64,000 bases of DNA from Daphnia pulex. Lineage: Eukaryota; Arthropoda; Branchiopoda; Diplostraca; Daphniidae. The stretch's first letter is position 1; each line of letters opens with the position of its first letter. The stretch spans positions 10,912,001 through 10,976,000 of the forward strand of contig NC_060024.1 of the NCBI RefSeq assembly GCF_021134715.1. Reading direction: 5' to 3'. Below the pieces are notes generated by a model, which was given only the letters and a program-made list of their open reading frames with translations, was not told the DNA's origin and ran no database searches. This document shows positions 1 through 64,000 of this stretch, in pieces. The position numbers were made by a program, and so were the translations under genes.

Positions 1-863
1 ACAAAAAAAACATTTTGTCTCCAAACGTTGATACGACGACACTACAAGTAAGTTGGCCTAAAAATGAGTTAAATATTATATCTTTGGTTAGACGTTTCAT
101 ATATGTTTAGAGCTGCTCAGCAGTGAAAAAAGTTGTTTCGCTATTAGATAATCGTCTTTTTTTCTCACGAAACAGCTACGAGATAAGTGTCCTGCTGATA
201 AAGTATAGAAGTTAGCCTAGCCCTTAGGCTCGTCGTCAGAAAGGCTGTCTGAAGTCTGAACGATACTGTTAGGAACAAGGTTTGCATCTTTCTCTCTTTA
301 ATTAGTACAAATAGACGTGGTCAATTATTAACTTGTTGACTCCATCCTTTTTATTTCAGTTAGCAGTGTGTTTACATGACAACTGCTTACACAATCAGTA
401 AGTCTGTTTGAACTTCTAAACCACGGTGAAAGGTGTATGAGGTAATCCTATTAACTTTTTGTCTCCTTACTTCTTCATTCAGTTACATTATGTCCACACA
501 CTGTGTCATTCCGTGTCTTGAAAGGGTTCATTATAATGATATAGGACTATTGTTAAATGACTCAACAATTTTGATAAAATGTTTCATGTTTTACTTTCAT
601 GGCACTACTCTAGTTTGGATAATCAAAATGTGTTGTATAAAATGTGATAGTCCCAATAGTCAAACTATTTGATCTTGGTAAAGATATGTCGATGTTCTCA
701 TGTCAACTATTCGGTTATCTTTACCACCTTATCACCACTTATCATTTATCTTGAATTTTTTGCAATATTGTTAAATGAGTCATTTATTTACAACAAGTTT
801 TCTCTTGTGATATAATTGTTTGGAACCTTTTTAAATAATAATAATGAATTTATTTTTTTAGGA
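1..863 (+). other. 5' flank and probable 5'UTR intron of the RNF213-like gene
   Basis: No convincing coding sequence is seen. A good donor (ACAA then GTAAGT, intron starting at 48) and a good acceptor (T-rich tract ending in AG at 860-861) could bound one 814-nt intron. That would place a non-coding first exon at about 1-47 and the start codon just inside the second exon. A 79-codon frame at 433-672 has no ATG start and no recognisable domain, so I regard it as chance. The exon assignment is an inference from splice signals only. Confidence 0.45.
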
Positions 864-3800
864 ATGGGTGGCGGAAGAAAAGGGAATAATAGTAAAGATG
901 GAAAAACTTCGGCGAATATCAATAACAAGAATAGTCAACAAGACGCTCAAAATGTTGAAACCAGAATCGAAGTAGACGAGTCATCTGATACTGCGGAACC
1001 CCCAATAAAAAAGAAAGGCAATGCGAAACCAGTCGATGAAACTGAAGTCAGTATCTTAGAGGAAGTTAAAGCTTCGAACACGAACGATGGTGCGAAGCAT
1101 ACAGATTCAACTGGCAATACGAACTTCAAGCAATTTCAAAGTACTGTGTCGAGCAATGAAGCTACTGAAACAAACTTCAGAAATAGCGAAAATACGGTTG
1201 AAAATTTGATAGAAAAGGGAGCTTCCGCACAAGTAACATTGTCGTCTAATTCAATACCAACGAACCCGAAGACAGACCCTAACATCAAGACAGATTTGCT
1301 TCTTCAAACAGTTGCTAATTTGTTAACTAATGTCGAACAACCAGCTTGGACCGCCACAGTTTTTATAGCAGCTCCGCTTGTCAAAAACCATTTCTTGGCC
1401 ATAACCGGAGAAGATCAAAATTTGGGGAAATGGAAGCATCCGCAGGGAAAGTTCGAAGCGATTTTGGAAATAACCAAAGATTTGTACATTTTTAAGGGAA
1501 TTGTTCCCATTCCTTCTCGGAGCAATTCCCCGTTCAAATTTGTTAACGTCAGCAAGACTGACCAAAACATAGAATATGAGGGAGATGGACCACTGGACAA
1601 CCGAAGTGAAGAATTGTTACCCGATTCATGGAATTTTTTTGTTTTGAAACCCAAAAAAGCAAAATCTATGATCGGAAAAATGTGGGAAACTTTGGCAAAA
1701 TACATGCAGAAGTCAGAAACAAAAGAAAGCATAGCTGAAGAATTTGTAAATATTGTCTTCGATAACACACTCGAAAATGTAGTACCAGGTAATAAATCTA
1801 TTTCATATATAATAATTATCATATGCATAGAAAACATTAATATTTTTCTCTCCGCAGACTGGGACGCTGCATTTGAATTTGTGAGTGAAAGCATTCTCAA
1901 GATAAAGCGAGCTGTAGGGAATGACTGCTCTTTCGTTGGTTTTCGGCAATTCATTAACAAATGGCTTCAAGAACCTGAACTTCAAGTGAATTTTGACAAA
2001 TTGTACCTGTTGGTAATAGGGGTCTCCCTTACAGAAGTCTACTTGCCCAAATTGAAGGAAGTTTTGGAATCAGTAAGCAAGAAATTCTCTCTCTATTTGC
2101 TAAAACTACCGAAGATAAGGCGCAATCGAGAAAAGTTTACTACCATCCTAGAACGCATCGCTTTAGGTGCTGGGCGTGATTACTGGTGGATTTTATTTCG
2201 CTCGGGCGAATTGAATAACAATCGCCAATCTGCAGTATTAAGAAGACTTAATCATCGGGAAGTGTCAGAATCCATTTTGAAGACCTTGCAAGAAAATCCG
2301 GAGATACTGCTAGATCACATAGAATGTGCTACTAGAGTAGTCGACTATTTAGTCCGATGGAACGAAATTGATGAGTTGTACTCCAATCTCTGTCCAGTCT
2401 TCAAACAAAATGAAAATTATCAGTATTTGTTGGATCCGCTTTTGTTGCCTCAACTGCTGATTTGCAAAACTAGCATGGACGACCTCAAAAGGATTCTTCG
2501 CTCGGATTTCTTACGTAAAGCATGCCTAGGTTTACCGCTTGAAGAAGCGGCTCACCTTACAAGGCCAAATGAAACGACTCTGATTGATGAGGCCATCAAA
2601 ACCATTTTCAACCAGAAGCTTTTGGATGTTGTCAAACTTGCTTGTTGGACGCCCGATTATTTGCTACCAGTCGTGGTGTCGGTTGTTGAAACTATCGTTT
2701 GCCAGAAGTTGAAAACGCTCTCGAACTTAAGTTGGGAAGAATATCGCTACTTTGCCCAACTGGAGGATATTGGCTTCAACAATTTTCCCAAAGCTAAAGA
2801 AGAGATCGAAATCAGACTTTTAAAAATGACAAGGGACCATTTGAAATCGGGCTCTTTTCAGGACGTCCCCTCCACAAAACTAATCTTGCTGGTATTGGCC
2901 GAGAGAAAGGACATTCCGTTTCTTGACCGTCCCAAAGTCGTTGATCTTCAAAAAGCTATGAGCAGGTTACCTCGAAAATTCTTTAATAATCTGCATTCGG
3001 TTTTGAAGAAACCCGGTATGACTGTGGACACAACTTTAAAACCCTACCGCAAAGGAAGCACAAAGAGCATAGTTGAGCAGCTGGAGAATCATTTTGACCA
3101 GCTAGACGAAATTGTGAAGAAAATCCAAAATCGCCAAGTTCCACTTATTGAATTATCAAGTCTTTATGTAAGCCGCTTTCTGTTCTTTTTATGCTTACTG
3201 TAAGCTTTATTTATTTAATTGCCATGTTTCACTTATAGGATCCACAAGTGCAAGATTGTTTGAAGAATCTTGGTCTCACAGAACGAAAACTAGCTGAACT
3301 TCGTCAAGATGTCGAAGAACTGAGAAGACGCCATAACTTGTACGGAATCCTCTATAGCAGATTTTCCCGTTCTGAAGTGACGATTACCACATCAGCAGAC
3401 CATCAGGAGGACGATTTGGAAAATGCTGAATACGACTACGAAAACAGTGAGGGCGATTTGGACAACGAAGAAGGCGATGAAAATGCTAGTAATTTAGAAA
3501 CCGTCCACATTTTCCAAACTAAAGAATGGGAGATTTACTTAAAGGATATTGATTCTGAGAGGAGTATTCTGACTTTGCAAGATGCCTTAACATTGCCGTT
3601 ACCTTTATCGGGAACTTCTGCACAGTGGCTATTTGAAGTCAAGGGATGTGCTTTGTTTATGGAAAAGATTTGGAATCAAACGGTCAAGTCAACAGCACAA
3701 ACGTATCCGCTGTGCAAAGAAGATTTGCAAGTTTTCGTTCGTGAATGTGCCACCGAATGGAAGAATTTGGCCCGTACTGTTGCTGGCGGGACAGTTTCAT

Positions 3801-6800
3801 TCAAGCAAATGGATGAAATCAGCAGATTACAACCTGATCCGAATGTTCTTTCGCGAGTACATCTGCAGTCTCAGCCAATTGAAGGTGTAGCAACTGCATA
3901 TCGGAATTTTAAAAACCTTCAAGAACTACGACATATCATCGGCCCATTTGTAGCGGCCCTCCGATTCTTTTCCATCAAAGAAAGAGGCCCGATAGATAAT
4001 CTGTACGATTTCGTCGACAACAACTTGTTGAAACAGTGGGAAAGTACCACTTTGGCCCAAATCACAGAAACCGGAATTCTCAGAGTGGTCAATGAAGACC
4101 TTAATATCGACCCAGAACGACCTGAAACCCGGAATGCAATGCAGTTTGTTAGCTCCCTGATAACAGATGGAAATCGTTCTCCACTTATCGAGTGGCTGAA
4201 AGAAAAGGATGAAAAAGATATGGAAGCCATGGGAAAAATTCTACAAGGCACTTTGCTGGTCGCTTACGGTAATTTACTTTATTAAATCCTATTTTATTTT
4301 AGTTGTTTGTTAATAAGGATGTTTTACAGGCCAACTTCAAACCTTAAGGACTCGGATTGCTCCTTTCCTTCAGAATGAATTTAATACGTACGAGGACTTA
4401 TTGCAAATTGTTCGGATATCAGAAGAACGCTTCGCTAAGCGTATTTCCGGTCGGGTTCAGCCGATTGATTGCAAGTGGCTTGCAAACATGCTTCCCGAGA
4501 TTCAAGCAGGTTCATTATCTTTTTAATCTAAATTATCTATTAATTAATTTAATTTGTGATCATGATTATGTTGATACAATATGCAGCTGTTCGTGCCAGC
4601 GTAATTTCACCATCTGAAGATGCTAAAGAAAAGCTGGCCAAGCTTCATCAAGTTGTTATTGATCCCAATAACGAATCCTACACGATTAAAATCCGCTTGA
4701 AACCTAGGGGATCGCTCTCAATGGAAGAACTTAAGCAAGCCTTCCAGCTACTTGACATGGCTGTGGACTTGACTGTAATGGATGACGATGATGATAGCGA
4801 AGACGTGGTTGGTCGCACCAGAAAAAACGTCAGTCTAATCGAGAAACTTTCAGAAGTCTTCGGTCTTTTGTTCGCTTCGGGATGCGTCACTTACACTTTC
4901 CGTAACCGAATTGTCATTGATATGACTGATCTAGAAACCGAAATTCAACTTATGCGGAAGCAGCTTGAAGGCTGGACCAACAATTGGAAAGAGATTGAAG
5001 AAATGCCTCTCTTGGCACTTTTTTCGCGTGGCTACCTTCTGCAGCTGGCCGACCTGATTGGACGTAACAAATTAGAAGATGTCTTATCAATTTTGAAAAT
5101 TCTTCTACCTTCGGCGACGTTAAAAATCGAGACCTTGGTCAAGCAGCTCGTTCAACGAGCTCCTCGCATTGGCGACGAAGAAGATTGGCTGTCAACTGCC
5201 CAGCTGTTCATTATTCTCCGGGATCTTCACCAACTAATTGAAGCAGTTTTTCATGAAAGAAATCCGGAGCTCACACTCCCACCGTTCCTTGTTTCCTACG
5301 GTCGAACCTTACATTCTCACTTCATTGACAAAGCAGTCGTCATCTTGAACGTCTCTCGGGAACTCCTTGTTGGAAGTGCCTTGGCCGCCTATATATCACT
5401 GACTCATCAACCAATAGAGCCCAGCCGGATTCTTTTCGTGACAACCAACACGGACAAGCTGGAAGTCGAACGGTTCATGAAACTCTGGTCTGTGGCTAAT
5501 ATTGACAAGGATTTTTTCGTTATCGCCCACGTCGAGAGACTAACTGCAGCTTGCGCAAGTGCTGTTCGTGAAGGTGTGGATCGGGTGTTACCAGAACGTC
5601 GTACAAAACTGATGCTATTGGCCCAGCACCATTACCGTGTTCAGTCGACAAAATCACTCGGCGCTCGACTTGGTCTCGTTTCAGACCGTCTACTGGAAAT
5701 CAATTTCACAGCCGACCAACTACGTCAATGCTTTTCCAGCCTTTTGCCCAATGCAGCCAATCTTCATTTCTTCACGTCAAAACTTCCCGGTTGCGGTAAG
5801 AGCCAACAAGCGATGCAAAAAGCTTCGGATCTGGTGCCAAGCCCTGATTATTATCGCATAAGTGTAAGAACAGGCTCCGTCGAAGAATTGCTGGCCAGCT
5901 TGAAGAAAGTAGAAAATCTTTCGAGTCAGTCGAGAAAAGGCGCTGCTTTTCTTCATCTAGATATCGCCCACTCTGTCTCTCTCGAATTTAATGACATTCT
6001 GCTCTCTTTACTCATGCATGGAGCACTTTATGATCCCAAAAAGGCCAAACTAGGATATTGGATGATCTCTTCGCAGACCAGCATCGCCCTGGAATTCGCT
6101 TCTCCTTTCGGGGCGAACGAATTTCCCGTCATCTCTTACCTGGGCAAACACCATGTTTGTGAATGTAACAAATTCGCTTTCACTTACGATTTAGCCGCAA
6201 TGCCACGGATCCTTGGTCAACCGGTTACAGTCAATCGTTCAAATGCTCTAGTAGCTGCTGGAAAGTTTCTCCAGCTGAAACAAGCTGGGCAAGAAGGATT
6301 GCGCATGTGGGATGATCTCTGTTCACTCCCCGAAACCATCATGATAGATCCTTTACCGGAAGAAGTTACTTTTGATCTTCTTGTGGCTTCTTTCCAACAT
6401 CCCGAAAATCGAAATGCTCCCACCTTCAGTGGTTTGAATGCCATGGCCTCATTTCTTCATAGACACATCTGCGCCATGATTGAATCCATGTGGTTCAATG
6501 GCTCGGCCGTGTACCTGTTTGAGCGCGAAGATTTAGCACGAGTTTTCAAGCTGAATGTTTTCAACATGCTCCTCAAAGTGGCCAATGATAGCATCGCTCG
6601 ATGCTGGTCGATTGTCAATCAAGAAAGAAAGTTAACTGAAATGGATTGGACTAATCGTCAAAGAGCCATGTTCTTGCTTGGACTCAACGAGGATGGATCT
6701 GTCACCGGTATTACAACGTTACATTTTACTTAGGTTTTTATTTACTTACATTTTATCGGTTCATACAAGGTATGAACATTGTCGGACGTGACGCGGACGC

Positions 6801-9800
6801 CTTGAAAAATATGTTCCATGCTAGCTTGCTGCCCATTCTGCAGCAACAATGTCTGCAGTTCCAGGAGCTCCGTGGATTTAGAAATTTAATGCAGACAACA
6901 GAAGGCGCTGAAGTAATTCTCAACGCAATGCGATCGCTCTTGCTCTTGGACGGAACCGTCACAAGTGCTGATAAAGTTAACCAATTGGATAACCACCCTA
7001 AAAACACTCCAGCTAGTCAACGTTTACGTGAACTAACCGGCCAAGATCAAGGGTAAGTTAAAACCTCGCCAACAATTTGTTCAACATTTCCTCATTTAAT
7101 TTAAACTTTTGTTGTAGATATGTGCTGACGGGGGATAACATCACAAAAATGATGTTCGCTCTTTATCGAATTCGCTGTGGCCTGCCCGTTGTGGCTTTCG
7201 GAGAAGCTGGGGTTGGTAAAAGTGCTCTATTCCGTTTCCTGATTCAAACGTTGCTGGGTCATACTTTTGAGGTATGTAACGTGAACAGCGGAACTACAAT
7301 TCAAGACGTGGAAGATATGATAGAGTCGGCCATGAGAACCATCATGGGAAATCCCGAAGCTCAAGTCTTCCTTTTTTTCGACGAAATGAATACGGCGGAT
7401 TCGTGTGTTATCGCTTTCCTCAAAGAATTGATGCTGGATCGCCATTGCCACGGAACTGTTTTGCCCGAAAATCTACATCTAATGGGTGCCGCTAATCCTT
7501 ACCGATATCTTCACGAAGCTGACAAAGAAGCAACTGTTGGGCTGGCTTTTCGCTTTGCTCAGTCAACTCAGTACGACGATTCCAGCCATGCTCGAACTGA
7601 CAGGCGCGGCTTGGTGTATCGCGTTAACGAGTTACCGCTCGCTTTTTACGACCACATTTACGATTTTGGTCATCTCTGCGATGAAGCTGAGAACACGTAT
7701 ATTGACGAAATATGCCAACACGGACTTCCAGGTTTCCATGCTGATTGCGTCAAATGGTTTGTCACCATCATTCAGAAGAGTCACCGAGTAGCACGAGCAT
7801 TGAGTGTTGATCCGGAATCGGCCGTGTCACTTCGCGATACTACTCGAGCTGTTCAACTTTTTCACTGGTTTTGTCAGACATCGGCCGGCAAAATGATGTC
7901 GAGAAATGACGCAGGGAAAGCTGCCGATCTGACCATCTATTTAGTCTACGCGTTTCGGTTCCGCAAACGGAAGACCTTCTTGGAGAATGTTTTTGGCAAA
8001 AATCAATCTGCATCCAGGAATATGACTGAAGTATCCAGAATTATCGCCAAAATGCTGTATGAGCAAGCGCACGGGGCTTCTATTGGTTCCGGTGCCATTG
8101 CATTGAACGATGCCCTTTGCGAGAATCTTTTCGCCTTGTACGTGTGCGTCCTAAACGGTAATAGTTGTTCATTACCCAGTTAATTTCTTTAATCTTTATT
8201 TTGCGTTTTCTTTTAAATTTAGGAATCTTCCTGATTATCGTCGGACGACCTGGATCGTCGAAGTCCTTGTCTGTTGAAATCCTGAAATTAGTGCTTTCTC
8301 CTGGAAACCACACACTCCGGCACAATTTAGGAGACTTGCCCGCGATTACCGAACTTTACTTCCAGTGTTCCCCTATGTCAACTTCTTCTGGATTTAAAGC
8401 GCTGTTTGAATCAGCACAGCGACTAAGTGTTGACCCCAAGACTATGCTGGCCATGGTGGTGCTGGATGAACTTGGTCTGGCAGATATGTCGCCTGAAAAA
8501 CCTATCAAAGTGTTGCATTCCGAACTAGAACGCCAATCAGTTTTGACTTCTGGCGAAAAACAACAATCCCCGTTCTCGGTAGTTGCCCTAAGTAATTGGG
8601 TGGTGGACGCTGCTCAGGTGAATCGAGGCATCCTAATTCTGCGAACGCAAGCTGACAAAAATGATCTGTTGAAATCAGCGGAACAGTTGGCCTATTCTTT
8701 GATCGCTAAATTCGCCAAAGAGTCGGAAAGAGATCGCATTCTTCGTTTGTTGAAAGAAAGCCTAGAAAGTGTTGTCAGTACCTATCAAGAACTGGATAAA
8801 AGAGAAGAAATGGGCGGCGGACACTTTTTTTCCATGAGAGATTTCTTCTTCTGTATCAAGAATTTCGTCTGCTCTGTTTTTGAGTCGTTCAATCGCTTGG
8901 GAGATGTGCGTGATGTTCGCATATCTCAATATCTATTGATTCAGTCAGCTATTCGTAACTTTGGAGGCCACGAAAAAGCTAGAAAGATGGTTAGAAAGAC
9001 TATGGCCGTTAACCTCGAAATGAATTCAAATGTCATACCAGTAACGTCGCCACTCGAACTGATCGTCTCAAACATTCAAGATTCGTCCAAAGAGCTATCG
9101 ATTCACATCGCCAGACATTTGATGATACTCAATCGATCCCTGATTGGTTTACAACTGCTAAATCGACACGTGAAAAACAGATTGGACGACGGAACAAACT
9201 GGAACGTTCTCTTCGGTTCCTGTTTCCCTGGCGATTTGCAGGTTACAGCCGTAACGAGAAAATTGCGTCAAGTGGAACAAGCCATCCGTGCCGGCGGCGT
9301 ACTCATCCTGTGTCACGCCGATCAGCTGTTTGAATCCCTCTACATGGTACTCAACCAACAATATTGGGCTCAAGGTGAAGTTACCATGACGCAAATTGCC
9401 CTTGGTCCTTCCATTCGAGCCATTGCTCTTCCCAACGGACCGTTTCGAATCATCGCCCTTCAGGATACCGACGTGGCACTTAATCGAGAGTTGATGTCTC
9501 CAGCCATCTTGTCCAGATTCGAAAAGCACGAACTTAGACCTTCTCATCTCCTAGATGACACCGGAAGAACATGGCTGAATGCCATCGAATCGCATGCTGT
9601 CTGGTTAGCTGTTCCAGAAATGATAAAAAGACAAAAGTTGATCTACGGCTATCATGAAGAATCTTTCGCTTCATTGGCTCTCCATTTGCAAGATCTAGGA
9701 ATTCCGATGGAACTGGAAGAAGCAGACGATCTAGATCCCTATGGGGCAAATACCATCTGGATGCGAGCTGCCAACCCCGTGGCCATGATCAAATTGGAAC

Positions 9801-12800
9801 GTGATTTCGGCATCCGTCATCCCGAGTTACAAGATTTTTGCCGACGCTACCGTCACAATTTTATTCTGGAAAGCATTGACGACGCTATCCAGAATATCAA
9901 ATCAACTCGAATGGTCCTCATGACCAACACCCTCCGACATTTAGAAATCACGCTTGCTGACTCTTTCACCATCCAACTTTTTGACGTGCAAACTGAACTA
10001 GAACTCATCCGTCTACTGGATTCCATCGACGATGAAGATTTAGCTGATCCCGACTTCTGTCTGATTGTCCAGTACGACGCGGTGACTGGGCCGATCGAAC
10101 AATTTCAACTGGCCAAGTACGAAGTGGAACAGCGTTTTGAAAAGACGAAATGCCAGGTCGTTTTCATTGTTCACGTTGACCCACGCCCGATCAACATGCA
10201 CTGGGTCTTTTCTTTCGGTGACGGATGGGATTACTGTTTCGTGGACGAAGTCGTTCACAGCGGCACCGCAGATCAGCACCAGATACCACTGAGAGAGCTC
10301 GTTCAATCGCCCGCCGACCAACCAGTGTCGAGTTTTATCGAAAAAATGTCAAACGAGTCGTTTAAATCACTATTGCTCGAAATGCTTGGTCCAGTTTTAC
10401 AGACAAGCCTTGCTAGCTTACGATCCTCTTTGGGACAATTTTATAGTGGAGTGCGAACGGCCTTAGGATTACCGGGCAATGGACGCTTGATCGAATTGTT
10501 GAAAGGTAAAAAGTATTATCTGATTGATTAAACGTTTTTATTTGATTTTACTTTTTTTCAACAGAGTGTTTGCTAGCCCAACTCAAGGAAAGCCGGATCA
10601 CCTGGAACGTAGTCGATGGCGTCAGTGATGCTAGTTTTGATTCGTCTTCTTCATTAACAGAAGGTCTCTGGGGTGTTTTCAAGCACAAAATCAGCAACCA
10701 ACTTGCACACCTTTTGCTCATCAGCGATGTCTGGCGCGTATCTGACAAATCTTCAACAAAGTTGTGGTGTGACTTTGTCAGCGCCAATTATCCTGATCGA
10801 TTGATGTCACTCAACTCTTCCGATTCCCTAGTCCAAATCCCAATTGGTTTCCGCTCCTGTACTCGACCTTTTGGCCGTTTGTTGGTCAGTTTTGACATGA
10901 GTTACGCCCAACGCACAGAATCACGTTTGAATGGACCACTACAATGGTTATTAGATAATGTGGGTAAAAATGAAGAAGATGATTCTCAAAAGATCAAAGA
11001 AGTACGTATTTAAAAATTCCATTAGCTTATTATTGATTGCTAATCTGTCATTTTGGTTCAATAAGGACTATTTCCTCGATTGGTTTCTGCTTCGTATTCC
11101 TCCCCATCTACATCGCTGTTTGAAAAATGTGCCGTTGTCGAAGATGAGTTACCTCGTTGACAATCTGTTTGAGGAAGCAGCCATGTTTTTCCTTGATTGG
11201 GAACACTGGCAAGGTGAGGTAATCGCCGCCCTGGAACTAGTCAGCATCGCCTCGTTCGCTAAGGCAGAAATGGATGGTGACTTTTGGAAGGAAGCAACGG
11301 GCAGGATGCGTAACTGGAAATTTTTCACGGAAACTGCGGCTCGCTTATCCCTAGCAACGTTAGCCTCAACCGATGTCATTAGGTCTCGTCAAAGATTTAT
11401 GCAGTCCGTTTCATCCATCGAAGTACGTTCTGCGTCTCTGTTTTACTTTTTTCTGTTTTCTCAACGCTTTTATTTACATTTTAGGTAAGCCCAGCTCTCA
11501 CGAATTTGTTGGATCGCGTAGAAGACTTGCCGCAACTTTGGCTGGGTTTGAGAATTACCAAACGTATACTGCTCTTTGATCCTGAGTCGAAGATCACACT
11601 TCCGGAATTACAGGTTTCGACGCCTCACAGATTGTTTGAAAATCTGACAGAGTTAGTCGTTACCTCAGTCATACGACCAAGGGTTTCTAGTGGAGGGCAA
11701 GCCAGAAGATTTGTTCGTCAAGCCGATTTATACGCCTTGCTTAAGAGCACGTCAGCATGCAGCTCTCCGGAAGAACTTGCCAAAATCCTAGGACAATGTC
11801 CTACAACCAATTCCATCGTACTGCTTGAAGAGAATGTCGCCGGAGCAGGTACCAATGGAAGTTGCTCAAGTTGCGCGCATCCTTTGACCTCGACTGAAGA
11901 CGACGAAGAAGATCCAGTTCATCATTTACGGACGCCAAATGCCAAAGTAATCGAATCCCTCTTCCAAGATCACCAAAAATTCATGTTCTTCTTCGAGCGT
12001 GTGGCCGAACTGTTCATCCAGCAGCACAAGAATAATCCGCGTGAAATCCGAGAATTTCTTCAGTTCCTTCTAAGTTCCGATTCGCGTCTCCGAGTCTCGT
12101 GGCGCTTTTTGACTGTTATCGTACGCACAGTCTTGTCAACTCGTTTTGGCAGTAACATTATCGACGAGCTTTTGTTGACCATCCGCTGCAATCGTCTGAA
12201 CCGCGAACTCAACGCCAATGCTCACAATTTATTGCTAGCGTTACTCGCTTGTTCTGACCAAGATGTTCAGAACAACCTGGAAGAGGAACCAGCCCAAGAT
12301 GTGATTCAAGCCGCTATGACGGGTGATTGGACAGTTAGACGTATTCGGCAGCTAGCACTGATTCGACAACAACTTGCTGGGGATGAAAATGGAATAGAGA
12401 ATGTTATTGAAGAATGGTCTCGTTGGCGGGAAAACCAAACAGATCAAACCATCGCAGATGCTCTACTATTTTTCATCCTGCGCTTCTCCTCCTCCGAGGG
12501 AGACCAAACTCAATTGAGTAACTTATTTCGTAATCCGAGGATCGCTGAAGAGTTGAACCATCAAAAAACTATTAAGAACTACATTAAGACCTTATCTCCT
12601 CTGTCGCTGGGTTTCGCCATGCGCTCTGCGGCCACTACAGCCGATCCCTTTCAAGAGCGCTTGTTGGATGGTGATCGCTTCGAGACTGGAGCCTTCCAAC
12701 ATTATCCTCTATTACTAAACCTCGAACCTGACTGGGCTCCTTTCGTCGCACGATTAGCTTATCACGCAAATGACATCTTTGAAGCCAAAAGAATCCGTTT

Positions 12801-15307
12801 GTTGAAAGAAATGACTACCAACCTGGTTCCTGTGGCACAGTTTTTATTGCCCGGAATCGATAACCATCCCTACTTACCCAGTTTCACCTTGGAAGCAATG
12901 CGTTGGTTTGTTTGCAACTGTGGAACGCTAAATTGTGTCGGAAATTGTGGACATCCTACGCCAGAATCCATTTGCGTCAATTGTCGTGTCGCCCTAAGCC
13001 AAGCAGCTCATCAGCCACGGGCTGGAGTCCGTCGGGCCACTGCCCGAGATTTTCAGCCACCCTGTGGCATCTACGTGACCCGAACGCCCACCAGGATACC
13101 AACTTTTGCTGTGAGAAATTGTTCTCCGGTCGTTACCCGATTTGCACTTCTGCTCAACTCTCTCGCATTGATGAATGCTGCATTGAATCCAAGGACCGAT
13201 CAACATACAATCGTTCATTTACTTCTTACATTACCATTGGCGGAACGTCATCCAGCTGAGAACCGGCGTTCGCTCGTCCAACTTCTTTCAAATCATGTTA
13301 TCGTTCATCTGGACCTCCTTTGTCAGTTGTTGGTGACTTCCAGACCGCTTACGATGACGGACAAGTTCCGCATTGGGCATTTACTGCTTCACAAATTATT
13401 CGCCTCACCAAATCCCTCATTTCTTGTTAACGCAGCCGACTTCACTAACGGAACGCAGGCGAGAGAAGCATTCGAAAATGGATTAGCTGAACTGTTGGCT
13501 CAACAGGTAAATCTAGCAGAAGAGCTCGATCACATTGCAGGGCAATCTGACCAAGCATCACAAGCATTTCACCAATCCTTATTGCACAACGAAACCTCGC
13601 ACTGGGCCTACGCCAGAAGAGTCTTTGCTGATCGACAGTCCGTACAACTGGAACTCGCCAGGAATAATCGATTGCGCCTGAATTTTCCTTTCCTCAGTTT
13701 CTTGCTTGATGACGACAATTTGATGCGAAAACTGAACGCTTTGCAATACCTTGGCGAAGCTATGCGTTTCATAGCACTTGTTCGCACGAGTTTGCCAGGC
13801 GAATTAACACTTGAAGAAGCTAATCGTATGTCTATTGCTCAAGGATTGGAAAAGATGGCGGAAATCGTCACGCAGAAATCGATCATTCTAGATCGCGGGC
13901 GCCCAGTTGCTTCAAGAGACGATGTTATGAACCTCTTTGATGGCTTCAAGCAGCTGTGGGATCGATTCAGTCAGTTGCAGAATGCAGAGAAAAAATCTTT
14001 CTTGGATTACTTTGAATGTCAACAAGTCGATATCACTGTCCGACCCAAAACGGTGCTGGAGCAGACAGCTCCTCTTATTCTGATTTTAGCTGGCAATGAT
14101 CTACCCGAAACTACATTCAGTTGCCAATTATTGAGTCATGCTGTGGAAGCCGCATCATCTATTGCACTCACCGACTTCATTCAGCCTCTTTGCCGTGCAG
14201 GCTCGGGCCGTGTTCGGCTCTCTTGTTCCAGTGCTGCAACTTTGACCGATTTTGACGAGTCTTTATACGCCCATGTGTCAACAGAAGAGGTCGATCGATT
14301 CATCCGAGATCATGTGATTGACCGTGCCACTCTCCAGCTAGCAGAGTCATTTGCTATGTCTGCCATTTTAGGATCGGCTGGCAGTACCATTGCAGAAGAT
14401 TTGTCAGTAGACGTCATCCCCGAATTTGTCTTTAAAGATGACATGGAATCGAGCAATTTTCTGACAATCCTAGAGAGGCGTTCCCTTGCTTGGCAACCAT
14501 CTTCCATTCCTCCCCAATTGCAGGAACTCATCCTAGCCGATTTGGTATTATTATAGCTAGATCTACAGTATTATATTATGCCTGTACTATATTTTTATCA
14601 TTTAAAAACTTATTTTCACATTACAGGAGAAGAATCGCAGCTTAGCTGAGGCTAGATCTATCCTCATTTCGGCCATCACACATCTTCATTCTAATACTGA
14701 GCCACTCATTATTAGTAAGGTAATTTAAACGCACTTTCGCGAGTTTACAACTATCAATGGCCTAGTTAACTGCTGACGTGGCAATTAATTTCAATCTAGA
14801 AATTATTTGAAATATTTTTTTATCGTTACATAGGTTCGAAAAAATTACATATCGGACGTTTTGGAGGAACTGTTACTGTCAGAAATTTTGACAGAGCGGC
14901 ACATGTCGAACGCTACACTAGGCGTTCTCAATCGTCATTTAAGATTGGAAGTGCGACATGTTTTTGGGTTGCTAAAAGCCATCATGTCTCGTATGAAAGG
15001 TGATGATATTTTCGGCGGTCGCGTTCCAGAGGGCTGGACAGTTATGATACCCGAACGCTTGGCTCAACTGACAAGTCAAAAATTGCGTGCTGACGCTCAA
15101 CCTGATGGATTTCTGGAAACGATATTACAAATGGTCAACATTGTGTCAGCTTCGCAGCCTGTTCCTATCGATCTAATGCCTGAAAAGTCGTTGTTGTATG
15201 CCATCCGACAGATCGAAGGTGCCGAATGGGATGGAATTCCTGTTGAACTAAAAATGGAAAACCTTGGTCATGTACTTTTGATTGCAGAGTCACTTGCCAA
15301 AAAATAG
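864..15307 (+). CDS. RNF213/mysterin-like giant AAA+ protein with RZ-like zinc finger, no RING seen
   Basis: RNF213 is a huge AAA+ ATPase and E3 ubiquitin ligase acting in the cytosol, on lipid droplets and on intracellular pathogens. Thirteen exons join in phase: 864-1788, 1858-3167, 3239-4268, 4330-4509, 4587-6707, 6770-7052, 7118-8157, 8223-10505, 10565-11001, 11066-11422, 11485-14544, 14627-14719 and 14834-15307. They encode about 4,530 aa (human RNF213 is about 5,200). Residues ~160-260 resemble a CBM20 starch-binding domain (ITGEDQNLGKW). P-loops lie at ~1548 (LPGCGKS, degenerate), ~1978 (GEAGVGKS, Walker B FLFFDEMN) and ~2303 (GRPGSSKS, Walker B VVLDELGLAD). The last is followed by SNWVVDAAQVNRGI, close to the RNF213 AAA4 region. 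Residues ~3790-3840 (WFVCNCGTLNCVGNCGHP then ICVNC) resemble the RZ finger. No C3HC4 RING precedes it. The start at 864 is chosen because it lies just after a splice acceptor and begins a Ser/Asn/Lys-rich tail. A polyA signal AATAAA lies at 15565-15570. Confident as to family; exact exon ends are predictions. Confidence 0.9.
1789..1857 (+). other. In-frame 69-nt intron of the RNF213-like gene
   Basis: The intron begins GTAATAAAT and ends in TTTTTCTCTCCGCAG. It is a multiple of three and contains no stop in the coding frame, so the reading frame runs straight through it. The hydrophobic Ile-rich translation and the strong acceptor argue that it is an intron. Retention would add 23 residues without truncating the protein. 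Confidence 0.7.
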
Positions 15308-15797
15308 GCTTCATTCTTATTTGCATTATTTTGAATATGTTCTTATTTTTTTTTTTTAATTCAGAATCATGAAGTTAATTGCATTTAATGTGGTTAACTT
15401 GTTATCAAAATTGTTGAAGCAAAGCTTTTTCATTATAACCTTATGTGATTATGGCCTTATGGGATGGCCTTATGGGACCTTGTGGTTAAGGCTTCTAAAT
15501 GCCGAAATAATTAGTAGTTGAAATTGTGTTCGATTCTGATGTAATGATTTCATTTGTAAGTTGAAATAAAGAAACAAACCAAAATTTCCGTTGCTCTAAA
15601 TCCAGCAGCTTAAAAAAAAGTATGCGTCCTAAATCTTCCTATCTTTATCTATCAGGTCGATGCCTAAGCAGAAGTTGCGTTGGACTGCTGGCTTGGGAGA
15701 ATTTTTACGACGTGTTATTACTTAATAGAACATGATTTCATTTCAGTACAATCCAGCCGTTCCGTAGTAGTCTAACGTTGCGCTGTCCTATTGGGGT
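15308..15797 (+). other. 3'UTR and spacer downstream of the RNF213-like gene
   Basis: The 3'UTR ends near the polyadenylation signal AATAAA at 15565-15570, about 260 nt after the stop codon. A short direct repeat (CCTTATGGGA) occurs near 15455-15478. No gene is seen in the rest. Confidence 0.5.
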
Positions 15798-16012
15798 TGC
15801 TGACAGAACTCCAAAGACAGAAGAACTACAAATTTCTTTGTATGCGACAGTAGAACTCCAGCGACAGTAGTAGAACTTCAAAGACATAAGAACTCCTTTT
15901 TTTAAATATTATTAAAAATACCCGACAATAGAAATCCACTGCCTGACAGTAGAACTCCAATAATTTTTTAAATTACATGTCCGACAATAGAACTCCACCG
16001 ACAATAGAAATT
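15798..16012 (+). repeat. Degenerate short interspersed repeats, core GACARTAGAACTCCA
   Basis: About seven imperfect copies of a ~15-20 bp word occur with variable spacing: GACAGAACTCCA, GACAGTAGAACTCCA, GACAATAGAAATCCA, GACAATAGAACTCCA and similar. The spacing is irregular, so this looks like a decayed tandem or nested repeat and not a clean microsatellite. No coding potential is evident. Confidence 0.6.
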
Positions 16013-16378
16013 TTTTCTTTTAGCCTGACGTTGCAATAGCTTTTTCGCTCATTACCAGATGTCGCCACTAACGTTCTTGTTGTTCCTACGTCCCGGATGA
16101 AACGAGGCGAAATGGGCGAAACAAAATTGTTGCTATTCATACTTATATTCCTGTGATTTCAAATACCAAATTGAACTTCGTAACTTATGTAGGTTTATCT
16201 TGACTTAGTTTCCTTATTTTCATATTATACCAACTTATATCTTCAAATTTTAGATGCATAGCTACTGTCAGTCATCCCAACAAGTTGACTTAGCGCACAG
16301 TCACTTTCCATCCATTAGATCCTCATGCTGTCAAAAGCCTAAAACTCATGTTTGAAGCACACATATAGTGGTTTACAA

Positions 16379-16718
16379 ATGTGTGGAGATAAGGTATTTT
16401 CCCATGACTGCAACGACACAAACCACACTACGTCAAATGCCTTACTGAATCATCATCCATATGATAAAGGTAAGCATCAATCTCACCTATTAGTCTATTA
16501 CCATGCTATTGCACTACTTCATAACACTTTCTTTAGCATCAGGAAATTTATCCCACACGAGGAGTAATGCAGTTGGTTGCTGTAGTTCCATTATCACGGT
16601 TTTTCATCATGAACATTTCAGTGTGCTTCTTACCAACGGTAAAGATTGATATGCTTTTTAATTTTTATATTTTCATTAATGTAACATTTTTTTTACAGAT
16701 ACCCACAGACATCTTTGA
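16379..16718 (+). CDS. Candidate spliced orphan ORF, 70 aa, low confidence
   Basis: Two well-formed short introns (16470-16536, GTAAG to TTTAG; 16639-16698, GTAAA to TTTTACAG) can be removed to give a continuous frame. The resulting exons are 16379-16469, 16537-16638 and 16699-16718, ending at TGA. The 70-aa product is His/Asn/Ser/Cys-rich and matches no family I recognise. It has no signal peptide or membrane segment. Intron sizes match those of real genes in this window, and each single exon alone stops early. It could equally be a spliced non-coding RNA or chance, since the surroundings are repeat-rich. Confidence 0.2.
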
Positions 16719-17195
16719 GCCAATGCTGGATTTTGTCCATCACAGAAGAGGGACTTAACCAACGTTCTGCTCCATCCTTATCTTCAAGACTCATCCAGCT
16801 TCACTGCTTCAGTGCTTCTTATGCTGCTAGTCCTGCTACACAACTTTTCGTGCTTCACTGGCGAGTTGGATCACTTCCGTTGCTGTGACACACCTGCAGC
16901 CATCACCACGGGATTATCGCCAAGTACCGCACAATTGACTTATTTTATCTACCAGTAATCTATTTGCGTTAAACTCTCTGTCTGTGTAATAATTCCAAAA
17001 TCAGGCCCTTCTTGCGCGTAAAAGAAGTGTTAGTGTGTTACTTAGACATTTCTTTTTTCTAACGCTAGATGGCTTTCCGATAACTTTCAGCTGTCAAAAC
17101 AGTCCGTTTCAGTTACTTTGCAAATCTCTTTAAACATTAATCGGCAGCTGTTGTTTTTAAATTTTTTAGTGGAAACTGACGATAACTATTCCGCC

Positions 17196-17585
17196 AACAA
17201 AGCTCACTTGTTAGATTTTTAATTATGCGTTGTTTTTTTTTACTTCCGGTTTTCTCATATCAGTCAGTAGTTCAGTAAATATTCATTCCACGCACTAAAG
17301 AATCACTTATTCGTAATCCTCGTCAAATTTGTGGTAAAGCTCATGTTTTGTTTTTTACGTATTCGTACTTCCGGTTTCGAAAATTTTCCTGAACTATAGT
17401 TCAGGAAAATTCTCGATTTTGGCCAAATTTTGGATTTCGTTTAAATCACACCTAATCGACCCCAAATTTCACGTAGATCACGAATATTTAGTTTATTTTG
17501 ACGACAGCTCAATGGTTAAGGCCCTGTCGCCTACTTCCGGTATACTTCCGGAAAATTTTCATAAAACTAGCAAGTGAGCTTTGTT
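17196..17585 (+). mobile_element. MITE-like element with 19-bp terminal inverted repeats and a central palindrome
   Basis: AACAAAGCTCACTTGTTAG at 17196-17214 is the reverse complement of 17567-17585, with one mismatch. The 390-bp interior is non-coding. It contains a perfect 30-bp palindrome at 17382-17411 and several copies of the word TACTTCCGG (near 17240, 17366, 17530 and 17543). The structure suits a non-autonomous DNA transposon. A target-site duplication was not clearly identified, so the true ends may lie a few bases outside. Confidence 0.5.
17382..17411. repeat. Perfect 30-bp palindrome
   Basis: The two 15-nt arms meet without a spacer, centred on GAACTATAGTTC. Such a sequence could extrude as a cruciform or act as a dimeric protein site. 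It lies near the middle of the MITE-like element. Confidence 0.85.
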
Positions 17586-17845
17586 CTGTGTACAGTTCTT
17601 AATGTTGAAAGCTAATTTTAAGCAACATTTTAAGCGCCTGTAAAGTTTTGAGCAAAAAAAAAACAGATTAATGTTCCTTTATCTTTTATGTAACTTTTAT
17701 TGGCATTTCACTTAATTGTATTGTATTGTCTTTATTCAGGTCATGCAGAGAAGACGTCGAGAAGATGGACACCAAAACTTCGCCGGTCCAAAATGTCAGC
17801 GCGGATCATCATTTGTTGTTGGTAATATGTTTTCGTTTGTGTTAG

Positions 17846-18178
17846 TTAACCCGTTGACTGCCACGCCTTTGTTCTCCCCTAGCTCCTTAGCACGGGCCGC
17901 GCTGTTCGGTCTCGTGGTTTACATGCCGCGGGGTCGGAGAGTCGCACCAGCCCAAGATTCGCCGCAAGGCGCCTGTTAGGCAGTGCACCATAGGGACTTC
18001 CCCCTTGTCGATACGGTGATGGATTCTAGAGGCGTGCATTCCATCTTCTCCTGTCACCGTGTCAGCCCGGACTTGTCAGCAATGGCAAGTCCCACCTTGG
18101 TCATGGATCCTTCAGACATGGCGCGTAGAGAGTAGAGAACAACCTACGGGTTGTATGGCGTGGCAGCCAACGGGTTAA
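17846..18178. mobile_element. Non-autonomous piggyBac-type MITE, 325 bp, with TTAA target-site duplication
   Basis: TTAA at 17846-17849 and TTAA at 18175-18178 flank an element (17850-18174). Its left end is CCCGTTGACTGCCACGCC and its right end is the reverse complement of that with one mismatch. Duplication of TTAA plus termini beginning CCC are hallmarks of the piggyBac superfamily. The 325-bp interior encodes no transposase; the 87-codon frame overlapping it (17716-17979) has no recognisable domain. High similarity of the two ends suggests fairly recent mobilisation. Confidence 0.8.
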
Positions 18179-18183
18179 CTTAA

Positions 18184-18211
18184 GTGTATGTATGTATGTA
18201 TGTATGTATAT
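18184..18211. repeat. (GTAT)n microsatellite
   Basis: A run of about six GTAT tetranucleotides begins just outside the right TTAA of the piggyBac-type MITE and grades into a TGTGTG-like tail. Confidence 0.8.
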
Positions 18212-18776
18212 GTGTGATTTTAAATAGTGGAGGAATTGTGGGTGGAGGTGGGAAAATAAAGCAATTCCTTTTCATGTTTTTGTTCATTGAGTTTGAGTAA
18301 TTTATAACAAAGTTATGTTTAGAAAATAAACAGTATATTTGTTACAACTCTGACATGAAGCCACCTGTATGTTTTTATAGACATGTTCTCTTTCAATAAA
18401 TTTCTGTCTAAGGGCCAAACACGATGTCTACAACACCATCCTACAAGTTAAAAACAGAACTGTTGTTATTAAACATTTGAATAAACACAAAACAGTAAGT
18501 TTCTTTCGTAACTTACCCTGAAAAAGAATTTCGTACAAAGACCAGGATATGCCCGTATGAAGGGCGACTAGAGAAGCAGTTATCTCTAAAATAGGAACAT
18601 CTGTCGCATTGTCGAAAGGTTTAAAGGTATTAAGGGAAGTCTTACAAGGTGGTTACCCGCAATTAAATATTTATTTTTTCATTAAACATCCACTATCAAA
18701 TATCGGTGTCTAGCAACTTTTATAATCGACAAATCTGAACACGAATTTCGTAGCAATACTTGGGTTCCTCGGTGTA

Positions 18777-19747
18777 CTAAACTGGGACATCGTACGTGGT
18801 TGTGTAACATGATGCTTCTTCGGTGCAGTACTTGGAGGCTTCGGTGTTGTTGCTAGATGTAGCGTAGGTTGGGATGTAGTAAAATGGTGCAACAGTGTAG
18901 CATTTCTGTTCAACGTAGTAGGAAGGAGCAGCTTCTGTGTAGTAAGTCAAGGCAGCGCAATGCTTGCCCGCCTCAGTTGTGGCTGTGTAGATAGGGGCAG
19001 AGTAGAGGCGCTCCGGTGTAGTATTCAACCGTTTTGGTCGAGAAATAAGCAGGAGCCTCGGTGTAGTAGCTGGAGCCTCGGTGTAGTAGCTGGAGCCTCA
19101 GTGTAGTAGCTGGAGCCTCAGTGTAGTAGCTGGAGCCTCGGTGTAGTAGCAGGAGCCTCGGTGTAGTAGCTGGAGCCTCGGTGTAGTAGCTGGAGCCTCG
19201 GTGTAGTAGCTGGAGCCTCGGTGTAGTAGCTGGAGCCTCGGTGTAGTAGCTGGAGCCTCGGTGTAGTAGCTGGAGCCTCGGTGTAGTAGCTGGAGCCTCG
19301 GTGTAGTAGCTGGAGCCTCGGTGTAGTAGCTGGAGCCTCGGTGTAGTAGCTGGAGCCTCGGTGTAGTCGTGTAGTACTCCGCTGCCTTGGTGGTGTAGCT
19401 TGAGGCAGAGTAATAATTCGGGGCATCGGTGTAGTAGCTCGGGGAAGCGTAAGTTATGGCATCATACTCCGGTGACTTAGTGGTGTAGTACTTGGGGGTG
19501 TCGGTGTAGTAACTGGTCGTAAAGTTGTTTTTTAGTAAGGCGGCGGGGTTTTGGTTTGGTATCCGCTATACCCAGGAGACATCGGTACACCAGTCAGTGG
19601 TCGACCCAACCATACAGCGCCCAACAGCAGCACGACTTTAACTGAACAATGAATAAGTTTAAACATTAATATTCAATGGCATATTAACAAATAGAAAGAA
19701 GAAGGATTCATACAAATCTCGATGTAAAAAACTGAATATTTACCCAT
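18777..19747 (-). pseudogene. Decayed Tyr/Thr-rich (YYTEAP-repeat) secreted protein gene, copy A
   Basis: Read on the minus strand, exon 1 supplies ATGG (19747-19744) and exon 2 starts at 19641, after CATTGTTCAG. The result is a hydrophobic signal-like start, then MSPGYSGYQTKTPPPY and a TAA stop at 19534-19532, giving only 37 aa. Beyond the stop, typical family motifs persist in shifted frames: YYTDTPKYYTTK, SYYTDAPNYY, and a C-terminal YTTTYDVPV before a TAG at 18777-18779. The region between is occupied by a 20-bp tandem array that breaks frame in every unit. A minus-strand AATAAA lies at 18670-18675. This looks like a former extracellular or cuticle-matrix repeat protein gene of a branchiopod family. 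Its function is unknown to me. Confidence 0.65.
19051..19370 (-). repeat. Tandem array of 16 x 20-bp units (out-of-frame YYTEAP coding repeat)
   Basis: Sixteen nearly identical 20-bp units abut head to tail. Read on the minus strand they spell parts of YYTEAP in a rotating frame: 60 bp encode RGSSYYTEAPATTPRLQLLH. The intact family unit would be 21 bp (seven codons, YYTEAPA), so one base is missing per unit. Units differ at only a few positions (cctcg or cctca; tgg or agg at the start), which indicates recent expansion or homogenisation after the frameshift arose. Confidence 0.9.
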
Positions 19748-19824
19748 TATTGCGAATCGTTTACACGATGAGGAATGCAGTGATAGGGCAATGCAGTTGT
19801 TGCCTTGTAGTAGCTCAGGGCATT

Positions 19825-20110
19825 TTAAGTTGTGGTAGTACTCAGCCTTGGTGGTGTAGTAACCGATTGTTGCGTATGTTGTTGTTGTGTGGGAGGCGGC
19901 GGAGTTGCGGTTTGGTATCCGCCATACCCAGGAGACATCGGTACACCAGTGGTCAGCACAGCCATCAACGATAAAACACCACTAGCAAATTGCAGCACCA
20001 CTAGACAATTAATAAATTTACATTAATTATTCAATAACAACTGGCATATTAACAAGCAGTCATAATTTACATTAATACAAACACTATGTAAAAACAGAAA
20101 ACATACCCAT
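19825..20110 (-). pseudogene. Tyr/Thr-rich secreted protein gene, copy B (truncated, frameshifted; may still encode 59 aa)
   Basis: Exon 1 gives ATGG (20110-20107) and exon 2 starts at 20000 after TTGTCTAG. Translation begins with a signal peptide (MVVLQFASGVLSLMAVL), then PMSPGYGGYQTATPPP, the same motif as copy A. It then runs in an altered frame (PTQQQHTQQS) to a TAA at 19827-19825. The family motif YYTTKAEYY appears in the +1 frame just after PPP, which shows a frameshift. The 5'UTRs of copies A and B are related, so copy A sits directly behind a truncated copy B. A 59-aa secreted peptide could still be made. Confidence 0.55.
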
Positions 20111-20220
20111 GATAGCGAATTTGGTACGATGAAGATGGCAGTTGGTGACAGAGTGCACTGCAACTGTTGCCGTGCCGGAGATTCACACTCGACTGATTTT
20201 CCTTCGCACTTTTCTCTCTC

Positions 20221-20228
20221 CTTTTATA
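20221..20228 (-). promoter_or_regulatory. TATA box for copy B
   Basis: TATAAAAG on the minus strand lies 33 nt upstream of an arthropod-type initiator TCAGTC (A at 20195), which in turn lies 85 nt upstream of the ATG at 20110. Spacing and motifs are those of a focused core promoter, so the promoter appears intact although the gene is damaged. Confidence 0.65.
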
Positions 20229-20261
20229 CGATTTTTTCTCACCATTCCCCTTCTAAGCCTT

Positions 20262-20563
20262 GCGGCTATTACCTGCTTGATAATGATGCGACACGTCCCG
20301 TTCTCACCCAACCTCTACACCACATGACACATTCAAAGTAATGATCTCCGTGACCTTCGAAAGTGAAGGAAATTTTTCTTTCCTTCTGCAGGTGACTTTG
20401 CCGGGGATGGGTCTACAAAAACCAATATCAAAATGAATACCAAATAGCTTACCCTTTCGGCTATTGTACATACCTGCTTGATAATGTTGAAACACGTGTC
20501 TTTCTCACCCAACCTCTAAACCACTCCATGACACTTTTACGTACTGATCTCCGTGACCTTCGA
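20262..20563. repeat. Direct duplication of a ~100-bp upstream segment
   Basis: 20262-20360 and 20458-20563 are alignable. Both run from CGGCTATT through ACCTGCTTGATAATG, TTCTCACCCAACCTCTA and GATCTCCGTGACCTTCGA. They differ by small indels and substitutions. The segment lies just upstream of the copy B promoter and is probably a relic of the tandem gene duplication. Confidence 0.75.
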
Positions 20564-21834
20564 GCGGGATGGACATGCAAACTGGTCCGTCTACAGGGTG
20601 ACTTTGGGGAATTAGGGATCGTTGCGACGCATCTCATCCACCAACACCGTCCTCCTGGCCAGCGTCTACAATCGTCAACGACATCGAAATATTCACCAGT
20701 GGGCTGGCAGAGACTCAGCTCAAAGGCGCAGTCGTCTTGACTGAATCCTGGGCTGGCCCATCAGCCAAATTCTGTTTTTTTTCTGCAAACAGTCCATCAC
20801 TATACGAATTAAGAAAGTCAAATTTGATGTCAGCTACGTTGTATGTGTTGTACTTTCATTTTTGAAAATTGCCTAATATCATAGCTAATTATGTTAGTGG
20901 ACTTCTAACCTTAAATCTTATACACATGGTCCAATGCTACCATGATCTATAAATAAGATAGAGTCTTATTTATAGATCATGATGCTACAATCAGAAAGTT
21001 ACGCTACTTGTATATCTGTATAAATCTAATGCCACAGAACTAAAAATGGGCAAAAAAGTTTGAGTTGTTGTCAAAGATGTGAGAGGATGACACAGATGAA
21101 GCTCTGGATGTGAGTGACATCAGAAACTAGACGATCAGGAATATTTCCTTGAATTTAAAGTACAAAATGTATAGGCAATTAATCAAGTACGCAGTGAGTG
21201 ATAAAAATGAATGAATAAAGACTACAAAGAACATATTGAAATCTCAATGGTTAAAAGAAAAAAAATTTCATTTAAAACATTCTCAAGAAAAAAACTCTTG
21301 GTCCACCATCAACGACAGAGAAAAAATACAGCAGAGTGAGCTGACGACAGATGAATTTCGTTAAGCTTAAGCAGTACGAATTTCCATTAAACTAGAATTA
21401 TGAGTCGTCACTCGTTCATGACTCGTTCGTCGTTCATCTGTTTCATGATTCGTTCTTGGGGGGAAACTAACCAATAATAAATTAAATTAACACTTACCAC
21501 TAACCAGAGGTATTGTTCATTGAAACGTGAAATCTTGGTGATGTGGCTGGAACTGCTATCGGCTGCTATCGGGCTGATTATCGCAAATTCGCAAACGTCA
21601 ATATGTTTTTTGGTAAAACTTCGATATTCGGATATTGATCCTTAAATTGTAATTTCCTTTTTTAATTTTTTCATACTTGAAAAATACAAAATTATTAATC
21701 TAGCACAACACACTTTTGTTTAAATTTTAATAAAGAAAACCTGGTGACGCCTGACGCGTCTGTGTTTTGAAAATCTGACTTGTTGTTATTTTGAATCAAA
21801 ATTCGTCTGCTTCACAAACAACGGATACCGAATG
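20564..21834 (+). other. Intergenic stretch upstream of NCAPD3
   Basis: No gene is seen. The notable structure is the perfect 18-bp inverted repeat at 20941-20981. A short run of repeated CGTTCATGACTCGTTC-like words occurs at ~21410-21460. Confidence 0.5.
20941..20981. repeat. Perfect 18-bp inverted repeat with 5-nt loop
   Basis: CATGATCTATAAATAAGA at 20941-20958 is exactly complementary to 20964-20981, with TAGAG between. There is no GC-rich stem or U-run of a terminator, and no mature microRNA that I recognise. It could be a cruciform site or a tiny transposon remnant. Confidence 0.85.
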
Positions 21835-21843
21835 TTTCCCGCC
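21835..21843 (+). promoter_or_regulatory. E2F-type site upstream of NCAPD3
   Basis: TTTCCCGCC matches the classic E2F consensus (TTTSSCGC) perfectly and lies 78 nt before the NCAPD3 start codon. Cell-cycle control by E2F/Rb is expected for a condensin gene. Binding here is an inference. Confidence 0.5.
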
Positions 21844-21920
21844 TGAAATATGACGCTGTGTTCGTGGCTTGCATGGCCATGGTGGCTTGATTCGAAAATA
21901 GTGTAGTAGATCGTAATAAA

Positions 21921-24900
21921 ATGGAAGATAACGTTGAAATGTACCAACAAACCGTAGCTTCAGAATTGGATTGTTTACAATTGGATAAACTTGAAACAGA
22001 ATGGATAAAGGAAGTGATCGACAACGACTTTTTGCAGTGTCAAGACATTCCACTGCTTTATGATGAAATTCTGGAAGAATGCCATATCACTTCACGATTA
22101 ATTCATTTACAGAAAGCTTTTTTACTGTGGTTAGAATCAAATAAGGGATCATCTGAGGATAGTGAGGTTTCTACAGCTACGAGACAGTCACTAGGTAGTT
22201 CACTGATGCCAGAAAATAACTCAGCTGCTGTCAACACCAACCTTACAAACAATGGGTCCCGCTTCTGGAGTTTTCTGTTTCAAGAGAAAAAAGTTAATAT
22301 CCAAAGTCTTTTAGCTCTCATTGGTTTTTTTATTGACAGAGGTTCAACACTTTCCAGCACCCATGAAGAACGCCAAAGATGTTTTGAAGCTGCCAAAATG
22401 TACTTGACAATTATATGCATACCGGGGAGCATGGCTTTCAGAGTCTTTCATCAAATGCTCTATATGAAGGCATTGCAACTTGTCCAACTATATGTGCAGA
22501 CTAGAAAATATGCACAGAAAAGTGCACTACAATCTCAACAAGCTAAGAAAGGTCACAAGCAAACACAGCCTGTAGCAGAATTTGAAGAAGAAGAAGGAGA
22601 AGCTCCGATTGGACCAGAGGAAATAGCTGCTGTTGAAAAAGCCATGTCAAGGTTTTTGGATGCTTTATTTTTGGTTGCTCAGCATCTCTCCTTCAAACGA
22701 TATCCCAACATTTTAAAAGAAACTGTTGAATGCATACTACCAATTATCAACCTAGATAGGGGAGCAGTGAGTTTGAAGGCTCTTGAAATCATACACAACT
22801 TCTGCAATCCACTTCATGGTGATGCTGTCCAAACTGTCCATCACGTCTTTGTACATATTTTACCGTACCTGGTGCTTGATCCAAGTGAAAAAGACTTAAA
22901 TAACAAGAATTTGGTGGCCTTAAAAGACATCAGCTTCAATTTAGTCAACAGCTTCATCTCCAAGTTCGGAGAGATCATTTACCCTCTCGTGCATGGACTT
23001 ATTAAACACGTTTGTGTCGAAGTCGTCGATAGAGCAGAGTATCGTCATAAAACAGCCCAAACAGCTCTAGATTTGCTCCAACTTATTCCAGAAGAGCACC
23101 GACAAGGTATTTAATTTTCTATCATTTTAAATTGTATGTATTGAAAATAACTTGATTTTGTTTTTTAAATATTAATTATTATTATTATTATTATTTTCTA
23201 GGGACTATCCGTTGGTTCCTATTACTTGCTCACACGGAGCAAGCCTTCCTTCGTCTGTTTTCTTTGGAAATACTGTCAATTCTATTGCAAAACGGCCAAA
23301 TTGACATGCTCACTTTTGCTGTTATCTTTGGCCAATGCTCCGATCAGTCAGCAACTGTTAGAGCCAAAGCACTTTCCATACTGGGTGAATGTATCGAGTC
23401 GAACGATCGCTCTGTTGTTGAAATATTCGACATAATTTTTAGTGAAGAAGTAGATAGACAAACAACTGGCGCCGAAGAATTAGAGGAAGAATCTGACATT
23501 GTGGAAATTTTGCAAGGAGAGGAGCCCATCAACATTACTGCTGCGCTTTTGCCTAAAGCATCTGCTATTATGAATCTTCTCAAGGAGCGTGCCGTCGACG
23601 AAAAAGTCCATGTGCGTAAGAATGCCCTGCAATTGCTGCTCTCGGTCACTCGACGACATAGACGCTATCTTACTCAAGATCTTCTTAAACTCCTTGGAAA
23701 TGCGTGCCGTGACGTCGCTATGCTCATTCGTCGCAATTCAGCTCAAATGATGACAGATCTTTTGTGCGAACACTCAGAAAATGAAGCCGTTCAAAAAATA
23801 TGGGCTCGATCGGTACTACCCTTGGTAATCGATGGTGAGACGCGTGTGCAAGAGAAAGCACTTGAATGTGCTGATCAGTTCGTATTGCGATCATTGGTCG
23901 GGAATGACAGCCAGAAAGGTTGGATTCTTTTAGAAGTCATCATCGAACTAGGTTTGGACATCTATTTGAGCAAAGCCGTCGAAATGTGGTCTCGTCAACA
24001 ACAAATTCCAGCTCAACTTTTACGGACTCTACTTTCAAACTCCGAGCAGCGTCCCCGAGCTGCACTAACTCTCGTCGCAATTTTCGCTCGCCATGCGACC
24101 ATTGACAACAACGTCAAGGTATTCAAATATTCTATCATACAAACACGCCAATACAGTCCTACACATTTGCTTTACATGTTTACAGAAATTTGCCCTTGAT
24201 TATTTGCAAGAAAACATTGGATCAACAAATTCGGTGAATGTTTATTGTATACAGCAAGTATACAAAGTCATTGGAGCAACTCTACCTAGCATGAGCAAGG
24301 AGAATGTACAAACTATACGGTATATTAAGATTCACTGCACTAGAATAGTCATTTTTTAATTTATAACATTTTATCCTTCCAGTGAAATTTCAAGCCGCTT
24401 CGTTGCCAATTCGCAATTATCTACAAACGTGATTGCCACTGCTTGCGACATGATAGTGTTTTGTATTCAGCAGCAAGTGGCCGATGAAGACAAAGCACGC
24501 AAAGAAGCTGCTGAATGGGCAGGGGAAATTATATCCAGTTCCGGTGAATTTCTTAGCATCCATCTCAGAAAACAAGTATGCACCATTTAGTATTTTACTG
24601 GATAAAAATACTAAAGATGTTTAAAATGTAACTTTCCAGGAAAATGTTTCGCCAGAAGAGGAAGAACAATTGGCACGACGGATTCTCACTCTAGGCTGTG
24701 TTGGCCTGCACTGTCCACAACAAGTAAACAAACGACACTTCTTGCTGTTGCAACACGCTGCTTTTCAACCAGAGAGTGGAGTCGATGCTCCGATTCCTTT
24801 TTCACAGCCACAGTCACAACCCAAACGAAAACTTCCTCCACGTTTACAAGCAGCCGCTGTTATTTCGCTGGGTAAACTCAGCGTTCAACATGAAGAGATG

Positions 24901-26696
24901 GCTAAGCGGGTATACGTTTTTAAAATTGATCAATTTTATGTGGCTTGACTTCATCTCCTAAACGTTTCTCTCAGCTCATTCCTGGTTTGGGTCGTTTACT
25001 CGAGACGACGCCACATGAGGCTGTCCGCAACAACATCGTATGCTGTTTGTGCGATTGGGTTATCCGTTACGCGACAGCCATCGATCCTGTTATGCCTCAA
25101 GTAACGGCCTGTTTACGTGACCCAACTCCCGCTGTGAGGAAACAAACCCTTGTCTTACTGATTCACCTTCTCCAAGAAGACTATCTGAAGATCCGGGGCA
25201 CATTCTTTTTCCGCATCCTGCAGCTGGCATGCGATGACGATGAAAGTTTACGAGACCTGGCTCTTTTTTATGTTACCCAGCGTTTACTCCATAGACAACC
25301 TACCATTATCCAGCAACACTTCATTGAATGTGTGTTCCATTTTAATGACTACAAGGGTCACCCAACGTACAACCGATATGCTTTAACGGATCGAGAGAAA
25401 AAACTATTTTCCATTGCTGGTCTGTACATATTTTTCCTTTGCTCGCTTTAAATTCTGAAATAATTTACCAAATCTGCTTGTGTAAATTCCAGGCCAACAA
25501 CATACCCGTCGTCGATTTCAGATCTACCAGTTTATGCTTCAGAATTTAGACGACGAGGCGAGATTTCAGCTTACATTCCGACTTACACGCGATGTGCTCC
25601 ATGGTGTTGTTGAAGAAGTTATGTCTCTCAAAAACGCTTCCACTGAGGCTGTGTTGAAAGATGCCCTGGCTGTACTATCCTGCGACGACATCAAACTAGC
25701 CTCTCTGTCAGCTTCAACGGATGACGATCCGGTAGAGAAAGAAGACATAGCTCAAGCTATCGTTCAGTCCACAAAAAAGGCTATTATCGCGCAGGTTAGT
25801 ACTGAGATATTACGTATTTTTCGATTCATTAAGTCAACACTTTTCTTTGTATTTGGCGATAGGTCGTAAAACGGAATGTTATCGAAAACATTGTACCGAT
25901 TGTTGTAGCTTTGAAGCGCAAGCTAGCTGCTAATAAATCCTCACTGATGGGCAACTTAATGGTTTTTCTACGAGAGTTAATGAAGGACTATAAAGATGAG
26001 ATCCAAGAAATCTTAGCAGAAGATCGCCAGCTAATGGCTGAAATTGATTTCGACATCAAACGTTTTGAACAACAAGAGAGGATGGAAGCCGAAATGCCAA
26101 CACCCCGAGTAGATCGAACCATACCACCCCCAGAATTAGTTAATCCGCGTGAGGATGAGCAAGTAAGAGTTCAATCGAATGACAGGCGAAGTCTAGCCAA
26201 TAATCGTACACTAAGGCCTTCAGACAAGCCAGTGGAGACTCCGATAAAATCAAATGCAATCCCTAAAACAACCGAACAAGTCGTTGAAAAAAGTCCAGTA
26301 GAAGAAGCGCTATCAACATCATCGGAACCACAAGAACCGACCAATAAGTCTAGAAGGTCCACAAGGAAAACACAAGTTTCATTCGCTAATGACAGTGCAA
26401 GATTGAATGGAGATCCAGTCGAGCAAGTGCCATCAGTAGCCGATACTTCTGTTCCCTTCGTACAACCAAGCGTGGATAAGTTACCTCCTAAAAATGTGGC
26501 AGTGAAACGTCTTCTAGCATCCAGAATTATGAGTACTCCCATTCGAAACGTTCCAGTCGACGACGTCAGTTTTCAAATACGAGACGTTGATTTGAGCAAC
26601 ATTCATTTACCGGATCATGAAAATAATCAAGCCGATTCTTTACCCGAGCTCGAATCTACTCCGAAAAGGAAATCCAAAAGAAGAAGATGTAATTGA
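21921..26696 (+). CDS. NCAPD3: Condensin-2 complex subunit D3 (CAP-D3)
   Basis: CAP-D3 is the HEAT-repeat regulatory subunit of condensin II, which compacts chromosomes in the nucleus. Eight exons join in phase: 21921-23106, 23202-24118, 24186-24319, 24383-24575, 24640-24909, 24975-25419, 25493-25794 and 25863-26696. They give about 1,426 aa (human ~1,500). The HEAT array dominates. The Cnd1-type core is around exon 6, with RDPTPAVRKQTLVLLIHLLQ and LKIRGTFFFRILQLACDDDE followed by LFYVTQRLL. Next come FQIYQFMLQNLDDEARFQLT and a charged, low-complexity C-terminal tail with SRRSTRKTQVSF and KRKSKRRRC, a likely nuclear signal. The ATG at 21921 has a good context (AAAATGG). Intron 1 carries an ATT microsatellite (~23171-23195). 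PolyA signals lie at 26724-26729 and 26734-26739. Confidence 0.93.
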
Positions 26697-26790
26697 AGTT
26701 CTTTTAACTAACGTTGGTTTTAAAATAAATTGCAATAAAATCTTGTCAAATGTTTTGAATTCAACAATTTTTTTATTTAATCGCACAAGG

Positions 26791-28491
26791 TCATGATTTT
26801 TCATGTTGCTTGAGCGGAATGATAAGGATTTCGTTTTTAGCCGATCCATTCCGCCACCACCTACCAAGTCGGTGTTCTTGTCCGAGACCAGCGATTAACA
26901 TTTTACCATCGGAGGAAAAAGCCAATGAATTCACGAACCCGCAAGCTGGGATACTCATAAGCGGCGACAAATTACGGAAATTTTCGCCGCATTTCCAGAG
27001 ACGAATGAAACCGTCTTGGGATCCTGCTTCGTTCGTTCACAAGATTTAAATGGGTTCTTTAGGGAAGTAAGTCTCTATGTTTACCTGATGCAATAAGGTC
27101 TGTATTCGTCAGAGCAGCAACGGAAGATATCCAATTGGCTTGGTTATTCGATTCATCGACTCCGTGGGCGTTGGGTATACTAAACAGCGGTTTTTTCTTT
27201 TGAGACCCCCACAATGACAGCATCCTATTATACGTGCGGCAACATTGGGTAATAGGGTTATAATACTGAATTACGTGTAAATAAATCATACAAAAACCTT
27301 ACCCATCATCTCCACAACTGACGAAGTGATCTTCATTTACGAGACGAACGCAGTCGATGGATCCTTGATGTCCATTAAAAATAAGCTGCGACTCTTCAGG
27401 TATCTTCCAAACACGCACAGAATTGTCCCGCCCGCCTGCCGTAATGGCTCGTTCTTTGGTCAAGGCATCGATGGAAGTGATGGCATCTTGATGACCTAAT
27501 CTGAGGATTTCAACAATTAAACTCGGAATAGAAAAGGAAATCTATCCCAACTTACAGTGTTTCTACGTAAGACATTTCATCCAAATTCCATATTTTCACA
27601 GTACGATCCATTGAAGCACTATATAACGTATGGGTACCTCGACGAAAAACTAGACCGGTAATACCAGCTCTATGTCCTAAGATTAAAAAAAAATAAAAAC
27701 ACTTATGAATCATCTGAAAATTCAAATGATAGTGAATTAAGAACCTTTAAATGTGTGCAACCACTTCAGTGTGATGGGATCCCAAATGTGAACCTGATTT
27801 TCCAGATCACCGCTAGCCAAGAATTTTCCATCAGATGAAATAGTAAGACTTTGCACTACAGTCTTGTGGCCCTTGATTTCACGGGAAGCTTTTTTTTCAA
27901 CCCTCTTGATTACTGCAACTTTTTTGAATTCTACAAGAGACCATTTAACAATTGTGCAATCCTTTGATGCAGTAAAAAGGGACTGACAGTCAGGTGATAT
28001 TGTCAAACACGTAATGGGTTGCTTGTGATCTTTGCAATGCAAATGTTTGATCAAAGTTTCATCAATCTTGTCATATGAATCTGCAACAGTTCTTCTCAGT
28101 CTTCCACTTTGTTCAAGTAAATCTTCTTTCAGTCTATGAGCAATAACTGATTTGTCAATATCTTCCTCCTCTCTTCTTAAACGTTCTAGAGAAACAAATT
28201 AAGGTTTGTAAATATTTCTTAACATTTGTAACACATTTTTTACCAACCCTGATTTTCGATTTCTTGAATATACTCTTTCGTTAGCCTGAGTCTCTTTTCT
28301 TGCACCGTCTCTTCGTCTTCAGATTCTGAGTAGACTTTTGAATCGTCATTTTCTCCTTCGGAGTGGCTAGAAATCTCGTCGTCATGAGCCAAACGCTTTT
28401 TTTCTTTATAAGTTTTGGGTCTGCTGTCAGTGACCGTTGCTCCATTCTTGCGTTTGGCACCACGTTGATTTTTGCGAATGAAAAATGACAT
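26791..28491 (-). CDS. RRP9: U3 small nucleolar RNA-interacting protein 2 (U3-55K/RRP9), WD40 protein
   Basis: RRP9 binds the box B/C motif of U3 snoRNA in the nucleolus and is needed for 18S rRNA processing. Six exons on the minus strand join in phase: 28491-28248, 28185-27745, 27676-27556, 27500-27303, 27224-27085 and 27023-26791. They give about 458 aa (human 475). The N-terminus is basic and acidic (MSFFIRKNQRGAKRKNG), followed by the conserved KRLRLTKEYIQEIE and AHRLKEDLLEQSGRLRR. Then come seven WD-type repeats, including FTASKDCTIVKWS, SDGKFLASGD, YSASMDRTVKIWN, TAGGRDNSVRVWKIPEESQL and NWISSVAALTNTDLIASG. The C-terminus GLGQEHRLGRWWR is highly diagnostic. The stop is 94 nt from the NCAPD3 stop, tail to tail, and its AATAAA (26772-26777) implies overlapping 3' ends. 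Confidence 0.95.
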
Positions 28492-28953
28492 TTTAAGAAT
28501 GTGAAGCAATTGTTAGTTTCTCGTTCGTCGATCAAAATTACAAACTGTAAGCACAAAATGCACGTGGTTTGACAGACGAAAAATTGCCTCGCGCCATCTG
28601 ACGAACTAAGAGAATAGATTTAGCGTTGATTATGATGATTCCTAGGTGGCGTTTTTCAAATTTTAAATTTGACCGCTAGGTGTCTCTGAATCAAATGTTA
28701 TCGCTTTCGTGTTGTTATTAATTTGGCCGTTGAATTAAGGCATTCCGTCACGTAAGCCTAACTTAAATCAAGGTTATTTTGCCCAAATGGTTCGTTTGTT
28801 TTTGCTAGAGAAATTGTGTTGTTTACAAAAACTTTTTATTTGTTTAGGTGAATTCATAACAGCAACTTGTAGACTTTCACCTGTCACATCACATCATCCA
28901 CAGAAGATTCTTAGTTACTAAAAGTTGAACACTCACCTTGGTGCCGAAAAAAC
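28492..28953. promoter_or_regulatory. Divergent promoter between RRP9 and SLC25A10
   Basis: This 462-bp space separates two head-to-head start codons and has no TATA box at the expected places. It holds a CACGTG E-box (28561-28566), a CAGATGGCGC word on the minus strand (28591-28600) and TAGGTGGCG (28643-28651). The last two resemble the fly CTCF consensus. E-boxes of this type are Myc/Max sites in ribosome-biogenesis genes, which fits RRP9. Use of any of these is inferred. Confidence 0.5.
28561..28566. promoter_or_regulatory. CACGTG E-box, 70 nt upstream of the RRP9 start
   Basis: A palindromic Myc/Max-type E-box sits in the proximal promoter of RRP9, a nucleolar processing factor. Myc control of this class of gene is well established in animals; binding here is inferred. 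Confidence 0.4.
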
Positions 28954-30181
28954 ATGATTGCTAACGCAACAACAGAAAAACGCATTTCACGCTGGTACTT
29001 TGGCGGTCTAGCTTCCAGTGGAGCAGCAATTGTTACTCATCCTCTTGATTTAATTAAAGTATTTTTACTCCTAAAAATTTTACAGTGCAAAAATGATTTA
29101 TAGCAAGCTCTCTGTCACTTTAGGTACATTTGCAGACACAACAAGATGGAAAGGTTAAGGCCGTAAGACTAGCCATTAGTATAGTGAAACAACAGGGAAT
29201 CACTGCTCTTTACTCAGGCCTCACAGCCTCTCTTCTCAGACAACTAACTTACTCAACTGCAAGATTTGGGATCTATGAAGTAATTCAGTCATTCTTTTTG
29301 ATATATTAAAGCATCTAACACATCTGTTAACTCTTGTAAGGCGTCAAAACAATATGTTGGTGGTGCCAAAGCCGATAACATTCCCTTTTATCAGAAAGCA
29401 CTTATTGCTGGAATGTCTGGAGCTGTAGGTGGATTTGTTGGTACACCTGGAGACATGATTAACGTACGAATGCAAAACGACATTAAGGTTCCAGAAGCCC
29501 AAAGAAGAAAGTAAAAACTAACAACAATTATTCAGTAACTTACAAGTTATTCATCCGTGTTTGGATTACAGCTACAAGCACGCTATCGATGGTGTTTTCC
29601 GTGTGTTCCGAGAGGAAGGATTTAGGCGCCTTTTCTCGGGTGCATCGACAGCTACTGGACGAGCGGTTTTAATGACCATCGGCCAGCTATCCTTCTATGA
29701 TCAAATCAAAATTATGTTACTCAAATCCGGTCACTTTGACGACAACCTCATCACGCACTTTTCTGCCTCTCTCGCAGCCGTAAGACTCGCTTCACTGTTG
29801 AAGGTTGAATAACTTTTTAACGACCTTCGTTTCGTAATCTTCGTTAAAGGGGGCTATAGCAACTACCATGACACAACCTCTAGACGTCTTGAAAACAAGA
29901 GCGATGAACGCCAAACCTGGAGAATTCAAAGTAAGACGTCGCGGTGTTTATTCCAACATTTGAAAATATCCTCACGTAGTTTCGGGCCGATATTTGACTT
30001 GTTTATTTTCCATTCCGTGCAGAATATGATGCATCTGGTCACGTACACGGCCAAACTAGGACCGCTGGGATTTTACAAAGGTTACGTCCCGGCTTTCATT
30101 CGCCTGGCACCACAAACGATTTTGACCTTCGTCTTCCTTGAGCAGCTTCGTAAACACTTTGGATACTTACAGACCAAATGA
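28954..30181 (+). CDS. SLC25A10: Mitochondrial dicarboxylate carrier (SLC25 family)
   Basis: This inner-membrane carrier exchanges malate or succinate for phosphate, sulfate or thiosulfate. Six exons join in phase: 28954-29058, 29124-29279, 29341-29510, 29572-29779, 29850-29930 and 30023-30181. They give 292 aa, the usual length. Three tandem ~100-aa modules carry the signature PX[DE]XX[KR] once each: THPLDLIKVHLQTQ (residues ~29-42), GTPGDMINVRMQND and TQPLDVLKTRAMN. The second signature is modified (PGDMIN), as in known dicarboxylate carriers. The C-terminus GFYKGYVPAFIRLAPQTIL is typical of the dicarboxylate/oxoglutarate branch. Family membership is certain; the dicarboxylate assignment rests on these module sequences. 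Confidence 0.93.
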
Positions 30182-33100
30182 GATGTTTGATGTAATGATT
30201 CGCTTCGCTTATTCGCTTGTTATTTGTTTACGAATGACGGACGGACGACGAACATATCAAGGATTCTGCCCACCAAGGGAGTTTAACTGTCGGTTGCACC
30301 TGTGATAGTCATAGATGTTTATTAGTAAGATTGTCTTCAACACAGAGCATAAGTAGAGATAAGAAAAGAATTATAGTTTTACATGAAATATAAAGGTGAA
30401 AGATTATAGGGTAAAAAAATGAGTCTTTAAAAAGTGGCTTAACTTGGAAATACTTATTTTTGTTGCTGCTGTTTGAATGTGCCCAGTTGATTGTCTATAT
30501 TGCATTTATTCACCCATGCGATATGAATTCCTGATTGATCAAACATGATGTAACGTTTCTATTTCGACTTTGTCCATTATTTCAATCCGCTTTATTCCTT
30601 GCAGACGGCCAAATAATTTCCAATGGATATAGAGCTCTGTAATAGTAGTAGCAGTTAAATTTATCCTCAGCTTGTGCCTTGTATTGTTTCAGCGGAGAGT
30701 CTGATGGGATCCAAAGCAGATTAAGGAATGACAAAAGCCAGGAGTATTATCGATCCTACCGTCGTTGTTTCTTGGGACTGATTGCATTTTAATTGGACTC
30801 TGTGAGCGCTGCTAGACGTATATTCTCCATCTCAATCTATTTCATTCCCTTCCATCCAGTCGTCTTTTCGTGAGAAACGAAACGAGCCTTTTTATCTGTG
30901 TAAAACAACAAAAAGCCCAACAGCCTTCCAAGTCCTCTCTGTTTCGGATTCCCCCAAAGACCCAGTAGATGAGTCTGGCATTAAGTAGATGTAGCGATTA
31001 CAAACCGTGTGGTAATGTCGTGTGTCTTCCTTCTTACCTGAGCGAAAGCAAAATGTTAGATCGAGGAAATGAATAAAAAGCAAAAGGCACGGAACAAGAA
31101 AGGATTGAGAGTCGGGAAAGGAAAACAAGCTTTGCTGCGTGACAGAAGCACAGCTCTTTGCCAACCCATGATCGATCGAATCTTTTTTTCTCTTCGCTAC
31201 ACTTTTATTTTTACGAACGGGGGGTTTTCTATTTGCAGCGAAGAGCGTCTTCACTGAAACGAATCGATAGGCGAAAAAAAAAAAAAATAAAACGTGCCGA
31301 AAAAAGGGTGTGTCGAGAGAGTATGGTTCTTTCCATCTTTTAGGGTTGTTCGGACTTTATCTATATACACTCTCCACGCATGGTCGTCCACAACTACAAC
31401 TTATAAATACATGCACAAAGAAAAAAAAGCTTCTGGCCATCTTTGGTGAAGGAAAAAATATATACGACTGAGCGTATTTCTATAGAAGGGGGTACTCTAC
31501 TATGTATTACTTTTTTCAATTTTTAGACGATCCTTCTTACTTTTTTTCTTTTATATCGAACTTTAAGCCTCAATCTAATCCTGGGGAATTCCAGGAGGCA
31601 ATTCAATTCCTTTTGATAGAATGTTTCTCATCTTTTTCTTCCCCAACAATTTCACCTTTGCGTTTATTTATGGGAGCGTCTTTTCAAATATTCAATTCCT
31701 CCTATTTTTTTATCTCTCGCTGTTACCTTTCCAAAATGGAAAAGAATTGTTTCCAGATGTTAAAACTATTTTTTGTTTCTTTCTTTTTTGTTTCCCTTAG
31801 TCCCTTGTAGCACTCAAGTGTGCCACGGTGGAGCCGAGTGCCGAGGTTGTCTGTGTGTTTTCTACTCGGATAAACTGGTGAAGTCACAGTTCTAGAAAGA
31901 AAAGTTGGCCGCCATCGAGCGCGCAAGTAAAATGGAGAAACAAAACAAAAAGACAAAGCAAAAGGAAAGGAACAATAATTTTAAAAAAGAATCTCTTTTG
32001 TTTAAGGATTGAAGGACCCTATTAAAAAAAGTTTTTCACTTTCAATCGGGATTACTGATAGACAGGCGGGGATGATTTCCTTTGAAAAAGGCAAAGAAAG
32101 AAGGAAAAAAAGGTTGAAAAAAGTCTTGATGGTCCTGGTGTTAGCGGAGGGGGGGAAAAGGAGGATTTAAGACTTTCGAACCGGAGCTCTTTAATGGAGT
32201 TACACGTCTTCCCCTTTTTTCCTCGAATAGAAAGAGAAGCGGCACGGCTTGTTGATGACGCCGATCGGGATCGATCCTTGCTGTGTCGTCGACTGTTGAT
32301 AGTCTTTGAATTTCATAGTAACGGGAAAGGGGGAAAAATGCAAAAGGCAAGATAGAAAAGATTTCCGGACCTATAAACATGAAGATATTTGATCACCTCT
32401 AAAGTTCCCAATTTTAGCTGCCAAATATGTTTAGAAAAAGGTCGCGAGTCGCAAGGCAAGTGGAAAATCAATCGAATAGATCAATAGGACACGAGAACCT
32501 AATTAGTTCTGAAGGCTTTGTCCAATAACGGCAAAGAGCACGACAGACAGGCAGGCACAGGAGGGGGGTCTACAAGTCCGGCCCAAAGTCACGCGTAGGA
32601 TGTCTTCTTTCCATTTAGAACATGTCAAACACTTTGGCGCCATCGATTCTCTTGACGGAATAAAAACAAAAAAAACGGTAGACTTACATTTCTTTAAATA
32701 AAAGAAGATAGGGGACAGTGGTGCTACTACACAGCCCTAAACTGGCGGAGCTTGTAGAGTGGCCTCTCTTGAATGCAGAGGACGTAAATGTGTCAGCGTA
32801 TATATTGACGTCATCAAATGTTTTTCAGGCGTCGTCTTCAACGACGATGTGGTTGACGGCGCCTCTTCTCCATGCTCCTTCCGCCACGCATCGCCAATCG
32901 CCACAATCCCCACTGTGATTCCAAAGACGTCGGGACGCGCTGTCACTATTAAAAAGACGACACTTTATATTGCACTTTCGGTAAACGATAAACAAAAGAT
33001 GAAGACTCGGGAGCATCAGCTGAGAGGCTTTGATGCATTTCCTTTTTGTCGCACTCGAGACGATGAATTGATCATCATGAAACCCCCCCAAAAAATCGAT

Positions 33101-36100
33101 CCCCCTTCTCATCCCCACTGACCCTACGGGTTGTGCTCAGCCCGACCGTTGCCTTCTGCCACGATATGAAGAATCGAGTTCAATCATCCAACGTCCGAAA
33201 GATACAAGAGTACAGGCAAGCGTGTCATGGAAACGTCAGTTAATTGGTTATTTTAACATCAATCGCCAGGGTTTCCAGATGGTCGGGCGGCTCCTATATT
33301 CCCCCCTCTCGGCTCCTGTCACCTTTCGTTCCCTGGCAGATGAGCCCATGGTATACCAAACATTTCGCGAGAGAACCCCTCACACACAAAAGTGTCTCAA
33401 GTTCGATTCTAAAGAAACCTTCATCTTTCTTCCATCAACCTTGCTCCTTCTCTCAACTAGAGGCTCGGTTTAGGAGCTATAGGGTTATATAGAGTGAATA
33501 AAGTAGCAGAGGTGCCTCGAGTGTCGTAAAACGCCCTGTGCTCTGATATATAAATATTTTACAAGCGGATAAAAAGAAAGACGATAAATATATTCACGAA
33601 TACATTTGCGTCAAGAGTTTGCAATGTTTTTAGGTTCTTTTTTTAGAATCATTGATGTACTGCTGGTCCAAAGGAGGGGAAAAAAATCATTTTATAGTTG
33701 AATACAAATAGAAAAAAAGAAATTATTCAATCCTTAAAGAATCCATAAAGAAATCAGGAAGGATCGACCAGCGGCAAGATGTGACTTGTGTAAAAGCAGA
33801 GTTAAGAAAGGACTAGTTAAAAGAGCCTGACATAATATTAAACGGACGGAGATTGAATCGAGGATATTAGTTAGTGGGCTAGACGGAATTTTTCTTTCGA
33901 GATAAAAAGGGAGGACCCAGGGGAGCAAGGCAGCCGGGAGGACGGATCAATACACGTCAGCTCGACAATGTACATGCCATAACCCATCAGGCCACTCCTT
34001 AATGCTGCCGACCGAGTTCAACTTTTTGTGTGTTCATCCATAAAATAATTAGAATAAACGATTCAGACAGTCGCCCTTTGACGTTTAAAATTATTTTTTA
34101 AAAAAAGCGCTCCGCCTGTTTCAGCAGACTCAAACTGTCACGGTACCCCCCGACATTCGGCGAATTGCCAACCCAAAGCTCGATATAAAAAAAGATGTAG
34201 TATACAAAGTATTCCGTCTACCAGCCACCTTAGAAGGAAAGAAACAAAGGAGAAAAGAAAAAAGCATAAAAATAGGAAATTGCCTGTGATTCGATTCCCT
34301 TTTTCTCGTTGTCGCCGCAAGCGGGACACGGCCGAGCTACAAGCGGAGCATTCCTAATCTTTTTCTCTTGTTCATCTTGTGTTCTTTTTTTGCCTTTCTT
34401 CTGGATATCTCCAAACATGAAAAAGAATCCTAGAATAGGAGCCAGGGAAAGAGAAAGAAATTTGTAGTACTGTATTATATATATTTACACTATAGAAAAC
34501 ATAAGTGATGACTTATCTGGGGGTTAGTAGATCGTAACGGAACGATTGTTATCTCTTGCATCGACTGGCTGTTTTTCGTCCTGTGTCTATGTATCCAAGA
34601 CAAATACCAACAAACAATCGTGATAGATAGACAACATGATAGAGATTGAATACGTACACAGAGAGAGAGATACAAAAAAGCTAGCGAGAGCATTTCCGGT
34701 CGACTAGAAAACTTGGTGGAGGGGTTAGGTTAATGCCCTATTTTGGATGTACTACGACGATGATTTATTTGGCTGGAGGAAATTCAGCCAAGCGAAAGAG
34801 AGGGAGGAGACCTGACAGCACACATTGTTTCTCGACACTCGTGTGTATGTGTGTGTGTGTGTGCTGAGCAATGTTCGGTATATATTATGGGGTAAGGGGA
34901 AACTTCCTCATCCTTATTCCTCACTTCTTCGCAGGATCACTATATAGTAGCATCTCGGCGTATTCGTCTGACAGCTCAGGCTGGGGAGCTGTTGAGCGAC
35001 ACACGAGAAAAAAGAATTACCTTTTATAGCTGCGCAGTCAGCACAGCAATGTACTATGCGTTATTTTCCATGAAGACCCGTGAACATCCTAGCCGGCAAG
35101 TCGTGATGTGCTCGCAGGGCCTGTCGTGTATGAGAGACATTTATATCTATAAGAGATGAGAGAGACAGAAAAAGGGGGAACAATATTATAAAAGAAAAAA
35201 TAGTTTTACCATTCGAGCAAATCGTTGCGATGACTCGACGCGTTCACGTCAGCTTGCAATAAGTCGGACCAGCAGACTACCAACTCAGGATATTTCAGCC
35301 ATCACTTATTCTTTCTTCTTTTATTTTTGCACAACCCATGCATGTGGATCCATATTCTGTATCACTGCCATCCATGATCGTGTGGCATCTGATTGTTGCT
35401 ACAGTCCACTCTTTTTCGCATGAATGGACAACAGGGACAGCTGAAATAGTCCAATTTCACAAAGCCTTTTATTGATGTCTAGAAGCCGTATGAAAAAGTG
35501 TCTGGAAATATCAAGAAATTTGAAACTTGTTGAAAACGTTATGAAAGTCAAAAGTTATAGCAAGTTATAGTTTTCACTTACAAACAGAAAAGTGTTTCTC
35601 AAATTTATCACTGAGGTGAATTCCAAGAAATGATCAAGTATTCAAGAATACGCCATCATCAGTCCATCACTGGCGGGATATTCCACGTGAGTCCTCCTCC
35701 GTTACGAGTGAACATTACATAAAGCAAGAGATCGTTGGGGTGAACCAACTCACATTTCCATCAGACTCAAGTTACCTAACAAATCAAATCAAGTTCTATT
35801 CTCGAAACATGGGTCCTCAAGTCACTTTCCTCATCTAGTGTTTGAGTTTGAAATGGCTCCATGTTTCCATTTCAGTCCAAGTCTAAAATTGTCAAGTGCG
35901 GCGTTGCATGGCGGCCATTAGCTTAATTATGTACCCAGAACTCTTTTAAAATAAATATTATGAAAAAAGCTTTCCTTTCCTTTCAACTCGCCTTTTATTA
36001 TCCACCCCAATTTGGGAAATAGTTTATACATCAGGATTCCCTCGTCGTTCCAACTTAAATTTTAATGGCGACGACGAATATCAAGAAAAATAACAAAAAA

Positions 36101-39100
36101 GAGAACAAATCGTCTTTCCACTTCCGTGCACTTTATTGTTCGAGAGACTCTGCTGGTGTAAGTTTAACTTGAAATTTCCAACAATGCATGCAAATTCGAT
36201 TTTAAAATGTACGAATGTATTATTCACAGTTGCTGGATGCGTTGGCGAACGAAAAATGTTCGTGGAAAAGAGACACTAGCTGAACTTGTGGATTTCTCGT
36301 AAGTGGATCAATGAAACAGCATCACTGGGGAGCATGGTAAAAATACACCAGCAGTACTACTATACCTTTACTTTTTACATTTACCCAACTTGAAATGAAA
36401 ATGGACGGCGATGCCGTTGTCGTGCTCCAACGCAGAGAAATTCCTGCACCACGAAAGAACGTCGGCAACGACTCCGGCCGGTATCATTCGATCCTGTTGG
36501 CCGACCATCTTTTTGTCTGGCCAACAGACCTAGCCGTTCAGTGTATATAACACACACAAGTTCTAAGAAAACTACATATCGGAAAAAAGTCTATAAAGAA
36601 GGTGTATAGTGTACTCGAAGCTCGGCCAATTTTCTTTGTATCAACTAGAAAGAAGAAGAAGAAGAAAGGAACAGCTGTTTCGGGACCTAGGAGCCAAGGT
36701 CTATATAACAAAACAATGTGAATCCCAACTAAAATAGACACTTTTGAATATATACACACACAGTTGGGTTTGACTGGATATAGAAAAGACACACACACAC
36801 ACAATGTGTATGATGTATATACCGATATAATTGGATGCCACTCTCGGCTCGACGACCCCTAGGCGCGCCGTCGGATATTGTGAGACCCAACTTCTCTCTT
36901 CTTTTATATACAGGAGCATTTTTCTTTCAACAGAAATATATATCCCTATACATATATATATATATATTTCCTATCTTTCTGTGTGGATATGGAATCGTTC
37001 TTTTTCCAGGGTCCTTGTATAGCACACATTCGGTCTTTGCGGGATCGGGGTGTATGTATATATATTCTCCCACGCGCCACGGGAAAAAATGGATAGATAG
37101 ATGGAAAGATAGGAGCCTCAAAAAGAAAAATAGGAGCCCGCCACACACGCCATTTTCAATTTAGGAGTCCACAGAGCTGTGTGAGTCTGTCCCCTTTTAT
37201 TTCCAGAGCAGGCTGGTGGTGGAAAATATTATTCTTTTATTTAATATGTAGAGAATATGCACATACATTTTCATATTATAATCCTGACTGGTGTCGGCGC
37301 GCTCCTTATAAATGCGTAGGTTTATATGGCCTCTTAACTTCATTTTCCGTCCGGAGCCTTTTTCTTTTTATATATATCATTGCCCTGCGTTGCTGGCCGA
37401 GTGTAGTGGCAGTGGCAGTAGAGAGCCGGAAATTCAGAAAGTTCCTAGTTGGATGAATCAGGATCTAGGTTCTCTGATTACTACTATTGATTCGCGTGAC
37501 TGCTCCTGCCTGCCAGCAGCCCCCAGCGTCACGGCAATTTTGCTCCTTACTGGAACATTTACAGACGTGGGAAAACTTTTTTCACGTCTACTACGCGCTG
37601 ATGCAAATCGCTACTAAATTATACAACAACCGCGGCCCGACGAATCAAAGCGCGGCGATGTAATATCCTCACGAAAAGAATTCGGGGCTAGACGCTGTTG
37701 GAGACAATTTGCGGATAATAGTCTATTAACGGCTCCATCAGCGCTAGAATGTCGTCTTACGCCGGTTTATATTTGAGCTAAAAGAATAGAGTATCTAGCC
37801 CCATATAGAGATGTGTGTGTATAATAAAGCGTGCAGCATTCGGGCGGTCTATTACGTCGTCGTGAAACAGGAGGAACCGCCCGCCCAGCCAGCTAGTGCT
37901 GAGTGTCTCTGAACGATCGATACACGCACGGGGGGGTTTTCGTAATGACTTTCTCTCTCTAGCTCTCCCCACGACGATATCGTAGCGACAAACATTTGAT
38001 TATGTGCTCGGCCGATAAGAGTGTACCGACGTGATTAGCACCAAAGACGATGTATAGACCTAAGTGTAGTCCTACAGCACAGGGTCAAATTGCTAAACTT
38101 ATCCCGAATGTGTCTACGGACCTATTAATAATGAGAGAGAGAGAGGATCGTTTTATTTCTTATTCGAGCTTCTGATAACTTTTATTATATTTTCTCATCT
38201 CACGCAGAGTTTAGGAGATGGACTTGAAATCATTTATACAGGCTTGATTTAGTTTATATTAACTTTTTAAACACGATTCAGTGAATATCATTCAGAGTTT
38301 CTACGGTGAATTCATCCTTGCAAACCACTGCTATGAGATTGAACGTATAGGAAACATTTGATTTTCCACCAAGGTTTTTTCTCGGATGAGGATCGATATC
38401 ACCTGGGCAATCAGGAAGAACGTGGGCGGATTTTATTTATATTTTACTCTCAAAAGAAATACAATCCATTCATGTTGGGGCTGATATGATGCGCACTGGC
38501 CACTGGAGAGCGCTCGCAGAATAGACTCAAATGAACTTTGGCGTATTATTATTTATTATTATATAACATCAGCGAAGTGGATGTGATGAAAAGTTAGTTT
38601 ATCGCGACCTCGCCTTGGATTACACAGCCGATGATTTGGTGTTGGATTGCTTATTAGAAGAAGAATCACGGGCAATCTCTTGGTTCCTTCCAGCATACTA
38701 TACCGGCTCTATAGCCATTGAGTAGCCATCACAGTTGATTGGGTGTCCATCTCCTCTCGACTCTCGGCTTCTCTAAAGGGCACTGATAATGCCGATTCCC
38801 ACTCTCCCACTGTTTCTATTAATACACACACAACAACAATCTCGTCTTTCCTTTATAGTCTCTTGATTCGACGACGACGCTCCTTTTGTCTCTCTCTCCA
38901 TCGGACCACTAACAAAGCCAACTATATTGCGCTCTGCTGTTGTTTCAGCGTGCAGCTATTATATTCAATGTGCCATTACCATTAGCGGAACGCTTTTCAA
39001 TTGCCCAGCACAACAGTTTTGGGGGTTGGAAAAACCGACTGCTGCTGGTCCGCAATTATTCCAAGTGGTAAAACTATACACCATACAGAAAAAGTCCAGT

Positions 39101-40632
39101 TCAGCAAAAGCGTAGACGTCGTACAATATTTATATCAAAGAGAGTCTAGCAGAATATGGAAAGCTGGGCTTTTTCTTTGGGTTGCTGAACTTGATTTTCT
39201 CTATTAGATGATTGTGTGTGTCGGGGTGGAGGGGGGAGAGCGCTCTAGAAGATTACTCAAACAGTCTGCACGTACGACTTGATTTCCCGCCGACGACGAA
39301 TTTATTTCCCGAGCGCTTTCGGATCAAAGAAAACCAGCTAGAAAGTATATAACAATCGACATCTGAGAGAGAAAGAGAGAGAGGTTGTATTAGGTGTGTA
39401 TACAGTATACATGACGAGATTTGATGAAAACACAAAAGAGAATGAAGGAATAAGGAAAAGGACGAGAATATTGTCATTGTCAACTGAAAATCCAGAAATC
39501 GATTCGCCCAGTTGTGTTCGTAATTAACAGATCGGCGGTGTTGATTGACTACTACTGGAAACAAATTGATGGGGAAATTATACAAGGGTCCCGATTTTCT
39601 TTCGCAATTGTGACACCCATCTCCGCTTTTATTTTTATTAAATAAACCCAAAATTAAATGTTTGCATCCCAAATTTCTGTCCTATAAATGCCAGTCAGGA
39701 ACTCGGCAAAGCGAAATTGCTTTAAATTCTTCACGTCCCATCTTTTTTCCCTTTTTTTCTATGTATTTAATTCGAAAAAAAAAACAAAATTATCGATCGA
39801 TAGAAATATAAAATCGGCCCAGCATCAAATAAAATGTGACTTGGGCCAGCCAAACGGATGAAGAGGATTGTGTCTGTGTATGCAAATCTCTTTTTTTTTT
39901 CATGGGAGTTATTTCAAGGAAAAACAAAATTTGGTATGACATAAGAACGTGATGTTTGAAAGGGTTCGCCAGTATAATTGTGTAAAGAGAGATCTAACAG
40001 GAGAAAAGAGGCTTACAGAATGATGGGTGGATCGCACGTTCTTTATTATTTTTTTCGGGATTGGGCCATCAGGATGATTATTGTTGAACGAGATAGACAA
40101 AAACCTTGCGATCGATCATAAAGAAAGAAAAACAAAACAAAAATGGATTCAACAAATTTGGTGGTTATGCCGTCCCCCTAGGCAGCGGATACGAATCAAC
40201 GTAATGAGATTTAAGAGACTACAGGTATTATTATTTAATTGATAGGAAAGAGAATGAAAGAGATAGAGAGAATAATTAACACGAGAGAATTCAAACGAAA
40301 AACAAAAGTGATTTTGTTTTGTTTTTTTTTTAGTTGAAAAGGAACTCGATGACTTAAATTTGTAGTGACACAAGTGAAATGTTTTCAAGTGAGGTGGGTT
40401 TTTCCGTGTTGAATTAGTTTAGTTTTTGTTTCCCCTTCCAAAATAGCATCAAAAAGATCGTCTGTGTTTTGTTTTATTATTTAAATTCAAGTGTATGGTC
40501 TTTCTGTTATGTCAATGCCGGATATTTTTAAAAGTTTCCTTTTCATTTTTAATTAAATTTCCTTTTTTTTTTTATTTCTGCTGTCCCATTTCGTAATTGT
40601 AACTTTTTTGTTGTTTTATTTTGGGCTTTAAA
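30182..40632. other. 10.4-kb gene-poor spacer
   Basis: Beyond the SLC25A10 3'UTR (a variant AATATAAA-like signal near 30387), I find no conserved coding exon, tRNA or rRNA. The stretch is rich in homopolymers and short CA, GA and TA runs, for example near 34840-34862, 36789-36803 and 36951-36968. All frames here are short and low-complexity. It may contain distal control elements or an extended 3'UTR of the igloo-like gene, whose first minus-strand polyA signals appear at 40615-40620 and 40571-40576. Confidence 0.5.
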
Positions 40633-43600
40633 TTAATCTTTGACGAGAGTCTTCCGTGTCATATGGCCACGGAAAGAGGCTTGTATTTTAACGGCGGCGT
40701 GATTCAGCCCCGGGTCGCTCAAGTCCACGTCCAGCTCCTCCTCGTTCGGCAATGGGCTCTGCGTTCCAACCAATAAAAATTTCATTTTTATAACAAGCGC
40801 GTGATAACCGGATCATCATTTTTTTAAATATTCACAAGCATCGTAAGAGGATTATGACGACATGATTATTACAGCTGTGCGTGCGCGCATTACTACCTTG
40901 GATTGAAGCTTCTCCATCTCCTTAGTAATCTCGCCGTCGGTCTTGCTCTTCTCCGCCTGTTTTCTGGCCATATGACCACGGAAGGAGGCCTGGATCTTGG
41001 TGGCGGCGTTCATCAAGTCTACCGGAATACATTTCATTCAGTCGTTAGTTTATTGTATCAATAGAAAACCAAAAAAATATATGTACCCAAATCTTGCTCG
41101 AGTTCAGCGGGATCCATTGTGTCCAAATCCATTTTTATTGATTGGCGGAAGGCTTGTTTTTACGTCAAAGTAGTTGGTTGTTGTTGTTGCAAATCCGCTG
41201 CTGCTGCCGGTTGCTGTTGAGGTGGTGGTGGTGGTGCTGTCGGCGCCTGAGGTTTCGGATAAGTTCCCTTCTTCTTTTTGCCCGGTTTACCACCCGGACC
41301 GTAAAGTTCCTTCTCCTTTTTGTCTGCCAAATCACGACGTGTCTGGTAGCCCCTGTAGAAGGCCTGGATCTTGACAGCTGCGTCTTCTTCGTCGGCTAAG
41401 CAACAGTGCCCTGCGGCTGAATCTTCGACGTTGGCTGCAAAAGTTACAGAGAATTTTCTAATTAACCGCCAGTAATTATAATCCAGCCTTGCCGGAATTT
41501 AAAAATAAAAGAGAACAGACAATAACCAAGATTTTTCCCTGGGCAAAAAAGGCCCAGGAGGGTCTAATGTCGAAAGAAAAAAAAAAGATGAAAGACGCGG
41601 CCAGCAACAACAGAATGTTTTCTACATACAGGCTGCTGCAAATCTTGTAGATACCTTGAAGGTATATTATATAGCATACATACTGTACAGCACATATGTA
41701 ATATAACAGAGATGGCGAACACTTATGGATAAGGGTCGGCCATCTTTGTTGTACCAAGATCAATATAGGACAAAAGAGGAAACGAGAGATTTCTCATCTT
41801 ATCCAGACTGTATGTACCCTCATACTAGGCACACACACATTGCGATGTTGGTCTAACAGAGTCACCCCTACATACATATCTATTCCAGCAATGTAATATC
41901 GTTGCATCACATTCATATTTGTCGACACAAAAGTCGTGTCCTGAAAACATTTCGGTAAAGGAATTCCGAACTCGCATCAAAATGAATTTTTGAAAATCCC
42001 GCGCGGTTGGTTTGATACAACTTTCATAATTCTTCGTTTTGCATAGGCAATGGGCACGTTTGTGAGTGTGTCTATTGTCTTCGATCCCGGCCGGCTCTCT
42101 TTTGTGACGAGGCGTCCGTCATGTCCCTTTCAACATTGTCTAATTGCTTTCCGCTTTTCTCCATGGATATAGAAACGACGATGGCGGCGGAGGCGGCGGA
42201 ACAATATCCCAATCGCAATGCCACAGCAGCAGCAGTTTCTATGAATATGTACAGTAGGCTAGACACTAGGAAAATGGGATAGAGCATCCGTCAACGCCCC
42301 AAAAAGAGCCCTACTCCTTTTTGCATGCTACATTATTACCATGTAATAATATGCACGCGCGTCGAGTTTAGCTACGTCGGGAGAAAATAAGAAAGAAGCT
42401 GCTGCTGTATGTACAGTCGGCCTCTTATTATTATATCCGCCAGTGTAGCGCGTCACTAGCGCCCAACATCAATAAAGACGTCGGCTGTTTGGGAGGGAGG
42501 CGAGTATTTTATTTCTGTTTTTTATTTCCAGCTGAGTCAGGAGGTAATCAACAGAGAGTCTACGTGATAATACGCTCCATCAGCGGGAACTTTATTGTTT
42601 CCCGCGGTGCAACTTCCATTCGGAGAACCAAGACTTTTTTGGGCGGAATTAAGCGGAAATGAATCGATAAGAATCGATAAACTTTGCAAAAATAAAAAAA
42701 AGGTGACCCAGTTTATTTCTATAAAAGTATTCCCCCCGGAAAAAGATGATATAACATTGTAGTTTCTGGCGGTATGTATAAAAATATAAGGTCAGGTGTA
42801 TAAAGTATAGGGAAGCGAGCCTCGATTGATCCAACAAACTGGCGAGGACTATTTCTAAGAAGGTCTAGCTGGATCCCCCCCGTTTTACTGCATGTACGGT
42901 CTCCCACACACACACACATATATAGCGGAGCACGCAAAACCCGGCTTTGTTTGATTAGTTCAAACATGGCCAACTACAATATAAGCTGGAAAGGAAAGGG
43001 GGGCTATATAACACACTATATAGGCATATACCATCAAGGTGTATTATAGTTGCTGGTGCTGCTGCTGCTGCGGTTCCCTACGGATTCTTAAGTCTACATT
43101 TTGCGTCTTCCTTGATGAATTTCTGTCAATAATTCACAAAGTAGATGTGAAACCTTTCTCATTATTAATCTTCTTCTCTATCGTAAAAAGAAAAAGGAAA
43201 AGAAACAAGAAAGTGAACTTGAGAAGATGTTGCTGTTTGGTCGCCTTGGTCTAATATTTGCCAAGTTCTGATAACGAGCCCAGAGGAGTTTGGCTGATGC
43301 TCCGGCGATTTCTCTCTCATAATATCACACACGATCAAAGGGATGGATGGATAAAAGCGGGTCTTGTTTAGTTTGATAGGTCGCCTGCCTGTGTGTGTCT
43401 GCGCCATTTTTTCCAACTATAGTCGGAACGAATGAACGCTGGTTCAACGGGTTTGATGGAAAGGACCAAAGCGCGGCCGGCCGAGCGGGCTATATATAAA
43501 TATAGATGGCCTCAGCACGGAGGAGAGAGATGAATCAAATCCGATTAAGATCAGTGCCGGTTATATACTAGTCAATGAAGGTTGGCAAAATCCCGCCGAC

Positions 43601-46600
43601 TGAACCTCGCCCATTTTCTCTATACCAGCCGACGTTTGAAGGATTGAGTTACCTGCCAATCAGCGCTAGGTTATCAACAGCCTTATAGATTACGTCAAGA
43701 GCGTCCAGGGTTAAGAGAAAAAAGAACAAATCCCCGCAAACAAAAAATAAATAAATAATCAACTGGTTTAATGATTTCAGCGGCACGGTTAAACCAAATC
43801 GTTACATAATCAACCGCGATTGATAGTCTTTTAGCCAAAATCAAACAAATTCGCTAAATTGTTTTTTTTTTTTTTTTTTTTTTTAATTTTACCTTTGCAA
43901 ATTTGAAAGGAAGCGGTCGATTGATTTGAGATGCACAAACACAACTGGGAAGCACTGGTGAGATTTTGTCGATTAAACAAAAAGGAAAAGTTTTTTTGAA
44001 AAAATTGGGTTGGATAGGAGAGGAGGAACGAAGATGACCGATCTGGAGCTCGGTTTGCTGGCTACAGCCACCGGTCGGGACGGTGGGCTTCGTGTATAAG
44101 ACAGAGCGAACCGAGAGGTGGTGGTGGTGGTGGTGGTGGGAGGACTTTTCTGGGCTGAGAGGGTGGTAAACTGTGCTGTCGGGATCGTGAAGGTTTCGCG
44201 CGCATTTTCCCTCCCGACTTTTTATTTTTATTTTCCAGCAGGGCGGCAGAGAAGGAAATGTATTTCCTTCCGACACATTTTTCTCCCCCTCCCACGTTTG
44301 CGCATGTCCTCTCCACGCCGAGAGAGACACACATCAACAAAATAGATCGACGTGCCAATGTGTGTATCAACCACCAGGGGCGGAAACTTCTTCCCATTTT
44401 CTAAAAAAGGCGATCGAGTTTGGCCGAGGTTACGTAACATCAAAGAGGGTCCTCCTATATAGACTTGGGGCATTTTTCAAGTAGATACTTTGCCCCCCTA
44501 GCAAATCAACACACATTTCTTCTCCATACGCGCACACTCGGAAGCAGAAGAATAGATGGGGCAAACTTGGTCGGCTATATCTAGAACTATATCGGCGACG
44601 TTTATGGGCTCCATAACAGATGATTTATATCGCTGCAAAAGTTTCCCTTTTTTCAGATCGCCCGCCCATCGTTTTGGTGGAGATGGAATGATCCGAGTGT
44701 AGGTATATAAACCAAAATATTTAAAATAAAAGGATACTCCCCCCAGGTAAACAAAACGTCTAACGAGAGACTAACGAATGATAAAACAAAAATGTTTGGT
44801 TCCAACAACACGACGTAAAAATAAACGCCAAAAAGTTTGTTTGCATTGGCTGTGACAGGGTAAAAGTCTGAAGGGCCACCAATCAAGTCGATAGAAGACA
44901 ATTTCCTTGTTGTTTGCCAGGTTGCAGGAAAAACGGAATCCAAGCGTGAGTAAGTGTTGGCGCCCTTAAAAATGTCGTCGTGAAAAAAATATTTTTTTGT
45001 AAAATTCTTTTTAAATTCTAAAAATATGCGGGACGAGGAAAAAGAAATTGCCAATCCGAACGGGGAAAATCTTTTGCGATTGTCAAACTTTTAGCTTTTT
45101 TTTTTATTAACAACTCTCGTCTTTTCAATTTAGTAGCTAGACGGAGTCTCTTGTGTGTCCGTCTCATGCATCTTCCCAGATGCGCCCTCAACGACACACA
45201 AGGCTCAAACGGGCGAAATCAGCCGGGCGATCGAAATTGGAAAATTCGGAATCTCCCCAGCCAACTTTTATTTTTCATCCGGTCGTCAAGGAACTCTAAA
45301 ATCTTGGCCGCTGTATCGATTTCTCTGCTAGACTACTCGTCTCCGTCGTCGCATTTTTTAAAAAAAAGGAGGGAAATTTGAATATATTTGCATATGCAAT
45401 TAGCTATATAGTATATACAGGAGGGAGAGAGCTTCCCCATCGTGTATAATTATTTCAATAACTTTCCACTGGCTCCACACACACACATAGAGCAGCTCAG
45501 ACTTTGCCGGAAGCTTCCAGCGTGTGTTCTATTCTCTCTACGCTGTTCTATTGATTTCGTGATGATGATGACCCCCCCCCTTCCCCCTTTTTTGTTAGTT
45601 TTCGTCGACGTTGTTTCGTTCGTGAAACAAAAAAGTTTCGAGTCGCTGTTTTTTCCTTCCCCCCTTCGAGGCAAATGGCGTCCCGTAAATGTTGGTCCGG
45701 CGTTCCCCCCCCCCACCCCTGCTGGAAATGGTCTGACTGTTCTGGAACATGGAACTCGGATTGGATGTGTATACAAAGCGCGGAAGAAAAAAAGGGAAAA
45801 TCCAACAAACAAACAAAGCAATCAGGAAAAATCAAGGGACGAAAAGATACCTCGCAAATAAACAAGAAATTTCACAAACAAACAGCCGAGGGCTGACGTC
45901 TGTAGAAGATCGAATCAACCGAAATCCAATTTCAAAACATTCCAAAAAACATTTGAATATACATACCCAACTTAGTCTTTCAATTTAATCTAGCCCCAAA
46001 ACTAATGAACTACAAAACATCTCAGAAACATATAAGGTAACAAATTCTGAAAAAATCTATAAAAGGTGGAGCCTGTGTGCATCAGCGGATATTTAGCCCG
46101 GCATTCCCCCTATTGTGATGTTTTCAACGCCGCATATGGTACATACAGTGCTGCTTAGTTTTGTATATGGATTTCTCCATTGGGGCTGGCCTGTTTTGTA
46201 CTTTGCTGCGTCTGTTTGAACAGTCCAAGATATTACCGACGACGATCTTTCCCCGGGACCCTGTCTAAAAACAGGGGAAAGAGTGCTGCTGGGAGTTGTG
46301 ACGGCCTCGCATGTCGTTCCTTCTTTCCGCGAATGATCCCCAACACAAAAGTGAACAATAAAGAAAAAAAAAGGAGACGAGCAGAAAGGGAAACAGTGCG
46401 GGAAATCCATAAAGAAGTAAGAAGAAGAACCCGAAAGACCTCGAGAGGCTCGTTAAGCCTTAAAGAAAAAAAAGGGACAACTATACTATACAGTAGTCTC
46501 CTTTCTAGGCTGGCCAGGAGCCATTATTATCCCAACAAGCAAGATGAAAGGTCGACCGAGAGAAATAAAGATTTTTTCGAATCTATTCTCGACACTATTA

Positions 46601-46828
46601 ACATTAATCCCCTTCCATTAAAACCAAAAAATTGACTTAAAACATTTTGGGAAATTCAATCGATTAGATTGAAGAAGAAACTTTTTTTAAAAATGGGACT
46701 CACTTACTTTGAAAGTTGGAATGATCTCTGCTGCTGGGCTGCTGATGCTGTTGCTGGCCGTTGCTGGCCGCGGCGACGGTAGTGATCGTGTTGGCTAGTC
46801 CGGCGCTTTTGCTGTCAGCGCAGCCCAT
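40633..46828 (-). CDS. igl: Igloo/neuromodulin-like calmodulin-binding IQ-motif protein, alternatively spliced
   Basis: Igloo is the arthropod relative of GAP-43/neurogranin: a membrane-tethered neuronal protein that binds calmodulin through IQ motifs. Exon A (46828-46708) encodes [14 protein letters not shown]; the N-terminal MGC is a likely acylation site, as in neuromodulins. Exon B (41434-41087) carries IQ motif [16 protein letters not shown], a Lys-rich then Pro/Gln-rich tail and an in-frame TAA. Exon C (41018-40897) has [16 protein letters not shown]. Exon D (40758-40633) has [16 protein letters not shown] and the stop. A-C-D joins in phase to give 122 aa with two IQ motifs. A-B gives 131 aa with one IQ motif. 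A third product of 97 aa could start at the ATG at 41132. Intron A-B is 5.3 kb. The transcription start was not located. Confidence 0.85.
41087..41434 (-). other. igl: igl cassette exon B, 348 nt, with an internal in-frame stop and restart
   Basis: The exon is exactly 116 codons with phase 1 at both ends, so it can be skipped without a frame change. The TAA at 41162-41160 ends the first frame. After nine sense codons, in the same frame, an ATG with strong context (AAAATGG, 41132-41130) opens [15 protein letters not shown] and runs into exons C and D. Confidence 0.75.
43862..43884. repeat. Poly-T homopolymer, 23 nt
   Basis: An uninterrupted T run on the + strand inside the large igl intron. 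It is a likely site of length polymorphism or sequencing error. Confidence 0.85.
44117..44140. repeat. (GTG)n trinucleotide microsatellite
   Basis: About eight uninterrupted GTG units occur in the igl intron. No coding exon overlaps it convincingly; the His-rich and Val-rich frames on the two strands are its translation. Confidence 0.85.
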
Positions 46829-49681
46829 GATCTCGCGTAACGCCACGTATTTACTACTGTCCTGGTGGCTGGGCCTCTCACACACACACACACAGTGGGG
46901 AGTGGGGTTTCAAAAAATGGCTGCCCACCTTGTCCGTCCGTCCACCTTGGCCGGCCCCACAACCCAAAAAAAATAAAACGGAAAATAAAAGTTTTGCCAA
47001 TGAGATAATGACGCCAATCTTCTTTTAGCTTTTACCTCGACGCAGGTCGAGCTCTTATGATGGACACACAACATATGCGTAGACGTGGGGCTAGAGGGAG
47101 CGAGCCATCCGACGAATGGCGCCGTTAGGTGAAGTAGCGGGTGGTGGTGGTGGCCATCCCGTTTAGACCTCCCACCGGAGGGGGGCCAGCTAGCTAGCCA
47201 GCAGCACTCAATAAAGGTGTACAGTCGCTGGTTCACCCGACATGCACTGTGGCGGCTTTTCCAGTTGGTTGGCGCACTCCCGTTTCCTCGGCGACAGATT
47301 CACGCAGCAAAAGAAATTGGTTCAAAGTCTCAAAACACGACGACGACGACCCCGGGAGTCTCCCCTCTTGTTTTGTTTGTTTGGCTTAAAAAAGACAAAA
47401 AAGGAATACGCCTCGAATGTTCTAGTCTCTGCAGGTGACCTACAAAACGACACGAGCGGCGTCATACAAACACGACAGCGACACGGAAATTTCTGATATT
47501 GTTTCCCGCCAACCGTTTTGAACACACAACACTCGACACCTAATCATCCCCAAAGCACTTAACAAAAACAGACACGACGAGCACTCGATGCCAATTGCAA
47601 TAATAACGGAGATGGAAAATAAAACACACACACACACGGCCGGGAGCGTTTCGGTTTGAGCTGTTTCAAACGATCCGCACCAACTAACGATGAACGATGA
47701 GCAGCTCCCGTCTTTTTGACTTTTTCTCTATTGTAGATGTGTGTGAATATATTATACACACACATGACAGGAAAACTTGGGTGCAACCAACCGCTCCGGC
47801 TGTAGACTTGCATTTGTGTGTCCTGGAAACAAAACAAAAAAGAAATAAAGAATAAACGAACTGGTGGATAGCAACTGGAGGGGCTTTCGTGACGCATCAT
47901 CAGGCCAAGCCCAGCAGTGATGATGATGATGTTTGGAGGTATATAACTGCGTAGGCGGCATGCCATTTTCGTAACACACACACACACACTATATGACGAA
48001 GGGGAGTAGTCAAAGGATTGAGCCAACCCATCACGCGAACATATAAAAAGCGGCCAGCAGCCGTCACCCTGCACCTGGGTAGTGTATGCATATGTAACAC
48101 TCACCACCGGATTTTTGGGTATGTTGGACGGATCGATTTGATTATACAACGGCCTTGTAATTACTTCATCGCAGCCTGGACTCTATGGGGATGTGCGATA
48201 ATCAGGGCAGTGTTTTCAGAAATGATGAAGGATCTTTTTCTAACCAACAAACAACGTCACGCGAATTTTCCGTGATTTTCTATCCCCGCTAGCGTTGCAC
48301 ATTTAGGTTTAGAAATTCCAAATTTCGTTATGCAATGAAATAAAAACTGAGTATTTTGCTTTAAACAAGATGATGAACTAGATAATATTCAGTTTTTCAT
48401 TGAGTTTTCTCTTGTTTTAAAACCGAATAAAAAACTCAATAAATAGATTCTTAGCCCTCAAAGTATTAAAAGACCGGTATGTAGTTATGAGTGCTAAAGT
48501 TTCTTCACCAACGACAACCACCAAGTGACTTATTCACATGGGTGATGTTGGACAAGAAAACTCTGACATGACTATTGAAATGATGCTTTCATCATTTCTT
48601 CTAAAATTGATTTCTAATTCAGCCATGTTGGCCTAAGCCATGTTGGCCTGACCTCTTCTATGTCTATGCCTCTGCCAACTTTGCACACTACAAAATAATT
48701 CACACTCAGGTTTACAAAATTAAGACAAACATACCTGCCGAAATTCTAGAATGTCCATTGTGAAGAGCAACAAATGTCTTGCAGTTTTTATCTACGGTTT
48801 ATTATCTTACGATCTATTCACTCACGTGGTGGTGAAATTTTAGTCTGCATTCTGGAATGTCTTATTAGTGTTTCATTTGCCAGTTTGCGAAAATGAGTCA
48901 AAAGTTTAATAAAAAGTAATTTTTGTAATTATCTGTAACCGAATATTCAATTAAAATTACTAGAAAAAAAAACTAAATAAAATAAAACTAATTAAACCGA
49001 ATAAAACAGGATTCGATCAAACTAGATATTGGCAAAATTAGAATGGCAACGACCAACGATATTCACATTCCCCACTCAACGTTTAAAAAAGAAAGACTCC
49101 TTCCCTTATTGCTTTAAACTAGTTAATTTTTTTTTCATACTAGCATGTTTAAATACATTTCTAAACAAAATTTTCTCCCCCTCTATTTCAATATTTGGTT
49201 TTTTAGGTTGTGTCGTCCAATTTTCTAGACTCCTCCACGATCGCCACAAAAGTAGCTCACCCTAAACGCGTGACGTTTATGGATTAAACGGGAACCCAAT
49301 CCTCTTACCTGTATTGTTTTATACCTAATCTCACTTTAGACGTACTAAAAATAACCGAGAGCTCCCCCCCCCCAACACAATCCCCTTAAGGAATTCTTCA
49401 AATAAACAAAAACAAATAAATAATTCATCTGGGGATCTAAAAGAAGAAAAAAAATGCTCTTCTCAATCGGCCCAATGACTTTTGTCATGAAAGATGGAGT
49501 CGAAAAGTTCAAGGCTCTTGTGGGGCCTACTATATAGTTCTTCGCTAGATTACCTTTTTTCCCCCCTCTTGTGTTTCTGGTGACTTATTGAAGTGCCCCT
49601 CCTTAACCTTCTAGATTCCTCAGGGTTCTATTGGTGCTGGCAGATTGGAGGATTGGTTGTATCTAGTGGAGACTCGAGACA
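46829..49681. other. igl 5' flank and spacer to the cuticle cluster
   Basis: No coding gene is supported. CA microsatellites occur near 46878-46893, 47621-47637 and 47974-47988. The igl 5'UTR and promoter must lie in the right part of this span as read on the minus strand, but no TATA/initiator pair stands out. AT-rich sequence at 48300-49300 shows no splice-linked frame. Confidence 0.45.
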
Positions 49682-49688
49682 TATAAAA
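49682..49688 (+). promoter_or_regulatory. TATA box of the first RR cuticle gene
   Basis: TATAAAA lies 32 nt before an initiator-like TCAGCA (A at 49714). The start codon follows about 200 nt later at 49914. Spacing fits a focused core promoter. Confidence 0.65.
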
Positions 49689-49913
49689 CTCGGAGCAGTC
49701 GCAGCCAATTGTCAGCAGTGTGCTACAACTTGTCCAGTACAAAGTTGTAAGTGACAGACAAAAAATAGCTCTCTCCAAATTTCTAGTCGCATATAACTCG
49801 ATTTTCTCTCTTACGCAACTTTCAACTTGTTTCTACACAAACTTTCCTACCATACCCCCCGAAAAAAAAACAATAGGAATTAATTGAATCAAAATTCCCA
49901 AAAACTCGACAAG

Positions 49914-50720
49914 ATGTTCGCCCTGGTAAGTTTTATTTTTTTTTTTTTCAATTTATCTTTCATTGTATTAAAACGGATTGAATTGAAATGTGTGTAGATT
50001 TTCGTTGGTCTTTGCATCGTTCGAGTCCATTCATACGGTTACCAACAACCGGTGCAGTACTACCTCCAGCCGGTGCAATACCAGCAACCGGTTCAGTATT
50101 ACCAACAGCCGAGTTACACAACGGCCAAGCCTTATTACCCCAGCAGCAGCAGTAGCTACTACACCACGACTGCCAAGCCTTACTACCCCACAACGACCTA
50201 CCCCACAACTGCTTACTACAGTACGACCTACCCAACAACTTCTTACTACACCACCAAGGCCTACGAAACGCCAGCGGCCTATCAACAGCCGACCACAGCT
50301 GCCTATTACCAAACCAGCCAGGCCTACTACGAGCAGCAGCCGACCTACACTACACCGGCCTACTACCCCGACAACTACGACGCCAATGAAAACGTAAGAA
50401 ATCCATTGACATTCAGATTGACATTTCTGTGTATATAACTCATCACGCAACTTGTATGTTCTTAGGGATGGTACAACTATGCGTTCAAGTTCAACGTCAA
50501 CGATTACGGCAACGAGCAATCGAGGAGCGAAACTCACGAGAATTCCATCACCAGGGGCCAGTACACTGTCAGTTTGCCAGACGGTCGCAAACAAATCGTC
50601 AACTACGAAGCCGACCAGAACGGCTACAGGGCTGAAGTCTCGTACGAGCCGGCCGGCAGCAGTCAGTACAGCGACACTGAGAATTATTACAGCACGTCAA
50701 AGTATGGATCATCCCAGTAG
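49914..50720 (+). CDS. RR-type cuticular protein, Tyr/Thr/Gln-rich, 220 aa
   Basis: This is a secreted exoskeleton protein predicted to bind chitin through the Rebers-Riddiford domain (chitin_bind_4). Exons are 49914-49925 (four codons, MFAL), 49998-50393 and 50466-50720. The signal peptide MFALIFVGLCIVRVHS spans the first intron, a common arrangement in arthropod cuticle genes. Residues ~20-135 are Tyr/Thr/Pro repeats (YYTTKAYETPAAYQQP). The C-terminal RR domain begins WYNYAFKFNVNDYGN and contains GQYTVSLPDGRKQIVNYEAD followed by NGYRAEVSYEP. A polyA signal lies at 50906-50911. It is the only + strand member of the cluster and its RR domain is C-terminal, unlike the next two genes. Confidence 0.9.
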
Positions 50721-51921
50721 TATAGCAGCTATAATATTAACCGGAACGTGACCCGCATAGTCCCGCGCACTTGTACAATTTTGACACTGTTCCCCCTCAG
50801 AACGCCGGAAATTCTTGCCCGTCTGCTGCCAGCAACTTTCACCTCTTGTGTTTATGATCAACTTGTGTAACCTTTGATGTCTCAACTCTATATATGTGTG
50901 TGTATAATAAAGCAGTCGTTGTATACCAGCAGCTGGACTATATTGGAGTCGTAAACACGTTGGACTATAGTGTACTTGTATAAGGACGTATAAGCAGCAG
51001 CAGACGGGGTATATCGTCAATTTAAAATAATATGGTACTACTGCTACTACTGCTGGCTCTGGATGTATAACGAGGACGGATGGGAGGCCAGCTGGAGCTG
51101 TTGCCCGGTGGATAGAGGCCAAAGGGGAAATGTCCAGTACTACATGTCGAGGATGTCACATGTATATACGTTCGCATATACCTAGATCGTAACCGTAAAT
51201 CCCTTCCGGCCACCATATCTTTCTCCCGGTTTGGTTCATTTCTGCTGTTGGGATCTTGCTGGCTATACATATTACTTTAAGAAAGCATACATACAGACTA
51301 TTAGCAAATAGTAATAATGCTGATGGAGTTATAAAAGGAAAAGCAAACAGGGGAGGAGCTGGATAATCGTCAATCAACTTGATGCTTTGGGGGAGGCGCA
51401 ACTTTCAAACAAACAGAACATCGATCATTAGACTTCAAACGGAATAATTGCAGCACTTCATTCATTCTTGAACTCTTCATGTATGTATAGGCTGAGAAAA
51501 GGCTCTTTCCACGTGACGCCCATGCCAACGGGAAATTCGTCACGAACGCTCGACTGATCGATATAATTCCGCCGAGTAGCAAAGTATAGAGTGTACCCAA
51601 CCAGCCCAAATAAACTATTATCAAAGTTTAAAAAAAAATAAACAAACATGGCTCTTTCGGGAATATCTTAATCGATTTACTACCTTATAATACAAGGCTA
51701 TATGTGACTATGTGGTAGATGGAAAGTTACGATGCCATTAAATGAATAAATTCCAGTTATCATATTTTTCACTTTTCAATTGACAGTTTTTTCTCGGTTG
51801 AAGAATAAATTTGCAATACAAATATTGAAGCTCATAAATCGATTGTATTTGTAAGGAAAAGTTTCGATCAAAAATATTTGTCACTTGAAATCACCAAAAT
51901 GGTCGTTAAATAACGAAATGT
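50721..51921. other. Spacer between the first two cuticle genes (convergent)
   Basis: It contains the 3' ends of two convergent genes, including the AATAAA at 50906-50911 for the + strand gene. No further gene is seen; the frames are short and low-complexity. Confidence 0.5.
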
Positions 51922-52833
51922 TCAATTGAAATCGTCGGTCCGTTTGCCGTCGAATCTCCTCGACATTTTCATGCCGAACGAAGGCGGAGATGATTTGAAG
52001 CGTGAGACTGTCGAGTCGATTCGAGTTGCATCGTCGGTTTGGCCGACAGCAGTCATCATTGTGAGATCGCTGGTCATTTTACCGGCGACAGAAGCAGCAG
52101 CAGCGCTGGCCGACATTGCTGCTGTCTCTTGAGGGGAACGAAATCGTTCACCTCCTCCTCGTGTCCGATTACTGCGCTGTCGGGATCGACTGCTCGAGCT
52201 CGTCCGGCTATCGATCGGCTCCGTCTGCTGCCTCTGCTTCTCCCGTCGGTCATCAACCGGTTCCTGGACAGCCATAGGAGCGCTAGTGGTCGTCGTTGTA
52301 GTGGTTGATGTCGTGGTGGTGGTGGTGGGAGAAGTTGTTCGCGTCCGGCTAACGGTGAAGGAGCGGCCGTTTGACTCGGTTGATGAAGACACCACCAACG
52401 CGGGATTCTCGACGCCAACCTGGACGTACTTGACAGTGGCTTTGTAGCCGTTAGGTCCGGACGTGTAGGAAACGGTCTGCAGACGGCCGTCCGGCAGTAG
52501 GACCTTGTATTGACCGACGACTTCTTGGCCGTCGCTCGATTCCGCTTTCGATTGCCTCACCCGAGTTTCGTTGACGGTCGGCTCAGCCTCCACGGCGTAA
52601 GAATATTGGAAAGGATCGCCCTTTTTTGGAATCGAATAATCGTAATCAGTTCATGTCAACTTCTTCTAAATAATATAGAAGAATTTTCATTTTACCTGGT
52701 CGAATTCTTCGTCCGGATCCGGAGTGGTTGTCGTGACGAATTTAGACTTGGATGAACTGATGTTGGCTGCGTTGCTGTATGTAGCAGCCAACACCACCAA
52801 CGAAATGAATAGGAACTTGGCTGACTGCTGCAT
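51922..52833 (-). CDS. RR-type cuticular protein with Ser/Thr/Arg-rich tail, 278 aa
   Basis: Exon 1 (52833-52696) encodes the signal peptide MQQSAKFLFISLVVLAATYS and a short acidic spacer ending DPDEEFDQ. Exon 2 (52620-51922) starts GDPFQYSYAVEAEPTVNETR, followed by the RR core VVGQYKVLLPDGRLQTVSYT and NGYKATVKY. The C-terminal half is unusual for a cuticle protein. It has a Thr run near residue ~155, then an Arg/Ser/Gln-rich basic segment (SSSSRSRQRSNRTRGGG). The core supports a secreted chitin-binding role; the basic tail may mediate cross-linking or other interactions. A minus-strand TATAAAAG at 52930-52937 lies upstream, though at a looser spacing than for its neighbours. Confidence 0.88.
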
Positions 52834-52929
52834 GATGGATGGACTGTCGTTATTTCTCGATGGTGTCTCCTGAAAGATGACAAATGATCAACTGACAATT
52901 TCTACCCACCAGAACGGCCAGTTCACTTA

Positions 52930-52937
52930 CTTTTATA
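52930..52937 (-). promoter_or_regulatory. TATA-like element upstream of the 278-aa cuticle gene at 51922-52833
   Basis: TATAAAAG on the minus strand is about 100 nt upstream of the start codon. A TCAGTT initiator lies 44 nt downstream, longer than the usual ~30 nt, so the actual start site may differ. Confidence 0.4.
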
Positions 52938-55348
52938 TCCAAGGAACCCTGGAATAATGACAGAGGCCCTCGAGGACGAAAGTACTCTTCAAGGACAAAG
53001 ATATGGTTCCAGATTGACTCGCCTTATTATTATTTCTACACCTCCCAAGAATTTGTTTTGTGTTTGACAAAAACGTAAATGGGGAAATATAATCCAAACC
53101 ATTTGGATAGTCTCCCTATAGAGCGGGTATACATAGCGAATGGCAGTATATACAGGCCTGTGTTCAAGGTCTGTCTACTTTCCCCAGGTATACGGATATA
53201 TAATGAACAGAATTACTATTGTTATAGCATTGGCCAATGATGATTTCTAATAAGGGAGAGATGATTATACGAGATTATAGTGCGAGCTATATATCCGTGG
53301 CCGTACATATATAACAATTTAATGGCTCCCCAGTCGTCCATGCTGGAGATTTATGCCAGACATTGTAGTACACCAGATCGAAAACAAACATATAACGTCT
53401 GTTTGGTTTTCGATAGAGTTGACTCTTGGAAGAAACAAACAAGAAAGCACGACATGTGAAAAAGACATTTTTATTAATACTATCTCTGTACATATCGTGA
53501 GAACTTCTATTCGCGTGCGCGATATCGATCGATATAAATCCCATTATATCTAAATAATGCGCAATCGGACCCAGCTCTCTCTCTCACTCGGCGTTTCTTT
53601 TCGCGAATTTTGCGTTCACCAAGAAAAAAAAAATAACGCCGGATATGATGGGTCCCGGTGTCCATTTTCTGCTGGCCATCGTCCACCTTTTTCCGTTTCG
53701 CTTGGAATGATACCAAAGAACAAAAAGACGAATCCTGGATTCCCAATCTGCGGTCGGGCAACATCAAATTGGATTAGTAGAATAGATTCAAATGGGAAAT
53801 TTTCAAAATGCATTCTAGCAGAGGTTTTATGTCTATAATCAACATGATGTTAAAGTTATTAAAACAATTACTGTTCATTCAATTCTATGTACTATTCTGC
53901 AATGATACTATTTGATTGTTTTTTGGGACCGCGCTGGCGCGCTGTCATTTTTTTAAACATCATTTGAAAGTGCTCCCATTAACCGCCAAACAAATCAATA
54001 TCTAGCGGCCCATCTGAAGGAATAAAAACCCATTGGACACATCCGACGACCCACCATCATTTTATGACGTTTGGAAAAAAGAAGCTCGGCCTCCTTTTTA
54101 AAGACCGGAGCAATAAATGTCGATGCCACGAGTAACCGTATATTACTAGTTATACTATCGTGAATGGTTATAATGTGCGGCGGTTAAAAAAGAAAAAAAC
54201 TTTCCGACTGAGAAATTAATCTCGTATGAATGTTATTCCCCAGCACAACTTTAGGGTGTGCGGGGTTTTTATTGTGCGGAAAAATTGTATGCGCCCGCAC
54301 GTTTCCTCGTCCTTTCGTCGACCAACAACTTTCAACTGTCAACTTATATTCACTGACTGATGGCATTATACATTCTATCCAGCGAATGGCTTCACTAGAT
54401 TTTATTCGGCATTCAGTTTCCACCACCAAGGCGCGGAATCGTCCACGCGATCCGGCAGCGTACGGTCCGCTGATGATATGCCGAGTATAACGGAAATCGA
54501 TTTCCTTGTTATAAGTCGCTCGACGTGTGTATAGTGTATTGATGTTTCAAGTTTTTCGAGGATATCGACAAAGTCTTGGCCCGTTTTGATTTCATACCCC
54601 GTGATGTGCTGTGCTAACTTGAAATATGTATCGAGGTCAACGGGTGTGCGAACTCATCGGCTATTCCAGTCGACTCAACTTTGCCAATTGATCGCGGCCG
54701 GATGGCTAATTGGATGGAGATCACGGAGACCATTGTCATCCCCGATCAGAGTCGTTATTATAAGAATTGCTCCAACTTGCATTCCGCATGCGAATCGGCC
54801 ATTTTATGCCCAGCCGACTCACATACACACACACCCCGTGATTCATATAACTGGGGCTGTTATACGTGGATGAATAATGACGGCGGCCCGAAAGTCGTTA
54901 CGATTCGGCGAACAAGTTTCTTTTCTCCATTTCTTCTTCTTTCGAAGAAATTTATTCCACCGGCTGTTTGTTGTCCGATTTTTTCAAAAGGATTATTTTC
55001 GATCCGCTAGTTGTTGATTTATTGAGACGACCGCGTAGTAGGCTAGATCCAAAGAAATGTACTGCGGAGCGGAATAAGAAAAGTGCCGTTCCATGTCGAC
55101 TCGGTTATTGCTGCCCATCTACAAATGGGGAAAAAAAAAAGAGTCACGACGGCCCGGGTCCCTAATAATAAAAACGGGTCACGCAAAGTGCGTGGGATAA
55201 AACAAATTACAGTCGACGACGGGAGATAAATGAAACTCATTAAGAGCCACACCAAAAAAAGAGCTTGAAAAATGGCAACAGTGTATTGAAAGAGAATTTT
55301 ATTCCATCTGACCTTTTTTTCAATTGTTATATCATTCACGTTATTATT
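52938..55348. other. Spacer between the two 278-aa cuticle genes
   Basis: No gene is supported. All frames are short and lack splice-linked partners or motifs. A minus-strand polyA signal for the next gene lies at 55298-55303. Confidence 0.5.
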
Positions 55349-56264
55349 TTATACTAGCGACGGTTCTGATTGGATCGCTCCTGCTGCAATGTTCAATCTC
55401 GTCTTACGTCTCCTGCCGGTGGTGGTCGCCGGAGTTGTTGTCGCTACCGGACTCTCATCCTTAACTGCGGCTGATACGGTAGTGCTCCGGTGTCTTTTTG
55501 TAGCCGGAGTCGTTGTGCTGCTGGTTGAAAGCGGAAGAGACGGAAGAGAATGTTGGACCAATGAAACCTTTCGAATTTGGTCACTTTCAATGTGAAATCG
55601 ATGTGGTGGCACAATGGCCACCATCGATTCCGGTTTCTTCGTCGTTGGAGGAATAGCTGCGCTACTCGTCGTGATGGACGGACTCTCTGTCGTCGTTGTG
55701 GTGGTCGTTAGCCGAGCGGACGAGTCGGTTGTTGTTGGCCGGAGGAAAAGGATCTCCGTAATAGGTTGTAAAGGCTGCTGTTGTTGCGTTGTTGCGTTGG
55801 CCGGAGCATTAGCATTAGTCTGATTCCGTTCGTGAGTAGCACTCTGATTTTCGGCTTTATGGAACTGGACGACGGCGCTGTAGCCGGTCGGTGCGCAGGT
55901 GTAGACAACCGTTTGGAGCCGGCCGTCAGGTAGAATGGCCTTACACGTTCCGGTGGTCGTCACGGTCGTCAGAGTGCCAGCAGCCACTCCATCACTACCT
56001 TTTGCCGTGTTTTGAATTTCTCCAGCGCCCAGCAGTTGGGTCAATTCCGTCTGTAAAAATGAAAATCTAACATTCAAGACAGAGGCGCCGGGGAATTATT
56101 AAATAGATTTCAATTGAATTCAAGCTTACCGCTGGTGTTGTATCCGGCTGGCTGAAAGGCGAAGCCAGGCTGCACGAGCTCCACGTCAAAATGCTGATTA
56201 GCAATAACAACAAGGCGGTGGCTGGATTGGCGGAGCCTATGAATGATCGGTGGAGCGTCGTCAT
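55349..56264 (-). CDS. RR-like cuticular protein with divergent core and Thr-rich tail, 278 aa
   Basis: Exon 1 (56264-56130) encodes a signal peptide, with core NPATALLLLLISILTWSSC, and ends PFSQPDTTPA. Exon 2 (56050-55349) holds a reduced RR-like core: CKAILPDGRLQTVVYTCAPT then GYSAVVQF. The usual N-terminal aromatic part of the RR domain (FxYxYAV) is missing, and two Cys appear inside the core, which is odd because RR proteins are normally Cys-free. A Thr/Ser/Pro-rich tail with basic ends follows. In-frame upstream ATGs reach 56327, but I chose 56264 because it starts the signal peptide. A minus-strand TATATATA box at 56350-56357 puts the transcription start close to the upstream ATGs. Confidence 0.78.
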
Positions 56265-56349
56265 GACTCTGAATGGCTCTACACCCGACTGAAGTGGAAT
56301 AAGAATGGACGGTGATGGATACATCATCCTCAGCCCCCCTCCGACTCTC

Positions 56350-56357
56350 TATATATA
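56350..56357 (-). promoter_or_regulatory. TATA box of the divergent RR-like gene
   Basis: TATATATA lies ~86-93 nt upstream of the chosen ATG on the minus strand. It predicts initiation at about 56320-56325, which leaves a short 5'UTR. Confidence 0.5.
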
Positions 56358-58753
56358 CACAACACCCGATCCGTTGCTGCAATATGTGGACAGCCAGTAC
56401 TTCTACCGAATATAACAAGGACATGTGGAATAACAAACATCAGGCCGCAGGGACGAGACACTTTCGAGGAAATGATGAGCAGCAGAGTTTTGCCTGAATT
56501 TGGCACGAGGACACCAATGCTATTATCAAGAAAAAAGATGGTGCAGGGGGGGGGGGGGAGGCTCAAGGAAATAACTGTGAAAAATAAAAAGTAATAATAG
56601 AAAAATACTCGTCGGATGGATCGATATCCATCCAGCTTGGGAGGAGGCCTTGTGTGTCCTCACGTTCCCACTTTTTTCCGCTTGTTGATTCAATGGAATA
56701 AGGCGCCCGTCACAAGGATATGATAGAAATAATATTATCATGCCACAAGGGGGCTTTTGACATTGAGAAAAGTTCATTAAATATTTGATCTGGCGTCTGT
56801 GTATTATATGATATCAACCGCCCCGTTATCAAAGAATATAGACGATATCCTTTGGTAGTATTTTTTCATCTTCTTGTGACATCACAGGGAAAGCGCAATG
56901 TGGCATTCTTTAATCCGAGTTTGATATCAGTCCATCGAACTGACGTCATTTCAAACAAAGAATGGGGACGGGGGGAAATGGATGCGTCAGATCGTGATGG
57001 AATCTATGCTGCTGGACAGGTGCTGAAGACGTAGTATGACGCACGGTCTTCGTGTCAATTCCAATTGTAACGGTGTGGAAATGGAAAGAACAAAAAGAGA
57101 CGAGTCCAAATTTATGATAACAAGACGACATGATCCAATGCTAATCCAATTGACTTCCCCCCTTAGCTCCTCGTGAAAAGTCTATAGTACCGTGAATGTA
57201 CAATGACTCAGGCTTCCGTGAAAATGTTGGCCTTTTTTTATTTGAATAGCGCGGAACTATAATATACAAAGAGCTTAGATATTTCTTGTATAATATGTAA
57301 TAGTGATATAATACACATGGTTTAATTCCAGCAATATATTCCGCCTCGGAATTGGCCCGCCAATTAATGGAAAACAATTTTTGAAATGTATGCATGTACT
57401 ATATAGGCTTGTTGTATTGTGCATATTCCGTTCCGCTAACGAAGGCATTTATACATTATGCTGAAAGGTCTGCTGCTGGAGAATAAAAGCAAACTATACA
57501 TATTATACCCAGTTTAATTAATATGTATCCGTCTTGTGCTGGCGGCTCCATTCTGTGTTAGTATTATATAAGAAAGGCATATATACTGTCTACGTTTTAA
57601 TCACATGGAGGGGATGACTGGGCTCTCTTTGATGTTTTGCGGACTATTATGAATTGTAATATGCATTTGCTTTTTAGCCAAACTGGGTCCATGGAAACCT
57701 GTTGTCAAATTATACATGCTTCCGTTCTACATGTAGGTATAATAGAACTCGTTGCCTTTTTTGGCTATAGACGTGTATAGGTACAGGTCTCCGTGTGTAA
57801 AAGGCACAAGTTTTCTATAGGTACGGAATTACAAATCAGAACAAAAGTGCGAGGCTGCTGGGACTATCGATTATTTCTCAGACTCGACTGTTGTGATGTA
57901 TATAGTTAGTGCTGCTATTTTTGTGGACTGCACGTCGTTGTTAATCAACTAACTGACTTGGCAGAATCCGCCCCGGCGATCGATAAATACGGCGAAAAAA
58001 AGAATCGCCGTATATAAGACGTATGTGCTCTCCACTTTGTGACGTCATAACTTTTACCGTGATGAATCAGCCGGATCTCGCTTATTCCTATTATATACTC
58101 TTTGATACATTTCTTATCTAAATCAAAAATATTGGACGAATACCTAGTACTTCAACTGCGATCAAAGTGGCCATCATTTTTCATTCACGTTTTTCCTTAT
58201 TATTATTATAAATCTCCCGCGTGATGTCATTTTCGATGATTGTGCTACTTCCGCTGACCGTAGAATTCTTATTCGAGTTCAAAGGCTTTCCATAGAGTTA
58301 CGACGTTGAATGCTCCTCTCTCTAATATTACGAGGCAATAAATCACGACGTAATGGCGTGGCCAACTACATGTTATTACACCTAAACACATTTCAACTGC
58401 AAGGTCTTGTGTGACTTGGTCGCAAATCGTTTTCTACATTCTGCTGCCAAATTGACGTGTAATCATCCAATTAATGTAGTAACCACCGCGATTCCAAGAA
58501 TACAACGCAGAAAATGGATTAGGAATTTGAATTAAATGTATTTTCCATTTTGCATCAACATATTGAATTGAAATTGAATTGGAAATGTTATGTCATATAG
58601 ATTGAACTATTACCTAACTATAAGAAAAACTAAAAAAATAATAAAGATCAAGAAAGTTCATGGCGTCATTAAGTGTGTAAACATTTGAAATTGAAAAGTT
58701 TAAATGTTAAGGCAGGATTCTGATGACCGAACGACAAACGACCGGAGTCGGGC
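56358..58753. other. Spacer between cuticle genes
   Basis: No coding exon is supported. A G homopolymer occurs near 56547-56559, and AT-rich TATATA words are common. Nothing else is recognised. Confidence 0.5.
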
Positions 58754-60623
58754 CTATCGTCTACCGTAGCCGGACATCATGGGTGTCGGCGCAGAGTAGC
58801 TAGGGGCAGCGTAGGATGGCATTTTAGCTGGAGCAACGTAATAGGATGGAGCTGGAGCAGCCGGAGCAGGGTACTGAGGAACGGGAGCAGGGTAAGACGA
58901 AATGGCGTAGGGGGGATATGCAGGGTAAGAAGGAGCAGGAGCGCTGTAAGATGGTGCAGCGTAAGCAGGAGCTGGGGCATAGGTAGGTGCATAAGTGGTT
59001 GGTGCATAGGTAGTAGGAGCATAAGTGGTAGGGGCATAAGTGGTAGGGGCATAAGTGGTAGGGGCATAAGTGGTAGTTTCGTAGGTAGGAGCTGGTGCGT
59101 AATAAGGAGCCGGAGCTGGAGCGACGTAAGGTACTTTTACGTACTGAACCGACGTTTTCGTGTGTACGTATGGTGCAATAGGTGGTGCCTTGTAAGGAGC
59201 CGGTGTGCTGTAGGCCGGTGGAGTGTATGCCGGGGGAGTGTAGGCCGGTGGAGTGTAGGCCGGAGGAGTGTAAGCCGGAGGAGTGTAGGCTGGAGGAGTG
59301 TAGGCTGGAGGAGTGTAGGCTGGTGGGCTGTAAGCAGGTGGGGTGTATGGAGCCGGAGTTGTAGTATAAACGGGAGCCGGAGTAGTGTAAACCGGTGTAG
59401 TAGTAGCAGGTGTAGTGGTAGTATACTCTGTAGTGTAAACCGGTGTAGTAGTAGTGTATGCAGGTGTAGTTGTGGTATACTCTGTAGTGTAGACCGGTGT
59501 AGTAGTGGTGTAGACGGGGGTAGTTGTTGTGTAGACCGGAGTAGTGGTAGTGTAAACCGGTGTAGTAGTAGTGTAAACTGGTGTAGTAGTGGTGTAAACT
59601 GGTGTAGTAGTGGTGTAGACGGGTGTAGTTGTAGTGTAAGCCGGTGTAGTGGTAGTGTAAGCCGGTGTAGTTGTAGTGTACTCGGTCGTGGAAACGGGTG
59701 TAGTGGTGGTATACTCTGTGGTGTAAGCTGGTGTAGTTGTAGTATAAACTGGAGCCTCTGTAGTGTAGACTGGAGCGGGTGGCGCCGGAGTGTAAGATGG
59801 TGCCGGAGCATAGGTCTCGCCCTTCTCGTAAGCCACGTTAGCCAGATGACCGTAAGGTCCCGATTCGTAAGTCACCACTTGCTGTCTGCCATCCGGAAGA
59901 AGAGTTTTGTACTCTCCTACTGCCGTGTCTCCATCGATGGTTTCTTTCTTGGAATGCTTGTTACCATAATAATCATCAACAGCGTATTCGTAGCTCACCT
60001 TCACCTTTGTTTTCATTCAATAATAAACACAAATTAATATCTTAAATCTAGATTTGTGTTTTAACCATTCCATTTACTTTTTCGTAGGGTGGCTCGACGT
60101 AGGCGGGCTCGTAAGATGGCGCAGGAGTTTCATAAGTAGGTGCTGGAGTTTCGTAAGAAGGTGCGGCCGGAGTGTAGGTTGCCACTGGAGCCACGTAACT
60201 AGTACCTTCTTCGTAGTTGACATTAGCCTTGTGTCCCTCGGGTCCCGATTCGTAAGTCACCACTTGCGTCTTGCCATCCGGAAGGAGAGTTTTGTACTCT
60301 CCAACTGCCGTGTATTCAACTCCATTGATGGTTTCCTTCTTGGATTGTTTGTTACCGTAATAGTCGTCGATGGCGTACTCGTAGTTGACAATTTGTTTCT
60401 GTTATATTCCACACAATTTTTACATTTTTAAAAATTTCGAGATAATAAGAATGAAAAGTGGAATTAATCTAATTATTACCAGTGCGTAACCGTCGCCTGG
60501 TGGGGAAGTATCTCCGGTGACTGTATAACTGGCCGGAGTGTAGTCGGATCCGCACCAACTCAAGCTGATGGCGGCGCAAAGCAGAGCAAGGTGCAGAAAG
60601 CTTTTCAATTGTATTCCGTACAT
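58754..60623 (-). CDS. Double-RR-domain cuticular protein with Pro/Thr/Tyr repeats, 571 aa
   Basis: Exons are 60623-60480 (signal peptide, core SFLHLALLCAAISLSWC), 60398-60078 and 60004-58754; a 5'UTR intron (60699-60625) precedes the ATG. Exon 2 encodes one RR domain: VNYEYAIDDYYGNKQSKKET then GEYKTLLPDGKTQVVTYESG and GHKANVNYEE. Exon 3 begins with a second, near-identical one: VSYEYAVDDYYGNKHSKKET then GEYKTLLPDGRQQVVTYESG. Both exons start at the same point of the domain, so an exon duplication is clear. Then follow repeats VYTTTTP, YTPPA and APTTY, and an Ala/Pro/Tyr tail ending SGYGRR. Tandem chitin-binding domains could cross-bridge chitin fibres. A minus-strand TATA box lies at 60804-60810. 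Confidence 0.9.
59340..59760 (-). repeat. Thr/Tyr-rich coding repeat (VYTTTTP type)
   Basis: About 15 tandem or near-tandem 24-bp units encode P-V/A-Y-T-T-T-T, with TTEY variants. They lie inside exon 3 of the double-RR gene and keep frame throughout. Antisense frames here, including a 291-codon Cys/Ser/Arg-rich one on +, are shadows of this repeat. Confidence 0.85.
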
Positions 60624-60803
60624 CCTAATAATTAATTCAATCGAAATATTAAATAGGTTTTTTCTTTCACTAATAAAATAAGGTTACTTATTAACTTACT
60701 TGTTTTGTTTTCAAGTGCTGCTGATCGAGAGGAGTGAAAAGTACTTGTTACTCTGATGGATTGCTGATGACAGAATATACTTTTCTATCGTCAGGTGCGA
60801 GCC

Positions 60804-60810
60804 TTATATA
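60804..60810 (-). promoter_or_regulatory. TATA box of the double-RR cuticle gene
   Basis: TATATAA on the minus strand is followed about 30 nt later by the probable start site. The 5'UTR exon then ends at the donor GTAAG (60699-60695). Confidence 0.55.
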
Positions 60811-62036
60811 GTCAATCTCACTTGCTGCAAAACGTGTTTGCGTATCTATTAAACCTTGAGCGCTTCGCGATTTACTTTCACCTGCCGACGTTGGTGCAAT
60901 TACAATCCGGTGGCGTATTGATCGGCCAATTATTTTCAGACATCCAGCAGGTATAACAAAAGGGATTTCTCCGAACTCTTTCCCCCCATCAGCGCGATAT
61001 TATTACGACCATTTTGAGAGCAGGTATATAGGTGAGGGGACTATATACTTGTATATTCAAGACGACTTGTTGATTTGAGCCCCAGATAATAGAAATATGT
61101 ATGAAAGACCAACCGAAACGTTGCTGCTAACCCAAAAAAGAAACTTATCGCAGATTATGTTACGCAAAAGAGGAATTTGTTAATAAATAAGAGCATCGAT
61201 CGACCAGGTAATCGGAGCTGCAGTGTAATAGCAAACGTACACCAATACATTCTTCCGTCTCGCGTATGAGAAGGAATGTCAACTAAGAAGTTGATTGTGT
61301 CTGGTTGTCAACATTTGTTGACATATAAAAGCTAGAGAGAGCCATTCGAGAAGGTCATCATTTTGATTGTTGAGTGTGCTTTCCTCAAAGTTGATTTGAT
61401 GCACAATAGCTCCAAGTTTCTTCTTTAAAAATAAATACGCATATACAACAAAAGATATGCGCTTGAAGACAATAAAAAGGAGAGCTCTGCTGTGGCCATT
61501 CTATAAGTAGAGTTTGAAGGGCGACTTTTGTCTGTAAAAATACAAAGACATTTTGTTGAAAGTCGCATGGATTTCCCCACGGATAGTCCCTTTTGCTAAT
61601 TAAGACTATAGCATCTAGAAGATTCTGTGTGCATACTAGATTTTGTAACAGTGCACCTGGAAGAAGAGAAAGTACATAACATGATATAGAAATGGCCCAG
61701 TTAGTCTAAACATCTCAAATTATAGTACATTTGCAATTAATTCGCAGTATCGCGTGGAATGATACACCGATAACAAGAATTCACATTTCCCGACTCGTGA
61801 TTCAATAAATCGTTCAATTTCGTCAACAATATGATGTGTATGCTCAAAATTCTTTATTCAGTGAATACCGTAAAACGTTTCGCGATTGGTATTTATACAG
61901 AATGCGGTTTATACATTGTTTAAAAAAAATGGAATTAAGAATGCAGGTGCATCTTATTGCGAATAATATGTCTGGGTTATTTGATCAATCAAGTTGATAG
62001 GGTTTCGTGTATAGGATATTATCTAGTAATAAACCT
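60811..62036. other. Spacer containing a relic promoter
   Basis: Apart from the relic promoter and first exon (61324-61428) and the minus-strand AATAAA of the next gene (61853-61858), no gene is seen. Confidence 0.5.
61324..61428 (+). pseudogene. Relic cuticle-gene promoter and first exon
   Basis: TATAAAA at 61324-61330 is followed 31 nt later by an initiator-like GTCATCA. At 61399 an ATG opens MHNSSKFLL, which resembles the start of many arthropod cuticle signal peptides, but it stops at once (TAA, 61426-61428). No donor site or second exon with an RR domain follows on this strand. I infer a broken duplicate. Confidence 0.35.
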
Positions 62037-63337
62037 CTAGCCCAAGATATTGCTGTATGAATAGACTTGGGAGAAAGGCGTTGAATAGCCGTACGAGTAT
62101 CCGGCCGGAGAAGCGGAAGAATGTCCAATCGGGTTGTATCCCAAAGCTCCAAAGATCGGAGATGAATACCTTCAAACAAAATAATGAAAAGGGTGAATTG
62201 TTAAAAATGTTCTTCCAATTACTGTGTACTTGTTCTTCTTTGACTATGTTTGCAAACATTCTCTTTTATATAATAAAACTTAATTTACCCATAGCCCCCG
62301 GATACTCCGGCTCCGTAATTATTGCCGCCTCCAAATCCTCCGTAACTTCCTGTATTGTATCCAGCAGCCCCGCCGTATCCAGCGACCCCACCATATCCAG
62401 TCCCTCCGCCATATCCAGCGACCCCGCCATATCCAGCCCCTCCGCCATATCCAGCACTTCCGCCATATCCAGCTCCTCCACTAAATCCAGCAGCTCCATA
62501 TCCGCCAGAGAATTGGTTGAACATCCCGCCGTAGCTGGCGCCACCGAAGCCAAATCCAGATCCGTACGATCCAGCAGCCCCCAAAGCACCTATACACACA
62601 CATTGAGTGATCACAACAGTTATTTTTAATTATTCCGTGCGTGAGTCACGCAATGAACTGTTTAGACTACGTTATACCTGCTGCGATGGCTCCAGCTCCG
62701 TAAGGCGCGGCACCGAAAGCGCTTGCCCCAAATCCTCCTCCTACACCGGATACGTATCCATTGCCAATCACGCTAGAAAATCGAGAAGTGGCTGGTAAAG
62801 GTAATCCTTTGCCAGCAGTCGTGGCCTGTATAGAAAAGTTCAATTGAAATTTTAGTTTCGCACATCTTTCATGGCAAATTGTGTAAATATACCTCTCCGG
62901 GAGCAGCGGGAGTGTAGTCTACTTTAGCCCGGTAACCACCTTCGTCTGCAATGTAGGTAACCGTCTGTAAACGTCCATCTGGTAAAAGGACCTTGTACTG
63001 GCCGTTAACGGCGTTGCCTGGTCCGCGATTTTGCTGGTGAGATTGCTCATTTCCGTTGAAATCGTTCACGGCGTACCGAAATCCACCAGCTTCGGGTAAT
63101 CCAGCCTTTTTTTTGTTTTACGAGATGATTGAATTGAACCAGTAAATATCGATTGAAAACCACCGCAAGATTTAATTATCTTACCTGAACCACGGCCGCA
63201 AATCCAACAGCGAGGAAACACTGAAAAATAAACACAATCAAAGTTGACATAATTTAGAAGGTCTACCGAATGAAGGAAAAATGAGTTAAATTAAAATGGA
63301 AAATGATTTCTAAATAAAACTATACATAGAATAACAT
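62037..63337 (-). CDS. RR-type cuticular protein with Gly-rich tail, 280 aa
   Basis: Six exons join in phase on the minus strand: 63337-63326 (MLFY, start context GCCACCATG), 63220-63185, 63105-62893, 62825-62678, 62589-62289 and 62169-62037. Exons 1-2 make the signal peptide MLFYCFLAVGFAAVVQ. Exon 3 is the RR domain: FRYAVNDFNGNEQSHQQ then GQYKVLLPDGRLQTVTYIAD and GGYRAKVDY. Exon 5 is a Gly/Tyr/Ala repeat (units AGYGGG, AGYGGV), typical of flexible cuticle or joint proteins. Exon 6 is Ser/Tyr-rich and ends YSYSNILG. A minus-strand TATAAAAG lies at 63410-63417 and AATAAA at 61853-61858. It has more introns than the other cluster members. Confidence 0.9.
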
Positions 63338-63409
63338 GGTGGCTTTATCCTCAACTGCTCTGGACATCCGTTGTTAAGTGATTGAATTAAAACCTGCGGA
63401 CCCGACCAC

Positions 63410-63417
63410 CTTTTATA
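63410..63417 (-). promoter_or_regulatory. TATA box of the Gly-rich cuticle gene
   Basis: TATAAAAG on the minus strand lies 73 nt upstream of the start codon, which places initiation near 63385 and leaves a short leader. Confidence 0.6.
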
Positions 63418-64000
63418 TCCTTTTGATCATTTTTCTCCATGTTTCTTTTCACCAGGAAAACCAAAATGATATCTAGTCTTCATTGTCCGACAGCTAAATC
63501 CGCTACACACGCGTTTGTCTAACAAGAAAAGAAAAGGGCCATAGAGACACTCCTTCATCTCTTGAGGTAGTAATAAGGGATACGAAATCATATTAGCCAA
63601 TCTCCACAGCTGTGCGTTTGCGTGTGTCGTTCCGTCTGAGACAGAAGGAAAGAAAATGAAAAGTGAACGCGTTCCACACGCTGCCGAAACAGGAGGTGGA
63701 AAGGTTGACAAAAGTTTGTTTCTACAGAAAAGAGAAAGTATTATGTTGCATGCCATCATCGTTGATCTGACTTATAAGTCTGACTCCTGCTGCGTGGGCC
63801 GGAACAGGGATAAACTACATCGTACACATAGAGAGACGAACCTAGTAGCTAGTCTATATTAGCGTGTAGCACTTTCTAAATCAAATGAGTCACGAGCCGT
63901 TCCTATTAGCGTACGTAATATCACTGCACATAATTTAGGAAACCGGTATAATACCGCGACTGGTAAAGTTATTAAAACAAGTTGATATGTACGCGGAAGA
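63418..64000. other. Terminal spacer
   Basis: No gene, repeat or RNA is recognised in the last ~580 bases. The frames present are short and show no motifs. Confidence 0.5.

Follow-up and report, generated by a model that had tools for sequence, protein, structure and literature searches.

An igloo-like gene in Daphnia pulex with an in-frame cassette exon that carries an internal stop and a candidate second start

The locus described here raises the question of which proteins an igloo-like gene can make when an in-frame cassette exon carries a stop codon and, a short way downstream in the same frame, a start codon in strong context. GAP-43, neurogranin and PEP-19 control the amount and location of free calmodulin in neurons and the speed of its calcium uptake. 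The window, that is, the whole stretch of DNA analysed (C8:10912001-10976000, 64,000 nucleotides), belongs to a genome assembly of 133,188,837 bases in 13 contigs and carries the gene on its minus strand. The features of the gene are listed below by their position in the window; exon edges were set by GT/AG and the reading frame only.

46828-46708, minus strand: coding part of exon A from ATG1 onward, 121 nt, with a GTAAGT donor at its phase-1 end
41434-41087, minus strand: exon B, the cassette, 348 nt, phase 1 at both ends
41386-41321, minus strand: first IQ motif (IQ1), in exon B, reading KIQAFYRG
41162-41160, minus strand: TAA stop of the A-B product, in the context ACG TAA AAA
41159-41133, minus strand: nine codons without a stop, KQAFRQSIK, from the TAA up to ATG2
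41132-41088, minus strand: ATG2 and an acidic segment, in frame into exon C, with a second strong ATG at 41117
41018-40897, minus strand: exon C, phase 1 to 0, with the second IQ motif (IQ2)
40758-40633, minus strand: exon D, phase 0, with the third IQ motif (IQ3) and a TAA stop

Read along the minus strand, exon B consists of one IQ motif, a basic, proline- and glutamine-rich tail, the TAA and the ATG2 segment. The exon arrangement put forward in the original prediction is real. Recomputation of coordinates and frame returned the same 348 nt with phase 1 at both ends, and since exon A ends in phase 1 and B is 348 nt long, B can be skipped or retained in frame. Introns A-B, B-C and C-D measure 5,273, 68 and 138 nt. 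Skipping of B had been said to keep the frame and leave a two-IQ protein, and A-C-D does read as 369 nt (122 aa plus stop). Inclusion of B had been said to give a one-IQ protein ending at the TAA, which is what was found, the product being 131 aa long. The nine open codons and the strong-context ATG (41132) described beyond that stop were also recovered, and translation bore out that the ATG2 frame runs into C and D past two further IQ motifs, giving a product of 97 aa. The predicted pI values are 8.4 for A-B and 8.8 for A-C-D, both basic, and 5.2 for the acidic ATG2 product. All products are expected to be disordered. The one-IQ, tethered two-IQ and soluble two-IQ members of the proposed product set thus proved possible by sequence, while the fourth, a three-IQ protein made by stop-codon readthrough, was unsupported.

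The gene appears to exist in one copy and to belong to the GAP-43/neurogranin/PEP-19/Igloo ('calpacitin') kind, each of three exons carrying an IQ motif. An IQ motif (PF00612) scored above the Pfam cut-off in each of exons B, C and D. The exon A product starts with MGCADSKS, and we take its MGC start to be a possible dual-lipidation motif (N-myristoyl Gly2 and palmitoyl Cys3). Exon B has one copy in the 133,188,837-base assembly, and a genome-wide query with C-D returned its own exons C and D together with parts of an unrelated many-IQ frame on another contig. That frame (C4:8907881-8912725, minus strand) runs uninterrupted for 1,633 aa, would encode a tandem many-IQ protein and holds 11 of the 21 IQ matches in the genome. 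The name igloo was taken over from the original prediction. The likeness to Drosophila igl, on which Neel and Young (1994) is reportedly the founding paper, was drawn by description, and the IQ motifs here fit that description. In extracts of two papers, Igloo is described as an invertebrate GAP43-like gene (PMC6917273) and is assigned to the calpacitin family with GAP-43, neurogranin and PEP-19 (PMC9618489). With its IQ motifs, acidic flanks and MGC start, the gene would fit among the calpacitins.

Comparison with solved structures showed how far the motif itself can be relied upon. Matches were at the level of the IQ motif only; the best were IQ proteins of flagella and sperm (radial spoke protein 23, CFAP91 and Sp17), and the neuromodulin and neurogranin IQ constructs ranked after them with E values of 0.001-0.002; the IQ motif alone therefore discriminates little. 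The sequence KIQASFRGH in the IQ motifs of exons C and D is common to the neurogranin and GAP-43 constructs, and the IQ matched GAP-43/neuromodulin structure 4e53 with an E value of 0.0011. The exon A products, likewise, have a cysteine near the N terminus; they differ from GAP-43 in their Gly2-Cys3 start, and the gene differs in that tethered and soluble products would both come from it. For PEP-19 (PCP4), residues 6-36 of exon D matched residues 27-57 of chain 2n77_B with an E value of 0.027. The spans are equal, and by this placement L9, V11, L13 and P16 of exon D fall on Phe30, Ile32, Met34 and Pro37 of PEP-19, which are named as anchor residues in an extract of PMC5122967. The PEP-19 register of the acidic flank holds for exon D only: the flank formed by ATG2 and exon C is acidic but out of register, and an ATG2-C query against the solved structures gave no PCP4/PEP-19 match. 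The ATG2 product also differs from neurogranin and PEP-19 in having two IQ motifs.

The three IQ motifs differ from one another in one respect that may matter for regulation. Those of exons C and D read KIQASFRG, with a serine, whereas that of exon B reads IQAFYRG, without one. The serine within the IQ motif of GAP-43 and neurogranin is a target of PKC. Because IQ1 lacks the serine found in C and D, the one-IQ product may escape PKC control.

The acidic neighbours of the motifs bear on what the segment after ATG2 might be. Acidic residues were counted over the 19-20 residues before each IQ dipeptide, in windows picked after the sequence had been seen, and came to 6 of 19 for IQ1, 6 of 19 for IQ3 and 6 of 20 for IQ2 when it is reached from ATG2, against 1 of 20 for IQ2 after A-C splicing. 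The ATG2 segment was read as IQ2's own flank because its acidic count equals those of IQ1 and IQ3, which suggests that it is the native flank of this motif. Such a flank has a described effect in PEP-19: according to an extract of PMC5122967, the acidic sequence beside the IQ motif raises the calcium on and off rates of the calmodulin C-domain up to 40-fold, and PEP-19 without it still binds but gives no increase in rate, the acidic part being required for the effect in cells.

The frame beyond the stop was weighed as coding or as open by chance. Its 24 codons, from the stop to the exon B donor, would stay open in 42% of sequences of the same composition and in 44% when the gene's own intron is used, so that the open frame alone is no evidence (P 0.42). 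Codon usage was more informative. The 32 long ORFs used to train the score (11,247 codons) came from the window and twenty 10-kb background stretches. The ATG2 segment, over the 15 codons that this test spans, scored +5.0, with P 0.005 against open noncoding stretches and P 0.0063 against 3,802 ATG-started, stop-free noncoding stretches of 45 nt; other training cut-offs gave P 0.0047 (n=3,377) and P 0.0072 (n=4,010). Six of its 15 residues are acidic (P 0.0034 against the same 3,802 stretches). The nine codons before it, KQAFRQSIK, scored -1.6 (P 0.66 against 2,000 open noncoding stretches), a comparison of low power at this length. The power of the score is low in general, since P is no lower than 0.105 for exon C and 0.051 for exon D, both of them surely coding. 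The sequence from ATG2 onward looks coding, and the break between non-coding-like and coding-like sequence falls at ATG2 itself. A separate start would be favoured over readthrough on these data, since KQAFRQSIK is not coding-like but the ATG2 segment is.

The reading that we favour, with a probability of roughly 0.45, is that ATG1 gives rise to lipid-anchorable products of the gene and that transcripts which start internally encode a soluble protein like neurogranin and PEP-19. Joined to exon A, exon B would close a lipid-anchorable one-IQ protein of 131 aa. A second class of transcript would have its 5' end in the 5.3-kb A-B intron or within exon B; in this class the first 302 nt of exon B would be an ATG-free leader, and its last 46 nt would supply the start codon and the acidic flank for IQ2. 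The product would be a soluble two-IQ protein of 97 aa with a pI of 5.2, of the neurogranin/PEP-19 type. A-C splicing would instead give a lipid-anchorable two-IQ protein (122 aa, pI 8.8) whose IQ2 is stripped of its acidic flank. Membrane tethering, the number of IQ motifs and the presence of an acidic neighbour at IQ2 would then depend on which transcript is made. Within this reading, the separate start at ATG2 is moderately supported by the codon, acidity and context data, and we infer the transcript classes, the internal promoter, the lipidation and the calmodulin effects. Restart by the same ribosome after an ORF of 131 codons is unlikely, and a separate transcript start would be the simpler route to the ATG2 product.

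The strongest rival, although an unlikely one, is that exon B is an alternative last exon. The A-B transcript would be polyadenylated after the stop and encode the one-IQ protein, the downstream frame would be open by chance, B would never be joined to C, and A-C-D would be the other isoform. Two hexamers are relevant to it.

41139-41134, minus strand: AATAAA that could serve as a poly(A) signal, 20 nt beyond the TAA
41054-41049, minus strand: AATAAA inside the 68-nt B-C intron

Exon B may be a mere last exon because these two AATAAA sequences follow the stop and its donor is weak. Both lie within 141 nt after the stop, and at least two were present in 3.2% of 12,282 background windows, but at least one was present in 15%. 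The donor, TGG|GTACAT, counts against the B-C joining that the favoured model needs; it fell in the bottom 4% of a crude splice-site model built from this genome (39 usable ORF pairs, of which 27 introns were kept), a noisy model whose verdict on the donor is only a hint because the three true acceptors fare no better in it, each likewise falling in the lowest 4%. The open frame, being unremarkable by itself, suits a chance origin. What this rival does not account for is that exon B ends at a GT in frame with C, and that the ATG2 segment is coding-like and acidic and restores the acidic flank of IQ2.

A less probable account still is that of a decayed frame, in which a continuous three-IQ protein was the ancestral form, the TAA reflects a recent loss, polymorphism or misassembly, and the segment beyond it is a remnant. 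The joining of the three IQ exons in one frame is consistent with this, as is the acidic flank that each IQ motif would have were the frame continuous. A recent single stop, however, predicts the reverse of the coding pattern seen, in a comparison of 9 codons with 15.

The surroundings of ATG2 bear on how translation might begin there. At both ATG2 (41132) and the ATG five codons on (41117), position -3 is A and position +4 is G; of 8,495 background ATGs, 6.9% share this context. Upstream, two features were noted.

41626-41133, minus strand: 494 nt directly before ATG2 that hold no ATG in any frame
41674-41666, minus strand: TATA-like CTATATAAT, some 48 nt ahead of the stretch that lacks ATGs

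The ATG-free stretch is made up of 192 nt of intron and 302 nt of exon B. Of the 8,456 intervals from one ATG to the next in 264 kb, 7 were at least 494 nt long, and 0.05% of 3,951 GC-matched windows lacked an ATG. Against its own composition (first-order Markov) the stretch as a whole had P 0.032, its exon part had P 0.26, or P 0.16 by synonymous permutation, and its intron part had P 0.06-0.12. The leader is less striking for this reason, as the signal weakens once composition or protein is held fixed. A role for CTATATAAT as a promoter element is speculative: 17 TATA-like sites lie in 8.2 kb, or about 2.1 per kb compared with 2.8 per kb in the background, which is no enrichment, and the core-promoter scan of the locus yielded no pair of TATA and initiator. 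The A-B intron was also searched between 41.5 and 46.7 kb for another first exon with coding sequence, defined as an ATG with an open frame and a GTRAG donor in phase 1, and none was found.

ATG2 could also be reached on a dicistronic A-B-C-D mRNA, if ribosomes that miss ATG1 scan on to ATG2 and make the soluble two-IQ protein, and we consider this very unlikely. In spliced A+B the 420 nt from ATG1 to ATG2 hold no ATG in any frame, which makes ATG2 the next ATG; shuffles, however, gave this absence P 0.12-0.14. ATG1 is itself in strong context, having the -3 A and the +4 G, so few ribosomes should bypass it. A stop upstream of splice junctions invites nonsense-mediated decay, and this mRNA would have two junctions after its stop, the first 73 nt on.

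Equally slim odds are given to translation of A-B-C-D through the TAA, which would make the tethered three-IQ protein that the original prediction offered as a further product. Beyond the TAA the frame continues open across C and D, and in an extract of PMC5100048 readthrough is conjectured to be abundant in insects and crustacea. The same extract reports an 8-mer to be enriched within 250 nt before insect readthrough stops (PMC5100048), and this sequence occurs 36 nt before the stop here.

41206-41199, minus strand: CAGCAGCA, the readthrough-associated 8-mer, upstream of the stop

Because shuffles predict 1.4 copies of CAGCAGCA in the window and 24 are present, it is a poor marker of readthrough here. 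The candidates in that source are usually TGA stops, with enrichment for a following C (PMC5100048), whereas the stop here is TAA followed by A. Folding of the 131 nt around the stop (41070-41200) revealed no unusual RNA structure, with a z of 0.50 and 137 of 200 shuffles folding at least as well. RNA structure after the stop is present in a minority of readthrough cases. Together with the codons after the stop, which are not coding-like in their low-power test of nine codons, the TAA-A context and the lack of RNA structure further disfavour readthrough, and it was rejected as the main reading.

Two hidden introns were judged by inspection and set aside, one from the GAC|GTAAAA donor at 41164, which is in the wrong phase and reads another frame of C, and one whose acceptor would be the single AG found after the stop and before ATG2 (acaag, next base 41152), which is in frame and has no pyrimidine tract; as for a structured RNA, no Rfam family reached gathering level in the window.

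With a separate transcript start retained as the preferred source of the ATG2 product, the locus can be set beside known systems. It would share its economy with genes that have an internal alternative promoter together with a start codon inside an exon and with the dicistronic and readthrough loci of the fly, in that one exon ends one product and leads another; the present locus differs from them in being known from sequence alone. FlyBase is credited with 159 dicistronic pairs and 328 readthrough genes in an extract of PMC4528330, and the main texts of PMC4528330, PMC5100048 and PMC3840789 make no mention of igl. The literature matches listed included no work on this locus or on an igloo gene of Daphnia. 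The broader proposal, that a single arthropod gene, and within it a single exon, does the job of separate vertebrate genes, making both GAP-43-like proteins with a lipid anchor and a soluble one like neurogranin and PEP-19, and places an acidic, calcium-tuning flank on or off IQ2, is tentative and, in our estimate, rather doubtful. If it were true, the effects of tethering and of the flank could be separated in one gene by removal of an exon or of a start codon, and the result would bear on whether the functions of a single ancestor came to be shared out among the vertebrate genes.

None of 14 control genomes contained the IQ family, and NCBIfam gave no match for two of the products. Viral, phage and genome-contig collections yielded no relatives; these are not meant for animal genes and are silent on conservation. 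Elsewhere in the window, two regions (~51920-52830 on the minus strand and ~49930-50720) were seen by eye to have secretion-signal-like starts, a cuticle-protein-like RR core and Thr/Ser-rich tails.
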